DNA of 64,000 nucleotides from Methylobacterium organophilum. GTDB taxonomy: Bacteria; Pseudomonadota; Alphaproteobacteria; Rhizobiales; Beijerinckiaceae. The position numbers and the translations under genes are program-made. Where the stretch lies: contig NZ_BPQV01000015.1 in assembly GCF_022179465.1 (NCBI RefSeq), positions 1-64,000 of the forward strand. The letters are read 5' to 3'. Shown here piece by piece: positions 1-64,000 of the stretch (the stretch's first letter is position 1; each line of letters starts with the position of its first letter). The notes below the pieces were generated by a model. The model made no database searches and was not told the origin of the DNA. It saw only the letters and a list, made by a program, of their open reading frames with translations.

Positions 1-54
<54 letters not shown>

Positions 55-83
55 AACAACCCAAGACAAACACAACGCTACAC

Positions 84-109
84 AAGCCCGCCCACACAAG
101 GCGGGCTTT
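84..109 (+). terminator. Intrinsic terminator after the tRNA
   Basis: A perfect 9-bp inverted repeat, AAGCCCGCC and GGCGGGCTT, with a 7-base loop ends in a short T run. It sits 30 bases after the tRNA CCA end and would stop its transcript. The remaining 170 bases before mutS hold nothing else I can support. Confidence 0.75.
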
Positions 110-282
110 CGCGCGTTCAGTCCCACCCACCAGGACAAAATCCCGCCCACCGACAGGCGAGCGCGCCTCCAGGTGGTCTTGCCGCTACAGCCCCGAGCCG
201 CAGCCTGCACCGTGGAGGATTGTCCACGGCTGATCGCAGGCGATAGGAAGGAGCCGCGCCGCGGCTCTGCTAGCTTCGGCGC

Positions 283-3054
283 ATGCGCCGCGAAGCCAGC
301 TCTCCCGTTCGACCCATGCCCCTGAAACAGCGTGCGGAAGCCGCGGAGACCGTGCGCTCCGCCCCCGACGAGCACGCCGCGCGCATCGCCGGCGCCACGC
401 CGATGATGGCGCAGTACATCGAGATCAAGGCGGCCAATCCCGATTGCCTCCTGTTCTACCGGATGGGCGATTTCTACGAGCTGTTCTTCGAGGACGCCGA
501 GATCGCCTCCCGGGCCCTCGGCATCGTGCTGACCAAGCGCGGCAAGCACGGGGGCGCCGACATCCCGATGTGCGGCGTGCCGGTGGAGCGGGCCGACGAT
601 TACCTGAGCCGCCTGATCGCCCTCGGCCACCGCGTCGCCGTCTGCCAGCAGGTCGAGGATCCCGCCGAGGCCAAGAAGCGCGGGCCGAAGGCCGTCGTGC
701 GCCGCGAGGTCCAGCGCCTCGTCACCCCCGGCACCATCACCGAGGACCGCCTGCTCGATCCGGCGCGGGCGAACCTCCTCCTGGCCCTCGGCCGCCGCAA
801 GCTCTCGGAAAAGGCCTTCGCCTACGGGCTCGCCGCCATCGACATCTCCACCGGCCGCTTCGGCCTGAGCGAGGTCGCCGACACGGATCTTGCCGCCGCC
901 ATCGCCCGCTACGAGCCCCGGGAGATCGTCCTGCCCGAGGGCCTGTTCTCCGATCCCGCCCTGGCCCGGCTCTGGCGCGACACCCGCGCCGCGGTGACGC
1001 CCCTCGCCCAGGCCGAGCTCGAACCGGCCTCCGCGGAACGGCGCCTCCGCGAGCAGTTCGGCGTCTCGACGCTCGACGGCTTCGGCAGCTTCACCCGGGC
1101 CGAGATCGCCGCGGCCGGGGCCGCGCTCCTCTACATCGCCCGCACCCAGATCGGGGCGAAGGTGCCGCTCTCGCCCCCGAGCCGCGAGGCGAGCGGCGAG
1201 ACCATGGCGATCGACGCCGCCACCCGCGCCAATCTCGAACTGACCCGCACCCTCTCCGGCGAGCGCCGGGGCAGCCTGCTCGACACGATCGACCGCACGG
1301 TCTCGGCCGGGGGCGCCCGCCTGCTCGCCGAACATCTGGCCGGTCCCCTCACCGACCTGGAAAAGATCGGGCGCCGGCACGATGCCGTGGCCTTCCTCGT
1401 CCGCGAGGCCGGATTGCGGGAGGCCCTGCGCGCGGCGCTGGCCCGCGCCCCCGATCTCGCCCGGGCCCTGACCCGGATCGGCCTCGGCCGGGGCGGCCCC
1501 CGCGATCTCGCCGCCCTGCGCGACGGGCTCTCGGCCGCCGCCGCCATCGAGGAGCGGCTCGCCGCCCATGAGGGCCTGCCGGAGGCGCTCGGCGCCATCG
1601 GCGAGCGCCTGGCGGAGGTCGATTCCGGGCTGGTGGCGGAACTCGCCGCGGCGCTGGCCGACGACCTTCCCCTCAACCGCCGCGACGGCAATTTCGTGCG
1701 CGCCGGCTACCATGCCGAGATCGACGAGGCCCGCGAGCTCGGCCAGGATTCGCGCAAGGTCATCGCCGCCCTGCAGGCGCGCTATGCCGAGGAGAGCGGC
1801 TGCCGCACCCTGCGCATCAAGCACAACAACGTGCTCGGCTATTATATCGAGGTGCCCCAGGCCGTGGGCGAGGCCTGCCTCAAGGGGCTGATGCGCGACT
1901 TCGTGCATCGCCAGACCATGGTCGACGCCATGCGCTTCACGAGCGTGGAGCTCGGTGCCCTCGAATCGAAGATCTCCGGGGCCGCCGACCGGGCGCTCGC
2001 CCTGGAGGGCGCGGTGTTCGAGGCCCTGGCCGCCCGGGTGATCGGGCAGGCGGAGGCCATCGCCGACATCGCCGAGGCCCTGGCCAGCCTCGACGTCGCC
2101 GGAAGCCATGCGGCGCTCGCCGTCGAGCAGGCCTGGACACGCCCCGTCATCGAGGAGGGACTCGCCTTCGCCATCGAGGGCGGCCGCCATCCCGTGGTCG
2201 AGGCGGCCCTGGCCAAGGGCGGCGAGGGCTTCATCGCCAATGATTGCGACCTGTCGGGGGAGGCGGCCGGGCGCATCCGCCTCGTCACCGGCCCGAACAT
2301 GGGCGGCAAGTCGACCTTCCTGCGCCAGAACGCGCTCATCGCCGTGCTGGCCCAGATGGGGGCCTTCGTGCCGGCGACCTCCGCCCGGCTCGGTCTCGTC
2401 GACCGGCTCTTCTCCCGCGTCGGCGCCGCCGACGACCTCGCCCGGGGCCACTCGACCTTCATGGTCGAGATGGTCGAGACCGCCGCGATCCTGAACCAGG
2501 CGACCCGCCGCTCCCTGGTGGTGCTGGACGAGATCGGCCGCGGCACCGCCACCTTCGACGGCCTCTCCATCGCCTGGGCCTGCCTGGAGCACCTGCACGA
2601 GACGAACGGGTGCCGGGCCCTGTTCGCCACGCATTTCCATGAGCTGACCGCGCTCAGCCAGCGCCTGCCCCGGCTCGACAACGCCACGCTCAAGGTGGCC
2701 GAGCATCGCGGCGAGGTGATCTTCCTGCACGAGGTGGTGCCGGGCGTGGCGGAGCGTTCCTACGGCTTGCAGGTCGCGCGCCTCGCCGGGCTGCCGGGCA
2801 GCGTCGTGGCCCGGGCCGGCGCCATCCTGAAGGGTCTGGAGAAGTTGGAGCGCGAGCGCCCCGGCCGCCGCGCCATCGAGGACCTGCCGCTCTTCGCGAG
2901 CCTCGCCGAGGCGCCCCCGCCGGCCGCCGCGCCGGTGGAGCGCGACGACCGCCTCGGCCGCCTCCTCGACGGGATCGATCCCGATGCGATGACGCCGCGC
3001 GAGGCCCTCGAGGCCCTCTATCGGCTGAAGAGCGCCCGGGCCCAGGAGGGCTGA
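283..3054 (+). CDS. mutS: DNA mismatch repair protein MutS
   Basis: MutS recognises mismatches and small loops as an ATP-dependent clamp and recruits MutL. The 923-residue length is normal for the alphaproteobacterial family. Visible are the N-terminal mismatch-binding motif GDFYELF (the Phe-X-Glu wedge), connector, core and clamp regions, and the C-terminal ABC-type ATPase with Walker [12 protein letters not shown] near residues 670-680, the [12 protein letters not shown] Walker B/signature stretch and the ATHFHEL switch. Neither the ATG at 283 nor the in-frame ATG at 316 has a good Shine-Dalgarno; conserved sequence begins near residue 30, so either is possible. A hairpin at 3109-3128 and an unrelated small gene follow. 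Confidence 0.97.
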
Positions 3055-3108
3055 ACAAGAGGGCTGAGCCGGCTTACGCTTTGGTGACCGTCCCCGTGCG
3101 AGCATGGA

Positions 3109-3128
3109 GGGCGCGCATCCGCGCGCCC
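3109..3128 (+). terminator. GC-rich hairpin after mutS
   Basis: GGGCGCGC and GCGCGCCC form a perfect 8-bp stem around the loop ATCC, 55 bases after mutS. There is no T tract, so it could be a weak terminator of mutS or a leader structure just before the ribosome binding site of the next small gene. Confidence 0.35.
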
Positions 3129-3149
3129 CGTCGAAGCCGGAGGTCGGCC

Positions 3150-3314
3150 ATGGACCTGTTCTATCGCGGCGTCGAATCGTCCCTGCTCGCCCTGAGCCTC
3201 GTCCTCGGGCTCGCCGCCGCGGCCTTCGTCACGCCGACCGACCCGCGCTTGGCCAGCGCGGATCTGGCGGTGACGCTGCCGATGATCAGCGTCACCGGCG
3301 GCACGAACGACTGA
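3150..3314 (+). CDS. Small membrane or exported protein, unknown function
   Basis: A 54-residue reading frame with a good Shine-Dalgarno (CGGAGG, about 8 bases upstream of the ATG). Residues 8-27 form one hydrophobic segment (LLALSLVLGLAAAAF core), and the rest is short and Thr/Ser-rich, ending in GGTND. It may be a single-span membrane protein or a secreted peptide with an uncleaved signal. It is not recognised as a known family. A strong bidirectional-looking terminator follows directly, which supports a real, separately terminated transcript. Confidence 0.6.
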   Translation: MDLFYRGVESSLLALSLVLGLAAAAFVTPTDPRLASADLAVTLPMISVTGGTND

Positions 3315-3324
3315 TCCCATCGAA

Positions 3325-3353
3325 AAAGGCCCGCCGCGATGCGACGGGCCTTT
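3325..3353. terminator. Bidirectional intrinsic terminator
   Basis: AAAGGCCCG and CGGGCCTTT form a 9-bp stem with an A run before and a T run after, so it can work on both strands. It separates the small plus-strand gene ending at 3314 from the iron permease gene ending at 3381 on the minus strand. Confidence 0.8.
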
Positions 3354-3380
3354 CCGGTGACGAAGCGGTTCGAGCGGGCC

Positions 3381-4205
3381 TCAGGCCGTCCGCGGGGCGC
3401 GCTGCGGCTCCGCGTCCTTCCGGCCGAGCTTGCGCACGAAGTAGACGAGGCCCGCTGCGACCGCCACGGCGAGGATCGCGCCCTGGGTGGCGAGCGCCTC
3501 CCAGCTGCCGTTGCTCAGGCCCCATTCGGAGACGAAGGCGGGCACGCCGTCGGTGTTGTAGGAGATGAGCTGCTGCTCCTGCAGTTCCTGGAAGGCCTCG
3601 CCGATCATGCGCAGGCCCATGAAGAACAGGAAGGCGGAGGTGATCACGAACATCGGCCGCAGGGGCAGGCGCAGGGCCAGCCACTGCATGGCCACGAACA
3701 TCGCCACCAGCGCCAGCGCCGCGACGCCGAGGCCCGAGAGGAGCGAGGCGTCGAAGCCGTTCCCGCCCTTGGCCAGGGCGTGGAGGAACAGCACCGTCTC
3801 GGCGCCTTCGCGGAACACGGCCAGGAAGGCGATGCCGGCGAGGGAGATCACGGTGCCCGCACCGAGCGCCCGCTCGGCCAGCCGGTTGAGGTCGGCCTGC
3901 CAGGCCTTGGGATCCTGACGGATGAACATCCAGCCGCTCATGTAGAACATCAGCACGGCGGCCGCGATCATCACGGCGGCCTCGAACAGGTCGCTGTGAA
4001 TGCCGTCGTAGAAGGTCTCGAACACCCAGGCCATGCCGAAGCTGGCGACGATGGCGGCGATCGCGCCGAGATAGATCGGCACGATCCGTTCCGAAGCGCC
4101 GGCCCGCCGCAGGAAGGCGGCCAGCGCGGCGATCACCAGCAGAGCCTCCAGGCCCTCGCGGAACAGGATCGTGAAGGCTTGTACGAACGTCGAACCGTCC
4201 GCCAT
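3381..4205 (-). CDS. FTR1 family high-affinity iron permease
   Basis: Inner membrane permease of the FTR1/EfeU family, which imports iron. The 274-residue product has seven or so hydrophobic segments and the two diagnostic iron-binding motifs REGLE (residues 16-20) and REGAE in the middle of the protein. The ATG at 4205 is chosen over an in-frame ATG at 4232 because a GGAG lies about 9 bases upstream and the family normally begins just before the first REGLE helix. No EfeO or EfeB partner is adjacent, so the partner oxidase or periplasmic protein, if any, is elsewhere. A dyad resembling an Irr box lies about 100 bases upstream. Confidence 0.92.
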   Translation of the reverse strand: MADGSTFVQAFTILFREGLEALLVIAALAAFLRRAGASERIVPIYLGAIAAIVASFGMAWVFETFYDGIHSDLFEAAVMIAAAVLMFYMSGWMFIRQDPKAWQADLNRLAERALGAGTVISLAGIAFLAVFREGAETVLFLHALAKGGNGFDASLLSGLGVAALALVAMFVAMQWLALRLPLRPMFVITSAFLFFMGLRMIGEAFQELQEQQLISYNTDGVPAFVSEWGLSNGSWEALATQGAILAVAVAAGLVYFVRKLGRKDAEPQRAPRTA

Positions 4206-4620
4206 CGCATGCGCTCCGTGTTGTCGTTGCACCGCACGACCACGCGGGACGTGCTGTTCCCTACATTTTAATGGATCAAAACTGCAGAGAATACAGGTTA
4301 GAATTGTTCTTAAGAAGAGCAGAAGCGGCCCACGACACGAATCTGCGCGGGCTTTGTCTGTCGTGGCGGCCTACTCCTATTTACCGTCTACCTGCAAGGC
4401 CGTGCCGCGCCGGGCCGCTTTCACGGCTGCGGCATCGTCAGGGCGAGGCCGGTTTCTTTGCCGGTTCTCGAAACCCGTATCGGACGCGCCGGATTTCACG
4501 GGCGAAGCCGCAACCAATGGCCGCGCTCCGAATTACCGATTCAGAGAAGAACGGGGCGGCGCGCGGCTCTTGGCCGCGCAGAACGGGGCATGCCTGAACC
4601 GGGCATGCGGGCAGGGATTC
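4206..4620. other. 415-base intergenic region between divergent genes
   Basis: It separates the iron permease (minus) from a small exported protein (plus). Besides the candidate iron box at 4298-4312, only weak repeats such as GCCGGTTTCTTTGCCGG near 4448 and a repeated GGCATGC near 4590-4605 are visible. No open frame with a credible start is seen. Confidence 0.6.
4298..4312. promoter_or_regulatory. Candidate Irr/ICE-type iron box upstream of the iron permease
   Basis: The sequence TTAGAATTGTTCTTA contains the perfect dyad AGAA-TTG-TTCT and resembles the Rhizobiales iron control element (TTTAGAA-N3-TTCTAAA). It lies about 95 bases upstream of the FTR1 start codon in a locally AT-richer stretch. 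One outer base pair is mismatched. The match to the consensus is from memory. Confidence 0.45.
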
Positions 4621-4866
4621 ATGATCGCGAGAACGTCCAGCATGGTCGCCCTGGCGGGCGTCCTCATGATCGGCTTTTCCGCCGCCGGACAGGCGGCGCC
4701 GGGACAGGCCGACCGGAGCCCGAGCAAGGTGGCGGAGGCATCCCCGGTGAAGCCGGTTTCGGTCGGCGAGGCCGAGGAGGAAACCACGAATTGCATGAAG
4801 CCGCGCAAGCGCCTCTGGATCGAGGGCGAGGGCTGGGTCGTCCGCCGCGTCACGATCTGCCGCTGA
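4621..4866 (+). CDS. Small exported protein, unknown function
   Basis: An 81-residue product with an N-terminal signal peptide (hydrophobic VALAGVLMIGFSAAGQAA core, cleavage likely after AAGQAA). The mature part is short and ends in a basic, Trp-containing tail with two cysteines (one in TTNCMK, one in the final TICR) that could form a disulfide in the periplasm. An AGGGA precedes the ATG. No known domain is recognised. A second in-frame ATG at 4642 is less likely because it would shorten the positively charged n-region. Confidence 0.65.
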   Translation: MIARTSSMVALAGVLMIGFSAAGQAAPGQADRSPSKVAEASPVKPVSVGEAEEETTNCMKPRKRLWIEGEGWVVRRVTICR

Positions 4867-4999
4867 GCGGGACGGGGCCCTCTTCGGTTCGCGGGACATG
4901 GCGGGGTTCAGCACTCTGCCTCCCTGGCGGAGCCCCCGCCCGCGGAACGACGATGCGCCCAAGCCGATTGAGTCCGGGCCGTTTCGGAGTGTGAATCCC

Positions 5000-5449
5000 A
5001 TGCGCAGCCTCGTCCGCCCCGCGCTCGCCGCCGCCCTGGTCCTGGGGGCGACCCTCGGTGCGCAGGCGGGCGAGCGCATCCTCTACAGGGCCTATGGCTA
5101 CGGACCCGCCGGATACGGCGACGGCTATACCTTTGCCGAGCCTTTCGTCTCCGGCAGCTATGTCGGCGCGCCGCTCACGCGCTTCCCCCGTCCGAGCGAG
5201 ATCGTGCCGCCCGCCTGGGGCTACGGCACCTACGGGGTGCCGACCTATAGCGGGATCCGGCAGGGGCCCGCGGCCAAGCCGATGCTCTACGTCATCGACA
5301 GCCCCCGCGGTGCGCCGTCCCGCGCCGGCACGGGGCGGGCCCGCATCGTCGAGCGCGGCCACGATGGACGCTGGTCGGATACGGAGCGCGGCGCCGAGAC
5401 GCGTGGCGGCGGCGCCCGCGTGGTCGACGTGACGGTGCCGCGCCGCTGA
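5000..5449 (+). CDS. Exported Tyr/Gly-rich protein, unknown function
   Basis: 149 residues with a clear signal peptide (RPALAAALVLGATLGAQAG). The start at 5000 is chosen because GGAG lies 10 bases upstream and it gives a standard signal peptide; the frame is open further upstream to 4898 but that extension lacks a site. The mature protein begins with a Tyr/Gly-rich stretch (YRAYGYGPAGYGDG) and ends in a basic region with VVDVTVPRR. This composition resembles small periplasmic or outer-surface proteins common in Methylobacterium-like genomes, but no function can be assigned. Confidence 0.65.
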   Translation: MRSLVRPALAAALVLGATLGAQAGERILYRAYGYGPAGYGDGYTFAEPFVSGSYVGAPLTRFPRPSEIVPPAWGYGTYGVPTYSGIRQGPAAKPMLYVIDSPRGAPSRAGTGRARIVERGHDGRWSDTERGAETRGGGARVVDVTVPRR

Positions 5450-5567
5450 GGACGCGGGCTTCGGCCGTTCGGGGATTCTTCGCAATATCCGAGAACCGGG
5501 AGCCTCCCGTTAACACCCTGGTCGTATCTTGCGCGGAGCGTTTCTTGCGCAGGGGGCCGTGACGGCC

Positions 5568-6464
5568 ATGCATATCGTCATCGTCGACGCGAGCCGAGTG
5601 GTTCTGAAGATCATCGCCGGGCTGCTCGAACCCCGCGGGCACTTGGTCAAGCAGTTCACGGATTCCGCCGAGGCGCTGGCCTACATCACCGACAACCCCT
5701 CGGTGCGCGCGCTCATTACCAGCCTCGAGGTGCGGCCCCTCAGCGGGTTCGAGCTGTGCTGGTCGGTCCGCCTGCTCGCCGAGTCCAACCGGCCGATCTC
5801 GATCCTGATGATGTCCTCGGCCCACAATGCCCGCAACCTCGCCGAGGCGCTGGACAGCGGCGCCGACGACTTCATCGAGAAGCCGCCGAGCGCCGAGGAG
5901 CTGCATGCCCGCCTGCGGGCCGCGGAGCGCCTGACCTCCCTCCAGATGGAGCTGATCCGCCTCGCCGAGACCGATCCGCTCACCGGCCTGCTCAACCGCC
6001 GCGCCTTCATGCAGAAGGCCCGCGACGCCGCGGACCGGGCCGGCTCCTTCGGCCAGCTCTCCGCCATCCTGGCCGATATCGACCACTTCAAGCGGATCAA
6101 CGACGAGCACGGCCACGATGTCGGCGATGCCGCGATCAAGGCCGTCGCCGCGGTGATGGGCGAGCAGGGCCTCCCCTGCCGCTACGGCGGCGAGGAATTC
6201 GCGATCATGCTGCCGCACCGCACCCTCGCCGAGGCGGAAGCGCTCGCCGGTCTCCTGCGCGTGCGTGCGGCCGACCTGCGCATCCGCGGCAAGAAGGGGC
6301 CGATCCGCCTCACCTGCAGCTTCGGCGTGAGCGAATGGTCGGAGGGCGAGACCATCGACGGCCTGCTCAAGCGGGCCGACATCGCCCTCTACGAGGCCAA
6401 GACGGCGGGCCGGAACCGCGTCGTCTCGGCCGCGACCGAACTCGTCCTGGCACGGACCGGCTGA
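5568..6464 (+). CDS. Diguanylate cyclase with degenerate receiver domain
   Basis: 298 residues: a receiver-like domain (about 1-118) joined to a GGDEF domain (about 125-290). The active loop reads GGEEF near residue 207 with DPLTGLLNRR, DIDHFKRIND and GHDVGD upstream, so cyclic-di-GMP synthesis is expected. No RxxD inhibitory site precedes the loop (EQGLPCRYGGEEF). In the receiver, the phosphoacceptor position is Ser52 in ITSLEV, while the Lys of EKPP is kept, so normal aspartyl phosphorylation is unlikely. The ATG at 5568 starts exactly at the first receiver strand; a TTG at 5529 is in frame. A LuxR-type regulator with another degenerate receiver follows 180 bases downstream. Confidence 0.88.
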   Translation: MHIVIVDASRVVLKIIAGLLEPRGHLVKQFTDSAEALAYITDNPSVRALITSLEVRPLSGFELCWSVRLLAESNRPISILMMSSAHNARNLAEALDSGADDFIEKPPSAEELHARLRAAERLTSLQMELIRLAETDPLTGLLNRRAFMQKARDAADRAGSFGQLSAILADIDHFKRINDEHGHDVGDAAIKAVAAVMGEQGLPCRYGGEEFAIMLPHRTLAEAEALAGLLRVRAADLRIRGKKGPIRLTCSFGVSEWSEGETIDGLLKRADIALYEAKTAGRNRVVSAATELVLARTG

Positions 6465-6646
6465 GGCCGGCCCGGCGGCCCATTCCGGGCCGCGCTGCGT
6501 TCCGCTTCGGGACGCTCCCGTGCAAGGTGCGCCGAAATCGCAAGGATTTCTCGCCCGCAGGCCGGCTAAACCGTTGGAACGACTCTTGTTCTGTCCCCTA
6601 CGCATTCTCCGCGATGTATCGTGGAGGCACAGGAGGGGGACGCGGC

Positions 6647-7327
6647 ATGAGTCACGCCGTCGAGGTCTTGATCGTCGATGAGCCGTCCCGGCTCGACCCG
6701 AACGCCCGGGCGGTGCTGGAACATGCGCCGTCGCTGCGCACGATCGGCGAGGCCGATCTCGACCGGCTCGATCCCACGCGCCGCACCATCGCCCTGGTCG
6801 TCCTCCGCGAAACCCATCTCGACGCCCATTGCGAGCGGATCGCGCGCCTGCGCGCCGGCCGGCCGGGCCTCGAAGTGCTCGTCGCCTTCCACGCCCTGCA
6901 CCGGGACGAGCTTCAGCGGCTGATCCGGGCGGGGGCCGCCGGCTTCGTCGCCCGCAGCGCGCCGCCCGCCGAGATCTGCGCGGCGATCCTGGCGCTCGCC
7001 TCCGACGACGGCGCGCTCGTGGCGCCCCCCGCACCGGCCTCCCATTCCGGGGCAACCAGCGACACCCATGACGGGCTCGGCCTGACGCCGCGGGAGGCGG
7101 AGGTCTTGCGCTTCCTCAGCGCCGGCTTCAGCAACAAGGAGGTGGCCCGCCGCCTCTCCCTCAGCGTGCGCACCGTCGAGACGCATCGGCTGAACCTGCG
7201 GCGCAAGACGCAGACGGGGCGGCTGAAGGATCTCGTCTCCCTGGCCCGCCAGCTTCGCCTCGATCCGGTGCTCGACGCGGACATGCCGCGCCGGATCCTG
7301 CGCGACGAGCGCCCCGCCCGGCACTGA
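6647..7327 (+). CDS. LuxR-type regulator with degenerate receiver
   Basis: 226 residues. The N-terminal 120 residues have the length and pattern of a response-regulator receiver, but the phosphoacceptor position is Arg (ALVVLRETHLD) and the conserved Lys is Arg in GFVARSA. The C-terminal domain is a standard GerE/LuxR helix-turn-helix (LTPREAEVLRFLSAGFSNKE and SVRTVETH, residues about 142-200) that should bind DNA. An AGGAGGGGGA lies 7-16 bases before the ATG. It probably works independently of phosphorylation, or answers to a ligand or partner protein. A terminator follows. Confidence 0.85.
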   Translation: MSHAVEVLIVDEPSRLDPNARAVLEHAPSLRTIGEADLDRLDPTRRTIALVVLRETHLDAHCERIARLRAGRPGLEVLVAFHALHRDELQRLIRAGAAGFVARSAPPAEICAAILALASDDGALVAPPAPASHSGATSDTHDGLGLTPREAEVLRFLSAGFSNKEVARRLSLSVRTVETHRLNLRRKTQTGRLKDLVSLARQLRLDPVLDADMPRRILRDERPARH

Positions 7328-7368
7328 GGGGGCAACGCGCCGGGCGGGGCCGAGTCCCCCCTCAAATA

Positions 7369-7403
7369 CGGAGGCCGCCCCGCCGTTGCGCGGGCGGCCT
7401 CCG
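7369..7403. terminator. Strong hairpin between convergent genes
   Basis: CGGAGGCCGCCC and GGGCGGCCTCCG form a perfect 12-bp stem with an 11-base loop between the LuxR-type gene ending at 7327 and the oxidase gene ending at 7424 on the other strand. It probably terminates both transcripts even though the T tracts are short. Confidence 0.7.
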
Positions 7404-7423
7404 GTCCTCGACGCGCTGCGGCC

Positions 7424-8839
7424 TCAGGCCGGATTCGGGCGCAGATCCTCGTCGACGGCCGAGAGCGGGCGCTTGGGCGCGCGCACGAGGCTGCCCTCCG
7501 CCATGCCCGGCTCCACGGGATCCGGGCCCTTGCGCAGGAGCTTGGCGAGATAATAGCTGCCGAAGCCGAAGATGATCGCGTAGGCGATCAGGAAGGCGAC
7601 GAGGGAAGTCGTCACGGCCTGCGCGGCGAGCGGCGAATGCGCGTCCGCGGTCTTGAGCTGCCCGTAGACGATGTAGGGCTGGCGCCCGATCTCGGCGGTG
7701 AACCAGCCGAAGATCACCGCGCCGAAGCCCGAGGGCGTCATCAGCATGGCGCAGGTGAGGAAGATCCGGTTGGTGTAGAGCCCGCCCTTCCAGCGCAGCC
7801 ACAGGCTCCACAGGCTCAGGGCCAGCATGGCCATGCCGATCGCGACCATGATCCGGAAGGAATAGAAGACCGGCCAGACCGGGGGGCGCTTGTCCGGCGT
7901 CACCGCCTTCAGCCCCGGCACCACCCCGGAGAAATCGTGGGTGAGGATGAAGGAGCCGAGCTTCGGGATGCCGATCTCGACGTCGTTGCGCTCCGCCTCC
8001 ATGTTGGGGATGGCGAAGAGCAGCAGCGGCATGTCCTTCTGCGTCTCCCAGTTCGCCTCGATCGCCGCGAGCTTGGTCGGCTGCAGCTTGAGCACGGCGA
8101 GGCCGTGGGCGTCGCCCACGAAGATCTGCACCGGCGTGACGATGACCGCGAACCAGAGCGCCATCGACAGGGACAGGCGCGCGCCCCGCACCTTCTCCGG
8201 CGGCTCCTTGCGCGCCCGCAGGATCATCCAGGCCGACATGCCCGCCACCGCGAAGGCCGTGGTGAGGAAGCAGCCGAGCACCATGTGGGCGTAGCGGATC
8301 GGGAAGGACGGGTTGAAGATCACCGCCCACCAGTCGGTGGCGACCGCCCGCCCGTTCTCGACGGTGAAGCCCGCCGGCGTCTGCATCCAGGAATTGGCCG
8401 AGAGGATCCAGAAGGCCGAGATCAGGGTGCCGAGGGAGACCATGCAGGTCGCCAGGAAATGCAGCCGGTCCCCGACCCGCTCCCAGCCGAACAGCATGAT
8501 CCCGAGGAAGCCGGCCTCCAGGAAGAAGGCGGTTATGACCTCGTACTGGATCAGCGGCCCGAGCACGTTGCCGGTGAAGTCGGAATAGCGCGACCAGTTC
8601 GTGCCGAGCTGGTAGCTCATCACGATGCCGGAGACGACGCCGAGGCCGAACGAGACCGCGAAGGCCTTCACCCAGAACTTGTAGAGCGTCCGGTAGACGG
8701 GGTTCTTCGTCCAGAGCCACTGCGCCTCGAGCCGCGCCAGGAAGGCGGCCAGCCCGATCGTGAAGGCCGGGAAGATGATGTGGAACGCCATGGTGAAGCC
8801 GAACTGGATGCGCGAGAGCATCAGGGCGTCGAGATCCAT
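7424..8839 (-). CDS. Cytochrome bd-type ubiquinol oxidase subunit I (orphan)
   Basis: 471-residue CydA/CioA-family subunit, the heme-carrying quinol-oxidising half of cytochrome bd oxidases in the inner membrane. Seen are the N-terminal RIQFGFTMAFHIIFPAFT with heme ligand His20, a second His in RYAHMVLGC, Met in SFRIMVAIG, many hydrophobic helices and the short quinol loop of the cyanide-insensitive type. The usual GRQPW reads GRQPY. The ATG at 8839 has AAGGAGA upstream. Subunit II (CydB) should follow but does not: the gene ends at a terminator. It may pair with a distant subunit or belong to the CydB-less branch of the family. Confidence 0.88.
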   Translation of the reverse strand: MDLDALMLSRIQFGFTMAFHIIFPAFTIGLAAFLARLEAQWLWTKNPVYRTLYKFWVKAFAVSFGLGVVSGIVMSYQLGTNWSRYSDFTGNVLGPLIQYEVITAFFLEAGFLGIMLFGWERVGDRLHFLATCMVSLGTLISAFWILSANSWMQTPAGFTVENGRAVATDWWAVIFNPSFPIRYAHMVLGCFLTTAFAVAGMSAWMILRARKEPPEKVRGARLSLSMALWFAVIVTPVQIFVGDAHGLAVLKLQPTKLAAIEANWETQKDMPLLLFAIPNMEAERNDVEIGIPKLGSFILTHDFSGVVPGLKAVTPDKRPPVWPVFYSFRIMVAIGMAMLALSLWSLWLRWKGGLYTNRIFLTCAMLMTPSGFGAVIFGWFTAEIGRQPYIVYGQLKTADAHSPLAAQAVTTSLVAFLIAYAIIFGFGSYYLAKLLRKGPDPVEPGMAEGSLVRAPKRPLSAVDEDLRPNPA

Positions 8840-8994
8840 GGCGTCTCCTTCCGGAAGCCCGGTGCCGCGTCGCGGCCGCTTCCGCACGATGTCTAGAGAA
8901 TCTCCGTCCGCGCCGCATCCGTTCCGGTTGTCGCGGCGGCCCTTCTGAGCGCGGCGCATTCTGCTAGAAGGGCCGCCCGGGCCAGGAGGACACC

Positions 8995-10416
8995 ATGCGT
9001 CGTCACCGCCACGCCAAGATCGTCGCCACCGTCGGGCCGGCGACCTCCGCGCCCGAGACGCTCAAGGCGCTGTTCCTGGCGGGGGTCGACACCTTCCGCC
9101 TGAACTTCAGCCACGGCGTCCAGGCCGACCATGCCCGGGTGCATGCCGCGATCCGGGCCCTGGAGGAGGAAGTCGGCCGGCCCATCGCCATCCTGCAGGA
9201 CCTGCAGGGGCCGAAGATCCGCGTCGGCACCCTGCGGGATGGGCGGCTCGACGTGGTGCCCGGCCAGGGCCTGCGCTTCGTGCTCCGGGGGGCCGAGGGC
9301 GATGCCCGCGCGATCCCCCTGCCGCATCCCGAGATCTTCGCCGCGGTGGTGCCCGGCCAGGAATTGCTGATCGATGACGGCCGCGTGCGGGTGCGGGTGA
9401 CCGGGATCGAGACCGAGGCCCTGGAGGCGGAGGTCGTGATCGGCGGCGCCATCTCCAACCGCAAGGGCGTGAACCTGCCGGGCACGCTCCTCGACCTGTC
9501 GCCCTTGACGGAGAAGGACCGGGCCGACCTCGCCTTCGGCCTGGAGCTCGGCGTCGACTGGGTGGCGCTCTCCTTCGTGCAGAAGCCCGCCGACCTGATC
9601 GAGGCCCGCGGCCTGATCGGGGACCGGGCTGGCATCATGACCAAGATCGAGAAGCCCCAGGCGCTGGAGCGCATCGACGACATCGTCCGCCTCTCGGACG
9701 CGGTGATGGTGGCCCGCGGCGATCTCGGGGTGGAGATCCCGCACGAGGACGTGCCGGGCCGGCAGAAGGAGCTGATCCGCGCCTGCCGGCTGGCGGTGAA
9801 GCCGGTGGTGGTGGCGACCCAGATGCTCGATTCGATGGTGGCGGCCCCGACGCCCACCCGGGCGGAGGCCTCCGACGTCGCCACCGCGATCTACGATGGC
9901 GCCGACGCGGTGATGCTGTCGGCGGAATCCGCCACCGGGCGCTATCCCGTCGAGGCGGTCACGATGATGGACCGCATCATCCGCTCCGTGGAGGGGCACA
10001 AGCTCTACCGCTCCCTGATCGCGGCCTCCGAGCCGGGCGAGGAGGAGACGCCGCCCCATGCGGTCGCGACCGCCACGGCGCAGCTGGCCGAGGCCGTCCA
10101 CGCCTCGGCGATCGTCGCCTATACCCTGAGCGGGACCACGGCGGCCCGCATCGCCCGCAAGCGCCCGTCCGTGCCGATCCTGGCCCTGACGCCGGATCTC
10201 GGTACCTCGCGCCGCCTGAGCCTGCTCTGGGGCACCCACAGCGTCCGCTCGGACGAGGTCGGCACCTACGAGGCCATGGTGGAGAACGCGCTCATCCATG
10301 CGGCGGAGGAGGGCTTCGCCGCCGCCAACGACGTCGTCGTGGTCGCCGCCGGCATCCCCTTCGCGGTGCCCGGCAACACCAACAACATCCGCATCGCCCA
10401 GATCCCGGCCACCTGA
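8995..10416 (+). CDS. pyk: Pyruvate kinase
   Basis: Glycolytic enzyme converting phosphoenolpyruvate and ADP to pyruvate and ATP. The 473 residues cover the whole family: N-terminal KIVATVGPAT, LNFSHG, QDLQGPKIRVG, the B-domain, the active-site stretch MVARGDLGVEIP, TQMLDSM and the C-terminal allosteric domain. AGGAGG lies 6 bases before the ATG. It is divergent from the oxidase gene and convergent with the topoisomerase gene; only 10 bases separate the latter two ends. Product confidence is very high. Confidence 0.97.
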   Translation: MRRHRHAKIVATVGPATSAPETLKALFLAGVDTFRLNFSHGVQADHARVHAAIRALEEEVGRPIAILQDLQGPKIRVGTLRDGRLDVVPGQGLRFVLRGAEGDARAIPLPHPEIFAAVVPGQELLIDDGRVRVRVTGIETEALEAEVVIGGAISNRKGVNLPGTLLDLSPLTEKDRADLAFGLELGVDWVALSFVQKPADLIEARGLIGDRAGIMTKIEKPQALERIDDIVRLSDAVMVARGDLGVEIPHEDVPGRQKELIRACRLAVKPVVVATQMLDSMVAAPTPTRAEASDVATAIYDGADAVMLSAESATGRYPVEAVTMMDRIIRSVEGHKLYRSLIAASEPGEEETPPHAVATATAQLAEAVHASAIVAYTLSGTTAARIARKRPSVPILALTPDLGTSRRLSLLWGTHSVRSDEVGTYEAMVENALIHAAEEGFAAANDVVVVAAGIPFAVPGNTNNIRIAQIPAT

Positions 10417-10426
10417 GAGGGCCCGT

Positions 10427-11608
10427 TCAGGCCGCGCGCCGGCTGCCGCCGCTGGCCCGGGTGGTGCCGGTCCGCCTGGCGGCGCTGCGCTTGCCGGCGG
10501 CCGGCTTCTTCGCCGCCTTCACCGCGGCCTTGGCCTCCTGCGCGAGCCGCGTCCGCAGGAGGCCGAGCACGGCCGCCTCCTCCGGCTTGAGCGCGTAGAG
10601 GCCGTTGGCGAGCTCGTCCTCCACCGCCTCCTTCACCTGGAACAGCAGGGCGCCCTCCAGGTAGCAGTCGAGGATCTCCGGGTGCACGTAGCACTTGCGG
10701 CAGATCGTCGGCGTGTTGCCGAGGCGGCTCGCCACCGCCTCGATCGCGGTGCGCAGGTTGCTCTTGGCCTTGGCCTGGCTGTCGAAGGCCTCGAATTCCC
10801 GCAGGGCCAGGGCCGCGAGCACGGTGCCCGCCCAGGTGCGGAAATCCTTGGCGGTGATGTCCTCGCCGGTGATCGCGCGCAGGTAGTCGTTGACGTCCGA
10901 GGAGGTGACGTCCCGGCGCTCGCCGTCGTCGTCGAGATACTGGAACAGCTCCTGGCCCGGCAGGTCCTGGCAGGCCTTCACGATCCGGGCGACGCGCCGG
11001 TCGCGCAGGGACAGGTTCCATGCCTTGCCGCTCTTGCCCTTGAAGCGGAAGCGGATCTCCGAGCCCTCGATCGTCACATGCGGGTCGCGCAGGGTGGTCA
11101 GCCCGTAGCTCCGGTTCGAACGGGCATAGTCGTCGTTGCCGACGCGGATCAGCGTGCTCTCCAGCAGGTGGACCACCGTCGCGAGCACCTTCTCCCGGCA
11201 CAATCCGCGCTTGCGCATGTCGGCGTCGATGCGGGCGCGGATGCCGGGCAGGGCCTCGGCGAAGGCCATCATCCGCCCGAACTTGGTGGCTTCCCGGGCC
11301 TGCCGGAACTCGGGGTGATACCGGTACTGCTTGCGGCCCTTGGCGTCGCGCCCCGTCGCCTGGATGTGGCCGTTGGCGCTGGGGCAGATCCAGACGTCGG
11401 TATAGGCCGGCGGGATGGCCAGCGAACGGATGCGGGCGAGCACCTTGGCGTCGCGCACCGGCGCGCCGTGGGCGTCGAGATAGCGGAAGCCCTTGCCGCT
11501 CTTGCGCCGGGTCAGGCCCGGCTTGCCGTCGTCGACGTAGCGCAGCCCCGCCTCGGCCGCGGCCTCGCGCAGATCGCCCGGCCCGCCCTCGTTCGTCTCG
11601 GCCGCCAT
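10427..11608 (-). CDS. DNA topoisomerase IB (poxvirus type)
   Basis: 393-residue bacterial type IB topoisomerase that relaxes supercoils through a 3'-phosphotyrosyl intermediate. The N-terminal region contains GKGFRYLD and IPPAYTDVWIC; the catalytic part has the RVGNDDYARSNRSYGLTTL and RFKGKSGK segments and the nucleophile Tyr near residue 307 in KCYVHPEIL. The C-terminal tail is Lys/Arg/Ala-rich, probably aiding DNA binding. The ATG at 11608 has GGAGGAG upstream; an ATG five codons earlier is less well spaced. Such enzymes are common in Rhizobiales as accessory topoisomerases. Confidence 0.93.
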   Translation of the reverse strand: MAAETNEGGPGDLREAAAEAGLRYVDDGKPGLTRRKSGKGFRYLDAHGAPVRDAKVLARIRSLAIPPAYTDVWICPSANGHIQATGRDAKGRKQYRYHPEFRQAREATKFGRMMAFAEALPGIRARIDADMRKRGLCREKVLATVVHLLESTLIRVGNDDYARSNRSYGLTTLRDPHVTIEGSEIRFRFKGKSGKAWNLSLRDRRVARIVKACQDLPGQELFQYLDDDGERRDVTSSDVNDYLRAITGEDITAKDFRTWAGTVLAALALREFEAFDSQAKAKSNLRTAIEAVASRLGNTPTICRKCYVHPEILDCYLEGALLFQVKEAVEDELANGLYALKPEEAAVLGLLRTRLAQEAKAAVKAAKKPAAGKRSAARRTGTTRASGGSRRAA

Positions 11609-11672
11609 GGCCTGCTCCTCCACCTTCGTGGAATCGAGAACCGGAAGCGGGGCTCCGGTGTTCCGAAGGCGG

Positions 11673-12104
11673 CTACGGCACCAGCCAGCGCTCCAGGACG
11701 AGGCGGGGCGCCTCCTCCCAGCCGACCTTGGCGTAGAAGGCGCGCACCGCCGCGTTGGTCGGGCGCACCATCAGCATGGCCTTGCGCACCTGCCGGTCGC
11801 GCAGCCAGGCTTCCGCCGCCCGCACCATCGCCCGGCCGAAGCCGCGCCCGCGGCAGGCGGGATCGACGGCGACGTAGTAGAGCCAGCCGCGATGCCCGTC
11901 ATGCCCGACCATGACGCTCGCGGCGAGGCGGCCGTCCGGCAGGACGCCGAGCAGCACGTCCGAGCCCGGCTTGCCCCTGGCGAGGTCGATATCGGTGTCG
12001 GGGTCGTTGTAGGGCACGGTGAGGCGGCAGGCTTCCCAGAGCGCCTTCACCGCCGCCCGGTCCGCGTCCGCGAGGGGGCGGATCGCCAGGCTCGCCTCGT
12101 CCAT
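11673..12104 (-). CDS. GNAT family acetyltransferase
   Basis: 143 residues with the GNAT fold. The acetyl-CoA-binding motif A is VDPACRGRGFGRAMV and the C-terminal NAAVRAFYAKVGWEEA is the usual acceptor-side helix. The overall pattern, including the VMVGHDGHRGWLYYVAVDP strand, resembles the YpeA/RimI-like group of small acetyltransferases, but the substrate cannot be read from sequence. The start at 12104 follows a GGGAGACGGACGAGAG stretch. It is divergent from the glycosyltransferase gene that begins 49 bases away. Confidence 0.88.
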   Translation of the reverse strand: MDEASLAIRPLADADRAAVKALWEACRLTVPYNDPDTDIDLARGKPGSDVLLGVLPDGRLAASVMVGHDGHRGWLYYVAVDPACRGRGFGRAMVRAAEAWLRDRQVRKAMLMVRPTNAAVRAFYAKVGWEEAPRLVLERWLVP

Positions 12105-12152
12105 CTCTCGTCCGTCTCCCTCGGGCGCCGGCGCCATGCTACAGGCCGCCCG

Positions 12153-13325
12153 ATGGTCTCCTCCTTCCCCGACGCGCTGGCCGACGGCAAGAGTTTCGCC
12201 GGCAAGTCCCTGGTCTTCGTGGTCACCGAGGACTGGTTCTTCGCCTCGCACTTCCTGCCCATGGCCCGGGCCGCCGTGGCGATGGGCCTCTCCGTCGCCG
12301 TGGTGACGCGGGTGCGCGCGCACCGCGCCGCCCTCGAGGCGACGGGCGCCCGGGTGGTGGAGCTCGAGGCCGAGCGCTCCAGCCTCAACCCGATGGCGGC
12401 GGGCTACGCGGCGGGCCAGCTCTCCGCGATCCTGAAGGCGCTGAAGGCCGATCTCGTCCATTGCATCGCCCTGCGCGGCATCCTGGTCGGCGGCACGGCG
12501 GCGGCGATGGCGGGCATCGACCGGCGCGTCTACGCCCTGACCGGGCTCGGGCTGATGGGCGCGCGGGACGACCGCACCGGCCGTCTCGCCCGCCTCGGCC
12601 TGAAGGGCCTGATCCGGGGGCCGCTCGCCGGCCGCCGCACCCGCTACCTGTTCGAGAACCCGGACGATGCCCGCGCCCTCGGCCTCGACCCGGCCGATAT
12701 CGCGGTGACCCTCGTCGGCGGCGCCGGGGTCGATCCGGATCTCTTCGCCCCCGCGCCCCTTCCGCCGGCCCCGCCCCTGCGGGTGGCGATCGTCGCGCGC
12801 ATGCTCTGGTCGAAGGGCATCGACGTGGCGGTGGAGGCCCTGCGGCGGGCCCGGGCGGAGGGCGTCGCGGTCGAGCTCTCCCTCTACGGCGCCCCCGATG
12901 CCTCGAACCGCCGGGCCATCCCCGAGGCGACCCTGCGGGACTGGAGCCGCGACGGCGTGACCTGGCACGGGCCGACCCGGGACGTCGCCGCCGTCCACGC
13001 CGCCCATCACGCCGCCTGCCTGCCCTCCCGCGGCGGCGAAGGCCTGCCGCGCAGCCTGCTGGAGGCGGCCGCCTGCGGCCGCGCCCTGATCACCACCGAC
13101 GTGCCCGGCTGCCGCGACCTCGTGCGCGACGGCGTCGAAGGCCTCGTCGTGCCCCCCGGCGATGCCGGGGCGCTCGCCGCCGCCTTCCGCCGGCTGGCCG
13201 CCGCGCCAGAGGAGGTCGCCCGCCTCGGCCAGGGCGCCCGCGAGCGGATCCTCACCGGCGGCTACACCGAGGCGGCCGTCGCCCGGGCCGTGACCGGGCT
13301 CTATGCGGAGCTTCTCGCCTCGTGA
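12153..13325 (+). CDS. Glycosyltransferase family 4
   Basis: 390-residue GT-B glycosyltransferase. The N-terminal half (FVVTEDWFFASHFLPMARAA) binds the acceptor; the C-terminal half carries the family 4 features IVARMLWSKGIDVAVEA and, near residues 290-320, the nucleotide-sugar site GGEGLPRSLLEAAACGRALI followed by TDVPGCRDLV. It resembles O-antigen or capsule glycosyltransferases. The neighbouring methyltransferase starts inside its stop codon (GTGA), so the two are translationally coupled. No polysaccharide cluster surrounds them, so the acceptor remains unknown. Confidence 0.88.
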   Translation: MVSSFPDALADGKSFAGKSLVFVVTEDWFFASHFLPMARAAVAMGLSVAVVTRVRAHRAALEATGARVVELEAERSSLNPMAAGYAAGQLSAILKALKADLVHCIALRGILVGGTAAAMAGIDRRVYALTGLGLMGARDDRTGRLARLGLKGLIRGPLAGRRTRYLFENPDDARALGLDPADIAVTLVGGAGVDPDLFAPAPLPPAPPLRVAIVARMLWSKGIDVAVEALRRARAEGVAVELSLYGAPDASNRRAIPEATLRDWSRDGVTWHGPTRDVAAVHAAHHAACLPSRGGEGLPRSLLEAAACGRALITTDVPGCRDLVRDGVEGLVVPPGDAGALAAAFRRLAAAPEEVARLGQGARERILTGGYTEAAVARAVTGLYAELLAS

Positions 13326-13987
13326 TTCCGGCCAGGGACCGCACCGCCTTCATCCGCGCAGAGACCCGGCTGCGACCGGTGCCGCATGCGCCGGAGATCG
13401 CCCTGCACGTCGCCGACGAGGCGACGCGTCTGTGGGAGAAGACCGAGGAGGAATTGGAGGCGATCGGGCTGCCGCCGCCCTTCTGGGCCTTCGCCTGGGC
13501 CGGGGGCCAGGCGCTCGCCCGCTACGTCCTCGACCATCCCGAGACGGTGGCGGGCCGGCGCGTGGTCGATTTCGCCTCCGGTTCCGGGCTGGTGGCCATC
13601 GCCGCGGCCCGGGCCGGCGCCGCGCATGTGCTCGCCAGCGACCTCGACCCCTTCGCCCTGCACGCGATTCCCCTCAACGCCGCCGCCAACGGCGTGGCCG
13701 ACCGGATCGAGGCCGTCGCCACCGACCTGATCGGCCGTGGCCGCGCGGCCCTCGGCGCGGAGACCGTGCTCGCCGCCGACATCTGCTACGAGCGCGACCT
13801 CGCCGCCCGGGTCACGGGCTGGCTCGAAGGGCTCCAGGGGGAGGGCGTCGCCGTGCTGCTGGGCGATCCCGGCCGCGCCTACCTGCCGAAGAATCGGCTC
13901 GAGGCGCTGGCGACCTATGAAGTGCCCGTGACGCGGGCGCTGGAAGACGCCGAAATCAAACGGTCGAGCGTCTGGCGTTTCCGCTGA
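13322..13987 (+). CDS. SAM-dependent methyltransferase (METTL20/COG3897-like)
   Basis: 221 residues beginning with GTG that overlaps the glycosyltransferase stop. The class I methyltransferase core is clear: motif I VVDFASGSGLVAIAAA, the acidic ASDLDPFALHA loop and AADICYERDLA. The N-terminal PPPFWAFAWAGGQALARY is typical of the group containing electron-transfer-flavoprotein beta-subunit lysine methyltransferase (METTL20/ETFB-KMT). That substrate is an inference from resemblance; a small-molecule or other protein target is possible. Confidence 0.78.
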   Translation: MIPARDRTAFIRAETRLRPVPHAPEIALHVADEATRLWEKTEEELEAIGLPPPFWAFAWAGGQALARYVLDHPETVAGRRVVDFASGSGLVAIAAARAGAAHVLASDLDPFALHAIPLNAAANGVADRIEAVATDLIGRGRAALGAETVLAADICYERDLAARVTGWLEGLQGEGVAVLLGDPGRAYLPKNRLEALATYEVPVTRALEDAEIKRSSVWRFR

Positions 13988-14046
13988 GTCGGCGGGGCGC
14001 GGGCAAGTATTCCGCCCGGCCTGTCCGGTCCTCGGATCATGCGGAG

Positions 14047-14080
14047 CGCGGCTCTGATCTCGAATTCGTGAGGAGCCGCG
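14047..14080 (+). other. Inverted repeat in leader of the caspase-fold gene
   Basis: CGCGGCTC and GAGCCGCG form a perfect 8-bp stem with an 18-base loop, 60 bases after the methyltransferase stop and 90 before the next start. It may terminate the upstream transcript or structure the leader. Confidence 0.3.
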
Positions 14081-14170
14081 CGGGCGCATTCAGTTTGCGT
14101 TCAACGGAAGGGTCCTGCAATGCCCCCCGCTTCGGCTCTGCCGCCGAACACGTCGAGGGGGAAACGCGCC

Positions 14171-16924
14171 ATGCGCATCATCCTGCGCCCGTTCCTGGCC
14201 CTGCTGGCCGCCCTGGCGCTCGTCCTGCCCACGCTCGCCGGGGCCGCCGCCGCGGGGAGCGAGAAGCGCATCGCCCTCGTCATCGGCAATGCGGAGTACC
14301 AGGCCGGCGCGCTCGCCACCCCCGCCAACGATGCCGGCCTGATCGCGCAGACCTTGCAGGCGGCGGGCTTCGACGTGGTCGGCGCCCGCGACCTCGACGA
14401 GGAATCCCTGCGCCGGGCCCTGCGCGACTTCACCGACAAGGCCGCCGCCTCGGGGCCGGACACGGTCGCCTTCCTCTACCTCTCGGGCTACGGCCTGCAG
14501 CTCTCCGGCGAGAACTACTTCGCCCCGGTCGACGCGCAGATCCCCAGCGCCGCGGACGTGCCCTCGCGGGCCCTGCGCCTCTCGGACTACACGCGGCGCC
14601 TCGCGGCGATCCCGCTCAAGGCCCGGTTCGTGGTGCTCGACGCCGCCCGCACGGCGCCCTTCGCCAAGACCGGCGACCCGCTCGCCGGCGGCCTCTCCCT
14701 GACGGAGGCCGAGCCCGGCGCGCTCATCGCCTTCAACGCCGCCCCGGGCACGGTCGGCCCGCCGGAGAACGGGCCCTACGGCGCCTATGCCCAGGCCCTG
14801 GTCGAGATGATCCGCGAGGGCGGCCTGCAGCCCAACGCCCTGTTCGAGCGGGTGCGCCTGCGGGTGAGCGAGACCACCAAGGGCGCCGAGATGCCCTGGC
14901 ATTCCGCCCGTATCGATGCGCCCTTCGTCTTCCTGGAGCGCGCGCCCGACGCGCCCCCGGTGGCCGAGCCGCAGCAGGTCTCGGCCCTGCGGTCGCGCCC
15001 GATCCGCGAGATCGGCGCCAAGGACGCCTATGCCGTCTGCCTGGAGCGCGACACCCTGGAGGGCTACCAGGATTTCATCGCCGCCTATCCGCACGACGCC
15101 CTGGCCAAGCGCGTGCGCGCCCTCGTGGCCGCACGCCGCGAGGCGGTGACCTGGCGGCGGACCTACGTGGCCGACACGCCGGATGCCTACTGGTCCTATC
15201 TGAGCCGCTATCCCCGCGGGCCGCATGCCTGGGACGCGCGGCGCCGCCTGCGCGAGCTCGCCGTCGCCCTGGAGCCGCCGCCGCGCTTCGCGATGATCGC
15301 CTACGACGTGCCGCCGCCCCCGCCGGAGGAGGTGGTCTATGTCGAGCGCCCGGCGCTCTATCTCGACGATCCGGTCTACGACTTCGCGCCGCCCCCGCCG
15401 CCGCCGGCCGTGTTCCTGCCGCCGCCGCCGGCCTACATCGTCGATCTGGCGCCGCCGCCTCCGCCCGTCGCCTATTATGCCCTGCCGGTGCCCGCCTTCA
15501 CCCCGGTGCCGGACTACGTGAGCGCGCCGGCCTATGTCGCGGCCCCGCCGAACAACGTGATCTACGAGAACATCCACAACACCACGGTCATCAACACGAT
15601 CAACGAACGCAACGCCGAGATCGCCCGCAACCCGGGCTCCGCCGCCGCGATCGGTGCCGGGGCGGTCGCGGGGGCGGCCCTGGGGGCCGCGGCGGCCCGG
15701 GTCGCCCTGCCGCCGGCCGTGGCGCAGAAGGCGGCCCTGCGCGGGCCGATGCCGGCCGGTCCCGGTCAGAACCCGGCCCTGGCGCCCAACCTTGCCCCGA
15801 ATGTCGCCCCCGGCCAGCCGGGGCAGGGCCTGCGCGGTCCGGCCCTGCCCAACGGCCAGCCGATCCCCGCCCAGGCCGAGCGCCCCGGCGCGATGCCCGG
15901 CGCCGTCCCCGGCCAGCCGGGCGCCGTGCCGCCGGGCCAGAACCCCGCCGCGCAGAATCCTGGCCTGCGTCCGGCCATCGGCCAGCCGTTGCCGGGCACG
16001 AACGGGCAGCCCCTGCCCGGCCAGCCCAACCCGGCGGATCCGCGGGCGGCCAACGCGCCCGGAAGGGCCCTGCCGGGCATGAACGGCCAGCCGCTTCCGG
16101 CTCAGGCGGGTCGCCCCGGTGTCGCGCCCGGCCCGAACCCGGCGGGCGCCCCGCAGCAGGCCGGCCTGCCGAACGCCGCCGAGAGGGCCGCCCCCGCCCC
16201 CGGCCGGCCCCTGCCCGGCGCGAACGGTCAGCCGCTCCCGGCCCAGGCCGGGCCGGGCCGCGGGCCGCAGCCGGCCGAGCGGCCTTCGGCGCCCCCCGCC
16301 GTGGCGGGCCGCCCCGCTTTGCCGCCCGGCCCGAACCCGGCCGCCGGGCGCGAGGCCCCGCAGCAGGCGCTCCAGGCGCAGAGGGCCCAGCAGGCCGAGG
16401 CCGCCGCCCAGCGGGCGCAGGCGGCGCAGCAGCAGGCCGCCCAACGGCAGCAGCAGATGCAGGCCCAGCGCCAGGCGCAGCAGGCCCAGGCCGCGCAGCG
16501 CCAGCAGGCCCAAGCCGCGCAGCGTCAGCAGATGCAGCAGCAACAGGCGGCCCAGCGGGCGCAGCAGATGCAGGCGCAGCGTCAGGCCCAGCAGGCCCAG
16601 GCCGCGGCGCAGCGCCAGCAGGCCCAAGCCGCGCAGCGTCAGCAGATGCAGCAGCAACAGGCGGCCCAGCGGGCGCAGCAGATGCAGGCGCAGCGTCAGG
16701 CCCAGCAGGCCCAGGCCGCAGCGCAGCGCCAGCAGGCTCAAGCCGCCCAGCGCCAGCAGATGATGCAGGCCCAGGCGGCTCAGCGGGCGCAGCAGATGCA
16801 GGCGCAGCAGGCCCAGGCCGCCGCCATGCGGCAGCAGCAGATGATGCAGGCGCGCCAGGCCCCGCCGCCGCGGGCTGCCCCGGCCCCCCATGGCGGCTGC
16901 CATCCGGGCCAGCCCTGCCGCTGA
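14171..16924 (+). CDS. Exported caspase-fold pseudoenzyme with Pro-rich and Gln-rich repeat tail
   Basis: 917 residues. After a signal peptide (RPFLALLAALALVLPTLAGAAAA) comes a peptidase C14 (caspase/metacaspase) domain, about residues 32-260, recognised by RIALVIGNAEY, ANDAGLIAQTL and ENYFAPVDA. Both catalytic residues are gone: the usual SGHG is SGYG (Tyr107) and the usual DACR is DAAR (Ala159). A middle part (about 280-385) has YPHDALAKR- and YWSYLSRYPRG-type segments often seen behind such domains. Then come proline stretches with repeated VYV/YDFA motifs, a Gly/Ala TM-like stretch (IGAGAVAGAALGAAAA), Pro/Gly/Asn repeats and a Gln/Ala/Met tail. GAGGGGGAAA precedes the ATG at 14171; an upstream in-frame ATG at 14120 would spoil the signal peptide. 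Confidence 0.85.
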   Translation: MRIILRPFLALLAALALVLPTLAGAAAAGSEKRIALVIGNAEYQAGALATPANDAGLIAQTLQAAGFDVVGARDLDEESLRRALRDFTDKAAASGPDTVAFLYLSGYGLQLSGENYFAPVDAQIPSAADVPSRALRLSDYTRRLAAIPLKARFVVLDAARTAPFAKTGDPLAGGLSLTEAEPGALIAFNAAPGTVGPPENGPYGAYAQALVEMIREGGLQPNALFERVRLRVSETTKGAEMPWHSARIDAPFVFLERAPDAPPVAEPQQVSALRSRPIREIGAKDAYAVCLERDTLEGYQDFIAAYPHDALAKRVRALVAARREAVTWRRTYVADTPDAYWSYLSRYPRGPHAWDARRRLRELAVALEPPPRFAMIAYDVPPPPPEEVVYVERPALYLDDPVYDFAPPPPPPAVFLPPPPAYIVDLAPPPPPVAYYALPVPAFTPVPDYVSAPAYVAAPPNNVIYENIHNTTVINTINERNAEIARNPGSAAAIGAGAVAGAALGAAAARVALPPAVAQKAALRGPMPAGPGQNPALAPNLAPNVAPGQPGQGLRGPALPNGQPIPAQAERPGAMPGAVPGQPGAVPPGQNPAAQNPGLRPAIGQPLPGTNGQPLPGQPNPADPRAANAPGRALPGMNGQPLPAQAGRPGVAPGPNPAGAPQQAGLPNAAERAAPAPGRPLPGANGQPLPAQAGPGRGPQPAERPSAPPAVAGRPALPPGPNPAAGREAPQQALQAQRAQQAEAAAQRAQAAQQQAAQRQQQMQAQRQAQQAQAAQRQQAQAAQRQQMQQQQAAQRAQQMQAQRQAQQAQAAAQRQQAQAAQRQQMQQQQAAQRAQQMQAQRQAQQAQAAAQRQQAQAAQRQQMMQAQAAQRAQQMQAQQAQAAAMRQQQMMQARQAPPPRAAPAPHGGCHPGQPCR
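16511..16738 (+). repeat. Two near-identical 114-bp tandem repeats inside the coding region
   Basis: Units 16511-16624 and 16625-16738 differ at only about two bases by eye; a decayed third copy begins at 16739 and a decayed partial copy precedes 16511. The unit is 38 codons, so changes in copy number keep the frame. It encodes Gln/Ala/Met-rich sequence of the caspase-fold protein tail. Confidence 0.85.
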
Positions 16925-16941
16925 GGCGGGCCGCCGAAGAT

Positions 16942-16969
16942 CCCGGCGGCCCCGCTCGGGGCGGCCGGG
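16942..16969. terminator. Hairpin between convergent genes
   Basis: CCCGGCGGCCCC and GGGGCGGCCGGG pair with a single mismatch around a 4-base loop, 18 bases after the caspase-fold gene and before the end of the minus-strand small gene at 16998. No T tract. Confidence 0.5.
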
Positions 16970-16997
16970 TGCGGTCAGGGTCCCGGTCGGTCGAGGG

Positions 16998-17279
16998 TCA
17001 GCGCTTGGCGACCTGCTTGGGCGCTTTCGGCTTCTCGGTCGAGGCGCCGGAGATCAGCTTGGCGAGATGCTGCTGGTCGAGGCCCTGCATGATCGAGGCC
17101 GCCGGGGCCGTCGCGGCGGCTTCCAGCTTGCGGGGCGCGATCGACCCCGTCGCGGCGGGGTCGGGGATCTTCGCCGTCGCGGTGGGTTCGCGCTGAACCC
17201 GCATCGCCCAATGGGCGGCGGTGGAGAGGGCTGCGATCGCCAGGATCGCCTTGATGCCACTCGTGAGAATGCGCCGCAT
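16998..17279 (-). CDS. Small exported or membrane-anchored protein, unknown function
   Basis: 93 residues with an N-terminal hydrophobic segment (ILAIAALSTAAHWAM) preceded by basic residues, then an Ala/Pro-rich linker containing DPAATGSIAP and a Lys-rich C-terminus. The 'ATGSI' stretch is common in Rhizobiales small periplasmic proteins. A weak AGGT lies upstream of the ATG. No domain is recognised; it may be a membrane-anchored periplasmic protein. Confidence 0.55.
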   Translation of the reverse strand: MRRILTSGIKAILAIAALSTAAHWAMRVQREPTATAKIPDPAATGSIAPRKLEAAATAPAASIMQGLDQQHLAKLISGASTEKPKAPKQVAKR

Positions 17280-17400
17280 GGCCGGACCTGAACTTACGCG
17301 AGAGAACGCGGCCGGTTTCGCGGCCTGCCGGTAACATCGCGCAAGATCGTGAACGAAGCCGTAGCGAAGGCTTGACTGTGCCGTGCCGGAATGGCGCGAA

Positions 17401-18339
17401 TCACCCGATCCCGAAGGCGTCCTTCTCCGCCGCGTAGGCCTGCCGGATCGCCTCCTTGCCGTAGCTGCGCTCCAGGCGGCGCACGGTGAAATGCGCCCGC
17501 GCCATCGACTGGAAATGGTCCATGAAGGCGGTGTTGACCGCTGCGCCGCCCACGGCGCCGATCAGCGGTACGGCCTGGGCTGCCACCTTCTGCGAGACGA
17601 CGAGGCCGAAGCGCGCCGCGATCTGCGCGGAGAAGCGCATCAGCGCCGGGGCGCCGGCATCGAGCAGGGAGCGGTGCGCGGCGTAACGCGCGGCCTCCGA
17701 CATGGTCTTGGCCAGGGCCGCGCGCACGGCGAAGTAGCCGCTGTCGGCGAGCGCCGTCTCGGCGCCGTTGCGGCCGCCCAGCGCGAAGACCTGGACGCAG
17801 GCGAGCGCGCCCTCGGGATCGCTCAGATCCTCGCCCTCCTCGCGGGCGATCTCGGCGATGGAGCGCAGCATCAGGGTGGTGGAGAGGGGCAGCTCGACGG
17901 CGAGGCTCGGCAGGCCGAAGGCGCCGCCCACGGCGCCGGACAGGGCGGCGAAGACCTTGTGGCGGGCATCGCTCGACCCGAGCAGGCGGGAGAGCCGGCT
18001 CGCCGTCTCCGCGGAGACGGTCTCGACCGCGGTGCCGGCGCCTTCGCCGGTCGCCTTCACGGTCCGGTCGGGCAGGGTGGCGAGGGCGATGCGCAGGGCC
18101 GTGCGCATGGCGCCCTCGGTGGAGCGGGCGACCGCCTCGGTGACCGGGCCGGGCAGGGCGCGGCCGATCATCTCCAGGGGCGCGCCCGCGGCGGCGGAGA
18201 GGCGGGCGGCGAGGCCCGGCCGTTCCAGGGCGGCGACCGCCCGGCGCAGGGCGGCGAGGTCCTCGGCCGTCAGGGGCGGCGGGATGGGGGTTCCGGTCGG
18301 GACGGGGAGGATCTCGCCGGACAGGGCAATCTCGTTCAC
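17401..18339 (-). CDS. EcsC family protein
   Basis: 312 residues starting with GTG that overlaps the stop of the upstream permease gene (GTGA), so the two are coupled. The C-terminal two thirds match the EcsC family: FAALSGAVGGAFGLPSLAVELPLSTTLMLRSIAEIAREEGEDL, ALADSGYFAVRAALAK and a final GAVGGAAVNTAFMDHFQSMARAHFTVRRLE. EcsC proteins are membrane-associated and of unclear biochemical role (the founding member affects protein secretion in Bacillus). Pairing with an AmpG-like permease is suggestive of an envelope role but does not prove one. Confidence 0.82.
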   Translation of the reverse strand: MNEIALSGEILPVPTGTPIPPPLTAEDLAALRRAVAALERPGLAARLSAAAGAPLEMIGRALPGPVTEAVARSTEGAMRTALRIALATLPDRTVKATGEGAGTAVETVSAETASRLSRLLGSSDARHKVFAALSGAVGGAFGLPSLAVELPLSTTLMLRSIAEIAREEGEDLSDPEGALACVQVFALGGRNGAETALADSGYFAVRAALAKTMSEAARYAAHRSLLDAGAPALMRFSAQIAARFGLVVSQKVAAQAVPLIGAVGGAAVNTAFMDHFQSMARAHFTVRRLERSYGKEAIRQAYAAEKDAFGIG

Positions 18340-19754
18340 GTCTGCGCTCTCATCGGTGACGCGGAAACTTCGACCGAAGCAAGCTCGGGACCGCCCGGTG
18401 GGTTCCTCTTCGGATCCGGCGCGGGAGCCTCCGGGGCCTCCGCCGCGGCGGAGGCCAGGTTCGTGCGCCGGCCGACGGCGAAGCACAGGGCCACGACCGG
18501 GATACCGACCGCCGCCGTCATCGCGAAGAAGACCGGGAAGCCGAAGGTCCCGACCACGAAGCCGGAGGTGCCGGCGATGAGCTTGCCGGGCAAGGCGTAG
18601 AGCGAGGAGAACAGGGCGTATTGCGTGGCCGCATGCCCCGGCGTGGTCAGGCTCGACATGTAGGCGATCAGCACGATGCCGGCGAAGGACCCGCAGAAAT
18701 TCTCGATGGAGATGGCGATGACGAGCCGCCAGATCTCGGCCCCGCCCAGCGCCAGCCAGGCGAGGGAGAGATGCGAGGCGGCCGCCACGAAGGCGCCGAT
18801 CAGCAGGCTCGGGAACATGCCGAGCCGGTTCAGGGCCCAGCCCCCGGCGAAGCCCCCGGCGATGCCGACCCAGATGCCGTAGACCTTGGTGACGGTGGCG
18901 ATCTCGTTCTTGGTGAAGCCGAGGCTGATGTAGAGCGGCCCGGCGAGCACTCCGGAGAGGAAGTCCGGCAGGCGGAACAGGGCGACGAGCAGCAGCACGC
19001 CCCAGAGGGCGTGGCCCATGCGGCCGTAGAGGGCCGTCAGGGGCTCGAGCACGGCGTCGCGGAAGTTCCAGGTCGGCCGGGGGGCGGGGGGGGCGCCTTC
19101 CGTTCCCGGCGCGGGGTCGCGGCGGGGCTCCAGCAGCGCGGCGGCGAGCCCGACGCTCATGAAGATCGCCATGGTCAGATAGGCCACCTTCCAGCTCGTG
19201 GCGCTGGCGATGTAGAGCGCCCCGGCCCCGGCCAGGATCAGGCCGAGGCGGTAGCCGAGATTGGAGGTGGCGGCCATCACGCCCTGCAGGTCGGTGCCGG
19301 CGGCGTCGATGCGCCAGCCGTCGATCACCACGTCCTGCGTCGCCGCGCAGAAGGCGACGAGCAGGGCGCCGAAGGCCAGGAAGGCGAGGTGCTCGACCGG
19401 GTCCGCGAAGGCCATCAGACAGAGGCAGGCGGCGACCGCGATCTGCGTCACGACCATCCAGGCCCGGCGCCGGCCGAGGCGGTCGGCGAGCCAGGGCACG
19501 TCGAGGCGGTCGATCAGGGGCGCCCACAGGAATTTCAGGGAATAGGGCAGGGCCACGTAGCTCAGGAGCCCGATCGCCCGGATGTCGATCTTGGAATCGG
19601 CGAGCCGCAGGGTGAAGGTGCCGAGCACCAGCAGCAGCGGCAGGCCCGACGAGAAGCCGAGCGCCAGCATGCGCAGGATGCGCGGATCCTCGACCACGTC
19701 GCGCAGGCGGAACTTGCGCACCGCCGGGGCCGCTGGGGCGGGGGTGACGGCCAT
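18336..19754 (-). CDS. AmpG-like MFS permease (muropeptide transporter family)
   Basis: 472 residues with about 12-14 hydrophobic helices. The N-terminal LGFSSGLPLLLVLGTFTLRL, YVALPYSLKFLWAPLIDR and RRRAWMVVTQ are the AmpG signature; AmpG imports anhydro-muropeptides for cell wall recycling and, in many bacteria, beta-lactamase induction. DVVIDGWRID in the fourth/fifth helix region is also characteristic. The ATG at 19754 has CAGGAG upstream. Function as muropeptide permease is inferred from the family; some Rhizobiales paralogues may carry other substrates. Confidence 0.85.
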   Translation of the reverse strand: MAVTPAPAAPAVRKFRLRDVVEDPRILRMLALGFSSGLPLLLVLGTFTLRLADSKIDIRAIGLLSYVALPYSLKFLWAPLIDRLDVPWLADRLGRRRAWMVVTQIAVAACLCLMAFADPVEHLAFLAFGALLVAFCAATQDVVIDGWRIDAAGTDLQGVMAATSNLGYRLGLILAGAGALYIASATSWKVAYLTMAIFMSVGLAAALLEPRRDPAPGTEGAPPAPRPTWNFRDAVLEPLTALYGRMGHALWGVLLLVALFRLPDFLSGVLAGPLYISLGFTKNEIATVTKVYGIWVGIAGGFAGGWALNRLGMFPSLLIGAFVAAASHLSLAWLALGGAEIWRLVIAISIENFCGSFAGIVLIAYMSSLTTPGHAATQYALFSSLYALPGKLIAGTSGFVVGTFGFPVFFAMTAAVGIPVVALCFAVGRRTNLASAAAEAPEAPAPDPKRNPPGGPELASVEVSASPMRAQT

Positions 19755-20073
19755 CAACCAAACTCCTGAACGTCGGAGGAGCTTGTCCCCCAGGATCGTG
19801 GCATCCTTGCGCCGGCGCCGCGTCGCGGCGGGCCGAAACGTCTCATAGACGGCAAGTCTGGAGAAAGCCTAAGCCGTCTTTCGGGCGCGGCCCCGGTCGC
19901 CGGGGGGCGGGACCGGGCGTCCCGGACGGCCCTGCAAGGAACAACGGCCTCGGCCCCGGGTTGGCGTTGCCGAGACCAAGTGGACGAAACGCTCGATCCG
20001 AGCGGAGGGCTCCCGGCCACCGGATCCGGGAATTCCCTCGCTCAACGACAACGGTGTACGTCGCGGCGCGCGG
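19755..20073. other. 319-base divergent promoter region
   Basis: It lies between the AmpG-like permease (minus) and the LOV histidine kinase (plus). It holds a candidate general-stress promoter at 19938-19962 and very GC-rich inverted stretches (for instance GGTCGCCGGGGGGCGGGACC around 19908). No gene is supported. Confidence 0.55.
19938..19962 (+). promoter_or_regulatory. Candidate EcfG (general stress sigma factor) promoter
   Basis: GGAAC, 17 bases, then GTT fits the alphaproteobacterial EcfG pattern GGAAC-N16/17-(C)GTT except that the base before GTT is G. It points toward the LOV kinase gene 110 bases downstream, and kinases of this type commonly act in the general stress response. A five-plus-three-base match in GC-rich DNA can arise by chance. 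Confidence 0.4.
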
Positions 20074-21204
20074 ATGACGGGGAAACGGGACAACGATTCC
20101 GATGAGAACAAGGTCGACGCCGTACCGCCTTCGGCACCGGTGAGCCTCGGCGCCTTCGCGGCGGCCTTCGAGGCCAGCCCGACGCCCATGGTCGTGACCG
20201 ACCCGCGCCAGGCCGACAACCCCATCGTCTGGGCCAACGAAGCCTTTCTGACGCTCACCGGCTACGGCCGGGCCGAACTCTACGGCCGCAATTGCCGCGT
20301 CCTGCAAGGGCCGGATTCCGACCCGGCGGTGATCGCGGCCATGCGCGCGGCGGTGGCGGAGGAGAAATCCGTCGAGTGCGAGCTCTTCAACGTGCGCAAG
20401 GACGGCTCCCGCTTCTGGAACGGGATGACGATCAGCCCCGTGCGCGACCCCGACGGCGCGGTCCGCTACTTCTTCTCGGCCCAGGCCGACATGACCGACA
20501 AGCACCGCCTGGAGGAGGCGCTGAAGCGGGCGAACGACGAGCTGGAGCGGCAGGTGGCCGAGCGCACCGCCGCCCTGCAAGCGGCCCTGGAGCAGAAGAC
20601 GGCTCTGCTCCACGAGGTCGACCACCGGGTCAAGAACAACCTCCAGGTCATCTCCTCGCTGATGCTCCTGAAGGCCCGGCGCACGCCGGAGGGCGAGGCC
20701 CGGGAGGCCCTGCAGGCCATGGCCGAGCGCATCGGCGCCCTCTCGACCGCCCACCGGATGCTCTACTCCGCCGGCAACGTCTCCCGCTTCGACTTCCAGG
20801 AATTCACCGCGGAGTTCCTCTCCGACGTCGCCGCCGGGCTCGATCCGGAGCGGACCACGATCCGGTCGGAGATCGAGCCCGTCGGCACCACCGCCGCCAT
20901 GGCCGCCCCGCTCGCCCTGATGCTGCACGAATTGACCGCCAACGCCCTGCGCCACGCCTTCCCGGGCGACCGCGAGGGCCTGGTCAGCATCCGGGCGCGG
21001 CAGGGGGCGGAGGGGATGCAGCTCGTGGTCGAGGATGACGGCGTCGGGCTGGCGCAGGCGCCCGCCAATCCGGCCGGCTTCGGCCGCAACCTCGTCGAGA
21101 TGGTGGTGCGCCAGCTGCGCGGGAACGTGCTCTGGAGCGATGCCGCGCCAGGAACACGTGTAGAAATCACGATTCCGATGAATGCCCGGGATGGCCTGAA
21201 CTGA
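20074..21204 (+). CDS. LOV-domain blue-light sensor histidine kinase (HisKA_2)
   Basis: 376 residues, soluble. The LOV (PAS) domain spans about 30-140 and contains the flavin-adduct cysteine Cys74 in GRNCRVLQG, WANEAFLTLTGY, VRKDGSRFWN and the conserved Gln of FFSAQADMTD, so a photoactive flavin domain is expected. A coiled-coil (about 145-175) links it to a HisKA_2 kinase with phosphoacceptor His184 in HEVDHRVKNNLQV and an ATPase part containing HELTANALRHAF. The next gene is a single-domain response regulator, likely its partner. No good Shine-Dalgarno is seen before the ATG. The family includes LovK-type kinases that feed the general stress response. Confidence 0.9.
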   Translation: MTGKRDNDSDENKVDAVPPSAPVSLGAFAAAFEASPTPMVVTDPRQADNPIVWANEAFLTLTGYGRAELYGRNCRVLQGPDSDPAVIAAMRAAVAEEKSVECELFNVRKDGSRFWNGMTISPVRDPDGAVRYFFSAQADMTDKHRLEEALKRANDELERQVAERTAALQAALEQKTALLHEVDHRVKNNLQVISSLMLLKARRTPEGEAREALQAMAERIGALSTAHRMLYSAGNVSRFDFQEFTAEFLSDVAAGLDPERTTIRSEIEPVGTTAAMAAPLALMLHELTANALRHAFPGDREGLVSIRARQGAEGMQLVVEDDGVGLAQAPANPAGFGRNLVEMVVRQLRGNVLWSDAAPGTRVEITIPMNARDGLN

Positions 21205-21292
21205 GTGTGTCGGTATAGCTTCAGGTCGAAGACAAGAAAACGAGGGTCCCGGTCACGGAACGAGGCCCCGCCTCGGAGGAAAGGCATCCGCC

Positions 21293-21772
21293 ATGTCCCA
21301 GGAGACGTCCGGATCCGGCCTGCGGATTCTCGTCGTCGAGGACGAGGCCCTGATCGCGCTCGAACTGGAAAGCCTTCTCGAAGATCTCGGGCACATCCCG
21401 GTCGGCGTGGCCACGAATTCGCAAGAAGCCATCGCGCTCGGCCGCGACACGACACCCGATCTCGCCCTGGTCGACATTCATCTCGTCGACGGCCCGACCG
21501 GGGTGGAGGTGGCCCGCGCCCTGAGCGCCGACCCGCGCATCCTGGTGCTGTTCATGACCGCCAATGCCAAGCGCATCCCGGACGACTTCGCCGGCGCCCT
21601 CGGCGTGATCCCGAAGCCCTATTCCGAGCGCTGCGTGGCGAGCGCGCTGGCCTATGTCGCCGCGTGCCGGGCCGGCGCCACGCCCTCCCGGGACACCATC
21701 GACGGCTTCAGCCTCGCGCCGCTCGCCGCCGAGGCCTGCGGCCGGGCCGCCTGGGGCGAGCCGCGCCACTGA
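21293..21772 (+). CDS. Single-domain response regulator
   Basis: 159 residues comprising one receiver domain (about 10-128): RILVVEDEALIALELE with the acidic pocket, phosphoacceptor Asp61 in DLALVDIHL, and Lys in VIPKPYSE. The C-terminal 30 residues have no output domain. It follows the LOV kinase by 88 bases and has GGAGGAAA before the ATG. As in other kinase/single-receiver pairs (LovK-LovR), it probably acts as a phosphate sink or phosphotransfer protein for the LOV kinase; that role is inferred. Confidence 0.88.
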   Translation: MSQETSGSGLRILVVEDEALIALELESLLEDLGHIPVGVATNSQEAIALGRDTTPDLALVDIHLVDGPTGVEVARALSADPRILVLFMTANAKRIPDDFAGALGVIPKPYSERCVASALAYVAACRAGATPSRDTIDGFSLAPLAAEACGRAAWGEPRH

Positions 21773-21785
21773 GGGGCGTTTCCCG

Positions 21786-22622
21786 TCACGCCCCCGCCCG
21801 GCGATTCGGCATGCCGATCGGGCTCAGCCGGGAGAGGGGCAGGCCCGGTCCCTGGTGGAGCAGCGCGAGGCAATGCTGCTTGATCCGGGTGAAGCCCGGG
21901 TCGGTGATCAGGCCCCGGGCCCGCGGGCGGGGAAAGTCCAGGGCGATGTCGTCGAGGAGGCGGCCGGGCCGGGGCGTCATCACGAGGAGGCGGTCGCCGA
22001 GGAACAGGGCCTCGTCGATGTCGTGCGTGACGAAGAGGATGGTGGTGCGGTGCCGCGCCCAGACTTCGAGGAGCAGTTCCTGCATGGTCAGGCGCGTCTG
22101 CGCGTCGAGCGCCCCGAAGGGCTCATCCATCAGCAGCACCCGCGGGCGGTTGACGAGGGCGCGGGCGATCTCGACCCGCTGCTGCATGCCCCCGGACAGC
22201 TCCGCCGGATAGCGCCCGGCGAAATCGGACAGGCCGACCTGCGCCAGGATCTCCCCGGCGCGCTCCAGGCGCTCGCGCCGGCCGATTCCCTTCATCTTCA
22301 GGCCGAAGGCGACGTTGTCGACGACGCTCAGCCAGGGGAACAGGGTGTGCTGCTGGAAGACGATGCCGCGGTCCGGATGCGGCCCGGCGATCGCCTCGCC
22401 GTCGAGGCTGACCCGGCCGCGGCGCAGGGCGAGATGCCCGGCCACCGCCCCGAGCAGGGTCGATTTCCCGCAGCCGGACGGCCCGAGGAGGCAGACGAAT
22501 TGCCGGGCCGGCACGTCGAGATGGATGTCCTCGACCACGTCGAAGGCCGCCGCCCCCCGGCCGAGCCGGATCGCGCCGCCCTCCAGGGTCACGCGGCCCC
22601 CGGCCGCCACGCCCGCGCTCAT
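21786..22622 (-). CDS. ABC transporter ATP-binding protein (NitT/TauT type)
   Basis: 278-residue ATPase of the nitrate/sulfonate/taurine importer class. Walker A LLGPSGCGKSTLL, Q-loop FQQHTLFPW, signature LSGGMQQRVEIARAL, Walker B VLLMDEPFGALD and switch FVTHDIDEAL are all intact. Its ATG overlaps the permease stop (ATGA). It is the third gene of a three-gene operon with the permease and a NosL-fused binding protein. Substrate cannot be inferred from the ATPase. Confidence 0.93.
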   Translation of the reverse strand: MSAGVAAGGRVTLEGGAIRLGRGAAAFDVVEDIHLDVPARQFVCLLGPSGCGKSTLLGAVAGHLALRRGRVSLDGEAIAGPHPDRGIVFQQHTLFPWLSVVDNVAFGLKMKGIGRRERLERAGEILAQVGLSDFAGRYPAELSGGMQQRVEIARALVNRPRVLLMDEPFGALDAQTRLTMQELLLEVWARHRTTILFVTHDIDEALFLGDRLLVMTPRPGRLLDDIALDFPRPRARGLITDPGFTRIKQHCLALLHQGPGLPLSRLSPIGMPNRRAGA

Positions 22623-23473
22623 CGCTGCCCTCCCGCGCCGACCCAGGGCGTCGCCCAGGCGCCGAGCGTCCGCACGATCAGGCTCGAGCCCATTCCGAGC
22701 AGGCCGATCAGCAGCATGCCGACGACGATGTCGTCGTAGTTCTGCAGGGTGTAGGATTCCCAGGTGAAGTAGCCGATGCCGTATTGGCCGGAGATCATCT
22801 CCGCGGTCACGAGGCAGAACCAGGCCGTGCCCATGCCGATGGCCGCCCCCGTGACGATGCTCGGGGCGGCGCCGGGCAGGATCACCTCCCGCAGGATCGC
22901 GGTATCCCCCGCGCCGAGGCTGCGCGCGGCGGCCACCAGACGCGGATGCACGCCCTCCACCCCGTGCAGGGTGTTGAGCAGGATCGGGAAGAGCGCCCCC
23001 GTGAAGGTGATGAAGGCCATCGAGAGCTCGGAGGAGGGGAACATCAGGATCGCCAGGGGGATCCAGGCGACCGCGGGGATCGGGCGCAGCACCTCGAGCG
23101 GCGGCATCAGCAGGTCGTGGGCGAGGCGCGAGCGGCCCACGGCGAGGCCGAGCCCCACCCCGATCGCCAGAGCCGCCAGGAAGCCGGACAGCACCCGGGC
23201 GAGGCTCGCCGCGAGATGGGCGCCGAGCGCCGGCGCATGGAGAAGCGCCCAGGCGGCCTGCGCCGCCTGGAGGGGCGTCGGCACGTTGCGGAAGCTGACG
23301 AAGCCGAGGTCGAGCTTCGCATGCGCCGCCACGTGCCAGGCGGCGAGGCTGAGGCCGAGGGCGAGGCCGCGCAGGGCGAGCCGCCCCAAAGGCCAGCGCT
23401 GTGGCAGGGGCAGCCGGAGCCTGCGCCCGGCCGCCCGCGGGGGCGCGGGCGCGTCCAGGGCCGAGGCGCTCAT
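22619..23473 (-). CDS. ABC transporter permease (NitT/TauT type)
   Basis: 284-residue inner membrane permease of the SsuC/TauC group, with about six hydrophobic helices and the cytoplasmic EAA loop at LVAAARSLGAGDTAILREVILPGAAPSIVTG. The residues LEVLRPIPAVAWIPLAI are typical of this group. It overlaps the binding-protein stop (ATGA) at its start and the ATPase start at its end, so all three importer genes are translationally coupled. An aromatic/acidic stretch (YGIGYFTWESYTLQNYDDI) near the C-terminus is conserved in sulfonate-type permeases. Confidence 0.93.
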   Translation of the reverse strand: MSASALDAPAPPRAAGRRLRLPLPQRWPLGRLALRGLALGLSLAAWHVAAHAKLDLGFVSFRNVPTPLQAAQAAWALLHAPALGAHLAASLARVLSGFLAALAIGVGLGLAVGRSRLAHDLLMPPLEVLRPIPAVAWIPLAILMFPSSELSMAFITFTGALFPILLNTLHGVEGVHPRLVAAARSLGAGDTAILREVILPGAAPSIVTGAAIGMGTAWFCLVTAEMISGQYGIGYFTWESYTLQNYDDIVVGMLLIGLLGMGSSLIVRTLGAWATPWVGAGGQR

Positions 23474-24921
23474 CGGGCGCTGAGCTTGGAGAGGCCGGCC
23501 CGGGCGGCGGCGAAGTCGAGCACGTCCCCGCCCTTGGCTTTCGCGAAGGCCTCCGCGTCCGCCTTGAGCAGGAAGGCGCTCAGGTGCTTCCCGGCCTCGC
23601 GCACGTACCAGGCCTGGGTGGCGAACAGCTTGATGCCGGTGCCCCGGTCCTGGGCGTAGACGACGCGGGCCTGGCCGCCCTCCTTCTCCAGGGCGGCGAG
23701 GGCCGCGAAGGCGCCCTCCGGCGAGGCGTAGTGGCGGACCTTCGGCTCCCCGCGCACCCAGATCTGGGCGACGCGGGCGGGGTCGGTGATCGGCGCCCCG
23801 GTCGCCGCATCCGTGGCGACGAGGGGGGCGGGGGCGTAGTCCCTGAGGCGGGCCTCGTAGTCGATCCCGGCCTGTTTGGCGGCCGCGCGGATGAAGCGGT
23901 CGTCGACGAAGCGGTCGAGGTCGATGTCGGAATCGGCCTTCTTCAGGAGTTTCAGCGTCTCGAAGGAGGTCTTCACCGCCTGCCGGTATTCGGGCTTCCA
24001 GGTCAGGTCCCGGGTCTGCAGGCCGAGGGGGCCGTGGAACAGGTAGGCGACCTCGGCCTCGATGCCGGTCACCTTCTCGATCAGCTCGGAATAGGTTTCC
24101 GGCTCGGCGGCGATCAGGCGGTCCGCCTCGATCGCCGCGCGCAGATAGGCCTCGACGATCTCGGGATACGTGTCGGCGTAAACGGCGTCGACCAGGGCGC
24201 CGTGGAAGGTCGGGGCGTCGGCCTGGGCGCCGTCGTAGATCTTGCGGGCGAAGCCGCGCCAGGGGAACAGCTCGGCGAAGGGCACGAAATCGGCATGCGC
24301 CTCGATCTTGTTGGCGAGCAGCGCCGAGCCCGCCACCTCCGGGGCCTGGGTGATGATGGTGACGTCGCGGCCCGGCTCCCAGCCCTGCGCCTTCACCGCC
24401 CGCAGCAGCAGCCCGTGCGCGGTTGAGGCGAAGGGCACCGAGATGGTCTTGCCCTTGAGGTCGGCGAGCGCCTGCACGGGGGAGTCCTTGGGCACCACGA
24501 TGCCGTTGCCGCTGCCCTTCACGCTGCCCGAGAGCACGGAGAGGAACAGGCTGCGCCGCCCGGCCTTGGCGAAGGCGTAGCCGTTGAGCGAGCCGGGGAA
24601 GTCGGCCATGGCGCCAAGATCGAGCTTGCCCGCGACCATCTCGTTGGTGAGCGGCGCGCCGCTGGTGAAGTTGCGCCACTGGATGTCGTAGGTCGCGTCC
24701 TTGTACTTGCCCGTGTGCGGCAGGAACTTTTCCAGGAGCTTCAGCTCGCGGATCAGCAGGCCGCCGGTGGCGCAGTTGATGGTGGTGTCCTGCGTGCCGA
24801 CCGCGACGCGGATCGTCTCGGCTGCGGCCGTGCCGGCCGTGGCGCCGAAGACGGTGGCCGAGAGGAGGAGGGCGGCGAGCGGCCGGGCGAGAGGGCGGCG
24901 GGCGGGGCGGAAGGCGGTCAC
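23470..24921 (-). CDS. NitT/TauT-type ABC substrate-binding protein with C-terminal NosL-like domain
   Basis: 483 residues from the GTG at 24921 (GGAG upstream, gives a normal signal peptide ending GTAAAE); an ATG 21 codons earlier is possible. Residues about 35-370 are an SsuA/TauA-like periplasmic binding domain (IRVAVGTQDTTINCATGG, MADFPGSLNGYAFAK). The last 105 residues resemble NosL, the copper chaperone of nitrous oxide reductase assembly: KVRHYASPEGAFAAL, VVYAQDRGTG, QAWYV, ADAEAFAKAKGGDVLDF. The CGM-type metal motif of NosL is absent from this domain. It is the first gene of the importer operon and is divergent from a Crp/Fnr regulator. The ligand is unknown. Confidence 0.8.
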   Translation of the reverse strand: MTAFRPARRPLARPLAALLLSATVFGATAGTAAAETIRVAVGTQDTTINCATGGLLIRELKLLEKFLPHTGKYKDATYDIQWRNFTSGAPLTNEMVAGKLDLGAMADFPGSLNGYAFAKAGRRSLFLSVLSGSVKGSGNGIVVPKDSPVQALADLKGKTISVPFASTAHGLLLRAVKAQGWEPGRDVTIITQAPEVAGSALLANKIEAHADFVPFAELFPWRGFARKIYDGAQADAPTFHGALVDAVYADTYPEIVEAYLRAAIEADRLIAAEPETYSELIEKVTGIEAEVAYLFHGPLGLQTRDLTWKPEYRQAVKTSFETLKLLKKADSDIDLDRFVDDRFIRAAAKQAGIDYEARLRDYAPAPLVATDAATGAPITDPARVAQIWVRGEPKVRHYASPEGAFAALAALEKEGGQARVVYAQDRGTGIKLFATQAWYVREAGKHLSAFLLKADAEAFAKAKGGDVLDFAAARAGLSKLSAR

Positions 24922-25229
24922 GGGCGGGCTCCGTCGGGCAGGATGCGCCGGGCGGCCCGGGAAGGTGCGCGGCGACGGGCCCATCTAGCGGCCTCGTGCT
25001 GCGCTGCGGCGAGCAATTAATTTCATCGCCCCATGAAGACTGCGATCTTTCGCGGCTGTTCTTGTGTTGGCAAAAAGAAAATCTCCAAAAGATCTTCCCC
25101 TTGGGAAAATCTCGCCGTCGAGATCTTCAATTTGGAATTGCTCGCGGCGGCGTCCGATCGATAATCCCCCTCATAGCGCGCCCCGCCGCCTTCGCCGGTG
25201 GCCGCGCCCCGGAAGAGGCCATCCGCACC
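24922..25229. other. 308-base AT-rich divergent promoter region
   Basis: It separates the importer operon (minus) from the Crp/Fnr gene (plus) and is far richer in A/T than its surroundings around 25030-25140. GATCTT occurs three times at 25044, 25091 and 25132, spaced about 47 and 41 bases, and TTCCCC-TTG-GGAAAA near 25095 is an imperfect dyad. These may be sites for the adjacent regulator, but no classical FNR (TTGAT-N4-ATCAA) or CRP site is present. Confidence 0.5.
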
Positions 25230-25994
25230 ATGTCCGCAGCGATGCTCGCCCTGTCCGAACCGCACCGCCCGGCGCCGCTGATCGCCAGCGCGCTGTTCCT
25301 GAGCGAGACGATCGAGGGGCTCGACGACGGCGCCGGCTTCCTCGACCGGCTCACCCCCGCGGAGGCGGCGCGGGTGCGCGCCGCCGGCCGCAGCCTGACG
25401 CTCCCCGCCGGCCGCAGCGTGTTCGCGCAGGGCGAGGCGCATGAGGGCATCTTCCTGATCGAGGAGGGCCGCGTGCGGGTGTTCTATTCCGGCCCCTCCG
25501 GCCGGCAGGTGACCCTCGCCTACTGGACGCCGGGCCATTTCATCGGCGGCCCCAGCATTTCCGGCGGGGGCTGCCACCAATGGTCGGGGGTGGCGATCGA
25601 GCCGGTGCGGGTCACGGTGCTCTCCAGCGCGACCCTGCGCAGCCTGATCCGCCAGATGCCGAACTTCGCCCTCTGCCTGATCGAGGCGCTGGAGGCCAAG
25701 GGCCGCTGCTACACGGCCATGGCGCAGATGCTCGGCACCCGCTCGGTGATCGAGCGGCTGGCCCAACTGCTCCTCAATCTCGGCGACCTCTACGGCACGG
25801 AGGAGGACGGCGCGGTGGTGATCCACCGCCGCATCACCCATGACGAGATCGCCGCCCTGGTCGGCTCGACCCGGCAATGGGTGACGATGATGCTCAAGCG
25901 CTTCCAGCGGGAGGGCATCGTCGCGATCGACAAGGCGCATATCCGCCTGACCCGCCCCGCCCGCCTGCACGAGATCGTGCTGACGGAGGGCTAG
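25230..25994 (+). CDS. Crp/Fnr family transcriptional regulator
   Basis: 254 residues. The N-terminal cyclic-nucleotide-binding-like beta barrel covers about 40-150 (RSLTLPAGRSVFAQGEAHEGIFLIEEGRVRVFY split around the barrel turn), followed by the dimerisation helix and a winged helix-turn-helix (HDEIAALVGSTRQWVTMMLKRF, residues about 195-235). No FNR-type N-terminal cysteine set is present, so an iron-sulfur oxygen sensor is unlikely. The start at 25230 is the first ATG with a GGAAGAGG upstream. It is divergent from the NosL-fused importer and probably controls it. Confidence 0.88.
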   Translation: MSAAMLALSEPHRPAPLIASALFLSETIEGLDDGAGFLDRLTPAEAARVRAAGRSLTLPAGRSVFAQGEAHEGIFLIEEGRVRVFYSGPSGRQVTLAYWTPGHFIGGPSISGGGCHQWSGVAIEPVRVTVLSSATLRSLIRQMPNFALCLIEALEAKGRCYTAMAQMLGTRSVIERLAQLLLNLGDLYGTEEDGAVVIHRRITHDEIAALVGSTRQWVTMMLKRFQREGIVAIDKAHIRLTRPARLHEIVLTEG

Positions 25995-26003
25995 ACGGGG
26001 CCG

Positions 26004-26327
26004 TCAGGCGCGGCCGGCGGGCTCCATCTCGGCCAGGGTCCGGCCCGGCGGCTGCAACAGGGCGGCGGCGAGCATCGCCTCCAGCACGATCAGGTCGGAA
26101 TCGGGCTCCGGCCGCCAGCCGCAATCGCAGCCGCCGGGGCCGTGCACGGCCGCCGCCTGCCGGTAGAGCGCGCCCAACGTCCGCGCCGCCGCCTCGAGCC
26201 CCGCCATCACCGGCATGGGCTGGTCCTGCATCGCCTGCCAGAAGGCGCGCATGAGCGCGCGTTCGAGGCCGCCCTGCGCCTGCCGCTCCACGGCCTCGCG
26301 CCGCTCCTCGCTCACACCTGCGCTCAC
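26004..26327 (-). CDS. Small soluble protein with CDC motif, unknown function
   Basis: 107 residues starting with GTG that overlaps the stop of the upstream 57-residue gene (GTGA). It looks largely helical (GGLERALMRAFWQAMQDQ, GLEAAARTLGALYRQAAA) with a central GGCDCGWRPEPDSDL loop whose two cysteines could bind metal. No family is recognised. The tight coupling, the AT-rich leader and the position facing the Crp/Fnr gene (ends 10 bases apart) mark a small accessory unit. Confidence 0.6.
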   Translation of the reverse strand: MSAGVSEERREAVERQAQGGLERALMRAFWQAMQDQPMPVMAGLEAAARTLGALYRQAAAVHGPGGCDCGWRPEPDSDLIVLEAMLAAALLQPPGRTLAEMEPAGRA

Positions 26328-26497
26328 GCCCGTTCGTCCTCGCTCTCGGTCCCGCCCTGGGGCCGGCGGCTGCCGCCCCGCTCGCCCTCGGTCAGGCCCA
26401 GCAGGTCGCCGAAGGCCGAGAGGTGGAGGCCCAGGGCCGAGCCGTCCCACCAGGCGATCCGCGTGTAGTGCCGGATCGCGTCGAGGGTGCGTGCCAT
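26324..26497 (-). CDS. 57-residue protein, unknown function
   Basis: A short frame from the ATG at 26497 to a TGA shared with the next gene's GTG. GGAG-like bases (GCGGAGAGACGG) precede the ATG. The sequence begins with RTLDAIRHYTRIAWWDGSAL and ends in a charged tail (GGTESEDERA). No transmembrane or signal segment and no known family. The 4-base overlap with the following gene is the main evidence that it is real. Confidence 0.55.
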   Translation of the reverse strand: MARTLDAIRHYTRIAWWDGSALGLHLSAFGDLLGLTEGERGGSRRPQGGTESEDERA

Positions 26498-26738
26498 CCG
26501 TCTCTCCGCTTCTGTTCTCCCGCCCCTGACAGGGTAAGCCCGGGGCGATCGATAGGTTTCGTTGCGGGAGAAACTTTGAGCAATCGCCGAAATATTTGCA
26601 AGTTGCGATCAAAACATTAGAAATGATACAAGGCGAGAGTTGCTCTCGAAATCTGTCTCGCCTGAACTGGAATAATTCAAGGCGCAAGACAAATTCCACA
26701 CAGAGCCATGGCGTTGCCTCGGCTTCTGCGCGCGGGCC
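26498..26738. other. AT-rich leader region
   Basis: Between the dipeptidase end and the 57-residue gene start. The stretch 26570-26700 is strikingly A/T-rich for this genome (for example GAAATATTTGCAAGTTGCG) and probably holds the promoter of the two small genes. GAGAGTTGCTCTC at 26632-26644 is a short dyad. No gene is seen. Confidence 0.45.
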
Positions 26739-27410
26739 TCAGCGGATCGGCCGGTCGAAGGCCGTGTGGGGAAAAGGCTCGCCGCGCAGGGTGAAGTGCC
26801 ACCATTCCTGCGGATAGGGGGCGAAACCGGCCCGAATCATCGCCGTCCGCAGCCGGGCGCGGTGGGCGGCCTGGGGGAGGGTGAGGGCCTTGTTCCCCTC
26901 GCCGGAGGCGGGGCCGAAGAAGTCGAAGGGCGTGCCCATGTCGATCTCGCGGCCCTCGGCCCGGGTCACGAGGGTGAGGTCGACGGTCGAGCCGCGGGAA
27001 TGCGCGGAGTTCCCGGCGATGTAGCCGAGGCGGAACAGGTCGGCCTTGTCGATCTCCGGATAGAACTCGGCCTTCATGCGGGCCTCGGCGGGGTCGCGGG
27101 CCCAGGCCACGAAATCGGCCACCGCCCGGGTCGGCCGATAGCAGTCGAACACCTTCAGGCCGAGCCCCTCGCGGGCCAGATCCGCCTGGGCGCGGGCGAG
27201 CGCCGCCGTGGCCGCGCGGGTGAGCAGGCAGCGCGGCGCCGCGTAGCCGGCGATGGGCCGCCCGACGAAGTTGTGCGCGCCGGCATAGCGCATCTCCACG
27301 ACGAGGCCGGGCACCCGCGCCCCCGCATCGACGAAGGGATCCTCCGCCGTGGCCGGTCCGGCCGCGAGCAGGGCGGGGACCAGCAGGGCGGCCAGGCGGG
27401 GGGCTCCCAT
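26739..27410 (-). CDS. VanX/DdpX-like D-Ala-D-Ala dipeptidase, exported
   Basis: 223 residues with a signal peptide (LAALLVPALLAAGPATAED). The zinc peptidase M15D features are intact: SAHSRGSTVDLTL carries the metal ligands His and Asp, and EWWHF near residue 203 carries the catalytic Glu and third ligand His; YRPTRA is the conserved Arg region. It would hydrolyse D-Ala-D-Ala or related dipeptides in the periplasm, as for nutrient recovery or wall recycling, not vancomycin resistance (no VanA/H genes nearby). It overlaps the EamA gene stop by one base (TGATG). Confidence 0.9.
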   Translation of the reverse strand: MGAPRLAALLVPALLAAGPATAEDPFVDAGARVPGLVVEMRYAGAHNFVGRPIAGYAAPRCLLTRAATAALARAQADLAREGLGLKVFDCYRPTRAVADFVAWARDPAEARMKAEFYPEIDKADLFRLGYIAGNSAHSRGSTVDLTLVTRAEGREIDMGTPFDFFGPASGEGNKALTLPQAAHRARLRTAMIRAGFAPYPQEWWHFTLRGEPFPHTAFDRPIR

Positions 27411-27844
27411 CAGCGCCAGGCCACCAGCAGGGCCCCGGCGGTGATGAGGCCGATGCCGAGCCAGTTGGTCGCCGAGAGCCGCTCCCCGAGGAAGAGCACG
27501 CCGAACAAGGCGACCAGCACAACGCTGAGCTTGTCGAGGGGCGCGACCTTGGCCGCGTCGCCGAGGGAGAGGGCGCGGAAGTAGCAGAGCCAGGAGGCGC
27601 CGGTGGCGAGCCCCGACAGGACGAGGAGCAGGGCGCTGCGCCCCGGGATCCGGCCGAGGCCCTGGGCCTGGCCCGCCAGCAGCATGATCGCGCCGGTGAG
27701 CGCCAGGATCACGAGGGTGCGCAGGAAGGTCGCCGTCTCGGAGGCGATGCCCTCCACCCCGGCCTTGGCCAGCACCGCGGTCAGCGCCGCGAAGGCCGCC
27801 GAGAGCAGCGCCCAGAGGCGCCAGGACTGGAGCGGATCGGCCAT
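27410..27844 (-). CDS. EamA/DMT-type small transporter
   Basis: 144 residues with about five hydrophobic segments and one EamA domain: LSAAFAALTAVLAKAGVEGI at the start and the family-typical LDKLSVVLVALFGVLFLGE near residue 103. Single-domain members of this family act as dimers and move small metabolites; the substrate is unknown. It sits between the fluoride exporter (23 bases upstream) and the dipeptidase gene, apparently one operon. Confidence 0.85.
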   Translation of the reverse strand: MADPLQSWRLWALLSAAFAALTAVLAKAGVEGIASETATFLRTLVILALTGAIMLLAGQAQGLGRIPGRSALLLVLSGLATGASWLCYFRALSLGDAAKVAPLDKLSVVLVALFGVLFLGERLSATNWLGIGLITAGALLVAWR

Positions 27845-27867
27845 CCTCGGTTCCCCTCGGCTCCCTG

Positions 27868-28236
27868 TCAGAGGATCTGCCGCATCACGTAGAGCCCGAG
27901 GGCGAGGCCGCCGATGCCGGCGACCAGGGAGCCGAGCACATAGGCCGCCGCGGCCGCGCTCTCGCCGCGCTCGAACAGGGTGAAGGCTTCCAGCGAGAAG
28001 GTCGAGAAGGTGGTGAAGCCCCCCAGAATCCCGGTGGCGAGGAACAGCCGCGCCTGCAGGCTGCCGCCGCGCAGGGCGAACCAGCCGGTCACCAGTCCCA
28101 TGGCGATCGAGCCGGAGACGTTGATGGCGAGCGTGCCCCAGGGGAAGCTCGATCCGAGCCGCACGGCGAGCATGTTGACCCCGTGGCGCATCACGCCGCC
28201 GAGGCCGGCACCGAGGAAGACGAGGAGAGCCGCCAT
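27868..28236 (-). CDS. crcB: Fluoride exporter CrcB/FluC
   Basis: 122 residues with four transmembrane helices. The diagnostic stretch GILGGFTTFSTFSLEAF and the N-terminal GAGLGGVMRHGVN are intact, so a dual-topology homodimeric fluoride channel is expected. No fluoride riboswitch motif is visible upstream. It is first in an operon with the EamA transporter and VanX-like gene. Confidence 0.94.
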   Translation of the reverse strand: MAALLVFLGAGLGGVMRHGVNMLAVRLGSSFPWGTLAINVSGSIAMGLVTGWFALRGGSLQARLFLATGILGGFTTFSTFSLEAFTLFERGESAAAAAYVLGSLVAGIGGLALGLYVMRQIL

Positions 28237-28358
28237 GCAGCTGGATCCGGCGCGAGGAAACCCGAGCGCCGCGATACGCCGCCCGGGGCGGGTGGGGCAA
28301 CGACGATGTGGGGCGGATCGCAGCCGCAGCTCTCCGCGGGTGCCGGGCGAAGCACCTT

Positions 28359-28398
28359 TCCCCGCCCTCTGGGCGAGGGGGACCGCGCGAAGCGGTCC
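28359..28398. other. Double hairpin downstream of the molybdenum hydroxylase operon
   Basis: A perfect stem GGACCGC / GCGGTCC with loop GCGAA (28380-28398) is preceded by a second imperfect one, CCGCCCTCTGGGCG. They lie between the end of the large subunit gene (28430) and the crcB start. This arrangement looks like a terminator or a REP-like palindrome. Confidence 0.4.
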
Positions 28399-28429
28399 GA
28401 TCGCGCCTGCGGGGAGGGCGCTGGGTTCC

Positions 28430-30685
28430 TCAGGTCAGCAGCTTGTCGAGGGTGATCGGCAGGGCGCGGATGCGCGTGCCCGTGGCGTGGTGGACGGCGT
28501 TGGCGATGGCCGCGGCCACGCCCACGATGCCGATCTCGCCGAGCCCCTTCACGCCGAGCGGATTGGCCTTGTCCTCCTCGTCGACGAAGATCACCTCAAT
28601 GTCGTGGATGTCGGCATTCACCGGCACGTGATACTCGCCGAGATTGCGGTTCATGAAGCGGCCGAGGCGGTGGTCGAGCATCGATTCCTCGTGCAGCGCC
28701 GAGCCGATGCCCATCACGATCCCGCCCTTGATCTGGCTGGCCGCCGTCTTCGGGTTGAGGATCTTGCCCGCGGCGATGGCCGAGACCACGCGGGTGACCC
28801 GGACCACGCCGAGCTCCTCGTCGACCTTCACCTCGGCGAAGACGGCCGAGTGGGTATAGGCCTCGTACTGCGCCTTGAAGTCGGAATCCGGGCCGGCCGA
28901 TTCCGTGGCCTCCAGCCTGTCGGTGCCGGTGGCGGCGAGCACCTCGGTCAGGGCGACCCCGCGGGCGGGATCCTCCGCGAGCTGGATCCGGCCGCCGGTG
29001 AACACGACCCGCTCGAAATCCGCATTGGCGAGCGGCGAGCCCTCCAAGCCCCGGGCGAGCCTGAAGACCTGCTCGGCCACGTTGCGGGCGGCCTTCATCA
29101 CCGCGGTGCCGGAGGAGGCGGCGGTCCAGGAGCCGCCGGCCACGGGGGCCTCGGGCAAGCTGGTGTCGCCGAGCTTGGTCGTGACATGCTCGAAGGGCAC
29201 GCCGAGCCCGTCCGCCGCGATCTGCGTGAGGATGGTGTAGGTGCCGGTGCCGATATCGCCGGTGGAGTTGCCGACCTCGACCCGCCCGTCGGCGGTGAGC
29301 GCCACCCGGGCGCTCGATTGTTGCATCATCGATTCCCAGATGCCGCAGGCCATGCCCCAGCCGACGCGCTCGCGGCCGTCCTTCATGGAGCGGACCTGCG
29401 GGTCGCGCTTGTCCCAGCCGAAGCGCGCCGCGCCCTGCTCGAAGCAGCTCTTCAGGGCCTTGGAGCCGAAGGGCTTGCCCTCGGTCGGGTCCTCGTCGGT
29501 GTAGTTGACGAGGCGCAGGGCGATCGGGTCCTGGCCGGTGGCGTAGGCCAGCTCGTCCATGGCGGATTCGATGGCGTAGACGCCGGAGACGGCGCCGGGC
29601 GCGCGCATGTCGCCCGGGGTCGGGGTGTCGAGCTTGACCAGCTTGTAGGTCAGTTCGACGTTATCGCACTTGTAGAGCACGCCCGACCAGTTGACGACGA
29701 CCTCCTGGTAATCCTCGTAGGTCGAGGTGCCCTGCACGGCACCGTGCCTGAGCGCCTGCAGCGCGCCGTCCTTCGCCGCGCCGAGCCCGATGGACTGCAC
29801 CGCCTGCGAGCGGAAGGTGAAGCTCCACATCTGGTCGCGGGCCAGCGTCACCCGCACGGAGCGGTTCAGGTCCTGGGCCGCGAGCATGGCCAGGAAGAGC
29901 TGGTATTGCGGGCGCAGGGCGGAGCCGAAGCCGCCGCCGAGATAGGGGTTGAGGCAGCGCACCTGCTCCGGCTTCAGGCCGAAGACGTTGGTCAGGTAGA
30001 GCTGCGTGTTCGCCACCCCCTGGATCTTGTCGTAGACGGTGTAGGTGCCGTCCTTCTCCACCACCACGGTCGAGGCGTGGGGCTCCATCGGGTTGTGGTG
30101 CTCGTCGGCCAGGCGGTAGCTCTGCTCGACCCGGATCTCGGCTCCCTCCAGGGCCTTGCGCGCATCGCCCCAGGGCTCCGGCGGCGGCTTGATGCCCTCG
30201 CGCTCCACCGGCGGGACATAGGCGTCTCCGCTCAGCGCATCGAGGTCGGTGCGCGGCGTGTCGGTGTCGTAGGCGACGCGCACCAGCGAGGCGGCGTAGC
30301 GCGCCGTCTCGAAATCCTCCGCCAGCACCAGGGCGACGGGCTGGCCCGAGAACAGGATCGTCTCGTCGTAGAGGGCGCGGAAGGGCGCGCCCGGGGGCGC
30401 CACCATGTCCTGATAGGCATCCGCCTGCCCCGGCACGGCGGGGCGGTTCTCGTGGGTCAGGACCTTGAGCACGCCGGGCACGGCCTCGGCCTGCGCTGCG
30501 TCGATGCCGGTGATCCGGCCGCGGGCGATGCGGCTCGACACGACATAGCCGTGCACGAGATCGGGGGCGGCGAATTCGCCGGAATACTTGGCGAGGCCGG
30601 TGACCTTGGCGGGGCCGTCGACGCGGCTGATCGCGCTGCCGACGAAGCGGTCCTTGCCGGCACCGCTGCTGAGCTGGGTGGCCAT
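28430..30685 (-). CDS. Molybdenum hydroxylase large subunit (PaoC/xanthine dehydrogenase family)
   Basis: 751-residue molybdopterin-binding subunit. RVDGPAKVTGLAKYSGE starts the aldehyde oxidase/xanthine dehydrogenase fold; LNPYLGGGFGSALRP is the Mo-cofactor loop and KGLGEIG near residue 715 holds the catalytic Glu. It oxidises an aldehyde or heterocycle by hydroxylation with water. Together with the FAD and iron-sulfur subunits downstream on the same strand it forms a three-subunit enzyme like PaoABC; the substrate is not readable. AAGGAG precedes the ATG. No PaoD/XdhC-type maturation gene is present in the window. Confidence 0.92.
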   Translation of the reverse strand: MATQLSSGAGKDRFVGSAISRVDGPAKVTGLAKYSGEFAAPDLVHGYVVSSRIARGRITGIDAAQAEAVPGVLKVLTHENRPAVPGQADAYQDMVAPPGAPFRALYDETILFSGQPVALVLAEDFETARYAASLVRVAYDTDTPRTDLDALSGDAYVPPVEREGIKPPPEPWGDARKALEGAEIRVEQSYRLADEHHNPMEPHASTVVVEKDGTYTVYDKIQGVANTQLYLTNVFGLKPEQVRCLNPYLGGGFGSALRPQYQLFLAMLAAQDLNRSVRVTLARDQMWSFTFRSQAVQSIGLGAAKDGALQALRHGAVQGTSTYEDYQEVVVNWSGVLYKCDNVELTYKLVKLDTPTPGDMRAPGAVSGVYAIESAMDELAYATGQDPIALRLVNYTDEDPTEGKPFGSKALKSCFEQGAARFGWDKRDPQVRSMKDGRERVGWGMACGIWESMMQQSSARVALTADGRVEVGNSTGDIGTGTYTILTQIAADGLGVPFEHVTTKLGDTSLPEAPVAGGSWTAASSGTAVMKAARNVAEQVFRLARGLEGSPLANADFERVVFTGGRIQLAEDPARGVALTEVLAATGTDRLEATESAGPDSDFKAQYEAYTHSAVFAEVKVDEELGVVRVTRVVSAIAAGKILNPKTAASQIKGGIVMGIGSALHEESMLDHRLGRFMNRNLGEYHVPVNADIHDIEVIFVDEEDKANPLGVKGLGEIGIVGVAAAIANAVHHATGTRIRALPITLDKLLT

Positions 30686-30698
30686 CGTCGGGCTCTCC

Positions 30699-31706
30699 TT
30701 ACTGGATGCGCTTGTCGGACTGCGATTGCGGGGTGCCCGCGGCGGCCTGCTCCAGCCCGCGCACGATCGCCCGCCGGGCCAGCTCGACCTTGAAGCCGTT
30801 CTCGGACTGGGGCCTGGCCTCCGACACGATCCGGTCGGCGGCCTTCCGGAAGCTCTCGCGGGTGGCAGGCGCGCCTTCGAGCAGCGCCTCCGCCTCGCGG
30901 TTGCGCCAGGGCTTGTGGGCGACGCCGCCCAGCGCCAGCCGGGCGGTCCGGATCGTCCCGCCGTCGAGTTCGAGGGCGGCGGCGACCGAGACCAGGGCGA
31001 AGGCGTAGGAGAGCCGGTCGCGCAGCTTCAGGTAGGTGTGGTGCGGGCCGAAGTCCCGGGCCGGCAGGTCGATCGAGAGGATCATCTCGCCGGGCTTCAG
31101 GTTGGTGTCCTTCTCCGGCGTGTCGCCGGGCAGGCGGTGGAACTCCGCGAAGGGGATGGCGCGCTCGCCCTCCGGGCCGGTGACGTTGACGGTGGCCTCC
31201 AGGGCCGCGAGCGCCACGCACATGTCGGAGGGGTGGGTGGCGATGCAGTGCGGGCTCGTCCCGAAGATCGCATGGATGCGGTTCACCCCGCCGATGGCCG
31301 GGCAGCCGGAGCCGGGCTCCCGTTTGTTGCAGGGCGTGCCCTCGTCGTAAAAATAGTAGCAGCGGGTCCGCTGCAGCAGGTTGCCGCCGGTGGAGGCGGC
31401 GTTGCGCAGCTGGGCCGAGGCCCCGGCCAGGATCGCGCTCGACAGAAGCGGGTAGCGGGCGCGGACGCGGTCGTCATAGGCCAGCGTCGCATTGGTCACG
31501 AGGGCGCCGATGCGCAGGCCGCCCGCATGCGCCTCGATGTCCGTCAGGGGCAGCCGGGTGATGTCGACGAGCCGCTCCGGCTTCTCGACATTGTACTTCA
31601 TCAGGTCGAGGAGGTTGGTGCCCCCCGCGATCAGGCGGCCGCCTGCACCGAGGGCCTGCACGGCTTCCGCGACCGTGCCCGCGCGGACGTAGTCGAAGCG
31701 GTTCAT
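30699..31706 (-). CDS. Molybdenum hydroxylase FAD-binding subunit (PaoB-like)
   Basis: 335 residues: FAD-binding PCMH-type domain with [14 protein letters not shown] and the CO-dehydrogenase-flavoprotein C-terminal domain. An insertion containing four cysteines ([33 protein letters not shown]) matches the extra [4Fe-4S] cluster of PaoB-type subunits, which distinguishes it from plain xanthine dehydrogenase FAD subunits. The start overlaps the stop of the iron-sulfur subunit (ATGA), and only 13 bases separate its end from the large subunit. Confidence 0.92.
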
Positions 31707-32227
31707 CGGGCGCCTCCCTGCTGCATCACCTCTTCGATGGCGTCGACGATGTGGGTGTAGGCGCCGCAGCGGCAGAGGTTGCCGCTCATCGCCTCGCGGA
31801 TCTCGTCCCGGCTCTTGGCATGGCCCTCGTTCATCAGGCCGACGGAGGAGCAGAGCTGGCCTGGGGTGCAGTAGCCGCACTGGAAGGCGTCGTGCTCGAT
31901 GAAGGCTTCCTGGATCGGGTGCAGGGTGTTGGTGCCCGCCTTGTGGGCCAGGGCCGCGAGGCCCTCCACGGTGGTGATCTCGGCGCCGTCCTTCATCACC
32001 GCCAGCGTCAGGCAGGCATTCACGCGCACGCCGTTCACCAGCACGGTGCAGGCGCCGCACTGGCCGTGGTCGCAGCCCTTCTTGGTGCCGGTGAGGTCGA
32101 GGCGCTCGCGCAGCAGGTCGAGGAGCGTGACCCAGGGGGCGACGGCGATGCGCCGGCTCTGCCCGTTGATGGTCAGGGTGATGTCGACGGTGCCGGGGGC
32201 TCCGGGCGAGCCGCTGTCGATGAGCAT
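31703..32227 (-). CDS. Molybdenum hydroxylase [2Fe-2S] subunit (PaoA-like)
   Basis: 174 residues. The ferredoxin-like cluster is held by [15 protein letters not shown] plus a later Cys, and the second cluster by QCGYCTPGQ and NLCRCGAY. The chosen ATG at 32227 gives no signal peptide, whereas the Escherichia coli enzyme is periplasmic with a Tat signal on this subunit; here a cytoplasmic enzyme is suggested. It is the first gene of the three-subunit operon, divergent from an M20 peptidase. Confidence 0.92.
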
Positions 32228-32439
32228 GGCGGGGATCCGATGCGTGAGGGACAGTGTCCGCCGGGCGGACGTTGCGCGGAGGACGAAACGCTGCCGTCCG
32301 CGGCTTTGCGTCGATAACCGCTCCAAACTGGCGCCGTTCCATGCGGGGCGGCCCGGGGCGGGGCCGCCGGGGTTCCGCCCCGGGCCGCCCTCGGCTAACG
32401 CTGAGGGCACGACCCGCTTCCCAGGGAACCCGAAGGCCC

Positions 32440-33831
32440 ATGCCCGACACGGCGCTCGACCCCGTCCTCAACGACATCGACCGCGACCTCGACAATGCCC
32501 TGGAGCGGCTGTTCGCCTGGCTGCGCATCCCCTCGATCTCGACCGACCCGGCCTATGCCGGCCATTGCCGGGAGGCGGCCGCCTGGCTCGAGGGCACCCT
32601 CACCGCCCTCGGCTTCGCGACCACCGTGGAGGAGACCTCCCTGCATCCGGTGGTGCTGGCGCATCGCCCCAAGCCGGGGGCGCCGCACGTCCTGTTCTAC
32701 GGCCATTACGACGTGCAGCCGGTCGACCCGCTCGCCCTGTGGGAGACGCCGCCCTTCGAGCCGCGCCTCGCCGGCGAGGGGGAGGCGCAGAAGATCGTCG
32801 CCCGCGGCGCCTCCGACGACAAGGGTCAGGTGATGACCTTCGTCGAGGCCTGCCGGGCGCATCTCGCCATGAACGGCGACCTGCCGGTCGGCGTCACCAT
32901 CCTGGTCGAGGGCGCGGAGGAGAACGGCTCGCAGGGGCTGCCCGAATGGGTCGCCGCCAACCGCGACCGCCTCGAGGCCGATGTCGCCCTCGTCTGCGAC
33001 ACCGGGATGTGGGATCGGCAGACGCCGCAGATCACCACCTCGCTGCGGGGCCTCGCCTATTTCGAGGTGAAGGTGACCTGCGCCGACCGGGACCTGCATT
33101 CCGGCTTCTTCGGCGGGGCGGCGGCCAACCCGATCCACATCCTGTCGAAGATCCTCGCCGCCCTGCACGATGCCGAGGGCCGGGTGACGCTGCCGGGCTT
33201 CTACGAGGGCGTGCGCGAGCCGCCGCCGGAGCTGCTGGAGCAGTGGCGCTCCCTCGGCCTCACGGCGGAAAAGTTCCTCGGGCCGATCGGCCTGAAGGAG
33301 CCGGCGGGCGAGCGGGGGCGCCTGCCGATCGAGCTGATCCAGTCGCGTCCGGCCTGCGACGTGAACGGCATCATCGGCGGCTATACCGGCGAGGGCACCA
33401 AGACGGTGATCGCCAGCGAGGCCTCGGCCAAGGTCTCCTTCCGCCTCGTCGACGACCAGGATCCAGAGCGGCTGGCCCGGACCTTCGAGGCCTTCGTGCG
33501 CGAGCGGGTGCCCGCCGACTGCAGGGTGGAGGTGATCTGCTACAAGGGCTCCCGCGCGGTGGCGCTGCCCTACGACATGCCCCAGCTCGGCGCCGCCAGG
33601 CAGGCGCTCGCCGAGGAATGGGGCCGGGAGGCGGTGGCGGTCGGGGCCGGCGGCTCGATCCCGATCGTGGGCGACTTCAAGCGCCTCCTCGGCCTCGACA
33701 CCCTGCTGATCGGCTTCGGCCTCGACGACGACCGCATCCACTCGCCCAACGAGAAGTACGCGCTGTCGAGCTTCCACAAGGGCACCCGCTCCTGGGCGCG
33801 CATCCTCCAGGCCCTCGGCGCGGCGGGCTGA
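32440..33831 (+). CDS. M20 family metallopeptidase (dipeptidase)
   Basis: 463 residues of the M20 family, a two-zinc amino-acyl or dipeptide hydrolase. Metal and catalytic residues are visible in YGHYDVQP (His, Asp), GASDDKGQV (Asp), EGAEENGS (catalytic Glu and ligand Glu), CDTGMW and the C-terminal RIHSPNEK (His). The central dimerisation domain contains DLHSGFFGG. Cytoplasmic, no signal peptide. Length and motifs fit the carnosinase-like/PepV-like long dipeptidases. A weak AAGG precedes the ATG at 32440. Confidence 0.92.
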
Positions 33832-33837
33832 GGCGGC

Positions 33838-34131
33838 TCAGGTCGTGCGTTCGTGGGCGAGGTCGAGCTCGTCCTCGGCGAGGCGGACGAGATAGGCGAT
33901 CTGGTCCGGCCTGGGCTTCTCGCTTTCGAGGCGCCGGCGCAGGCTGGTCTCGAAGGCCGCGCGCTCGGCGAGGCGCTCCCGCGGCATCAGCCGCTTGAGC
34001 ATCGGGCTCGCGATGGCCTCCCGCACGAAACCGCGATGGACGGCGAGGCGTCCCATCCGGGCCACGAGATCGTCGACGAGCGAGACCGCCTGGTAGCTGC
34101 GGGCGGTCTCGAAGCGATGGATCGGAGCCAT
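33838..34131 (-). CDS. Small soluble protein, unknown function
   Basis: 97 residues, highly charged and probably helical (RERLAERAAFETSLRRRLESEK). It contains ARSYQAVSLVDDLVARMGRLAVHRGF near the N-terminus in two helical runs. It ends seven bases from the M20 gene on the opposite strand. An in-frame ATG at 34191 would add 20 residues. No family is recognised. Position upstream-adjacent to PepSY is probably incidental because a 53-base gap and its own start separate them. Confidence 0.5.
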   Translation of the reverse strand: MAPIHRFETARSYQAVSLVDDLVARMGRLAVHRGFVREAIASPMLKRLMPRERLAERAAFETSLRRRLESEKPRPDQIAYLVRLAEDELDLAHERTT

Positions 34132-34184
34132 CTGTCTCAACGGGCCGAGAGGGACGAGGGGTCGTGCCTGACCACTCGGCAGGA

Positions 34185-35711
34185 TCATGCCGGTCCCGTC
34201 CTCAACGAATCGTTGCGACGATCCGTGAAATTCTCGGAATAGTTGGGTGCGGAGCGCGGCCGGCGGCGCAGGCGGCGCCAGCCCAGCACCACCCCGGTCA
34301 CGGCGATGACGCCGCCGAGCCCGTTGAGCGACCATTGCGCGATGTCCCAGGCCGGCCGGTGCCCGGTGAGCACGGCGAGGTCGAGCCGGTGCAGCCCGGC
34401 GAACAGCCAGCGATAGAGGCGGCTGCTGCGGTCGAGCCGGTTCAGGATCTCCCCGGAGACGGGGTCGACATGCAGCCAGGTCGCCGCCGCATCGGCGAAG
34501 CGCAGGCGCAGGACCGGCAGCGGGCGCGTGTCGTGGTGGGGGTACCAGTAGGAATCGTAGCTGGTGAGCCGCACGATCCCCGCGAGCGGCGCCGCCGGGA
34601 AGGCGCGGGCGGCCGCCGCGGCGATCGCGGCCTCGTCCGGAGCCGGGCCGCCCTCCGCCCCCTGCACGCGCCGGGCGGCGGCGGTCCGGGCCTCGGTCAG
34701 CCAGCGCCCGCCGAGGCGCAGGAAGCGGAGCTCGACCGCGCCCTCCGGCGCCGCCGCCCTCAGCCCGGCGGGATCGAGCCCGATCGGTCCGGCCGGCCCG
34801 GCATAGGCGGCCAGCAGGTCGCCGGGCGGCCCCGGCATGGTGAACCAGTGGTTCGGGTTCATCGAGAGCCAGCCGCTCACGATGAAGCTGAGCAGGCTCG
34901 CCCCGCCCACGAGCCCGACGAGATGGTGCCAGCGCCCGATCCCGCGATAGGGCGTCACCGACCCGTGCGGATAGGGCCGCCGGACCCGCAGCCGCCAGAT
35001 TCCGAGGACGAGCCCGCTCAGGGCGCCGGCGATGCCGAGGCCGGAGACCCAGAGGATCGCCTGCCGCCAGAGCTCGGCCCGGGCGCGCAGGGGCGTCGGG
35101 TAGAACCAGTGCGGAATCGCGCCGAGCCAGTTCCAGACGCGCTCCTGCCGGTTGGTGTCGAGGGCGATCTCGCCGGTCCGCTCCGAGACGTAGCGATCCG
35201 TGCCCGCCGCATCGCCCAGCGCCACCTTGAGGAAGGGGCGCAGGGCGTCGTAGCGGGCATGCACCGTCCACTGGTCGCGCGCCACGGCCTCCACCGGCGC
35301 CTCCGGGCCGGCCCCGGCGATGAGCCGCGCCTCCTCGTCCGAGACCGGGCCGAGCCGCGCCCCCGTCCGGGCCGAGAGGGTGAGGCGCTCGCCCTGCGCC
35401 GTGACGAGGCGGTAGACCGGCACCGCGCCGCGCATGGCGAGCGCCAGGCTGGGCGGCGTCCCGCCCTCCGAGGCGGCGAGCGCCGCGTCGGGGCCGAGGG
35501 CGACGCTCTCCCAGGCGATCGGCGGCAGGCCCGCGAGCCGCTCCGCCTCGCTCAGGCTCGGGAAGGGCACGTAGAGCATCACCAGCCCGGACCCGATCCA
35601 GGCCGCGAAGAACAGCCCGGTCAGGATGCCGATCCAGCGATGGCCGAGTAGCAGCCAGCGCTTGCCCGCCTTGCCGATCCGCTTCGTGCGCTGTCGTCCG
35701 CCGCCCCGCAT
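34185..35711 (-). CDS. PepSY domain-containing membrane protein (siderophore-receptor associated)
   Basis: About 508 residues of the PepSY-TM family that accompanies TonB-dependent receptors and is thought to reduce or process imported metal complexes at the inner membrane. Helices are seen at GHRWIGILTGLFFAAWIGSGL, GLGIAGALSGLVLGIWRLR, HHLVGLVGGASLLSFIVSGW and the C-terminal NGLGGVIAVTGVVLGWRR, with conserved His residues in the first and third. The TonB receptor gene is upstream and the stop GTGGTGAGG lies immediately before the ATG at 35711; a GTG at 35717 overlapping that stop is an alternative start. Co-transcription with the receptor is very likely. Confidence 0.87.
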   Translation of the reverse strand: MRGGGRQRTKRIGKAGKRWLLLGHRWIGILTGLFFAAWIGSGLVMLYVPFPSLSEAERLAGLPPIAWESVALGPDAALAASEGGTPPSLALAMRGAVPVYRLVTAQGERLTLSARTGARLGPVSDEEARLIAGAGPEAPVEAVARDQWTVHARYDALRPFLKVALGDAAGTDRYVSERTGEIALDTNRQERVWNWLGAIPHWFYPTPLRARAELWRQAILWVSGLGIAGALSGLVLGIWRLRVRRPYPHGSVTPYRGIGRWHHLVGLVGGASLLSFIVSGWLSMNPNHWFTMPGPPGDLLAAYAGPAGPIGLDPAGLRAAAPEGAVELRFLRLGGRWLTEARTAAARRVQGAEGGPAPDEAAIAAAAARAFPAAPLAGIVRLTSYDSYWYPHHDTRPLPVLRLRFADAAATWLHVDPVSGEILNRLDRSSRLYRWLFAGLHRLDLAVLTGHRPAWDIAQWSLNGLGGVIAVTGVVLGWRRLRRRPRSAPNYSENFTDRRNDSLRTGPA

Positions 35712-35713
35712 CC

Positions 35714-37906
35714 TCACCACGTCACGCTGTAGGCGACCTCGAAGGAGCGCGGGCGCCCGAGCAGCCAGTTGGTGCCGACCCCGTCCACCGCGTTGCCGGC
35801 GATGGCGTAGACCTCGTCGAGGAGGTTGTAGGCCCGCAGGGAGAGCACGGAATTCGGGGTCACCTGATGGTCGAGCCCGGCATTGAGCAGGGCATAGGCC
35901 GGCCGCGGCGCGGTGTTGCCGAAATCGCTGAAGGTGCGCCCGACATACTGCACCCCGAGCCGCGCCTCCCAGCCCGGGGCGAAGGCCCAGTTGAGCCAGA
36001 GATTGCCGACCCGCTCCGGCACGTCCAGGGGCTGCTTGCCGGCATAGCTGACCAGCACGTTGTTCACCACCTGGGTGAAGTCGTCGTACTGGGCGTGGAG
36101 CAGGGCGAGGTTGGCGTCGATGCGCCAGCCCTCGGGCAGGCGGAGGGAGACCGCCGCCTCGACGCCCTGGGAGGATTGCCGGCCGACCTGCACCTGCTGG
36201 GTCGAGGTGCCCGGCAGCGCCGAGATCAGCTTGTCCTTGACGATGCGGTAGCCGGCGAGCGTCCATTCGAGGGTGCCGCCGAAGCTCAGGCCCTTCACGC
36301 CGATCTCGACCTGCTGCCCGGTGGAGAGGTCGAAATTCGCGTCGCTCTGGCTGAGGGAGATCAGGCTGTTCACCGGGTCGGTCGCGGTGGCGTATTGCGC
36401 GTAGAGGGCGAGGTCCGGCGCCGGGTTGTAGACGCCGCCGAAGCGGTAGCTGAGCGCGCTGAAGTCGCGCGCGAAGACGGCGCCGGTGGCGAGGTTGGTG
36501 CGCTCCAGATACGGCGCGTCGTAGCGCAGGCCGGAGAGCAGCGCGAACTGGTCGGTCACGATCAGCCGGTTCTCGGCGAAGACCGAGGCCTGGAAGGTCC
36601 GCGTCGCATAGGCCGGGCGCGCCCGGCCGTCCTGCGGGAACAGGCCGGGATCGTAGCCCGAGACCGGCACGCTGTCGGACGCGTCGAAATAGAAGTTGTT
36701 GGTGTGGCGGAAGCGGATCGTGTTGACGTCGAAGCCCGCCAGGAACTCGTTGCGCATCCCGAACAGCGCGCCCTTGAAGGCGGCGTCGAAGCGGTTCCCG
36801 ATCTGCTCCTGGGAGTGGTAGATCTCCAGGTAGTCGCGGCGGTCGATCCGCCCGGTGGCGCGGTTGAAGCTGTATTGCTCCACGTCGAGCCAGTGGCGCC
36901 GGCTCTGCAGCCGGTAGGCGGTGTTGCGGAGCGTGATGTCCGCGCTCGGTGTCCATTCCGCCTTCAGCTGCGTCCAGTTGTCGAGCCAGGTGACCTTGGC
37001 GTCGCGGACATTGTAGTTGTTGAAGCGGATCCGGTCCGGCACGCGCCCGTCGATGAGCGGGCTGCCCCAGTAGCGCATCGGCTCCTGGTAGCCGAGGTCG
37101 TGGGAGAGGGTGACGGCGAGGTCCGGCGTCGCCTGCAGGGTCAGGGCGCCCGAGACCGCGAGGTTGCGGAAATCGCCGTCCGGATTCATCCAGCCATCCG
37201 CGCGGTTGCCGCTCACGTTGAGGCGGTAGGCGACCTGCTCGCCGAGGGGGCCACCGGTGTCGAGGGCGAGCCGCGCCGTCCCGTCCGAGCCGAGGGCGGC
37301 CCGCGCCGCGCCGATCGGCGTGAAGACCGGCTGCTTGCTGACCACGTTGACCACGCCGCCGATCGCCCCGTCGCCGTAGAGCACGGAGGCCGGGCCGCGC
37401 AGCACCTCGATGCGCTCGACGTTCCAGGTGTCGAAGGGGAAGGTGACGGTGCCGGCGCCGACGAAGAGCCGGGTGCCGTCATAGAGCTGCTGGATCGAGT
37501 TCGGCCCGGCGAAGCCCCGGCTCGTGAAGGCGCCGTTGCCGTTGCCCGGCGCGGCGATGGTGGTGATGCCGGTGGCGTTCTGCGTCACCGCCTCCGTCAC
37601 CGTGTTCTGGCCGCGGATGCGGGCGGTCTCGCCGGCGATCACGTCGAGGCTCGCCGGCGTCTCCAGGGGCGTCAGGCCGAGGCGGGAGCCGCCGCGATCC
37701 GGCGTGCGCAGGTTGAGGCCGGCCGGGGCGGCCCGGGTCAGGCTCACCCCGTCGCCGGTCACGGTGAGCTGGTCGAGGGTGACGCTGGCCGCCTCCTGTG
37801 CGGCGGCCGGCCCGCAGGGCAGGGCCGGCCAGAGCAGGAGGGCGAGGGCGGGCAGGCCGCGCGCGGAACGGGGCCGCCCGGAGGGGCGGGGAGAAGGCAT
37901 CGTCAT
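35714..37906 (-). CDS. TonB-dependent outer membrane receptor (siderophore type)
   Basis: 730 residues: signal peptide (GLPALALLLWPALPCGPAAAQ), a Secretin/TonB-box-like start (ASVTLDQLTVTG), plug domain with QNATGITTIAAPGNG, RIEVLRGPASVLYGDGAIGG and VNVVSKQP, then a 22-strand barrel ending in the aromatic SFEVAYSVTW. Sequence resembles ferric-siderophore receptors (FpvA/FhuA class) more than BtuB. The PepSY gene follows directly. About 300 bases upstream lies a cobalamin riboswitch reading into the gene, and a TGTAA-N5-TTACA dyad lies 58 bases before the ATG. The start at 37906 lacks a clear Shine-Dalgarno. Confidence 0.88.
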   Translation of the reverse strand: MTMPSPRPSGRPRSARGLPALALLLWPALPCGPAAAQEAASVTLDQLTVTGDGVSLTRAAPAGLNLRTPDRGGSRLGLTPLETPASLDVIAGETARIRGQNTVTEAVTQNATGITTIAAPGNGNGAFTSRGFAGPNSIQQLYDGTRLFVGAGTVTFPFDTWNVERIEVLRGPASVLYGDGAIGGVVNVVSKQPVFTPIGAARAALGSDGTARLALDTGGPLGEQVAYRLNVSGNRADGWMNPDGDFRNLAVSGALTLQATPDLAVTLSHDLGYQEPMRYWGSPLIDGRVPDRIRFNNYNVRDAKVTWLDNWTQLKAEWTPSADITLRNTAYRLQSRRHWLDVEQYSFNRATGRIDRRDYLEIYHSQEQIGNRFDAAFKGALFGMRNEFLAGFDVNTIRFRHTNNFYFDASDSVPVSGYDPGLFPQDGRARPAYATRTFQASVFAENRLIVTDQFALLSGLRYDAPYLERTNLATGAVFARDFSALSYRFGGVYNPAPDLALYAQYATATDPVNSLISLSQSDANFDLSTGQQVEIGVKGLSFGGTLEWTLAGYRIVKDKLISALPGTSTQQVQVGRQSSQGVEAAVSLRLPEGWRIDANLALLHAQYDDFTQVVNNVLVSYAGKQPLDVPERVGNLWLNWAFAPGWEARLGVQYVGRTFSDFGNTAPRPAYALLNAGLDHQVTPNSVLSLRAYNLLDEVYAIAGNAVDGVGTNWLLGRPRSFEVAYSVTW

Positions 37907-37963
37907 GGGAGCGTGGGTGTCCGGGCACGGGCGGCGGTGCCCCGGCCGCGGTCCTACAGCGAA

Positions 37964-37978
37964 TGTAATAATGTTACA
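37964..37978. promoter_or_regulatory. AT-rich operator-like dyad upstream of the TonB receptor
   Basis: TGTAATAATGTTACA has perfect TGTAA/TTACA arms around a 5-base spacer. It is the only AT-rich patch in the region and resembles Fur-superfamily (for example Zur) boxes of alphaproteobacteria in size and composition. It lies 58 bases upstream of the receptor start. Confidence 0.45.
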
Positions 37979-38215
37979 ATCGCCATCCGCGAGGCGGCCG
38001 TGTCCCCGCCTGGGGCGCGGGCACGGGCGGGCTCTCTCCCGGGGCGGGAGCGGAAACCTTGCGGGATCGGACATCGGCGGAGGCGGCGCGCGCGTCTTCG
38101 AGTGGCACGTCACCGCGAACGAGGCTTCGGCCTCCGCCTCCTCCGGGGAGGGGCGGTGCCTTCGCACCCGTCAGGACACCCCGCCCGACGCGTTTCGCGT
38201 GTGACCACGGCTGAC

Positions 38216-38392
38216 GGCAGGTCTCCTGGCTCGCGGGTCGCTGCCCTCTCACCGTCTTCCCGGATGAGGCTCATCCAGTGACATGGTGGCGGAAGGCTCG
38301 CCGCTCACAGTTGCGGGGGCAGCCGCGGCATCGGAGCGAACCCCTCACCGCGTTCCCTTTTGATCCCCGAACGGGGAACCGTCGGCACCAAG
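38216..38392 (-). promoter_or_regulatory. Cobalamin riboswitch
   Basis: Read on the minus strand, all core elements are present in order: the 5' GGTGCC, AAAAGGGAACGCGGTG, GCCGCGGCTGCCCCCGCAACT, GAGCGGCGAGC, the CCATGTCACTGG box, CATCCGGGAAG and the 3' GAGCCAGGAGACCTGCC. It therefore binds adenosylcobalamin-type ligands and switches the downstream transcript off when B12 is plentiful. The only gene downstream in that direction is the TonB receptor (start 310 bases away) followed by PepSY. Confidence 0.95.
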
Positions 38393-38645
38393 CTTGGCCG
38401 TTGCTCGCGGTTTCGTCAATGCGGGGTTGTGGGGCGCCCACTGGGCTGGGCGCGCCCGCGCTCGTGACCGACCGTCGAACCCGGCTGTGTGCCGCAAGGC
38501 TGTGATCGTCCTTTCGAGCCGAACGAAACGCTTGAGGCCGCGAAGCCGCATCGTGGGTCGATTCGAACCCGAATTGAGGCGGTTGAGAGCGGAAGAAGGT
38601 GAAACCGTCGCCTCAACGCTCTATGATGGGTGGGCCAGGAGAATC

Positions 38646-38864
38646 ATGATGTTCGGTTCAAAGAAGGCGGATGGCGTGTTTGCCGGCCGCGCCCTCGGCC
38701 GGAACAGCGACACCGGCATCTTCAAGACCGTGACGGTGCCGGGCCTCGGCAAGGCGAGCACGATGGATCGCGGTGTTTTCGAAAAGGCCGTCCGATCGGC
38801 CAACGCGGCGCTCCGTGATGTGAGGGTCCCGGAGGCGAAGAGGCCCGATGGCAAGCGGCGCTGA
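38646..38864 (+). CDS. Small protein, unknown function
   Basis: 72 residues from ATGATG at 38646, preceded by CCAGGAGAATC, an excellent Shine-Dalgarno. Basic, soluble, with SKKADGVFAGRALG at the start and a helical KAVRSANAALRDVR near the end. No domain is recognised. It overlaps the next gene by 17 bases, so the two are probably co-expressed. Confidence 0.6.
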   Translation: MMFGSKKADGVFAGRALGRNSDTGIFKTVTVPGLGKASTMDRGVFEKAVRSANAALRDVRVPEAKRPDGKRR

Positions 38865-39309
38865 CCCCAAGCAGCCCCATTACAATCCGATCTTCGACCG
38901 CCTCGCGCCGGCTCCGAACGCCAAGGAGAATATCCGCGGTCTGCTCGCCTACGGGCTCTACAAGGTGGCCAAGCGCGAGTGGGCGCAGGCGATCTGGGAA
39001 AAGGAGCAGCGCAAGCCGACCCAGGCGGAGCTGGATGCCTACGCGACAACCTGGACGGATTCCCTCCTGGAGGGCCTGCAGGAACGGGCGGACAGTTCAC
39101 TCGCGGTTTTCGGCAATGTCGCCGTGGCCGAGGCGACGCCTGCGATCCGGGAAGAAGCTCTGCGCGGCACGACGGCAAAGGCCATCGGCACCTCCGTGAT
39201 CGCCAACGCGGTCTACACCATCCTCCTCATCGCCTTTGCCGTCATCCTGTATCTGGCCGGGATCGACATCGTAGGCTTCGTGCAGAAGTTCCGGCCGCCG
39301 AACGGTTGA
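38848..39309 (+). CDS. Membrane-anchored protein, unknown function
   Basis: 153 residues, one predicted transmembrane helix near the C-terminus (VIANAVYTILLIAFAVILYL, residues about 115-138). The N-terminal 110 residues are soluble and helical (KENIRGLLAYGLYKVAKREWAQAI), so it is a C-tail-anchored topology. It overlaps the preceding 72-residue gene. No family known to me; together the pair may form a small membrane-associated unit. Confidence 0.62.
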   Translation: MASGADPKQPHYNPIFDRLAPAPNAKENIRGLLAYGLYKVAKREWAQAIWEKEQRKPTQAELDAYATTWTDSLLEGLQERADSSLAVFGNVAVAEATPAIREEALRGTTAKAIGTSVIANAVYTILLIAFAVILYLAGIDIVGFVQKFRPPNG

Positions 39310-39484
39310 GGGAAGCGCGCTGGATACCGCCTCCGCCTCGCAATGAGGCCGCCTTGAGGAACACCGGGCCGGGAAGCGAAAGCCCTCAAATCCCATCGCC
39401 GAATTCCCTTGGTATCCGCAGCATTCGGCGGCATTCTCAATGCTTCGACCCCTCGCATCCCCCGGATCGCCCAGGAGGGAAACG

Positions 39485-39844
39485 ATGCTCAGATCGTTCG
39501 AAGAGAGAGAACGTGCCGAAGAACTGAAATTTGCTTTGGAGGAGGAGCGGCGTTTCCTGAATCGCCGTCTCGGAATCCAGGCGCTCGCGAACTTTGCTGT
39601 CCGAAAACTTGGCTGTGACGGGCAGACGAGCCGGGCCTATGCCGACGTGCTGATCGACGCCATGGTCCATGGCGCCAGCGACGAGACCCTGCTCGCGCGG
39701 GTACAGGCCGACCTCTCGGCCAATGTCGCCGATTTCGGCCTGGACGAGCTGCGCGGCGTGATGCGCAGCGGCCTGGACCCCGCCCTGCAATCCCGCCGGG
39801 TGGTCACGCCCCGCTCCAGCGTCCCGCGCTTCGAGACCCTGTAG
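39485..39844 (+). CDS. DUF1476 protein (ATP synthase zeta-like)
   Basis: 119 residues. MLRSFEERERAEELKFALEEE and RLGIQALANFAVRKLG match the DUF1476 family, whose Paracoccus member is the zeta inhibitor of the F1-ATPase. The last 25 residues (RSGLDPALQSRRVVTPRSS) extend beyond the usual 105-110 residue length. CAGGAGGGAAA lies before the ATG at 39485. It is not next to ATP synthase genes, and the sequence is divergent, so it may be a paralogue rather than the functional zeta subunit. Confidence 0.72.
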   Translation: MLRSFEERERAEELKFALEEERRFLNRRLGIQALANFAVRKLGCDGQTSRAYADVLIDAMVHGASDETLLARVQADLSANVADFGLDELRGVMRSGLDPALQSRRVVTPRSSVPRFETL

Positions 39845-40062
39845 CGGGCGACGCGGGTTGACGAGGATGCCGAGCGGGCGAAGGGGCGCGGCCGGCCCGG
39901 CCGCCTGATGCGCCGGCCTGCGCGGGGCGCCGGAACGCCCTCCGGGCTGGGCAGGCAAGGCGCGGGCGCTCGCTTCGCGCCGCGACCGATCGGCCGGGTG
40001 GGGATACCGCCGGCCCCGCTGGGGGTTCCGCTTGCCTGACCGCGTCGCGTTGCTCCGGGCCC

Positions 40063-41628
40063 ATGCTTCTGTTCGACTGGATCGTCGGCGTCCTCACCGG
40101 GGCGGTGGTGCTCGCCGCCCTGGCCCGGCGGATCGGCGCGCCCTTTCCCGCCTTCCTGGCGCTGGGCGGGGTCGGCATCGCCTTCCTGCCCGGGGTGCCG
40201 AACCTGACCCTGGATCCCGGCCTGGCGCTCGCCCTCTTCCTGGCGCCGGTCCTGCTCGATGCGGGCTACGACACCTCCCTGCGGGATCTCCTGCGCTGCT
40301 GGCGGCCCATCGCCGGGCTCGCCCTCGGCGCGGTCGCGGCGACCACCCTCGCCGTCGCGGTGGTGGCCAAGGTGCTGGTGCCGGACATGCCGCTCGCCGC
40401 CGCGATCGTGCTCGGGGCCATCGTCGCCCCGCCGGACGCGGTCGCCGCCCTCTCGGTGCTCGCCCCCGGCACGGCCCAGGCCATGCCGCTGCCCCACCGC
40501 CTCATCACCATCCTGCGCGGCGAGAGCCTGCTCAACGACGCGAGCGCGCTGCTGATCTACCGGCTCGGCGTCGCCGCGGCGGTGACCGGGCATGTCGAGC
40601 CCTCCGAGGTGGCCCCGACCTTCCTCGTCGGCGTGCTCGGCAGCCTCGTGGTCGGGCCGCTGCTCGCTTTGGTCTCCCTCCGGCTGATCCGCTGGTTCGA
40701 CGACGCGGCGAGCACCATCGTCCTGCAATTCGTGGCGGCCTTCGGCATCTGGATCGCCGCGGAGAAGCTGGAGCTCTCCGGCGTGCTCACCGTGGTCAGC
40801 TACGCGATCACGGTCTCGCGCTTCTCCCCGGGCCAGACCGCGCCGCGCGCCCGCATCCTGTCCTACGCCGTCTGGGACACGGCGATCTTCGTGCTCAACG
40901 TCCTCGCCTTCGTGCTCATCGGCAACCAGATCGGGCCGATCCTCGAACGCCTGCGCGACGACCACGCCGTCTCGCACAATCTCTTCGCCGGGCTGGTGGT
41001 GCTCACGGTGATTCTGGTGCGCATCGCCTGGGTGCTTCCGGCGAGCGGGCTGCGCGGCATCGGCTTCGAGGCGGCCGCCGAAGCGGCTCCGAAGCCGAAG
41101 GGCCTCGGCCTCGGAGCCGGCTTCGCGGTGTCGTGGGCGGGGATGCGCGGCCTGGTGACGGTCGCGGCGGCGCTCGCTTTGCCGGAGGGCTTCCCTCACC
41201 GCGACCTCCTGGTCTTCACCGCCTTCTGCACGGTGCTCGGCACCCTGGTGCTGCAGGGCCTCACCCTGCGCCCCCTCATCGCCCGCCTGCGCCTCGAAGA
41301 CACGGATCCCGTCGGCCACGAGGTCGGCTGGGGCCGCGCCCAGGCCTACCAGGCCGCCCTCGACCGGCTGAAGCAGGACGAGTCGCAGGCCGCCGCGGCC
41401 CTGCGCCGGGAATTCGCCCTCGCCCTGAAACAGGCGGCGGCGCACGAGGCCGGCCACGCGCCGGAGGCCCTGCCGGCGGACGAGGCCCGCCGAAAAGCCG
41501 TCTCCGCCGCCCGCGACCGCATCCTTGCCCTGCGCCGGGAGGGCCGGATCGGCGACGACGCCTATTACGTGCTGGAGGAGGAGTTCGACTGGGCGGAGCT
41601 CGACGTCACGCCCCGGGCGGAGCGCTGA
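40063..41628 (+). CDS. Na+/H+ antiporter, CPA1 family
   Basis: 521 residues: about 12 transmembrane helices followed by a 110-residue cytoplasmic tail. Conserved membrane motifs are GAIVAPPDAVAALSVL (the ion-binding Asp), LRGESLLNDASALLIYRLG and SWAGMRGLVTVAAALALP. The tail is charged and helical (ALRREFALALKQAAAHEAG). Expected role is sodium or potassium/proton exchange for pH and salt homeostasis. The start at 40063 has only a weak upstream site. Convergent with gshB, 7 bases apart. Confidence 0.92.
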   Translation: MLLFDWIVGVLTGAVVLAALARRIGAPFPAFLALGGVGIAFLPGVPNLTLDPGLALALFLAPVLLDAGYDTSLRDLLRCWRPIAGLALGAVAATTLAVAVVAKVLVPDMPLAAAIVLGAIVAPPDAVAALSVLAPGTAQAMPLPHRLITILRGESLLNDASALLIYRLGVAAAVTGHVEPSEVAPTFLVGVLGSLVVGPLLALVSLRLIRWFDDAASTIVLQFVAAFGIWIAAEKLELSGVLTVVSYAITVSRFSPGQTAPRARILSYAVWDTAIFVLNVLAFVLIGNQIGPILERLRDDHAVSHNLFAGLVVLTVILVRIAWVLPASGLRGIGFEAAAEAAPKPKGLGLGAGFAVSWAGMRGLVTVAAALALPEGFPHRDLLVFTAFCTVLGTLVLQGLTLRPLIARLRLEDTDPVGHEVGWGRAQAYQAALDRLKQDESQAAAALRREFALALKQAAAHEAGHAPEALPADEARRKAVSAARDRILALRREGRIGDDAYYVLEEEFDWAELDVTPRAER

Positions 41629-41635
41629 GCCGGCC

Positions 41636-42583
41636 TCAGCTGCGGCCGAGCCGCCCCTCGATCGCGTCCCAGACCGACACCGCGAGATCCGGGCCGCCGA
41701 GGCGCTTGATCGCCCGGATGCCGGTCGGCGAGGTGACGTTGATCTCGGTGAGATGCCCGTCGATCACGTCGATGCCGACGAGGATCAGGCCCCGGCGCCG
41801 CAGCTCCGGCCCGATCGTCGCGCAGATCTCGCGCTCCCGGTCGGTCAGGTCGGAGGCGGCGGCGGCCCCGCCCCGCACCATGTTGGAGCGGATGTCGTTC
41901 TTGGCCGGCACGCGGTTAATCGCGCCCATCGGCTCGCCGTCGACGAGGATGATGCGCTTGTCGCCCTCGGTGATCCGCTCCAGGAAGCGCTGGACCACCC
42001 AGGCCTCGCGGAAGGTGGCGGCGAAGAGGTCGAACATCGAGCCGAAATTCGGGTCCTCCTCCGAGACCCGGAACACCGCCGCCCCGCCATGTCCGTGCAG
42101 GGGCTTCATCGCCACCGTGCCGTGCTCGCGGCGGAAGGCCTCGATCTCCGCCTTGTCGCGGGAGATCAGCGTCGGCGGCATCAGCTCGGGGAAGTCGAGG
42201 ACGAAGAGCTTTTCCGGCGCGTTGCGCACCTCGGCCGGGTTGTTCACCACCAGCGTCCCGGGGTGGATCTTCTCCAGCATGTGCGTGGCCGTGACATAGG
42301 CCATGTCGAAGGGCGGATCCTGGCGCATCAGCACCACGTCCGCCTCCGACAGGTCGATGCGCTCGATCCCGCCGAGGGTGGCATGCGCGCCCTCCACGTC
42401 CTGCACGGTCACCGGCTCGACCCGGGCCGTGACGCGCCGGCCCTGCATCGAGAGCCGGTCCGGCGTGTAGTAGAGCAGTCGGTGCCCCCGCGCCTGAGCT
42501 TCCAGCATGAGCGCGAAGGTGGTGTCGCCGGCGATGCGGATCGCCTGGATCGGATCCATCTGGACCGCGACGGTGAGCGGCAT
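41636..42583 (-). CDS. gshB: Glutathione synthase
   Basis: 315-residue ATP-grasp ligase joining gamma-glutamylcysteine and glycine. Landmarks include [44 protein letters not shown] (ATP lid) and [19 protein letters not shown] at the metal site. Length and motifs are entirely normal. The ATG at 42583 has an AAAGGACGACC upstream. The gene lies 113 bases downstream of a Cys-rich small gene on the same strand. Confidence 0.97.
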
Positions 42584-42628
42584 GGTCGTCCTTTGAAGTC
42601 CTGTGGCCCCCTCTCGGCCACGAACCGG

Positions 42629-42644
42629 CGGGACCGGCGTCCCG
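42629..42644 (-). terminator. Hairpin between Cys-rich gene and gshB
   Basis: CGGGAC and GTCCCG pair around a 4-base loop, about 52 bases after the Cys-rich gene stop. A second stem, GTGGCC/GGCCAC (42603-42621), follows. There is no T tract, so it is a weak terminator candidate before gshB. Confidence 0.35.
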
Positions 42645-42696
42645 GTGGTTCAGTGCCTCTCACGAAACGCCCGCGATGGGGAGTCCGAAGACGCGC

Positions 42697-43032
42697 TCAG
42701 TCGTCGTCCGGCTTGGTCATCCCGCTCCTGTTGCCGGTGCGGCGATCGTAGTCGCTGATCGCGGAGCGGCATTCCGGCGAGAGCCGGTTGCGGTTGCGCT
42801 GCATGCAGCGGTCCGCATCGTTGCTGTTCGGGTCGACGCCTGCGCAGAGGCGGAAATAGTCGTTGGCGCAGCCGAGCTGAAGACCCTGATCCTCGCGCTG
42901 CGCCTGGGCCGGGCCGGCGAGCACCAGGACCGCCATCGGCGTCCCGATCAGCGCGGCGGCCTTGAAGCCTCGGGCCAGGCGCAGCGCCGTGGTTCCCGCC
43001 ACGCTCCCGAATCGTGAGGTGTCCAGACCCAT
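42697..43032 (-). CDS. Exported Cys-rich protein (GLG1/FGFR-repeat-like)
   Basis: 111 residues with a signal-like stretch (AALIGTPMAVLVLAGPAQAQ). The mature part has four cysteines in the pattern CANDYFRLC, RCMQRNRNRLSPEC, which matches the cysteine-rich GLG1/FGFR repeat (Pfam Cys_rich_FGFR). These repeats occur in small secreted proteins of many Rhizobiales; the function is unknown. Start at 43032 is chosen because AAGGAC lies about 7 bases upstream; an upstream ATG 14 codons earlier has no site. Confidence 0.7.
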   Translation of the reverse strand: MGLDTSRFGSVAGTTALRLARGFKAAALIGTPMAVLVLAGPAQAQREDQGLQLGCANDYFRLCAGVDPNSNDADRCMQRNRNRLSPECRSAISDYDRRTGNRSGMTKPDDD

Positions 43033-43414
43033 CCTGGGATGTCCTTCGCTGGGTTGAGAGGGCAGGCACCGCATATCGGGCGCTCCGCCGAGTTAGCAAG
43101 CCAAACACAGGTGAGCCCCGAAAGCTCCCGGGCGGAGGGTCGCGCGGCGGCAACACCTTCCCGTCGTCGCACCGCGTCCGATGGGCTGCGCCAAACGAAA
43201 AAACCCGCTCGCGCGAAGCGAGCGGGGTCGCAGTTCAAGGGAGGAAACGCCCGCCGTGGGCGAAAACCACGATGCAAGGACCGGGCCGCGCCGCGACGGC
43301 CGCGGAAACCATCCGTTAACCATGCCGTGCTGAGGTACCCCTCAGTTTCCTCCGGTGCCGGAGCGGCGCAGGACGACCAGACCGTCAGACCCGAACGCGA
43401 CGGGACGTAAGGCC
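43033..43414. other. 382-base intergenic region with an orphan terminator
   Basis: Between the Cys-rich gene (minus) and a small plus-strand gene. It contains the strong minus-strand terminator at 43198-43226 and a palindrome CTGAGG-TACC-CCTCAG at 43330-43345. No convincing gene is found on either strand; a small RNA is possible. Confidence 0.5.
43198..43226 (-). terminator. Strong intrinsic terminator without an assigned gene
   Basis: On the minus strand CCCGCTCGC and GCGAGCGGG form a perfect 9-bp stem around TTCGC, followed by TTTTTT. It is the most canonical Rho-independent terminator in the window, yet no minus-strand gene precedes it within 1.1 kb. Confidence 0.8.
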
Positions 43415-43621
43415 ATGACTCCTTCGATCAAACCCCGCCGCAAGGCGCCGGTCCCCGCGAGGCCCACGACCAACGTCGTGCCCTTCCCCGCCGCCGCGAT
43501 CCGCCGGTTCCGGCGGGACGAGGCCGAAGGCCCGCGCGGCGCGATCCTGCTCTTCACCGGCGTGCGCTACGAGCGCCTCGCCGACGACGAAGCGGCCCAG
43601 CGCCTCCGCAAGTGGTCGTGA
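43415..43621 (+). CDS. Small basic protein, unknown function
   Basis: 68 residues, start at 43415 after GTAAGG. Basic, with a Pro-rich N-terminal half (RRKAPVPARPTTNVVPFP) followed by a helix rich in Arg/Glu and a hydrophobic ILLFTGVRYERL. The last codons overlap the GTG start of the lipoprotein gene (GTGA). Similar short Pro-rich proteins recur in Rhizobiales. No function assigned. Confidence 0.6.
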   Translation: MTPSIKPRRKAPVPARPTTNVVPFPAAAIRRFRRDEAEGPRGAILLFTGVRYERLADDEAAQRLRKWS

Positions 43622-44409
43622 GCCCCTTCGAGCGCGCATCCCGCCTGATCCTGCTCGCGCCACTCTGCCTGGTGGCCTGCGCGCAGCAGGGCGATTTCGG
43701 CCGCCCGGCCAAGAGCGCCTGGAACGACCTCGTCGAGACCACGGGCACCCTGGCCGCCCGCGAGCGCGAGGAGCCGGCCTCCGCCTTTCCTCTGACCGAC
43801 GACGAGCGCGTTCTGCGGGACCGAGCCTGGCGCTTCCTCATGCCCGCCCAGGGGCACGCCGCTTTCGAGGACGTGCTCGCCAACCTGACCCGCACGCGGG
43901 TGCTGCCGCCGAACTGGCGCGAACCCAACGTCGCCGCCTATCATGACGGCCTCCTCTCCGAATCCTTCCGTTCTCCCGTCTCCCGCTATCGGCGGCTCTC
44001 CGAGGATGCGGGGGCCGACGGCCGGCTGATCCCCGTCTTCGTGGCCACCGCCGCCCGGGTGATCGAGGCGGATGCCTTCCGCCTGCGCAGCCTGCCCTTC
44101 GCCAGGACCCTGGACGATTTCGACGTGCGTAACGCCGCCATGCGGGTCGCCGAGAATCGCTGCCTGATCGCCTGGGTGCGCCTGGAGCTCGGGCAGCGCG
44201 TGGCGCAGTACCGCTACGCCCTGGAGCATCTCGCCGTGGAGATGCCCGGCCGGGACGCGGCGGTGACCGAGCAGGCGATCGGCTTCCTCGAGTCGCGCCG
44301 GGCGCTGCTCGCCCCCCTGCTGCCGCCCGAGGCGGCGGCGCGCTGCGGCCTCGAAATCCTCGAGCCGCCCCAGGCAGCCCTGGCCCCGCCGGTCGTCGCC
44401 AAGTATTGA
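43618..44409 (+). CDS. Exported lipoprotein, unknown function
   Basis: 263 residues with a lipoprotein signal: hydrophobic [13 protein letters not shown] with lipobox LVAC and lipidated Cys21. The mature protein is mostly helical ([39 protein letters not shown]) with no recognisable domain. The GTG at 43618 overlaps the stop of the upstream small gene. An earlier GTG at 43612 is also in frame. It would sit in the inner leaflet of the outer membrane. The RNase HI gene follows 33 bases later. Confidence 0.75.
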
Positions 44410-44442
44410 GCCGACCCTCAGACAGCGGAACCGGACTCCTCC

Positions 44443-45135
44443 ATGCGAACCATCGTCTACGCCGACGGCGGCTGCGACCCCAATCCGGGTCCCGGTGGCT
44501 GGGGCGTCGTCATCCAGCATCCGACCGGCACGGTCGAGCTGCATGGCGGCGAGCGCGCGACCACCAACAACCGCATGGAGCTGACGGCGGCGATCAGCGC
44601 GCTGGAGCACTTCCCCGAAGGCGCGGCCATCGAGATGCGCTGCGACAGCCAATATGTGGTGAAGTCGGTCACCGAATGGATGAAGGGCTGGAAGCGCAAG
44701 GGTTGGCGCACCGCCACCGGCCCGGTGAAGAATCGCGATCTGATGGAGCGCCTCGACGCCCTCGCCTCGGCCCGGGACGTGCGCTGGACCTGGGTGCGTG
44801 GCCATGCCGGCGAGGTGGGCAACGAGCGGGCCGATCGGCTGGCCGCCCAGGGACGCCGCGAGGCCCTGGAGCGCCCGACCGGGGCGCCCTCGGATGCACC
44901 TGCTCCGGTTCAGGCGCCTGCGCCTGTCGCCGCCGAGTCTACCCCCGCGGCGCCCCCGCGCACCACCGAGGTGCGGATCGGACTCGGCCTCGGGCTGGAG
45001 GTGTCCCGCGCCGCCAAGCGCGCCGGCCTCTCGCCCCAGGCCTTCGTGGAGGAGGCGGTGCAGCTCGCCCTCGACCTCGGGCCGGAGGGCCGGGCGCGGG
45101 CCCGGGCCTCCCTCCTTCCCGCCCGCGAGACCTGA
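44443..45135 (+). CDS. rnhA: Ribonuclease HI with C-terminal extension
   Basis: 230 residues. Residues 1-147 are complete RNase HI, cutting the RNA strand of RNA-DNA hybrids: [16 protein letters not shown] with Asp8, MELTAAI with Glu46, RCDSQY with Asp68, the basic protrusion [14 protein letters not shown], and [15 protein letters not shown] with His121 and Asp131. An extra 80 residues (Pro/Ala-rich linker then [24 protein letters not shown]) go beyond the family length. The stop overlaps the following glycosylase ATG (TGATG), so repair genes are coupled. Confidence 0.95.
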
Positions 45136-45698
45136 TGGAGGCGGGCTTCTTCGCGCGGCCCGTCGCTGCCGTGGCGTCGGAGCTGATCGGCTGCGGTTTC
45201 TTCGTCGACGGCGTCGGCGGCCTGATCGTCGAGACCGAGGCCTATGACCGGACGGACCCCGCCTCGCACAGCTTCGGCGGCCCGACGCCGCGCAATGCCA
45301 GCATGTTCGGGCCCCCCGGCCACGCCTATGTCTATCGTTCCTACGGCCTGCACTGGTGCCTGAATCTCGTCTGCGAGCCGGGCAGCGCCGTGCTCCTGCG
45401 GGCGATCGAGCCGACCGCCGGCCTGCCCACGATGCGCGCCCGCCGCGGACTCGACGCGCCCCGGCTGCTCTGCGCCGGCCCCGGCCGCCTCTGCCAGGCG
45501 CTCGGCGTCGACCGCGCCCAAGACGGCCTTCCTCTCGACCGGGCGCCCTTTACCCTGCGGCCTCGGGCGGAGGACGTGCCCGTGGCGGTGGGCCCCCGCA
45601 TCGGCATCAGCCGCGGCGTCGAGACGCCCTGGCGCTTCCTGCTCGCCGGCTCGCGCTTCGTCAGCCGCCCGCTGCCCCGCGGGACGGCCCCGGCCTGA
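45135..45698 (+). CDS. 3-methyladenine DNA glycosylase, AAG/MPG family
   Basis: 187-residue alkyladenine glycosylase that excises 3-methyladenine and similar damaged purines. Family marks are [20 protein letters not shown] with the catalytic Glu, [35 protein letters not shown] in successive conserved blocks, and the C-terminal GPRIGIS. It starts in the stop codon of rnhA, a coupled arrangement of two repair functions. Confidence 0.94.
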
Positions 45699-45701
45699 GA
45701 C

Positions 45702-46313
45702 TTACCGGCCCTGCGCCGCGTCGGCGTCGGTCGGTTCGTCGGGGCTGTCGATGGAGCAGGAGACCGCCTGCACCGCCTCGTTGGCCATGGCGCGCTGGCT
45801 CGGCAGCCCGGCCATCACCCGCACCACCACGAAGCCCTCGCGGTCGCTGGCGACGATGCGCACGTCGCGGCTCGGTTCGCTCTCGTCGTCGCTGGCCAGC
45901 GCCTCGTCGTATTGCGCCCGGGTCATCACCACGAGGTCGAGGGCGCCCTTCACCGCCGCCTGGTCGGTGACCGCGTAGAAGGCGCCGCGGCGGCCATGCA
46001 CGGCGAGAGACAGGGTCAGCGCCCCGGTCTTGGCCGAGACCCGCATCGGCCCGTCATCGAGGTCGTAGGCGCAGACGCCGACCGCCACTGCCGGGTCGGG
46101 GATCGGGAGCCAGGATTCGGCCGGGCCCGGGTTCTCGCCGGTGGCGAGCGTGTGCACGGCCAGGGGATGGTCCAGGCTCTCGCTCGCCCGGGCATGGGAG
46201 AAGGCGTCGCCCTCGGCGAAGCGCGGGATCGAGAGCACCGTCGCGATGTGGACCATGCCCGCCAGCACGAGGCCGCAGGCGGTGGCGAGCAGGAAGCGGT
46301 TGCGCGGGCTCAT
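45702..46313 (-). CDS. DUF1254-like (COG5402) membrane-anchored protein
   Basis: 203 residues with an N-terminal transmembrane anchor (RFLLATACGLVLAGMVHIATVLS). The body contains AKTGALTLSLAVHGRRGAFYAVTDQAAV and REGFVVVRVMAG, resembling the short DUF1254/COG5402 proteins that pair with DUF1214 proteins. Indeed its ATG overlaps the stop of a DUF1214-like gene. Function of the pair is unknown. Two cysteines (GVCAYD, VSCSID) may form a periplasmic disulfide. Confidence 0.7.
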   Translation of the reverse strand: MSPRNRFLLATACGLVLAGMVHIATVLSIPRFAEGDAFSHARASESLDHPLAVHTLATGENPGPAESWLPIPDPAVAVGVCAYDLDDGPMRVSAKTGALTLSLAVHGRRGAFYAVTDQAAVKGALDLVVMTRAQYDEALASDDESEPSRDVRIVASDREGFVVVRVMAGLPSQRAMANEAVQAVSCSIDSPDEPTDADAAQGR

Positions 46314-46999
46314 GAGGCGCAGCCCATGCGGGTGATGGCGGGCAGGCTGTCGCGGTCGAGGCTGCCGACGCTCGCCGCGACCGGGGTGTCGTAGAGGCGC
46401 AGGGCTAGCCGCACCGGCCCCCGCGGCCGCGGCATCGGCAGCCAGTTGCCGGGCTGCACGTCGGGGGCGATCACGATGCCGAAGCTGCCGTCGCGCGCCC
46501 GCAGGATCTCCGTGGAGGTGAAGCCCTCGCGCAGAGCCGGCGCCCCCGGCTCCGGGGTGCCGCGCCCGGCGATGGTCAGGGTCCAGGCCCGGGCCGGCGG
46601 GGTGGCGCCGCCGACCGTGTAGGTGCAGGCGGCGTCGAGGGTGCGGCCCTCGTCGTCCAGGGCGGCCGTCACCAGCATGCCTTCGCCGACGGCGAGGGCG
46701 ATCTCGCCGCGGCGGGCATTCACCGCGCGGGCATAGGGGTCGGCATCCATCGCGCCGGTACGCGGCCAGGCCACCCAGGGGCCGATCCGCACGCCGCCGA
46801 ACGGGTAGCCGCCTCGGGTCGCGTAATCGGCGCTCAGCAGGCCGAGGGCGGCGCCGAGCGCCAGGGCGTAGAGCGTCAGCGCCACCACGGAGGCCCTGCG
46901 CAGCCAGCCCCCGAGGACACGGCGCAGCCGGCCGAGGCGTGCCGTCGCGCGCGGCCGGGCCGGGCCCGTGCGGGCGAGGTCGGGAGTCTCCGTCAGCAT
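46310..46999 (-). CDS. DUF1214 domain-containing protein
   Basis: 229 residues. A basic N-terminus is followed by one transmembrane segment (ASVVALTLYALALGAALGLL); the rest is a periplasmic beta-rich domain ending in RDGSFGIVIAPDVQPGNWLPMP and VRLALRLYDTPV, which is the DUF1214 signature. DUF1214 and DUF1254 proteins usually occur together, as here (ATGA overlap). Function unknown. It begins 21 bases after the penicillin-binding protein gene on the same strand, so the three may be transcribed together, a possible cell-envelope link. Confidence 0.78.
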   Translation of the reverse strand: MLTETPDLARTGPARPRATARLGRLRRVLGGWLRRASVVALTLYALALGAALGLLSADYATRGGYPFGGVRIGPWVAWPRTGAMDADPYARAVNARRGEIALAVGEGMLVTAALDDEGRTLDAACTYTVGGATPPARAWTLTIAGRGTPEPGAPALREGFTSTEILRARDGSFGIVIAPDVQPGNWLPMPRPRGPVRLALRLYDTPVAASVGSLDRDSLPAITRMGCAS

Positions 47000-47019
47000 G
47001 ATCTGCCCAACCGGATCGC

Positions 47020-49386
47020 TCAAGGCGTCCCGAAGCCGGCGGAGCGGGTGCGCTCGGCCACGTCCACGAGGCCGGAGCCGCCCTTCCGGTCCGGCCGGAG
47101 CGCGCCGGAGCGGGCGGGATCGGCCTTCTGCGCGGCCGGCTTGCTCTCGACCGCCCGGAACAGACCATTGAGGCTGGTCAGCACCTCGAAGGAGCGCCGC
47201 GACAGCCGGCCCGCCGCGCTCGCGGCCGGGTTCACCGGTGCCTCGGCGCCCGTCAGCGCCTGGGCGACCTGATTGCTGCCCTTGCGCTCGTTGAGGCCGG
47301 GGATCGGCTTCAGCTCGATGCCCTGGTGGGCGGGGGCCATCACCTCGTGCCACGTCATCGCCGGCAGGGAGCCCCCGGTCATCTTGTTGGTCGGGCTGTG
47401 GTCGTCGTTGCCGAACCAGACGGCGCCCACGTAATTGCCCGTGTAGCCCACGAACCAGGCGTCGCGGTAGCCGTTGGTGGTGCCGGTCTTGCCCGCCACC
47501 TTGGTGTTCTCGAGCTGCGCCTTGCGGGCGGTGCCCTCCTCGACGACCTTGTTGAGCATGTAGTTCATGTCGGCCGTCACCTGGGTCGAGAGCACCTGCT
47601 CGGCCGGTTCGTCGGCGTGGCGGTAGATCACCTCGCCGCTGGAATTGCGCACCTCCACGGTCGCGTAGGGTTTGGCCCGCTTGCCGCCATTGGCGAAGAC
47701 CGCGAAGCCCGAGGCCTGGTCCATCACCGTCACCTCCGTCGAGCCGATCGGCAGGGAGGGCGTGTCGGTGATCGGCGTGGTCACGCCCATGGCCTTGGCG
47801 GTCTGGATGATCTTGGCCCGGCCCGCCTTGGCGGCGTTCCACTCGTGGGTGATGCCCATGCCCTTGCCCAGCGCGATCGAGATCTTGATCGGGATCGTGT
47901 TGATCGACTTCGCCACGGCGAGCCACATCGGCTGCCGGCCGGAATAGGAGCGGCCGTAATTCTGCGGGCACCAATTGCCGACGCAGACCGGCGAATCCAC
48001 CACCGGGGTGTCCGGCTTGAACTGGCCGGAGGCGAGCGCCGCCGCGTAGACATAGGGCTTGAAGGAGGAGCCCGGCTGGCGCAGGGCGTCGGTGGCGCGG
48101 TTGAACTGGCTCTCGCCGTAATCGGCGCCCCCGACCATGGCCCGCACGGCCCCGTCCGGATCCATCACCACCATGGCGGATTCGTCGACGTCGTACTGGT
48201 CGCCGTAGCGGCGCAGCATACCCTCGATCGCCTGGTCGGCGCTGCGCTGGATCGAGAGGTCGAGGGGGGTCTTCACCGTGAGCACGCGGTCGTTGCGCAG
48301 CTTGCCCGCGTCGGCCAGCGCCTTCACCTGCCCGAAGGCCCAGTCGAGATAGTAGTCGGCGGTGATGTCCTTGGCCCGGGTCACGGGCGTCGCCGGGTTG
48401 CGCAGGGCGGTCTGGATCTGACCCTCGGTGACGAAGCCCGCCTCGACCATGTTGTGCAGCACGTCGACCGCCCGGGCGCGGGCGGCGGGCAGGTTCACGT
48501 TGGGCGAGTACTTGGTCGGCGCCTTGAACAGGCCGGCGAGCATCGCGGCTTCGGCGAGGGTGATGTTCTGCAGGGGCTTGCCGAAATAATAGTCGGCCGC
48601 CGCCACCGCGCCGAAGGTGCCGCCGCCCATATAGGCGCGGTCGAGATAGAGCTTCAGGATCTGGTTCTTGGTCAGGTGGCTCTCGAGCCAGAAGGCCAGG
48701 AACGCCTCGTTGATCTTGCGCTCGAGGGAGCGCTCGTTGGTGAGGAACAGGTTCTTGGCGAGCTGCTGCGTGATGGTTGAGCCGCCCTGCACGTTGCCCT
48801 TGCCGCGGGAATTCGAGACCAGCGCCCGGGCCGTGCCGATCGGGTCGATGCCCCAATGATCGTAGAAGCGCCGGTCCTCGGTCGAAAGGAGCGCCTTGAT
48901 CATCAGGTCGGGGAAGTCGTCGAGCTTGAGCGAGTCGTCGTGCTTGATGCCCCGCCGCCCGACCTCGGTGCCGTAGCGATCGAGGAAGGTCACGGCGAGG
49001 TCCTGGGCCTTCAGCCAGTTGTCGCTGGTGAGCTGGAAGGCGGATTGGGCCAGGATCAGCACGCCGAGCGCCCCCACCGCGCCCAGGGTCGTCGCCTCGC
49101 TCGTCAGGTCGAGGGCGACGCGCTTCCAGCCGCGCACGGAGAAGACGTTCATCCGTTCCTGAAAGCGCTCGTAGGCCTCCGAGGTCGAGCGGCCGCTGTC
49201 GTAGAGACTCGCATTGACGAAGGCGTCGAAAGCCAGCGCCGCGCGGCTGATCCGGGTTCTGAGCGAGGCGAGGCTGGGCAGGCGCACGGTCTGAGTGTCT
49301 CGTCCTTCGGGCGACCCGGCCGATCCGCGCCCTGCCGTCCCTCGCGGGAGCGGGCGCCGATCCGCGCTGAATGCCCTGCCTACCAA
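47020..49386 (-). CDS. Class A penicillin-binding protein (PBP1-type)
   Basis: About 788 residues: bifunctional peptidoglycan glycosyltransferase/transpeptidase. A long N-terminal cytoplasmic part leads to a transmembrane helix (ATTLGAVGALGVLILAQSAF). The GT51 domain contains LLSTEDRRFYDHWGIDP (catalytic Glu) and GGSTITQQLAKNLFL; the transpeptidase domain has PGSSFKPYVY (catalytic Ser-x-x-Lys), SINTIP (SxN) and KTGTTNGYRDAWFVG (KTG). The start is uncertain: the ATG at 49386 is used here, while a GTG at 49287 after GAAGGACGAG would drop 33 residues of low-complexity sequence. The final 80 residues are a variable, charged tail. Confidence 0.95.
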   Translation of the reverse strand: MVGRAFSADRRPLPRGTAGRGSAGSPEGRDTQTVRLPSLASLRTRISRAALAFDAFVNASLYDSGRSTSEAYERFQERMNVFSVRGWKRVALDLTSEATTLGAVGALGVLILAQSAFQLTSDNWLKAQDLAVTFLDRYGTEVGRRGIKHDDSLKLDDFPDLMIKALLSTEDRRFYDHWGIDPIGTARALVSNSRGKGNVQGGSTITQQLAKNLFLTNERSLERKINEAFLAFWLESHLTKNQILKLYLDRAYMGGGTFGAVAAADYYFGKPLQNITLAEAAMLAGLFKAPTKYSPNVNLPAARARAVDVLHNMVEAGFVTEGQIQTALRNPATPVTRAKDITADYYLDWAFGQVKALADAGKLRNDRVLTVKTPLDLSIQRSADQAIEGMLRRYGDQYDVDESAMVVMDPDGAVRAMVGGADYGESQFNRATDALRQPGSSFKPYVYAAALASGQFKPDTPVVDSPVCVGNWCPQNYGRSYSGRQPMWLAVAKSINTIPIKISIALGKGMGITHEWNAAKAGRAKIIQTAKAMGVTTPITDTPSLPIGSTEVTVMDQASGFAVFANGGKRAKPYATVEVRNSSGEVIYRHADEPAEQVLSTQVTADMNYMLNKVVEEGTARKAQLENTKVAGKTGTTNGYRDAWFVGYTGNYVGAVWFGNDDHSPTNKMTGGSLPAMTWHEVMAPAHQGIELKPIPGLNERKGSNQVAQALTGAEAPVNPAASAAGRLSRRSFEVLTSLNGLFRAVESKPAAQKADPARSGALRPDRKGGSGLVDVAERTRSAGFGTP

Positions 49387-49640
49387 GTCTCACGCCGCCG
49401 CGCGAGATTCACGGTTGCGTAACCAACGCGCGGGCGCGCCGGTGGGAGCGGCCGGGCGACCGGAATGTTTCCTTAACCTTGACGCCGGAATAGGGCGGCC
49501 GGATGGCCGGAGGCCGTTGCGAGCCCGTTTGAACCTCTCGGAGGCGCTTCCCGGCGCGGCTCCGCTTGCCTCCGCGGCCGCCTTCCGGCAGGAGAGGCGA
49601 CGATCCGACACATGATGCGTGAAAGAGAGGGGTGCGCCCG

Positions 49641-50105
49641 ATGCGGGACCGCCCGGCCGAGCCGTTCTGGCGCGTGAAGAGCCTCGAGGAGATGTCGCCG
49701 ACCGAGTGGGAGAGCCTGTGCGACGGCTGCGGCCGCTGCTGCCTCCTGAAGCTTGAGGACGACGATACCGGCGAGATCCACCACACCGATATCGGCTGCA
49801 CGCTGCTCGACACCCATGCCTGCCGCTGCCGCGACTACCGCAACCGGTCCAAGCGCGTGCCCGATTGTGTTCGGCTGACGCCGGAAGCCGTGCGCAGCAT
49901 CCCTTGGCTGCCGCCGACCTGCGCCTACCGCCTCGTGCGCGACGGGCACGACCTGCCGAACTGGCACCCGCTGCTGACGGGCCGCAAGGCGAGCGTGCAC
50001 GAGGCCGGCATCTCGGTGCGCGGGCGTGTGGCCGGCAATGAGGAAGAGTTCTCGGAGGACGAGCTCGTCGAGCGCATCGTAGCCTGGCCGGGCGAAAAGC
50101 CCTGA
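49641..50105 (+). CDS. YcgN-type cysteine cluster protein (UPF0260)
   Basis: 154 residues with the cysteine pattern LCDGCGRCC near the N-terminus and [15 protein letters not shown] downstream, plus later Cys in VPDCVRL and PPTCAYRL. This matches the UPF0260/YcgN family, proposed to bind an iron-sulfur cluster or zinc; the function is not established. The ATG at 49641 is well spaced from AGAGAGGGG. The gene stands alone before the AT-rich tad-like block. Confidence 0.9.
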
Positions 50106-50349
50106 GCCTGCCTCACGGGACGCCCGATCGCTGAGGGGCGTCTCGCCGGCCACGTCACCCCACGCTTGGGCGCGGCTTTTGCCAGTTCCCACTATCCGCG
50201 CATCAAATTGGTGCCTGCGTCGCCCGCCGGCCTCATGAATATCACTAGTTGTAAACAACTTGGATTGCTGCCTTGATATCAATACAGGGCGACGTGCTTT
50301 AGGCGGTTAGATTCACTTTTGTTTAAATGCCGCATGATATTGTTATATT
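50106..50349. other. AT-rich upstream region of the tad-like block with two dyads
   Basis: After the YcgN gene the base composition drops sharply. Two dyads are visible: AGTTGT-AA-ACAACT at 50247-50260 and the perfect palindrome TTGATATCAA at 50273-50282. TTGTTTAAAT and TTGTTATATTATG occur just before the next start. They could be operator and promoter elements for the pilin-like genes. Confidence 0.5.
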
Positions 50350-50901
50350 ATGCGGCAGGCGTCGAAATATAGTGAGGGTGCCGAGGGCTCAACCACGGTC
50401 GAGTTCGCTCTCGTGGGGGCGATGTTCATTCTTGCGATCATGCTCATCATGAGCACGGCTCTGGTTCTGTACGTCAACCAGGCGCTCAACAATGCGACCG
50501 CCCATGCCGCCCGGCAGATCTTGACCGGTAGCTTCCAGTCTCAATCGACGACGCCGACGCCGGAGGGCTTCAAGCAGATCCTCTGCGAAAATCTTCTAGC
50601 TCCGATCAAATGCAACGACGTGATCGTCAACCTCTACGTCGTGACCAAGGCGTCCAAGCCGAGCGGATACTATGCCTATGTCAAGCCGGATCTGAGTGGT
50701 CTGGCACTGGCCGATTTGTCTGTGGGATCAGGGCCGTTCAATATCGGAAAACGCGGCGATTATCAGTACTTGCAGGTCATCTATCCCGTTGCCTTCCTGC
50801 CTCGCATCATTTCATCCTGGCTGAGCGGCGGTGTGACCTACAACGGCAAGCCTGCGTATCTGGCCATATCGGCGGCGGCCTTTCGCGTCGAACAATACTG
50901 A
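50350..50901 (+). CDS. TadE-like pilus assembly protein
   Basis: 183 residues with the TadE N-terminus: a short basic leader, EGSTTVEFALVGAMFILAIML with Glu at the fifth position of the mature-like segment, and a single transmembrane helix continuing to LYVNQALNNATAHAARQI. The remainder is extracytoplasmic with two cysteines (LCENLLAPIKC). There is no Shine-Dalgarno before the ATG, and AT-rich DNA abuts it. TadE-type minor pseudopilins support Flp/Tad adhesive pili; the rest of a tad locus is not in the window. Confidence 0.82.
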   Translation: MRQASKYSEGAEGSTTVEFALVGAMFILAIMLIMSTALVLYVNQALNNATAHAARQILTGSFQSQSTTPTPEGFKQILCENLLAPIKCNDVIVNLYVVTKASKPSGYYAYVKPDLSGLALADLSVGSGPFNIGKRGDYQYLQVIYPVAFLPRIISSWLSGGVTYNGKPAYLAISAAAFRVEQY

Positions 50902-51722
50902 TGCCAGCCCCGCTCTCCCGAAAGCCGACCCTCGCTGCGTCCGAGGGGAACTGCGGCCTCTGTCTTGCGGATCGGATCCGGGCCGTCAGCGCGCGCTTTC
51001 GCCGTCACGGACGCTGTTTCCGCTTCGCCGATAGCGGGATCGCCGCAACCGAGTTCGTTCTGCTTCTGCCGACGTTGCTGTTCATCCTGTTCTGTGGTGC
51101 GCAGTTGATCACGTATATCGATGCCACTCGCAAGGTCGATCTGGTGGCGTACTCGGTCAGCCAGATGGTTTCGCAATTGCCTCCGCCGATCAATGGCTCA
51201 ATTGCAAAAGTAAATTCGACAGATCTTCGATTCAGCTACGATTCAACGCTGGTTCTATTCCCATACGTCATGGCGGATGCCCGGATTAGGGGCGTAAAAT
51301 GGCAGGATAACATTTCAATCAATTTCGCGAGCATTGAGTTCAAGCCGAAAGACGCCTCCTGCAAGAGCAAAATCCAAGGCGCCGCCGATGCGAGCACCTG
51401 CTACGAGGCCAAGGTGGTCTGGACGAGCAGCGGCAGCCCCCAGCCGTCCGACGGACCCAATTTCCGGCCTTGCAGCACCTCGCAGCGGGCGATGGACGAC
51501 AAGGCGCCGCCGAACCGCGCCGCCCTTCCGCGCTCCGCCTTCGGCCCTCTGTCGCTGGTGGTGATCGACGTCGTGTTCACCTTCAGGCCGACCTTCGGGG
51601 CGCGGTTCCTGCCGGCCATCCGGATCGCCCGCTCGGCCTATGTCCAGCCTCGCTACGCCGCGCTCGTCAGCTACGACACGACCAACAGTGATGGGATCGC
51701 TGTGACATGCCCCGGTTATTGA
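50901..51722 (+). CDS. TadE-like protein
   Basis: 273 residues. After a basic N-terminal 45 residues comes the TadE motif SGIAATEFVLLLPTLLFILFCGAQL and a transmembrane helix; the rest is a periplasmic domain with paired cysteines (ASCKSKI, STCYEA, RPCSTS, VTCPGY). Its ATG overlaps the previous stop (TGATG). Expected to function with the neighbouring TadE- and TadG-like proteins as a minor pilin or assembly factor. Codon use and GC are lower than most of the window in the first half. Confidence 0.8.
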   Translation: MPAPLSRKPTLAASEGNCGLCLADRIRAVSARFRRHGRCFRFADSGIAATEFVLLLPTLLFILFCGAQLITYIDATRKVDLVAYSVSQMVSQLPPPINGSIAKVNSTDLRFSYDSTLVLFPYVMADARIRGVKWQDNISINFASIEFKPKDASCKSKIQGAADASTCYEAKVVWTSSGSPQPSDGPNFRPCSTSQRAMDDKAPPNRAALPRSAFGPLSLVVIDVVFTFRPTFGARFLPAIRIARSAYVQPRYAALVSYDTTNSDGIAVTCPGY

Positions 51723-53155
51723 TCCGTGCGCGCCGGCTCAACGCCTGGGCCAAGGCCCTGGCCGGTGAGACCACGGGCAGTCTCACCGTCTTGGCTGCCC
51801 TCGCCATGATCCCCATTCTCGGCTTCATCGGCCTGGGCATCGAGTACGGCATGGCGGTGACGAACAAGACGCGGCTCGACAATGCGGCGGATGCCGCGGC
51901 GCTTTCCGCTGTCGTGACGGCAAAGGCCTATGTCGCCGCAAACGCGAACCAACCCGGTGTCATCGACGCCGCTCTGATCGCTGGCCAGAACCAAGCCATC
52001 AAGGTGTTCAACATCAACGCCGGCGAGGTGCCGCTCACAGCGGTGTCCCTCGTGCCGCCTCAACTGCAGCGCAACGGCCAAACTTTGACGGTTACGCTCA
52101 CCTATACCGCGACCGTCCAGAATACGTTCGGCAAGCTGTTTATGCATCCGACGACGCCACTCGGAAATACGATCGTCGCGAAGGCAGATCTGGCGAGCTA
52201 CCTTGATTTCTATTTGATGGTCGATGTGTCGGGATCGATGGGACTTCCGTCGACCGAGCCTGGCATGCAGGCTTTGGGCCGCGACAACCACGACATGTGG
52301 TTCGATTACCAACAGGGGTGTCAGTTCGCCTGTCATTTCGTCAACACGAACGGCTGGAACCTGGCAGCCGGCAAGATTCAGCTGCGCTCGGATGCCGTGA
52401 ACAATGCCGTCTGTGCGCTTCTCAAGCGGGCCTCGGTCCAGGTCGTCCCCAACCAATATCGGATCGGGATCTACCCGTTCATCAATGACTTGGTGACACT
52501 CGTGCCATTGAACGACACTTCGGCCTCACTCAATGCCCTGAAGGCGGCTGCCGATTGTACCAGTTCGTGGCCCCTGGCCTTCACCAAACTCCTGGATACC
52601 GGCACGACGCAGTTCTACACCAACGGCGATCCCGGCACCGGCACCGGAAGTGGCGGAACGCATTTCGAAAACGCGCTGCCGCGGATGCGGCAGACCATCA
52701 AAACCATCGGCGACGGCACGAGTTCGAAGAACTCCAAACCCTTCGTGTTTCTCATTACCGACGGCATGCAGAATTACCAGACCTATTCGACTGTCAAGAA
52801 CGGTAGATACGCCTACGCCGGAAATCCCTCTGAGTTCAAATGGTATGGGCCGTCTTCCTTCGATGGCTCGAAGCCTGCAGCGATCGATCCAAGATATTGC
52901 GATGATCTAAAGAGGTCTGGCATCATAGTATCGATATTATATATACCATATATTACGATAAATTATAAACCAAATCATGGGTATATTTCGGAAGAAAATG
53001 GGAAGGTCAATAAAATTAGCCCGACCCTTTCTAACCCGCTTCGCGCCTGTGCCTCACCGGATTACTTCTATACAGCCAATACGCCGGAAGATATCACGGC
53101 CTCTTTGAACGCGATGTTCGAGCACGCCTTGAAGGGCGTCCGTCTCTCGAAGTGA
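51707..53155 (+). CDS. TadG-like protein with von Willebrand factor A domain
   Basis: 482 residues. The N-terminus has the Tad transmembrane segment (LTVLAALAMIPILGFIGLGIEYG) followed by KTRLDNAADAAALSAV, typical of TadG. From about residue 165 it carries a VWA domain with MIDAS motif DVSGSMG and later ITDG; several cysteines are spread through the domain. It overlaps the preceding gene by 16 bases. VWA TadG proteins occur as tip or assembly factors of Tad pili. The C-terminal coding region (52926-52990) is unusually A/T-rich for this genome, suggesting recent acquisition. Confidence 0.85.
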   Translation: MPRLLIRARRLNAWAKALAGETTGSLTVLAALAMIPILGFIGLGIEYGMAVTNKTRLDNAADAAALSAVVTAKAYVAANANQPGVIDAALIAGQNQAIKVFNINAGEVPLTAVSLVPPQLQRNGQTLTVTLTYTATVQNTFGKLFMHPTTPLGNTIVAKADLASYLDFYLMVDVSGSMGLPSTEPGMQALGRDNHDMWFDYQQGCQFACHFVNTNGWNLAAGKIQLRSDAVNNAVCALLKRASVQVVPNQYRIGIYPFINDLVTLVPLNDTSASLNALKAAADCTSSWPLAFTKLLDTGTTQFYTNGDPGTGTGSGGTHFENALPRMRQTIKTIGDGTSSKNSKPFVFLITDGMQNYQTYSTVKNGRYAYAGNPSEFKWYGPSSFDGSKPAAIDPRYCDDLKRSGIIVSILYIPYITINYKPNHGYISEENGKVNKISPTLSNPLRACASPDYFYTANTPEDITASLNAMFEHALKGVRLSK

Positions 53156-53379
53156 GCCTCTCCGGCTGTCGCGGTCCGCTGAAGCGAAGCCTCGGAGCCT
53201 CGGAGCCGCGCAGCCTCGGCAGCGGGAAGAACCAGATCGACGCCGATGTCGGTAGTGCGAGCCTTCGCCGGCTTGATCGGGAGGGCCAGGGACGGCAAGC
53301 AGATCCCCGGGAAACGCTTCCGCGGCTTCCCGGGCCCGCTCGACGGACGGGCGCCCGCCTCACCCGAACGATCGGCCGG

Positions 53380-54606
53380 ATGCCCTCCAACACGCACGTC
53401 CCCTCCGACCACGCCCGTGCCGGCGCCGTCTCTCCCGGTCCGGTGCGCGAGCGATACGATGCCCTCGTCGCTGCGGGCAGCATCGAGCGCGATCCGGCGC
53501 AGATCCGCCTGATCCAGGTTCTCGACCGGCTGGTGCAGGATCTGGAACGCCGCCGTCGAGCGAAGAAGGGCGGTGCCCTGGGCTGGCTGTTCGGGCGCAA
53601 GGACGACGACGCAGGGCCGCCGAAGGGGCTGTACATCTGGGGCTCGGTCGGCCGCGGCAAGACCATGCTGATGGACCTGTTCTGCGAGGTCGCTCCCGGG
53701 CGGAAGCGGCGCGTTCATTTCCACGGCTTCCTGGCGGATGCGCATGAGCGCATCCACGCTCACCGGCAGGCGCTCAAGCGCGGCGAGGTGAAGGGCGACG
53801 ACCCGATCCCGCCCGTCGCCGAGGCCATGGCGGCGGAGGCGAGCCTGCTCTGCTTCGACGAATTCACGGTGACCGACATCGCCGACGCGATGATCCTCGG
53901 CCGCCTGTTCGGGGCCCTGTTCAAGCACGGGGTCACCGTGGTTGCGACCTCCAACGTCGAGCCCGACCGGCTTTACGAGGGCGGCCTCAACCGGGCGCTG
54001 TTCCTGCCCTTCGTCAAGGAGCTGAAGAGCCGCGTCGAGATCGTGCGGCTCGATTCGCGCACGGATTTCCGGCTGGAGAAGCTCGGCGGCGCCTCCGTCT
54101 ACCACGTGCCGGCGGATGCGGCGGCCGAGGCGGCCCTCGACAAGGCCTTCAAGGCGCTCACTGGCCGGACCAGGGGCAATCCCACCACCCTCAAGGTGAA
54201 GGGCCGCGAGGTCGCGGTGCCGGAGGAGGCGGCCGGCGTTGCCCGCTTCGGCTTCGCCGATCTCTGCGCCAAGCCGCTCGGCGCCTCGGACTACATGGCG
54301 ATCGCCGGGGCCTTCCACACGGTGATCCTCGCCGGCATCCCGGTGATGGGGGAGGCCAACCGCAACGAGGCCAAGCGCTTCATCACCCTCGTCGACACGC
54401 TCTACGACGCGCATGTGAAGCTCGTGGCCTCGGCGCAGGCCGAGGCGCAGGAGCTCTACACGGCCAAGGAGGGCCGGGAAGCCTTCGAGTTTGACCGCAC
54501 GGTCTCGCGCCTGATCGAGATGCGCTCGACCGAGTATCTCGCCATGCCCCACGGCGCCGGGGATTCGAGCGCGTCCGGGTCGAGCGCCGGTCTCGTCGAG
54601 ACCTGA
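53380..54606 (+). CDS. zapE: Cell division protein ZapE (AFG1-like ATPase)
   Basis: 408 residues of the AFG1/ZapE AAA ATPase family, in bacteria linked to Z-ring constriction during division. Walker A is IWGSVGRGKTMLMDLF, Walker B LLCFDEFTVTDIADAMI, with ATSNVEPDRLYEGGLNRALFLPF downstream. Length is normal for the alphaproteobacterial family. The ATG at 53380 has only a weak upstream site; the 220 bases before it hold short GCCTCGGA direct repeats but no gene. Confidence 0.93.
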   Translation: MPSNTHVPSDHARAGAVSPGPVRERYDALVAAGSIERDPAQIRLIQVLDRLVQDLERRRRAKKGGALGWLFGRKDDDAGPPKGLYIWGSVGRGKTMLMDLFCEVAPGRKRRVHFHGFLADAHERIHAHRQALKRGEVKGDDPIPPVAEAMAAEASLLCFDEFTVTDIADAMILGRLFGALFKHGVTVVATSNVEPDRLYEGGLNRALFLPFVKELKSRVEIVRLDSRTDFRLEKLGGASVYHVPADAAAEAALDKAFKALTGRTRGNPTTLKVKGREVAVPEEAAGVARFGFADLCAKPLGASDYMAIAGAFHTVILAGIPVMGEANRNEAKRFITLVDTLYDAHVKLVASAQAEAQELYTAKEGREAFEFDRTVSRLIEMRSTEYLAMPHGAGDSSASGSSAGLVET

Positions 54607-54708
54607 GCGCGGTGCCGGCGCCTGTCCACGACAGCCGGCGCGGATATATTCCCCGCCATCTGGCGGCTTAGAAGGCTCGAGCGTCGGATTGCGCTGGAGG
54701 TCCCGTCG

Positions 54709-57684
54709 ATGCCCGCCCCGATCGCAGCCCTGCGCCGCCGCTTCCGGCGGCAGTCGCGGGTTCCGGCGGCCTTCGTCAACTCGCCGCTCGCCTTCGGCCT
54801 GATGATCCTCGCCCTGCTCGCGGCGGGCTGGAATTACCTCGTCGGAGAATCGAGCCGCGAGCGGGTGCGGCAGGCCAACGAGGTGCTGATCGAGGTCGAG
54901 CGCCTGTTCTCCGCGATCAAGGACCTGGAGACGGGGGAGCGCGGCTTCGTGATCGTGGGCGGCGAGAACTATCTCGGCCCCTACGAAGGCGCGCGGGAAG
55001 CGATCGCGAAGAGTCGGGCGGTGTTGCGGGAGATTACCCATGGCGCGCCGAGCTCGCCTCTGACCGGGGGACGTACGCTCAATACCTTGGTCGACGAGAA
55101 GCTCGCCTTCGCCGCGAAGGCGGTGGCCCTGCGCCGCGAAGCCGGCTTCGAAGCCGCCACGGAGTTCGTGCGCACCGGCGAGGGCAAGCGCATCATGGAC
55201 GCGATCCGCGCCGAGGTCGGCCTGATCCGCGCGCACCTCGCCGCCCGGATCGGCGAGATCGAGCGCAAGGACCGCCTGCGCGGCCTCGTCCTGGCGCTGC
55301 TGACCGGGGCCGCCGCCTGGAGCGCCGTGATCCTGCTCGCCGGGCTGCTGCTGCTGCGCCGCAAGGAGGGGATGCGGATGTCGGCGCTCCTCGACGGCGT
55401 CCTGGAGAACGCCCCCGTGGGCCTCGGCTTCCTCGACCGCGCCCTCAAGCTGCAGCACATGAACCGGACGCTCGAGATCATGAGCGGGCGCGGCCTCGGG
55501 GCGAGCCTCGACCGGCCGGTCTGGGCGGCCGTGCCGGCGCTGGAGGAGATGCTCTCCGCGCCCCTCAATGCGGCCCTGACCCACGGCCTCGTCACCTCCG
55601 ATGTCGACGTGCCCGTGCCGACGCCGAGCGCCCCGGGCGGGGTGCGCCGCTTCGTGATGAGCTTCTATCCCCTCCAGGTGAAGGCCGAGGATGGCGGCGC
55701 GGAGATCGAGGGCGTCGGCCTCGTCGTCTCGGACGAGACCCTGCGGCGCCAGGCCGAGGCCGAGACCCGGCGCAGCGAGGAGCGCTTCCGCTCCCTCGTG
55801 GAGGCGACCGCCTCCATCGTCTGGTCGGCCCATCCCGACGGCAGTCTCGCCCCCCGCCAGGCCGACTGGACCCGCTTCACCGGCCAGGACGAGGCCGCCT
55901 ATGCCGGGGCGGGCTGGCTCGAGGCCGTGCATCCCGACGACCGGGAGCAGACCCGGGCCGCCTGGGCGCAGGCCATGGCCGACTCGGGCTTCTACGAGAA
56001 CGCGCACCGCCTGCGCCGGCACGACGGCGTCTACCGCCACATGCTCGCCCGCGCGGTGCCCATCCTCGGCGAGGACGGCGCGATCCGCGAATGGGTCGGC
56101 ACCCATGCCGACGTGAGCGAGCAGAAGGAGGCGGCCCTCGCCATCGCCGCGGCCAAGGAGGCGGCGGAGGAGGCGAACGCGGCCAAAAGCCAGTTCATCG
56201 CCAATATGAGCCACGAGCTGCGCACGCCCCTCTCGGCGGTGATCGGCTATGCCGAGATGCTGCAGGAGGAGCTGGAGGATCTCGGCGAGCCGCAGCTCAC
56301 CGCCGACATGCGCAAGATCGAGTCGAACGCCCGCCACCTCCTCGGCCTGATCAACGACGTGCTCGACCTGTCCAAGATCGAGGCCGAGCGCATGGAGGTC
56401 TTCCCCGAGGCCTTCGCCGTGGACGAGGCCCTGCGCGAGGTCGCGGCCTCGGTCGAGGGGCTGATCGCCAAGAAGGGCAACGCCTTCGAGCTCGCCATCG
56501 CCCGCGACGTCGGCATGGCCTACACCGACCAGACCAAGCTGCGGCAATGCCTCGTCAATCTGCTCGGCAACGCCGCGAAGTTCACGGAAGGCGGAACGGT
56601 GCGGCTGGAGGCGGAGCGCCGGCGCGAGGGCGGCACCACCTGGCTGGTCCTGCGCGTGGCCGATACCGGCATCGGCATGAGCGAGAGCCAGGTGGAGCGC
56701 CTGTTCGAGCGCTTCACCCAGGCCGACGCCTCCACCACCCGCCGTTTCGGCGGCACCGGCCTCGGCCTCTCCCTCACCCGCGCCTTCGCCCAGATGCTCG
56801 GCGGCGAGGTCGGCGTCGCGAGCAAGGAGGGGGAGGGCACCACCTTCACCCTGCGCGTGCCCGCCCGCTATGCCGGGCCGGGCGACGTCCCCGCGCAGGC
56901 CCCCGCGGAGCCGGGCAGCGCCCCCGAATACGGTGAGCCCTCGGCGCCGCATGTGCTCGTGATCGACGACGACGCCTCGACCCGCGACCTGCTCGCCCGC
57001 TTCCTGGCCCGGGACGGCTACGCCGTCTCGACGGCCGGGGACGGCCGGGCCGGGCTGGAGCGCGCCCGGGCGCTCAGGCCCCGGGTCATCCTGCTCGACG
57101 TGACCATGCCCCTCATGGACGGCTGGTCCGTGCTGCGGGCCCTGCGGGCCGATCCGGCCCTTGCCGAGATCCCGGTCATCATGGTGACCGTGCTCGACGA
57201 GCAGCACCTCGCCTTCTCCCTGGGCGCCACCGACTACCTGCACAAGCCGATCGAGTGGTCCGCCCTCAAGGAGACCATGGACCGCTTCCGCCCCAATGGC
57301 GGGGGCGGCCCCGTCCTCGTCGTCGACGACGATGCGGAGGCCCGCGAGCGCATGGAGAAGGTGCTCCTCCGGGAAGGATTCGCCGTGCGCTGCGCCGAGC
57401 ACGGCAAGGCCGGCCTGGAGGCGGTCGAGGCGGAGCGGCCCTGCCTGATCCTGCTCGACCTGATGATGCCCGAGCTCGACGGCTTCGGCTTCCTGCGCGG
57501 CTTGCGCGCCCGTCCCGAATGGCGCGACATCCCGGTCGTGATCCTGACCGCCAAGGATGTCAGCGCCGACGATCGCCGCCGCCTCGCCGGCCAGGCCGAC
57601 CGCGTGATCCGGAAGGGCGCCCTGAGCCTGTCGGATCTCGCCCAGGAGGTGCGGGACCTCGTCCCCGCCGCCCCCGCCGCATGA
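54709..57684 (+). CDS. Hybrid sensor histidine kinase: CHASE3, PAS, kinase, two receivers
   Basis: 991 residues. Domains in order: transmembrane helix (SPLAFGLMILALLAAGWNYL), CHASE3 sensor (about 45-180), second transmembrane helix, PAS-like region (about 225-340), PAS (about 350-475), HisKA with phospho-His502 in ANMSHELRTPLSA, HATPase, then two receivers with phosphoacceptor Asp797 (LLDVTMP) and Asp917 (LLDLMMP). DTGIGMSESQVERLF and GGTGLGLSL mark an intact ATP site. GGAGG precedes the ATG. Double receivers suggest intramolecular phosphorelay or output to a separate phosphotransfer protein, none of which is adjacent. The ligand sensed by CHASE3 is unknown. Confidence 0.93.
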   Translation: MPAPIAALRRRFRRQSRVPAAFVNSPLAFGLMILALLAAGWNYLVGESSRERVRQANEVLIEVERLFSAIKDLETGERGFVIVGGENYLGPYEGAREAIAKSRAVLREITHGAPSSPLTGGRTLNTLVDEKLAFAAKAVALRREAGFEAATEFVRTGEGKRIMDAIRAEVGLIRAHLAARIGEIERKDRLRGLVLALLTGAAAWSAVILLAGLLLLRRKEGMRMSALLDGVLENAPVGLGFLDRALKLQHMNRTLEIMSGRGLGASLDRPVWAAVPALEEMLSAPLNAALTHGLVTSDVDVPVPTPSAPGGVRRFVMSFYPLQVKAEDGGAEIEGVGLVVSDETLRRQAEAETRRSEERFRSLVEATASIVWSAHPDGSLAPRQADWTRFTGQDEAAYAGAGWLEAVHPDDREQTRAAWAQAMADSGFYENAHRLRRHDGVYRHMLARAVPILGEDGAIREWVGTHADVSEQKEAALAIAAAKEAAEEANAAKSQFIANMSHELRTPLSAVIGYAEMLQEELEDLGEPQLTADMRKIESNARHLLGLINDVLDLSKIEAERMEVFPEAFAVDEALREVAASVEGLIAKKGNAFELAIARDVGMAYTDQTKLRQCLVNLLGNAAKFTEGGTVRLEAERRREGGTTWLVLRVADTGIGMSESQVERLFERFTQADASTTRRFGGTGLGLSLTRAFAQMLGGEVGVASKEGEGTTFTLRVPARYAGPGDVPAQAPAEPGSAPEYGEPSAPHVLVIDDDASTRDLLARFLARDGYAVSTAGDGRAGLERARALRPRVILLDVTMPLMDGWSVLRALRADPALAEIPVIMVTVLDEQHLAFSLGATDYLHKPIEWSALKETMDRFRPNGGGGPVLVVDDDAEARERMEKVLLREGFAVRCAEHGKAGLEAVEAERPCLILLDLMMPELDGFGFLRGLRARPEWRDIPVVILTAKDVSADDRRRLAGQADRVIRKGALSLSDLAQEVRDLVPAAPAA

Positions 57685-57715
57685 GCCTTCCGTCCGTGCC
57701 GGCCGCCCCCCGCCG

Positions 57716-59482
57716 ATGACCCTCGACCAGGCCCTCGCCTTCGGCGTGATCGGCGTCACCATCGTCCTGTTCGTCTCGGGGCGGCTCGCCTACGATCTCG
57801 TCGCCCTGCTCGCGTTGCTCGCCGGCCTCGTCACCGGCGTGGTGAAGCCGGCCGACGCCTTCAGCGGCTTCTCGGACGACGTGGTGATCATCGTGGCGAG
57901 CGCGCTGCTGATCTCGGCGGCGGTCTCCCGCTCCGGCGCCGTCGAGACCGCGATGCGGCCGCTCCTGCCCTATCTGCGCACCCCGGCGAGCCAGGTCCCG
58001 GTGCTCTGCGCCGTGGTGATGGCGCTCGCGGCCCTGACCGAGGGGGTCGGCGTGCTCGCCCTGTTCATGCCGGTCGCCCTGCAGCTCGCCCGCCGCACCG
58101 GCACCCCGCCGGCCCTGCTCCTGATGCCGATGGCCTTCGCCTCGCTGATCGGCGGGCTGATCACGCTGGTGGGCTCCTCCACCAACGTGGTGCTCTCCAA
58201 GGTGCGCGTGGACATCGTGGGCAAGCCCTTCGCGATGTTCGACTTCACCCCCGTGGGCCTGAGCCTCGGGCTGATCTTCCTCCTCTTCGTGAGCCTCGCC
58301 TACCGCCTGCTGCCGCGGGACCGGCGCCCGGCCGGGTCGCTCGCCGATGCCATGCGGCTCGCCGCCTACACCACCGAGGCGCGGCTGCCCGCGGCCTCCC
58401 CCCTGGTCGGCGCCACGATCCGGGAGCTGGAGGCGCTGGCGGAGGGCGGGGTCGTGATCGGAACGGTGATCCGCGAGCGCTTCCGCCGCTACGTGCCGAC
58501 GCCGGACTGGCGGCTCAGGGACGGCGACATCCTGCTCCTCGAAGGGGAGCCGGAGGATCTGGAGCGCCTCGTCGCCCGCGCCCGGCTGGAGCTGGTGGGC
58601 GCGGCCCCCGTGGACGGCCCGGTGGGGGTGGTCGAGGCCGTGGTGCCCGAGGGCTCGCCCCTCGACGGGGTGAAGGCGGGGGCCGCCGATCTGGAGGGCA
58701 CTCTCGGTGTCGGCCTGATCGCCGTCAGCCGCAGCGGCGCGGCCCTGAGCGGCCGGCTCGCCAGCCGGCGCCTTCGCGCGGGCGACGTCGTCGTCCTGCG
58801 CGGGCCCGATGCCCGGATGCCCCATGCCCTCGCCGAGCTGCGCCTGCTGCCGCTGGCCGAGCGCAGCATCGCCCTCGGCCATAGCCGCCGGGGATACCTG
58901 CCGATCGCGGTGCTCGGCCTCGCCATGCTGGCCGTCGCCTTCGACCTCGTGCCGGTGGCGATCGCCTTCTTCGCCGCGGCGACCGCCCTGCTGGTGCTGC
59001 GGGTGATGACCATGCGCGAGGCCTACGAGACGGTCGACTGGTCGGTGATCGTGCTGATCGGCGCCCTGATCCCCGTGGCGGAGGCGGTGCGCACCACCGG
59101 CGGCACCGACCTGATCGCGGCGTCGATGCAGGGCCTCGTGCAGCACCTGCCGCCGGTCGCCACCCTGGCGCTCGTGATGGTGACGGCGATGCTGGTCACG
59201 CCCTTCCTCAACAATGCCGCGACCGTGCTCGTGGTGGCGCCGATCGGCGCGAGCCTCGCGGCGCGGCTCGGGCTCGACCCGGATCCCTTCCTGATGGCGG
59301 TGGCGGTGGGGGCGACCTGCGATTTCCTCACGCCGGTCGGCAATCCCTCGAATTCGCTGGTGATGGGGCCTGCGGGCTATCGCTTCGGCGACTATGCCCG
59401 GCTCGGCTTGCCCCTCGTCGTGCTGATGATCGCGGCCGGCACCGGCCTGATCGCCCTGATCTGGCCGCTCGGAGGACATTGA
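57716..59482 (+). CDS. SLC13/DASS-type anion permease with RCK_C domains
   Basis: 588 residues: N-terminal permease half with ITLVGSSTNVVLSK, a central cytoplasmic region with two RCK_C/TrkA_C-type domains (about 205-375), and the C-terminal half with TPFLNNAATVLVVAPIG and TPVGNPSNSLVMGPAGY. These paired SN(T/S) hairpin motifs are the sodium/substrate sites of divalent-anion:sodium symporters. Substrate could be sulfate, dicarboxylate or another anion. Start 57716 follows the kinase gene by 31 bases, so the two might be co-transcribed. Confidence 0.9.
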   Translation: MTLDQALAFGVIGVTIVLFVSGRLAYDLVALLALLAGLVTGVVKPADAFSGFSDDVVIIVASALLISAAVSRSGAVETAMRPLLPYLRTPASQVPVLCAVVMALAALTEGVGVLALFMPVALQLARRTGTPPALLLMPMAFASLIGGLITLVGSSTNVVLSKVRVDIVGKPFAMFDFTPVGLSLGLIFLLFVSLAYRLLPRDRRPAGSLADAMRLAAYTTEARLPAASPLVGATIRELEALAEGGVVIGTVIRERFRRYVPTPDWRLRDGDILLLEGEPEDLERLVARARLELVGAAPVDGPVGVVEAVVPEGSPLDGVKAGAADLEGTLGVGLIAVSRSGAALSGRLASRRLRAGDVVVLRGPDARMPHALAELRLLPLAERSIALGHSRRGYLPIAVLGLAMLAVAFDLVPVAIAFFAAATALLVLRVMTMREAYETVDWSVIVLIGALIPVAEAVRTTGGTDLIAASMQGLVQHLPPVATLALVMVTAMLVTPFLNNAATVLVVAPIGASLAARLGLDPDPFLMAVAVGATCDFLTPVGNPSNSLVMGPAGYRFGDYARLGLPLVVLMIAAGTGLIALIWPLGGH

Positions 59483-59485
59483 CGG

Positions 59486-60190
59486 ATGCGACGGCTCACC
59501 CGCTCCCGCGCCGCTGGCGCTTTCCCTTTCGCGGTGCCTGCCGTATGCCGCAGGGTGATCGTTGCGGCGCAATGCGCGGGTTCCGCACTCCTCGTCTTCG
59601 CCTGGCTCGGCGTGCTCCCGGCCGCGTCCGAGGGCGTGGCGAGCCCGGAGGCGCCCCGGACCAGGCCCGAGACCGCACGCTTGATCGAGACCCTGAGCGC
59701 AAGGCTGCTCGCCGCCCACAGCGCCACCGCGGTGCTGGAGGCCTGGTGCGCCGAGCGCGGCCTCGCCGACGACCCGCGCATCGTCGCCGTGCGGGTGCCC
59801 GGCATCGACAAGGCGCCCTCGCCGGAGCAGCGGGCGCGCCTTTCGGTCGGGCCGGACGAGCCGGTGCGCTACCGCCGGGTCCGGCTGACCTGCGGCCCCT
59901 ACGTCCTCTCGGAGGCCGACAACTGGTACGTGCCGGGCCGCCTCACCCCGGCGATGAACGCGATGCTCGACGGGACGCAGACGCCCTTCGGCCGGGTCGT
60001 CCGGCCCCTGGCGCCGACCCGGCGCAACCTGTCCCTGCGCATGCTCTGGAGCCCGGGGCGCGAGGCCGTCCCGGCCGCCGACGAACCGCTCTTCGCCGTG
60101 GAGGCGGTGCTCTCCACGGGCGAGGGTCTGGCCTTCTGCGAGGTGGCGGAGACCTATACCGGCGCCGTGCTCGCGCAGGTCCGGCGCTGA
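59486..60190 (+). CDS. Exported protein, possibly chorismate lyase-like fold
   Basis: 234 residues with an internal N-terminal signal segment (IVAAQCAGSALLVFAWLGVLPAAS). The mature part contains SEADNWYVPGRLTPAMNAMLDGTQTPFG, which resembles the UbiC chorismate-pyruvate lyase strand/loop, although UbiC is cytoplasmic and this product looks exported. So the link to the fold is tentative. It starts four bases after the anion permease gene and has GGAGG overlapping that gene's last codons, so it is probably in the same operon. Confidence 0.6.
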   Translation: MRRLTRSRAAGAFPFAVPAVCRRVIVAAQCAGSALLVFAWLGVLPAASEGVASPEAPRTRPETARLIETLSARLLAAHSATAVLEAWCAERGLADDPRIVAVRVPGIDKAPSPEQRARLSVGPDEPVRYRRVRLTCGPYVLSEADNWYVPGRLTPAMNAMLDGTQTPFGRVVRPLAPTRRNLSLRMLWSPGREAVPAADEPLFAVEAVLSTGEGLAFCEVAETYTGAVLAQVRR

Positions 60191-60272
60191 CGGGCGCGCC
60201 AGGGCCGGATCCGAGGAGGTTCCGCGGGACGCTTCGATCGCGCGGGCGAGGTCTACCCGGGCGTCGAAGCGC

Positions 60273-60305
60273 GGGTTGGCCCGTGGGTTGGCCCGTGGGT
60301 TGGCC
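60273..60305 (+). repeat. 12-bp tandem repeat
   Basis: GGGTTGGCCCGT occurs at 60273 and 60285, followed by a truncated GGGTTGGCC at 60297. It lies in the 253-base gap before the next small gene, where nothing else is recognised. Confidence 0.8.
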
Positions 60306-60443
60306 ATGGTGCTCGACAGGTTCTCGATGAAGCGGCCGGGCTGTCGCCGGGCCCTTCGTTCGCCCCGAAAGACCGGGGCGGGGGCGGGATGGACGCCGGG
60401 TGCCGGCGGGGCTATCCGGAAGGGCGCCCCACGGGACCTGCCC

Positions 60444-60752
60444 ATGAAAGCCCTGCTTCCCCTGCTCGGACTGCTCGCCGCCACCGGGGCCGTCGCCCAG
60501 GAGACCGTCCGCGACGGGCGCCCCTTCACCCCGGCCCTGAGCTGCGCCGCCGTGAAGCGGATCGTGGCCGAGCGCGGCCACGCGGTCCTGGCCACGAGCC
60601 CCAACGCCTACGAGACGGTCCATCTCGAGAGCGGGGCCTGCCGGGAGGAGGTCACGGCGGCGCCGGCCTTCGAGCCGACCCTGGACGATCCGAACTGCTT
60701 CGCGGGCTGGCGCTGCCGCCAGCGCGACAACGACGGCACCGGGGTTCGCTGA
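60444..60752 (+). CDS. Small exported Cys-containing protein
   Basis: 102 residues with a textbook signal peptide (LLPLLGLLAATGAVAQE). The mature part has four cysteines (LSCAAVK, GACREE, PNCFAGWRC) likely forming two disulfides, and a central RGHAVLATSPNAYETVHLESG. Similar small periplasmic proteins are widespread in Rhizobiales, without assigned function. The start is the only ATG fitting the signal peptide. It ends 12 bases before the convergent aroB stop. Confidence 0.7.
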   Translation: MKALLPLLGLLAATGAVAQETVRDGRPFTPALSCAAVKRIVAERGHAVLATSPNAYETVHLESGACREEVTAAPAFEPTLDDPNCFAGWRCRQRDNDGTGVR

Positions 60753-60764
60753 CGGCGAGGTCCC

Positions 60765-61898
60765 TCAGCCGGCGGCCAGCTCGTCCTCCAGGAAGGCGCG
60801 GACATCCGCCGCCTCGATGCCGGGGGCGATGAAGCTCCGGCCGATGCCGTGGGCGAGGATGAAGGTCAGGCGCCCGTCGCGCACCTTCTTGTCCTGGGCC
60901 ATGGCGTCGAGCAGGGCCTCCGCGTCGCCGCAGCCGCCGGGCACCGCCTGCAGGCGCGTCGGCAGGCCGGCGAGCGCGAGGTGGTTGGCGACGCGGCCGG
61001 CATCCTGGCCGGGGCAGAGCCCGAGCCGGGCCGAGAAGCGGAAGGCGAGGGCCAGCCCGATCCCGACCGCCTCGCCATGCACCAGGCGGGCGGACTCGTA
61101 GCCGGTCAGGCGCTCCAGGGCATGGGCGAAGGTGTGGCCGAGATTGAGCAGGGCCCGCTCGCCGTCCTCGCGCTCGTCGCGCACCACCACGCCGGCCTTG
61201 GCCCGGCAGCAGATCGCCACCGCCTCGTCCCGCTCCGGGCCGCCGGCGAAGATCCCCGGCCAGTGGGCCTCGCACCATTCGAAGAAGGCCGCCTCGTTGA
61301 TGAGGCCGTACTTCACCACCTCGGCATAGCCCGCCCGCATCTCCCGGGAGGAGAGCGTGTCGAGGGTGGCGGTGTCGGCGAGCACCAGGCGCGGCTGGTG
61401 GAAGGCGCCGATCAGGTTCTTGCCGAGGGGCGCGTTGATCCCGGTCTTGCCGCCGACGGAGGAATCGACCTGCGCCAACAGGGTGGTCGGCGCCTGCACG
61501 AAGCGCACGCCCCGGCGCAGCACGGCGGCCGCGAAGCCCGCGAGATCGCCGACCACGCCGCCGCCCAGCGCCACGACGAGGTCGTTGCGCTCGATCTTCT
61601 CCGCGAGCAGCCCGTCGCAGACCTGGGCGAAGGTGGCGTAGCTCTTCGAAGCCTCCCCCGGCGCGACGCAGACGATGCCCGCCCGCAGGCCGGCCGCCTC
61701 GAGGCTGGTGCGCACGCGCTGGGCGTAGAGCCCGGCCACGGTCTCGTCGGTGACGATCGCCGCCGCCCGGCCGCCCAGGGCCTTCACCCGGGCGCCGGCC
61801 TCGTCGAGGATGCCGCGCCCGATCAGGATGTCGTAGTCGCGGCCCCCGTCCAGGGGCACATGGACCGTTCTCTCGCCGCTCATCGTCGCCTGGCTCAT
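60765..61898 (-). CDS. aroB: 3-dehydroquinate synthase
   Basis: 377 residues catalysing the second step of the shikimate pathway (DAHP to 3-dehydroquinate), NAD- and metal-dependent. Conserved sites include ALGGGVVGDLAGFAAAV, PTTLLAQVDSSVGGKTGIN, MRAGYAEVVKYGLI and LNLGHTFAHALE with ligand His. It follows aroK on the same strand by 13 bases, the standard alphaproteobacterial order aroK-aroB. Confidence 0.97.
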   Translation of the reverse strand: MSQATMSGERTVHVPLDGGRDYDILIGRGILDEAGARVKALGGRAAAIVTDETVAGLYAQRVRTSLEAAGLRAGIVCVAPGEASKSYATFAQVCDGLLAEKIERNDLVVALGGGVVGDLAGFAAAVLRRGVRFVQAPTTLLAQVDSSVGGKTGINAPLGKNLIGAFHQPRLVLADTATLDTLSSREMRAGYAEVVKYGLINEAAFFEWCEAHWPGIFAGGPERDEAVAICCRAKAGVVVRDEREDGERALLNLGHTFAHALERLTGYESARLVHGEAVGIGLALAFRFSARLGLCPGQDAGRVANHLALAGLPTRLQAVPGGCGDAEALLDAMAQDKKVRDGRLTFILAHGIGRSFIAPGIEAADVRAFLEDELAAG

Positions 61899-61911
61899 TC
61901 GCGTCCCCGGC

Positions 61912-62526
61912 TCACTGCGCCGCCACGCCCTGGATCGGAGGCGGGTGGAGGAACCCGTCGATGGCTTCCATCACATCCTGGACCACGCGGTCGTGCGAGA
62001 CGTCACGGGACATCACCATGATGTCGGCCTGGGCGTAGACCGGATGCCGCACCTCCATGAGCTGCCGCATCGTCTCCTCCGGATCCTCGGTCTGGAGCAG
62101 GGGGCGGGTGCCGCGCTTGCGCACCCGGCGCATCAGCACGTCGAGCTCCGCCTTGAGCCAGACCGAGACCCCGTCCGCGGCGATGCGGGTGCGGGTGGTC
62201 TCGCGCATGAAGGCGCCCCCGCCCGTGGCGAGCACCATCGGGCCCTCGCGCAGCAGCCGCGCGATCACCCGCTCCTCGCCCTCGCGGAAGCTCGCCTCGC
62301 CGTAGATCGCGAAGATGTCGGCGATGGTGAGGTTGGCCGCGGCCTCGATCTCGTGGTCGGCATCCTTGAACATCAGCCCGAGCCGGCTCGCGAGCCGGCG
62401 CCCGACCGTGCTCTTCCCGGCGCCCATGAGACCGACGAGCACGATCGACCGGGCCCCGAGGCCACGGCGCAATCGCGCTTCGATCGGTTCGCCGGGCGGC
62501 TCCGCCGGCGGTTCGGTCAAGGTCAT
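61912..62526 (-). CDS. aroK: Shikimate kinase
   Basis: 204 residues. Walker A LVGLMGAGKSTVGRRLA, DADHEIE (shikimate and Mg sites), FREGEERV and ATGGGAFM define shikimate kinase, which phosphorylates shikimate using ATP. The N-terminal 25 residues are a short extension typical of Rhizobiales proteins. The ATG at 62526 is chosen over one 13 codons upstream because the extension would be non-conserved; Shine-Dalgarno is weak for both. It is divergent from the small membrane gene and xerD. Confidence 0.95.
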   Translation of the reverse strand: MTLTEPPAEPPGEPIEARLRRGLGARSIVLVGLMGAGKSTVGRRLASRLGLMFKDADHEIEAAANLTIADIFAIYGEASFREGEERVIARLLREGPMVLATGGGAFMRETTRTRIAADGVSVWLKAELDVLMRRVRKRGTRPLLQTEDPEETMRQLMEVRHPVYAQADIMVMSRDVSHDRVVQDVMEAIDGFLHPPPIQGVAAQ

Positions 62527-62684
62527 CCGGGGGTCATAGACGGTTTTTCCGGGCGGGCGAAGCACCTGCTTGATCCGGCTTCACGGAGCCTGTGGCCTTC
62601 CGGGCCTTGCCTTCGCCGTTGCCCCGTGGGATCGGAAAACCGGCCCCGCAGCGCGACTTGCCGTGCGCCCGGAGAGGTTGCCCT

Positions 62685-62837
62685 TTGCCCACGCTGTTCC
62701 GCTTCCTCGCCACGATCGCCATCCTGGCCGGACTGGTTTTCGCGGGCATGTTCGCCCTCGCCACCTTCGTGACGCCGACCCCGCGGGAGATGAGCGTGAC
62801 CATCCCCGCCTCGAAGCTGCAGCCGGGGGCGAAGTGA
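62685..62837 (+). CDS. Small membrane protein upstream of xerD
   Basis: 50 residues from a TTG start with GGAGAGG eight bases upstream. One transmembrane helix (ATIAILAGLVFAGMFALATFV) and a short periplasmic tail with TPREMSVTIPASKL. A small protein of this kind next to xerD and divergent from aroK is a recurrent arrangement in Rhizobiales. Its stop overlaps the GTG start of xerD. Function unknown; too short for most gene finders. Confidence 0.7.
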   Translation: MPTLFRFLATIAILAGLVFAGMFALATFVTPTPREMSVTIPASKLQPGAK

Positions 62838-63811
62838 GCCGCGCCCCCTCTCCGGCCACCGGAAAGGGGCAGGGGGCGCACGCGACGCAAGAGGACACGG
62901 CGGCCCTCTTCCTCGACATGCTGGCGGCCGAGCGGGGCGCCGCGGGCAACACGCTCGCCGCCTATCGGCGCGACCTCGACGACTACCTCGCCCATCTCGA
63001 GGCGGCGGGCACCTCCCCGGAGGCGGCGGCGCCCGAGCAGGTCCGCGCCTATCTTGCGGGGCTGGAGACGCGCGGCCTGAAGGCCTCCTCCGCCGCCCGC
63101 CGGCTCTCCTGCATCCGCGGCTTCCACAAGTTCCTCTACGCCGAGGGGCATGCCGAGGGCGATCCGACCGCCCCGGTCTCCGGCCCGCGCCGGGCCAAGG
63201 GCCTGCCCAAGGTCCTGTCGGTGGCCGAGGTCGACGCGCTGCTGGCCTGCGCCCGGGAGCGGGCCGAGCAGGCCGGGCCGCCCGGCGAGCGCGCCCGGGC
63301 TCTGCGCCTGCTCTGCCTGCTGGAACTGCTCTACGCCACCGGCCTGCGCGTCTCCGAGCTGATCGCGCTGCCCCGCTCGGCGGCCGCGACCCGGGAGCGG
63401 CATCTCGTGGTCAAGGGCAAGGGCGGCCGCGAGCGCCTGGTGCCGCTCACCGAGATCGCCCGGGCGACGATGCGGAGCCATCTCGCCCATCTGCCGGGGG
63501 ACGGCCCCTGGCTGTTTCCCGCCGACAGCGAGAGCGGCCATCTGACCCGGCAGGCCTTCGCCCGCGACCTGAAGGTCGCCGGCGCCGCGGCCGGCATCCG
63601 CGCCGACCGCATCAGCCCCCACGTCCTGCGCCACGCCTTCGCGAGCCATCTCCTGCAGAACGGCGCCGACCTGCGCATCGTGCAGGAGCTCCTGGGGCAC
63701 GCCGACATCTCGACGACCCAGATCTATACCCACGTCCTCGACGCCCGGCTGAAGGGCATGGTGCGCGACCTGCACCCGCTCAACGACGCGCCGGACGAAC
63801 CAAGTTCCTGA
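62834..63811 (+). CDS. xerD: Tyrosine recombinase XerD
   Basis: 325 residues. Xer recombinases resolve chromosome dimers at dif. The N-terminal SAM-like DNA-binding domain (NTLAAYRRDLDDYLAHLE) is followed by the catalytic domain with Arg172 (ATGLRVSEL), Lys in VKGKGGRERLVPL, HVLRHAFASHLL, LLGHADISTTQIYTHV and nucleophile Tyr298. Start GTG overlaps the preceding small gene (GTGA). A housekeeping recombinase, not an integrase: no attachment site or mobile genes adjoin it, and the aroK/aroB neighbourhood is the usual one. Confidence 0.93.
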   Translation: MSRAPSPATGKGQGAHATQEDTAALFLDMLAAERGAAGNTLAAYRRDLDDYLAHLEAAGTSPEAAAPEQVRAYLAGLETRGLKASSAARRLSCIRGFHKFLYAEGHAEGDPTAPVSGPRRAKGLPKVLSVAEVDALLACARERAEQAGPPGERARALRLLCLLELLYATGLRVSELIALPRSAAATRERHLVVKGKGGRERLVPLTEIARATMRSHLAHLPGDGPWLFPADSESGHLTRQAFARDLKVAGAAAGIRADRISPHVLRHAFASHLLQNGADLRIVQELLGHADISTTQIYTHVLDARLKGMVRDLHPLNDAPDEPSS

Positions 63812-63828
63812 AGAAACGGTTTGGTTTC

Positions 63829-64000
63829 TTGCTAAAACTATCTCTTTTGCCGGCTTTTCTTCTGCTCTGGCCCCTGGCCGCCGGTGCGGCGGGGCAGGGG
63901 GGCGAGAGCGATCTGGCGCGGCGTCTCGCCGATCCCGGGCAGCAGGTGCTGCAGACCCTCGACTATGCCAACACCCGCTATTCCAGGCTCGACCAGATCA
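63829..64000 (+). CDS. Exported protein, partial (cut by window end)
   Basis: An open frame running off the window edge. From a TTG at 63829 it encodes a basic-hydrophobic start (LKLSLLPAFLLLWPLAAGAAG), which is a good signal peptide, then a charged helical stretch (DLARRLADPGQQVLQTLDY). No clear Shine-Dalgarno is seen; a second TTG at 63847 is possible. Too little is present to name the product. Confidence 0.5.
   Translation, partial: MLKLSLLPAFLLLWPLAAGAAGQGGESDLARRLADPGQQVLQTLDYANTRYSRLDQI

Follow-up and report, generated by a model that had tools for sequence, protein, structure and literature searches.

Inactive relatives of the orthocaspases have been described before. In the accessible part of a 2019 survey (PMC6426788), Tyr-Ala pseudo-orthocaspases of Rhizobiales are catalogued as proteins with long C-termini in which no domain could be identified, and scaffolding is put forward in the discussion as a role that inactive proteases take on more generally. 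That text also states that, in Alphaproteobacteria, only photosynthetic organisms carry pseudo-variants. A further survey, also available in part, reports an intact dyad in 75% of alphaproteobacterial caspase homologues (PMC3501461). Another bacterial p20 pseudo-protease, the cyanobacterial pseudo-orthocaspase SyOC of Synechocystis, can be likened to these proteins by description only; the available part of that report states that its deletion leads to higher oxidative-stress tolerance (PMC7889975).

Here, we examined a gene in a 64,000 nt stretch of Methylobacterium organophilum (NZ_BPQV01000015.1, positions 1 to 64,000), referred to below as the window. The gene, at 14171–16924 (+), is open throughout and would encode an exported pseudo-orthocaspase of 917 aa. 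Purine-rich GAGGGGGAAA lies upstream of its ATG at 14171, and a second in-frame ATG is found at 14120. The sole Pfam match in the protein is PF00656 (Peptidase_C14), which covers a p20 domain at aa 32–250 (14264–14920, +) with an E value of 1.4e-33 and passes the curated cut-off (116.9 versus 21.4 bits); pseudo-orthocaspases are not expected to have a p10 domain, and this Pfam search gave no second match. The N-terminal 28 aa (14171–14254, +) resemble a Sec-type signal peptide when read by eye, with a hydropathy maximum of 3.08 over 12 aa. As Cys is found only at positions 290, 910 and 916, the N-terminus contains no lipobox. Of 71 class members that could be assessed, 69 have a hydrophobic N-terminal stretch, and so, as often, do 37 of 40 relatives that retain the His-Cys dyad; export therefore does not set the class apart. 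An open frame of 937 aa runs antisense to the gene (14090–16903, –), and clustering of ORFs from 28 loci gave antisense frames like it; GC-rich codon use is the most likely reason for its being open.

The original prediction, of a C14-type protein with Tyr in place of the catalytic His and Ala in place of the catalytic Cys, was confirmed. Alignment with orthologues and with MALT1 places Tyr107 (14489–14491, +; motif SGYG) at the His position and Ala159 (14645–14647, +; motif LDAAR) at the Cys position, and the His-Cys dyad of active orthocaspases is therefore absent. When a profile of 38 class members was compared with solved structures, ten distinct MALT1 paracaspase sequences were returned (best E value 2.5e-10, profile positions 6–138), making MALT1 the closest solved relative. 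MALT1 is an animal signalling protease with a His-Cys dyad. MALT1 has the His of its YYAGHG motif in the profile column of Tyr107 and the Cys of its LLDMCR motif in that of Ala159, and we take these to be its catalytic residues. With a p20 domain present and the dyad substituted, the protein is a pseudo-orthocaspase. Tyr for His, Ala for Cys and a long C-terminus with no Pfam match are also what the accessible text of PMC6426788 gives for the Tyr-Ala and Tyr-Ser pseudo-orthocaspases of Rhizobiales. The suggestion that such a protein is new in kind is not supported. It belongs to a published class as a new member, and a repeat module, a terminal Cys pair, the lack of a positive link to photosynthesis and independence from other C14 genes add to what the accessible text says of that class.

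We read 29 orthologues from elsewhere in the genus, not counting two further rows that represent the window itself: position 107 is Tyr in 28 and Ser in one, and position 159 is Ala in 25, Gly in three and Ser in one. None has His or Cys at the respective position, and the loss is common to these orthologues. Across 66 class rows, the Cys site is occupied by Ala (54), Ser (8) or Gly (4), and the His site varies (Y, L, H, Q, E, V, I or S). The two catalytic columns were removed before an 83-row tree was built; in it, a single branch (100/99) separates all 66 rows without Cys from the others, and the Cys site changes once and the His site four times. Left out of the tree were L004 and L084–L089 (the window itself and duplicate loci) and L090 and L091 (interrupted copies). 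The rows were picked by similarity to the window protein, and the Phe-Ser and Gln-Cys pseudo-variants fall outside the sample; by this tree the loss of Cys is old and a single event, a count valid for the sampled rows only. His is retained in three of the non-Cys rows (L049, L051 and L070), which fits an order of events in which Cys was lost first and His drifted afterwards, though the details are unsure, as the tree program gave a warning about long branches that join. Beyond the order, we read 24 loci drawn from 385 sampled genomes of the taxonomic class; the dyad is His-Cys in 23 of them and His-Ala in the remaining one, L097.

Orthologues across the order, at 59–82% identity, share the loss. 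A simple Nei-Gojobori count on 15 chosen close pairs gave omega values of 0.05–0.21 for the p20 domain, indicating purifying selection, and of 0.00–0.16 for the repeat module described below. For the tail, omega was 0.10–0.38 in the 14 alignable pairs, a rough figure from low-complexity alignments.

Two acidic residues that may belong to the S1 pocket have been kept. Asp54 (14330–14332, +) is conserved in 62 of 66 class rows and Asp157 (14639–14641, +) in all 66, and both are present in 17/17 His-Cys rows; each also aligns with an Asp of MALT1. The available text of PMC6426788 points to two Asp residues of trypanosome metacaspase 2 as important for fitting basic residues into the pocket, and reports that pseudo-orthocaspases conserve them. 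From the motif positions and the MALT1 alignment, we read Asp54 and Asp157 as probable counterparts of those two residues, though the retained acids may serve folding rather than binding. Elsewhere in the p20 domain, 37 positions, including Asn189, Tyr203 and Tyr206, reach a conservation of 85% or more across the 66 class rows but not in the 17 His-Cys rows, and 24 are conserved in the His-Cys rows only. The class-specific positions are suggestive only, and may partly reflect closer kinship among the class rows.

The original prediction of a secreted-looking pseudo-caspase is supported, the N-terminus being signal-peptide-like, but its account of the part past p20 is to be refined: a strongly conserved repeat module and the terminal Cys pair had been missed. 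The module (aa ~278–372; 15002–15286, +) consists of ~95 residues in two similar halves, whose mutual score exceeded those of all 500 shuffles. Mean column identity over it is 67% in an alignment of 31 sequences, and of the 30 invariant columns in the 38-member class alignment, 14 fall within it, all inside 57 residues. Its best solved relative is CpoB (E value 0.0033 for the whole chain), a weak match made up of two stretches that are each poor alone, and YfiO matches were found in 5 of the 31 members (best E value 1e-4). Pfam and profile searches returned no TPR or YfiO match in the window protein itself, and only weak ones in a few relatives. We therefore describe the module as TPR-like rather than as TPR; its resemblance to the envelope TPR proteins CpoB and YfiO (BamD) is a weak similarity from which homology does not follow. 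For the Tyr-Ala type, the accessible part of the survey gives no domain in the C-terminus, and TPR repeats are given there for the Phe-Ser type (PMC6426788), whereas a TPR-like module is found here in a Tyr-Ala protein.

The C-terminus of the 917 aa protein gave no Pfam match at E values up to 1, and the whole protein gave no NCBIfam match, in keeping with the prolonged C-terminus without identifiable domain of the Rhizobiales Tyr-Ala type. The module is followed by a conserved Pro-rich segment that ends in NIHNTTVIN (aa 373–475; 15287–15595, +) and by a Gly/Ala zipper-like hydrophobic stretch (aa 491–509; 15641–15697, +), which has the highest 19-aa hydropathy past aa 260 (1.71). A counterpart of this stretch (at least 1.4 over 17 aa) is present in 41 of 66 class members and absent from 25. 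The low-complexity tail (15698–16897, +) is Pro/Gly-rich and then Gln/Ala/Arg-rich, and contains 3.4 copies of a 114 bp (38 aa) tandem unit at 16426–16808.

The protein ends in CHPGQPCR, with Cys910 and Cys916 forming a terminal pair (16898–16924, +, including the stop codon) that is conserved in the class. Two Cys are found in the last 16 aa of 42 of 56 complete class ORFs, the window included, and 14 of the 56 lack them; elsewhere in the tails of these ORFs there are just 2 Cys in 19,930 residues. In a largely overlapping set, the pair is present in 48 of 62 class ORFs versus 2 of the 39 relatives with His-Cys. This gene is the only one in the M. organophilum assembly to end in the exact form CxPGxPC(R)-stop. 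Such a pair suggests a disulfide, inside one molecule or between molecules. In the literature searched, which covered part of PMC6426788, we found no description of the Cys pair or of the repeat module.

Among 112 genomes of the genus, at least 65 have some match to a query made of the p20 domain plus the repeats, and 40 have a strong orthologue (over 500 bits); one genome (G024) has a partial match of 79% identity at a contig edge. Interrupted copies were observed in two species of the genus (L090 in G064 and L091 in G054). With a strong orthologue in only 40 of 112 species and two interrupted copies, the function seems dispensable there, and the gene itself appears dispensable in the species with interrupted copies. 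At least 168 genomes in an order sample of 397 have a match at an E value of 1e-20, and 34 have an orthologue of at least 440 bits; up to 18 candidates per genome were scored in the genus search and up to five in those of the order and the taxonomic class. Loci were fetched and read for 33 genomes outside the genus with the Cys loss, as well as for further His-Cys relatives.

Reaction-centre genes (PF00124) are present in the M. organophilum genome and in 108 of the 112 genus genomes. Three of the four genus genomes without them (G016, G018 and G030) carry an orthologue (Fisher p 0.13); the fourth (G079), which has no strong orthologue, is 70% complete. In the order sample, PF00124 was found in 6 of the 34 orthologue-bearing genomes, five of them in Methylobacterium, and 28 lack it. 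Outside the genus, it was found in 1 of 28 genomes with an orthologue versus 67 of 360 without (Fisher p 0.04, in the negative direction and uncorrected for relatedness), and in 3 of the 33 genomes in which the Cys loss was read in the sequence. Neither the genus nor the order sample shows a restriction to photosynthetic organisms or a positive link to reaction-centre genes. The tie between pseudo-variants and photosynthesis stated in the available part of PMC6426788 is thus contradicted: in the genomes sampled here, the class does not follow it.

No PF00656 match other than the orthologue (E value 0.001) was found in 11 of the 40 strong-orthologue genomes of the genus, one of which (G078) is 85% complete. 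These 11 genomes have no active C14 partner unless one was missed by the profile or the assembly. The M. organophilum genome has one other C14 gene (L003, 5107–7920, –, contig C11), with a His-Cys dyad; its product is 34% identical to the window protein over the p20 region and has no hydrophobic N-terminal stretch. The L003 protein also has a thioredoxin-type C-terminal domain (PF13462, aa 766–930, E value 3.1e-17) with a CPAC motif, and a frame as long as this gene is also present in G038. Fusion of a caspase domain to a thioredoxin-type domain is, to our knowledge, unusual.

No gene neighbour conserved across families was found when 12 window genes were searched by tblastn against 28 loci, with the glycosyltransferase and methyltransferase queries partly out of frame and their matches thus lower bounds, or when ORFs from the 28 loci and the window were clustered. 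L084 and L086, from the same genus, share genes for topoisomerase IB, a glycosyltransferase and a methyltransferase with the window. Neighbours are also shared within one family of two genera, f36 (L034, L036, L039, L040 and L047), and in all of these but L036 the genes that follow look like rpsB-tsf-pyrH-frr. Downstream of the window gene, a PAS/LOV-like sensor kinase (20074–21204, +) and then a receiver-like protein (21293–21772, +) were recognized by eye.

Relatives at an E value of 1e-30 (50–71% identity) were found in 11 plasmid records, seven from Rhizobium, two from Chelatococcus and one each from Methylocapsa and Phyllobacterium. The six examined are all from Hyphomicrobiales; five have Tyr-Ala, and the one from Chelatococcus daeguensis has Gln-Ala. 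Five are annotated as caspase family or caspase-domain proteins, and no gene is listed at the site in Phyllobacterium. In all three Rhizobium plasmid loci L124, L125 and L126, the next gene downstream, less than 100 bases away, is annotated as MipA/OmpV, and L125 also has curlin and csgH genes upstream on the opposite strand. A MipA/OmpV gene was not matched at an E value of 0.001 in the window or in the other fetched loci, many of which are only ~4 kb. The MipA/OmpV product is a possible envelope partner in Rhizobium.

We put at about an even chance that this exported member of the orthocaspases serves the cell envelope as a periplasmic binding scaffold without catalytic activity. After Sec secretion into the periplasm, the acidic pocket of the p20 domain would hold Arg- or Lys-bearing peptide segments without cutting them, the TPR-like module would dock a second partner, and the flexible Pro/Gln tail, the Gly zipper and a disulfide of the terminal Cys would space or tether the protein in the envelope. 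Pointing to such a scaffold are the absent dyad, the old loss of Cys, the low omega values and the retention of Asp54 and Asp157, together with the signal-peptide-like stretch, the resemblance of the module to envelope TPR proteins and the terminal Cys pair, and the 11 of 40 genomes in which no other C14 match was found indicate that it would need no active partner. Counting against it are the weakness of the TPR-like similarity, the possibility that the pocket acids serve folding, the equally frequent signal-peptide-like stretches of His-Cys relatives, the lack of a neighbour conserved across families, the patchy occurrence of strong orthologues in the genus, and the 14 of 56 ORFs without the Cys pair and 25 of 66 class members without the zipper-like stretch. 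A more specific proposal seems doubtful to us: a periplasmic reader of Arg/Lys peptides that arose by one old loss of the nucleophile and whose kept S1 pocket would bind but not cut, with copies chained or tethered by the Cys pair and acting independently of photosynthesis and of active caspases. Its pocket might perhaps bind the Arg-containing Gln/Ala tail of a neighbouring copy.

Catalysis of another kind, in which other residues of the caspase fold would carry out some different hydrolysis or transfer reaction, could account for the 37 p20 positions conserved only in the class, if these do not partly reflect kinship. The His and Cys sites are variable, however, and the old site shows no evident new set of catalytic residues; we consider such a cryptic enzyme unlikely. 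The protein could also act on an active caspase-like protease as a decoy or regulator, in the way that FLIP(L) acts on caspase-8. The accessible text of PMC6426788 records this mode for other pseudo-caspases, and the L003 protein would offer a His-Cys partner in the same genome. That partner is distant and lacks the N-terminal hydrophobic stretch, so that the two may reside in different compartments, and as 11 of the 40 strong-orthologue genomes have no other PF00656 match, a partner is not obligate. This makes regulation of an active relative rather improbable.

A role in photosynthesis, as proposed in the available part of PMC6426788, has in its favour the reaction-centre genes of M. organophilum itself and the restriction to photosynthetic organisms published there, but the general rule is contradicted by the 28 of 34 orthologue-bearing genomes of the order that lack PF00124, and we regard this role as highly improbable, though it may exist in particular phototrophic lineages. 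A sequencing error, a recent loss or a decaying gene would be in line with the interrupted copies in two genomes of the genus. These explanations, the first two of which had been put forward as ways in which the prediction might fail, are refuted by orthologues as distant as 59–82% identity that share the substitutions, by omega values far below 1 and by the one old Cys loss on the tree, and their likelihood is negligible.

Four of the six plasmid relatives examined are publicly annotated as proteolysis proteins, which their sequence contradicts. As an old, secreted-looking class that is under selection and whose members are the only C14 genes found in 11 of 40 orthologue-bearing genomes of the genus, these proteins are a clear example of a caspase fold retained for a purpose other than cleavage. 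Photosynthesis, the sole role proposed for the class in the accessible part of PMC6426788, finds no support in the genome samples, which argue against it. If the protein does act as a reader or scaffold, it would represent a scaffold of the cell envelope that is unrelated to photosynthesis and has no need of an active caspase.
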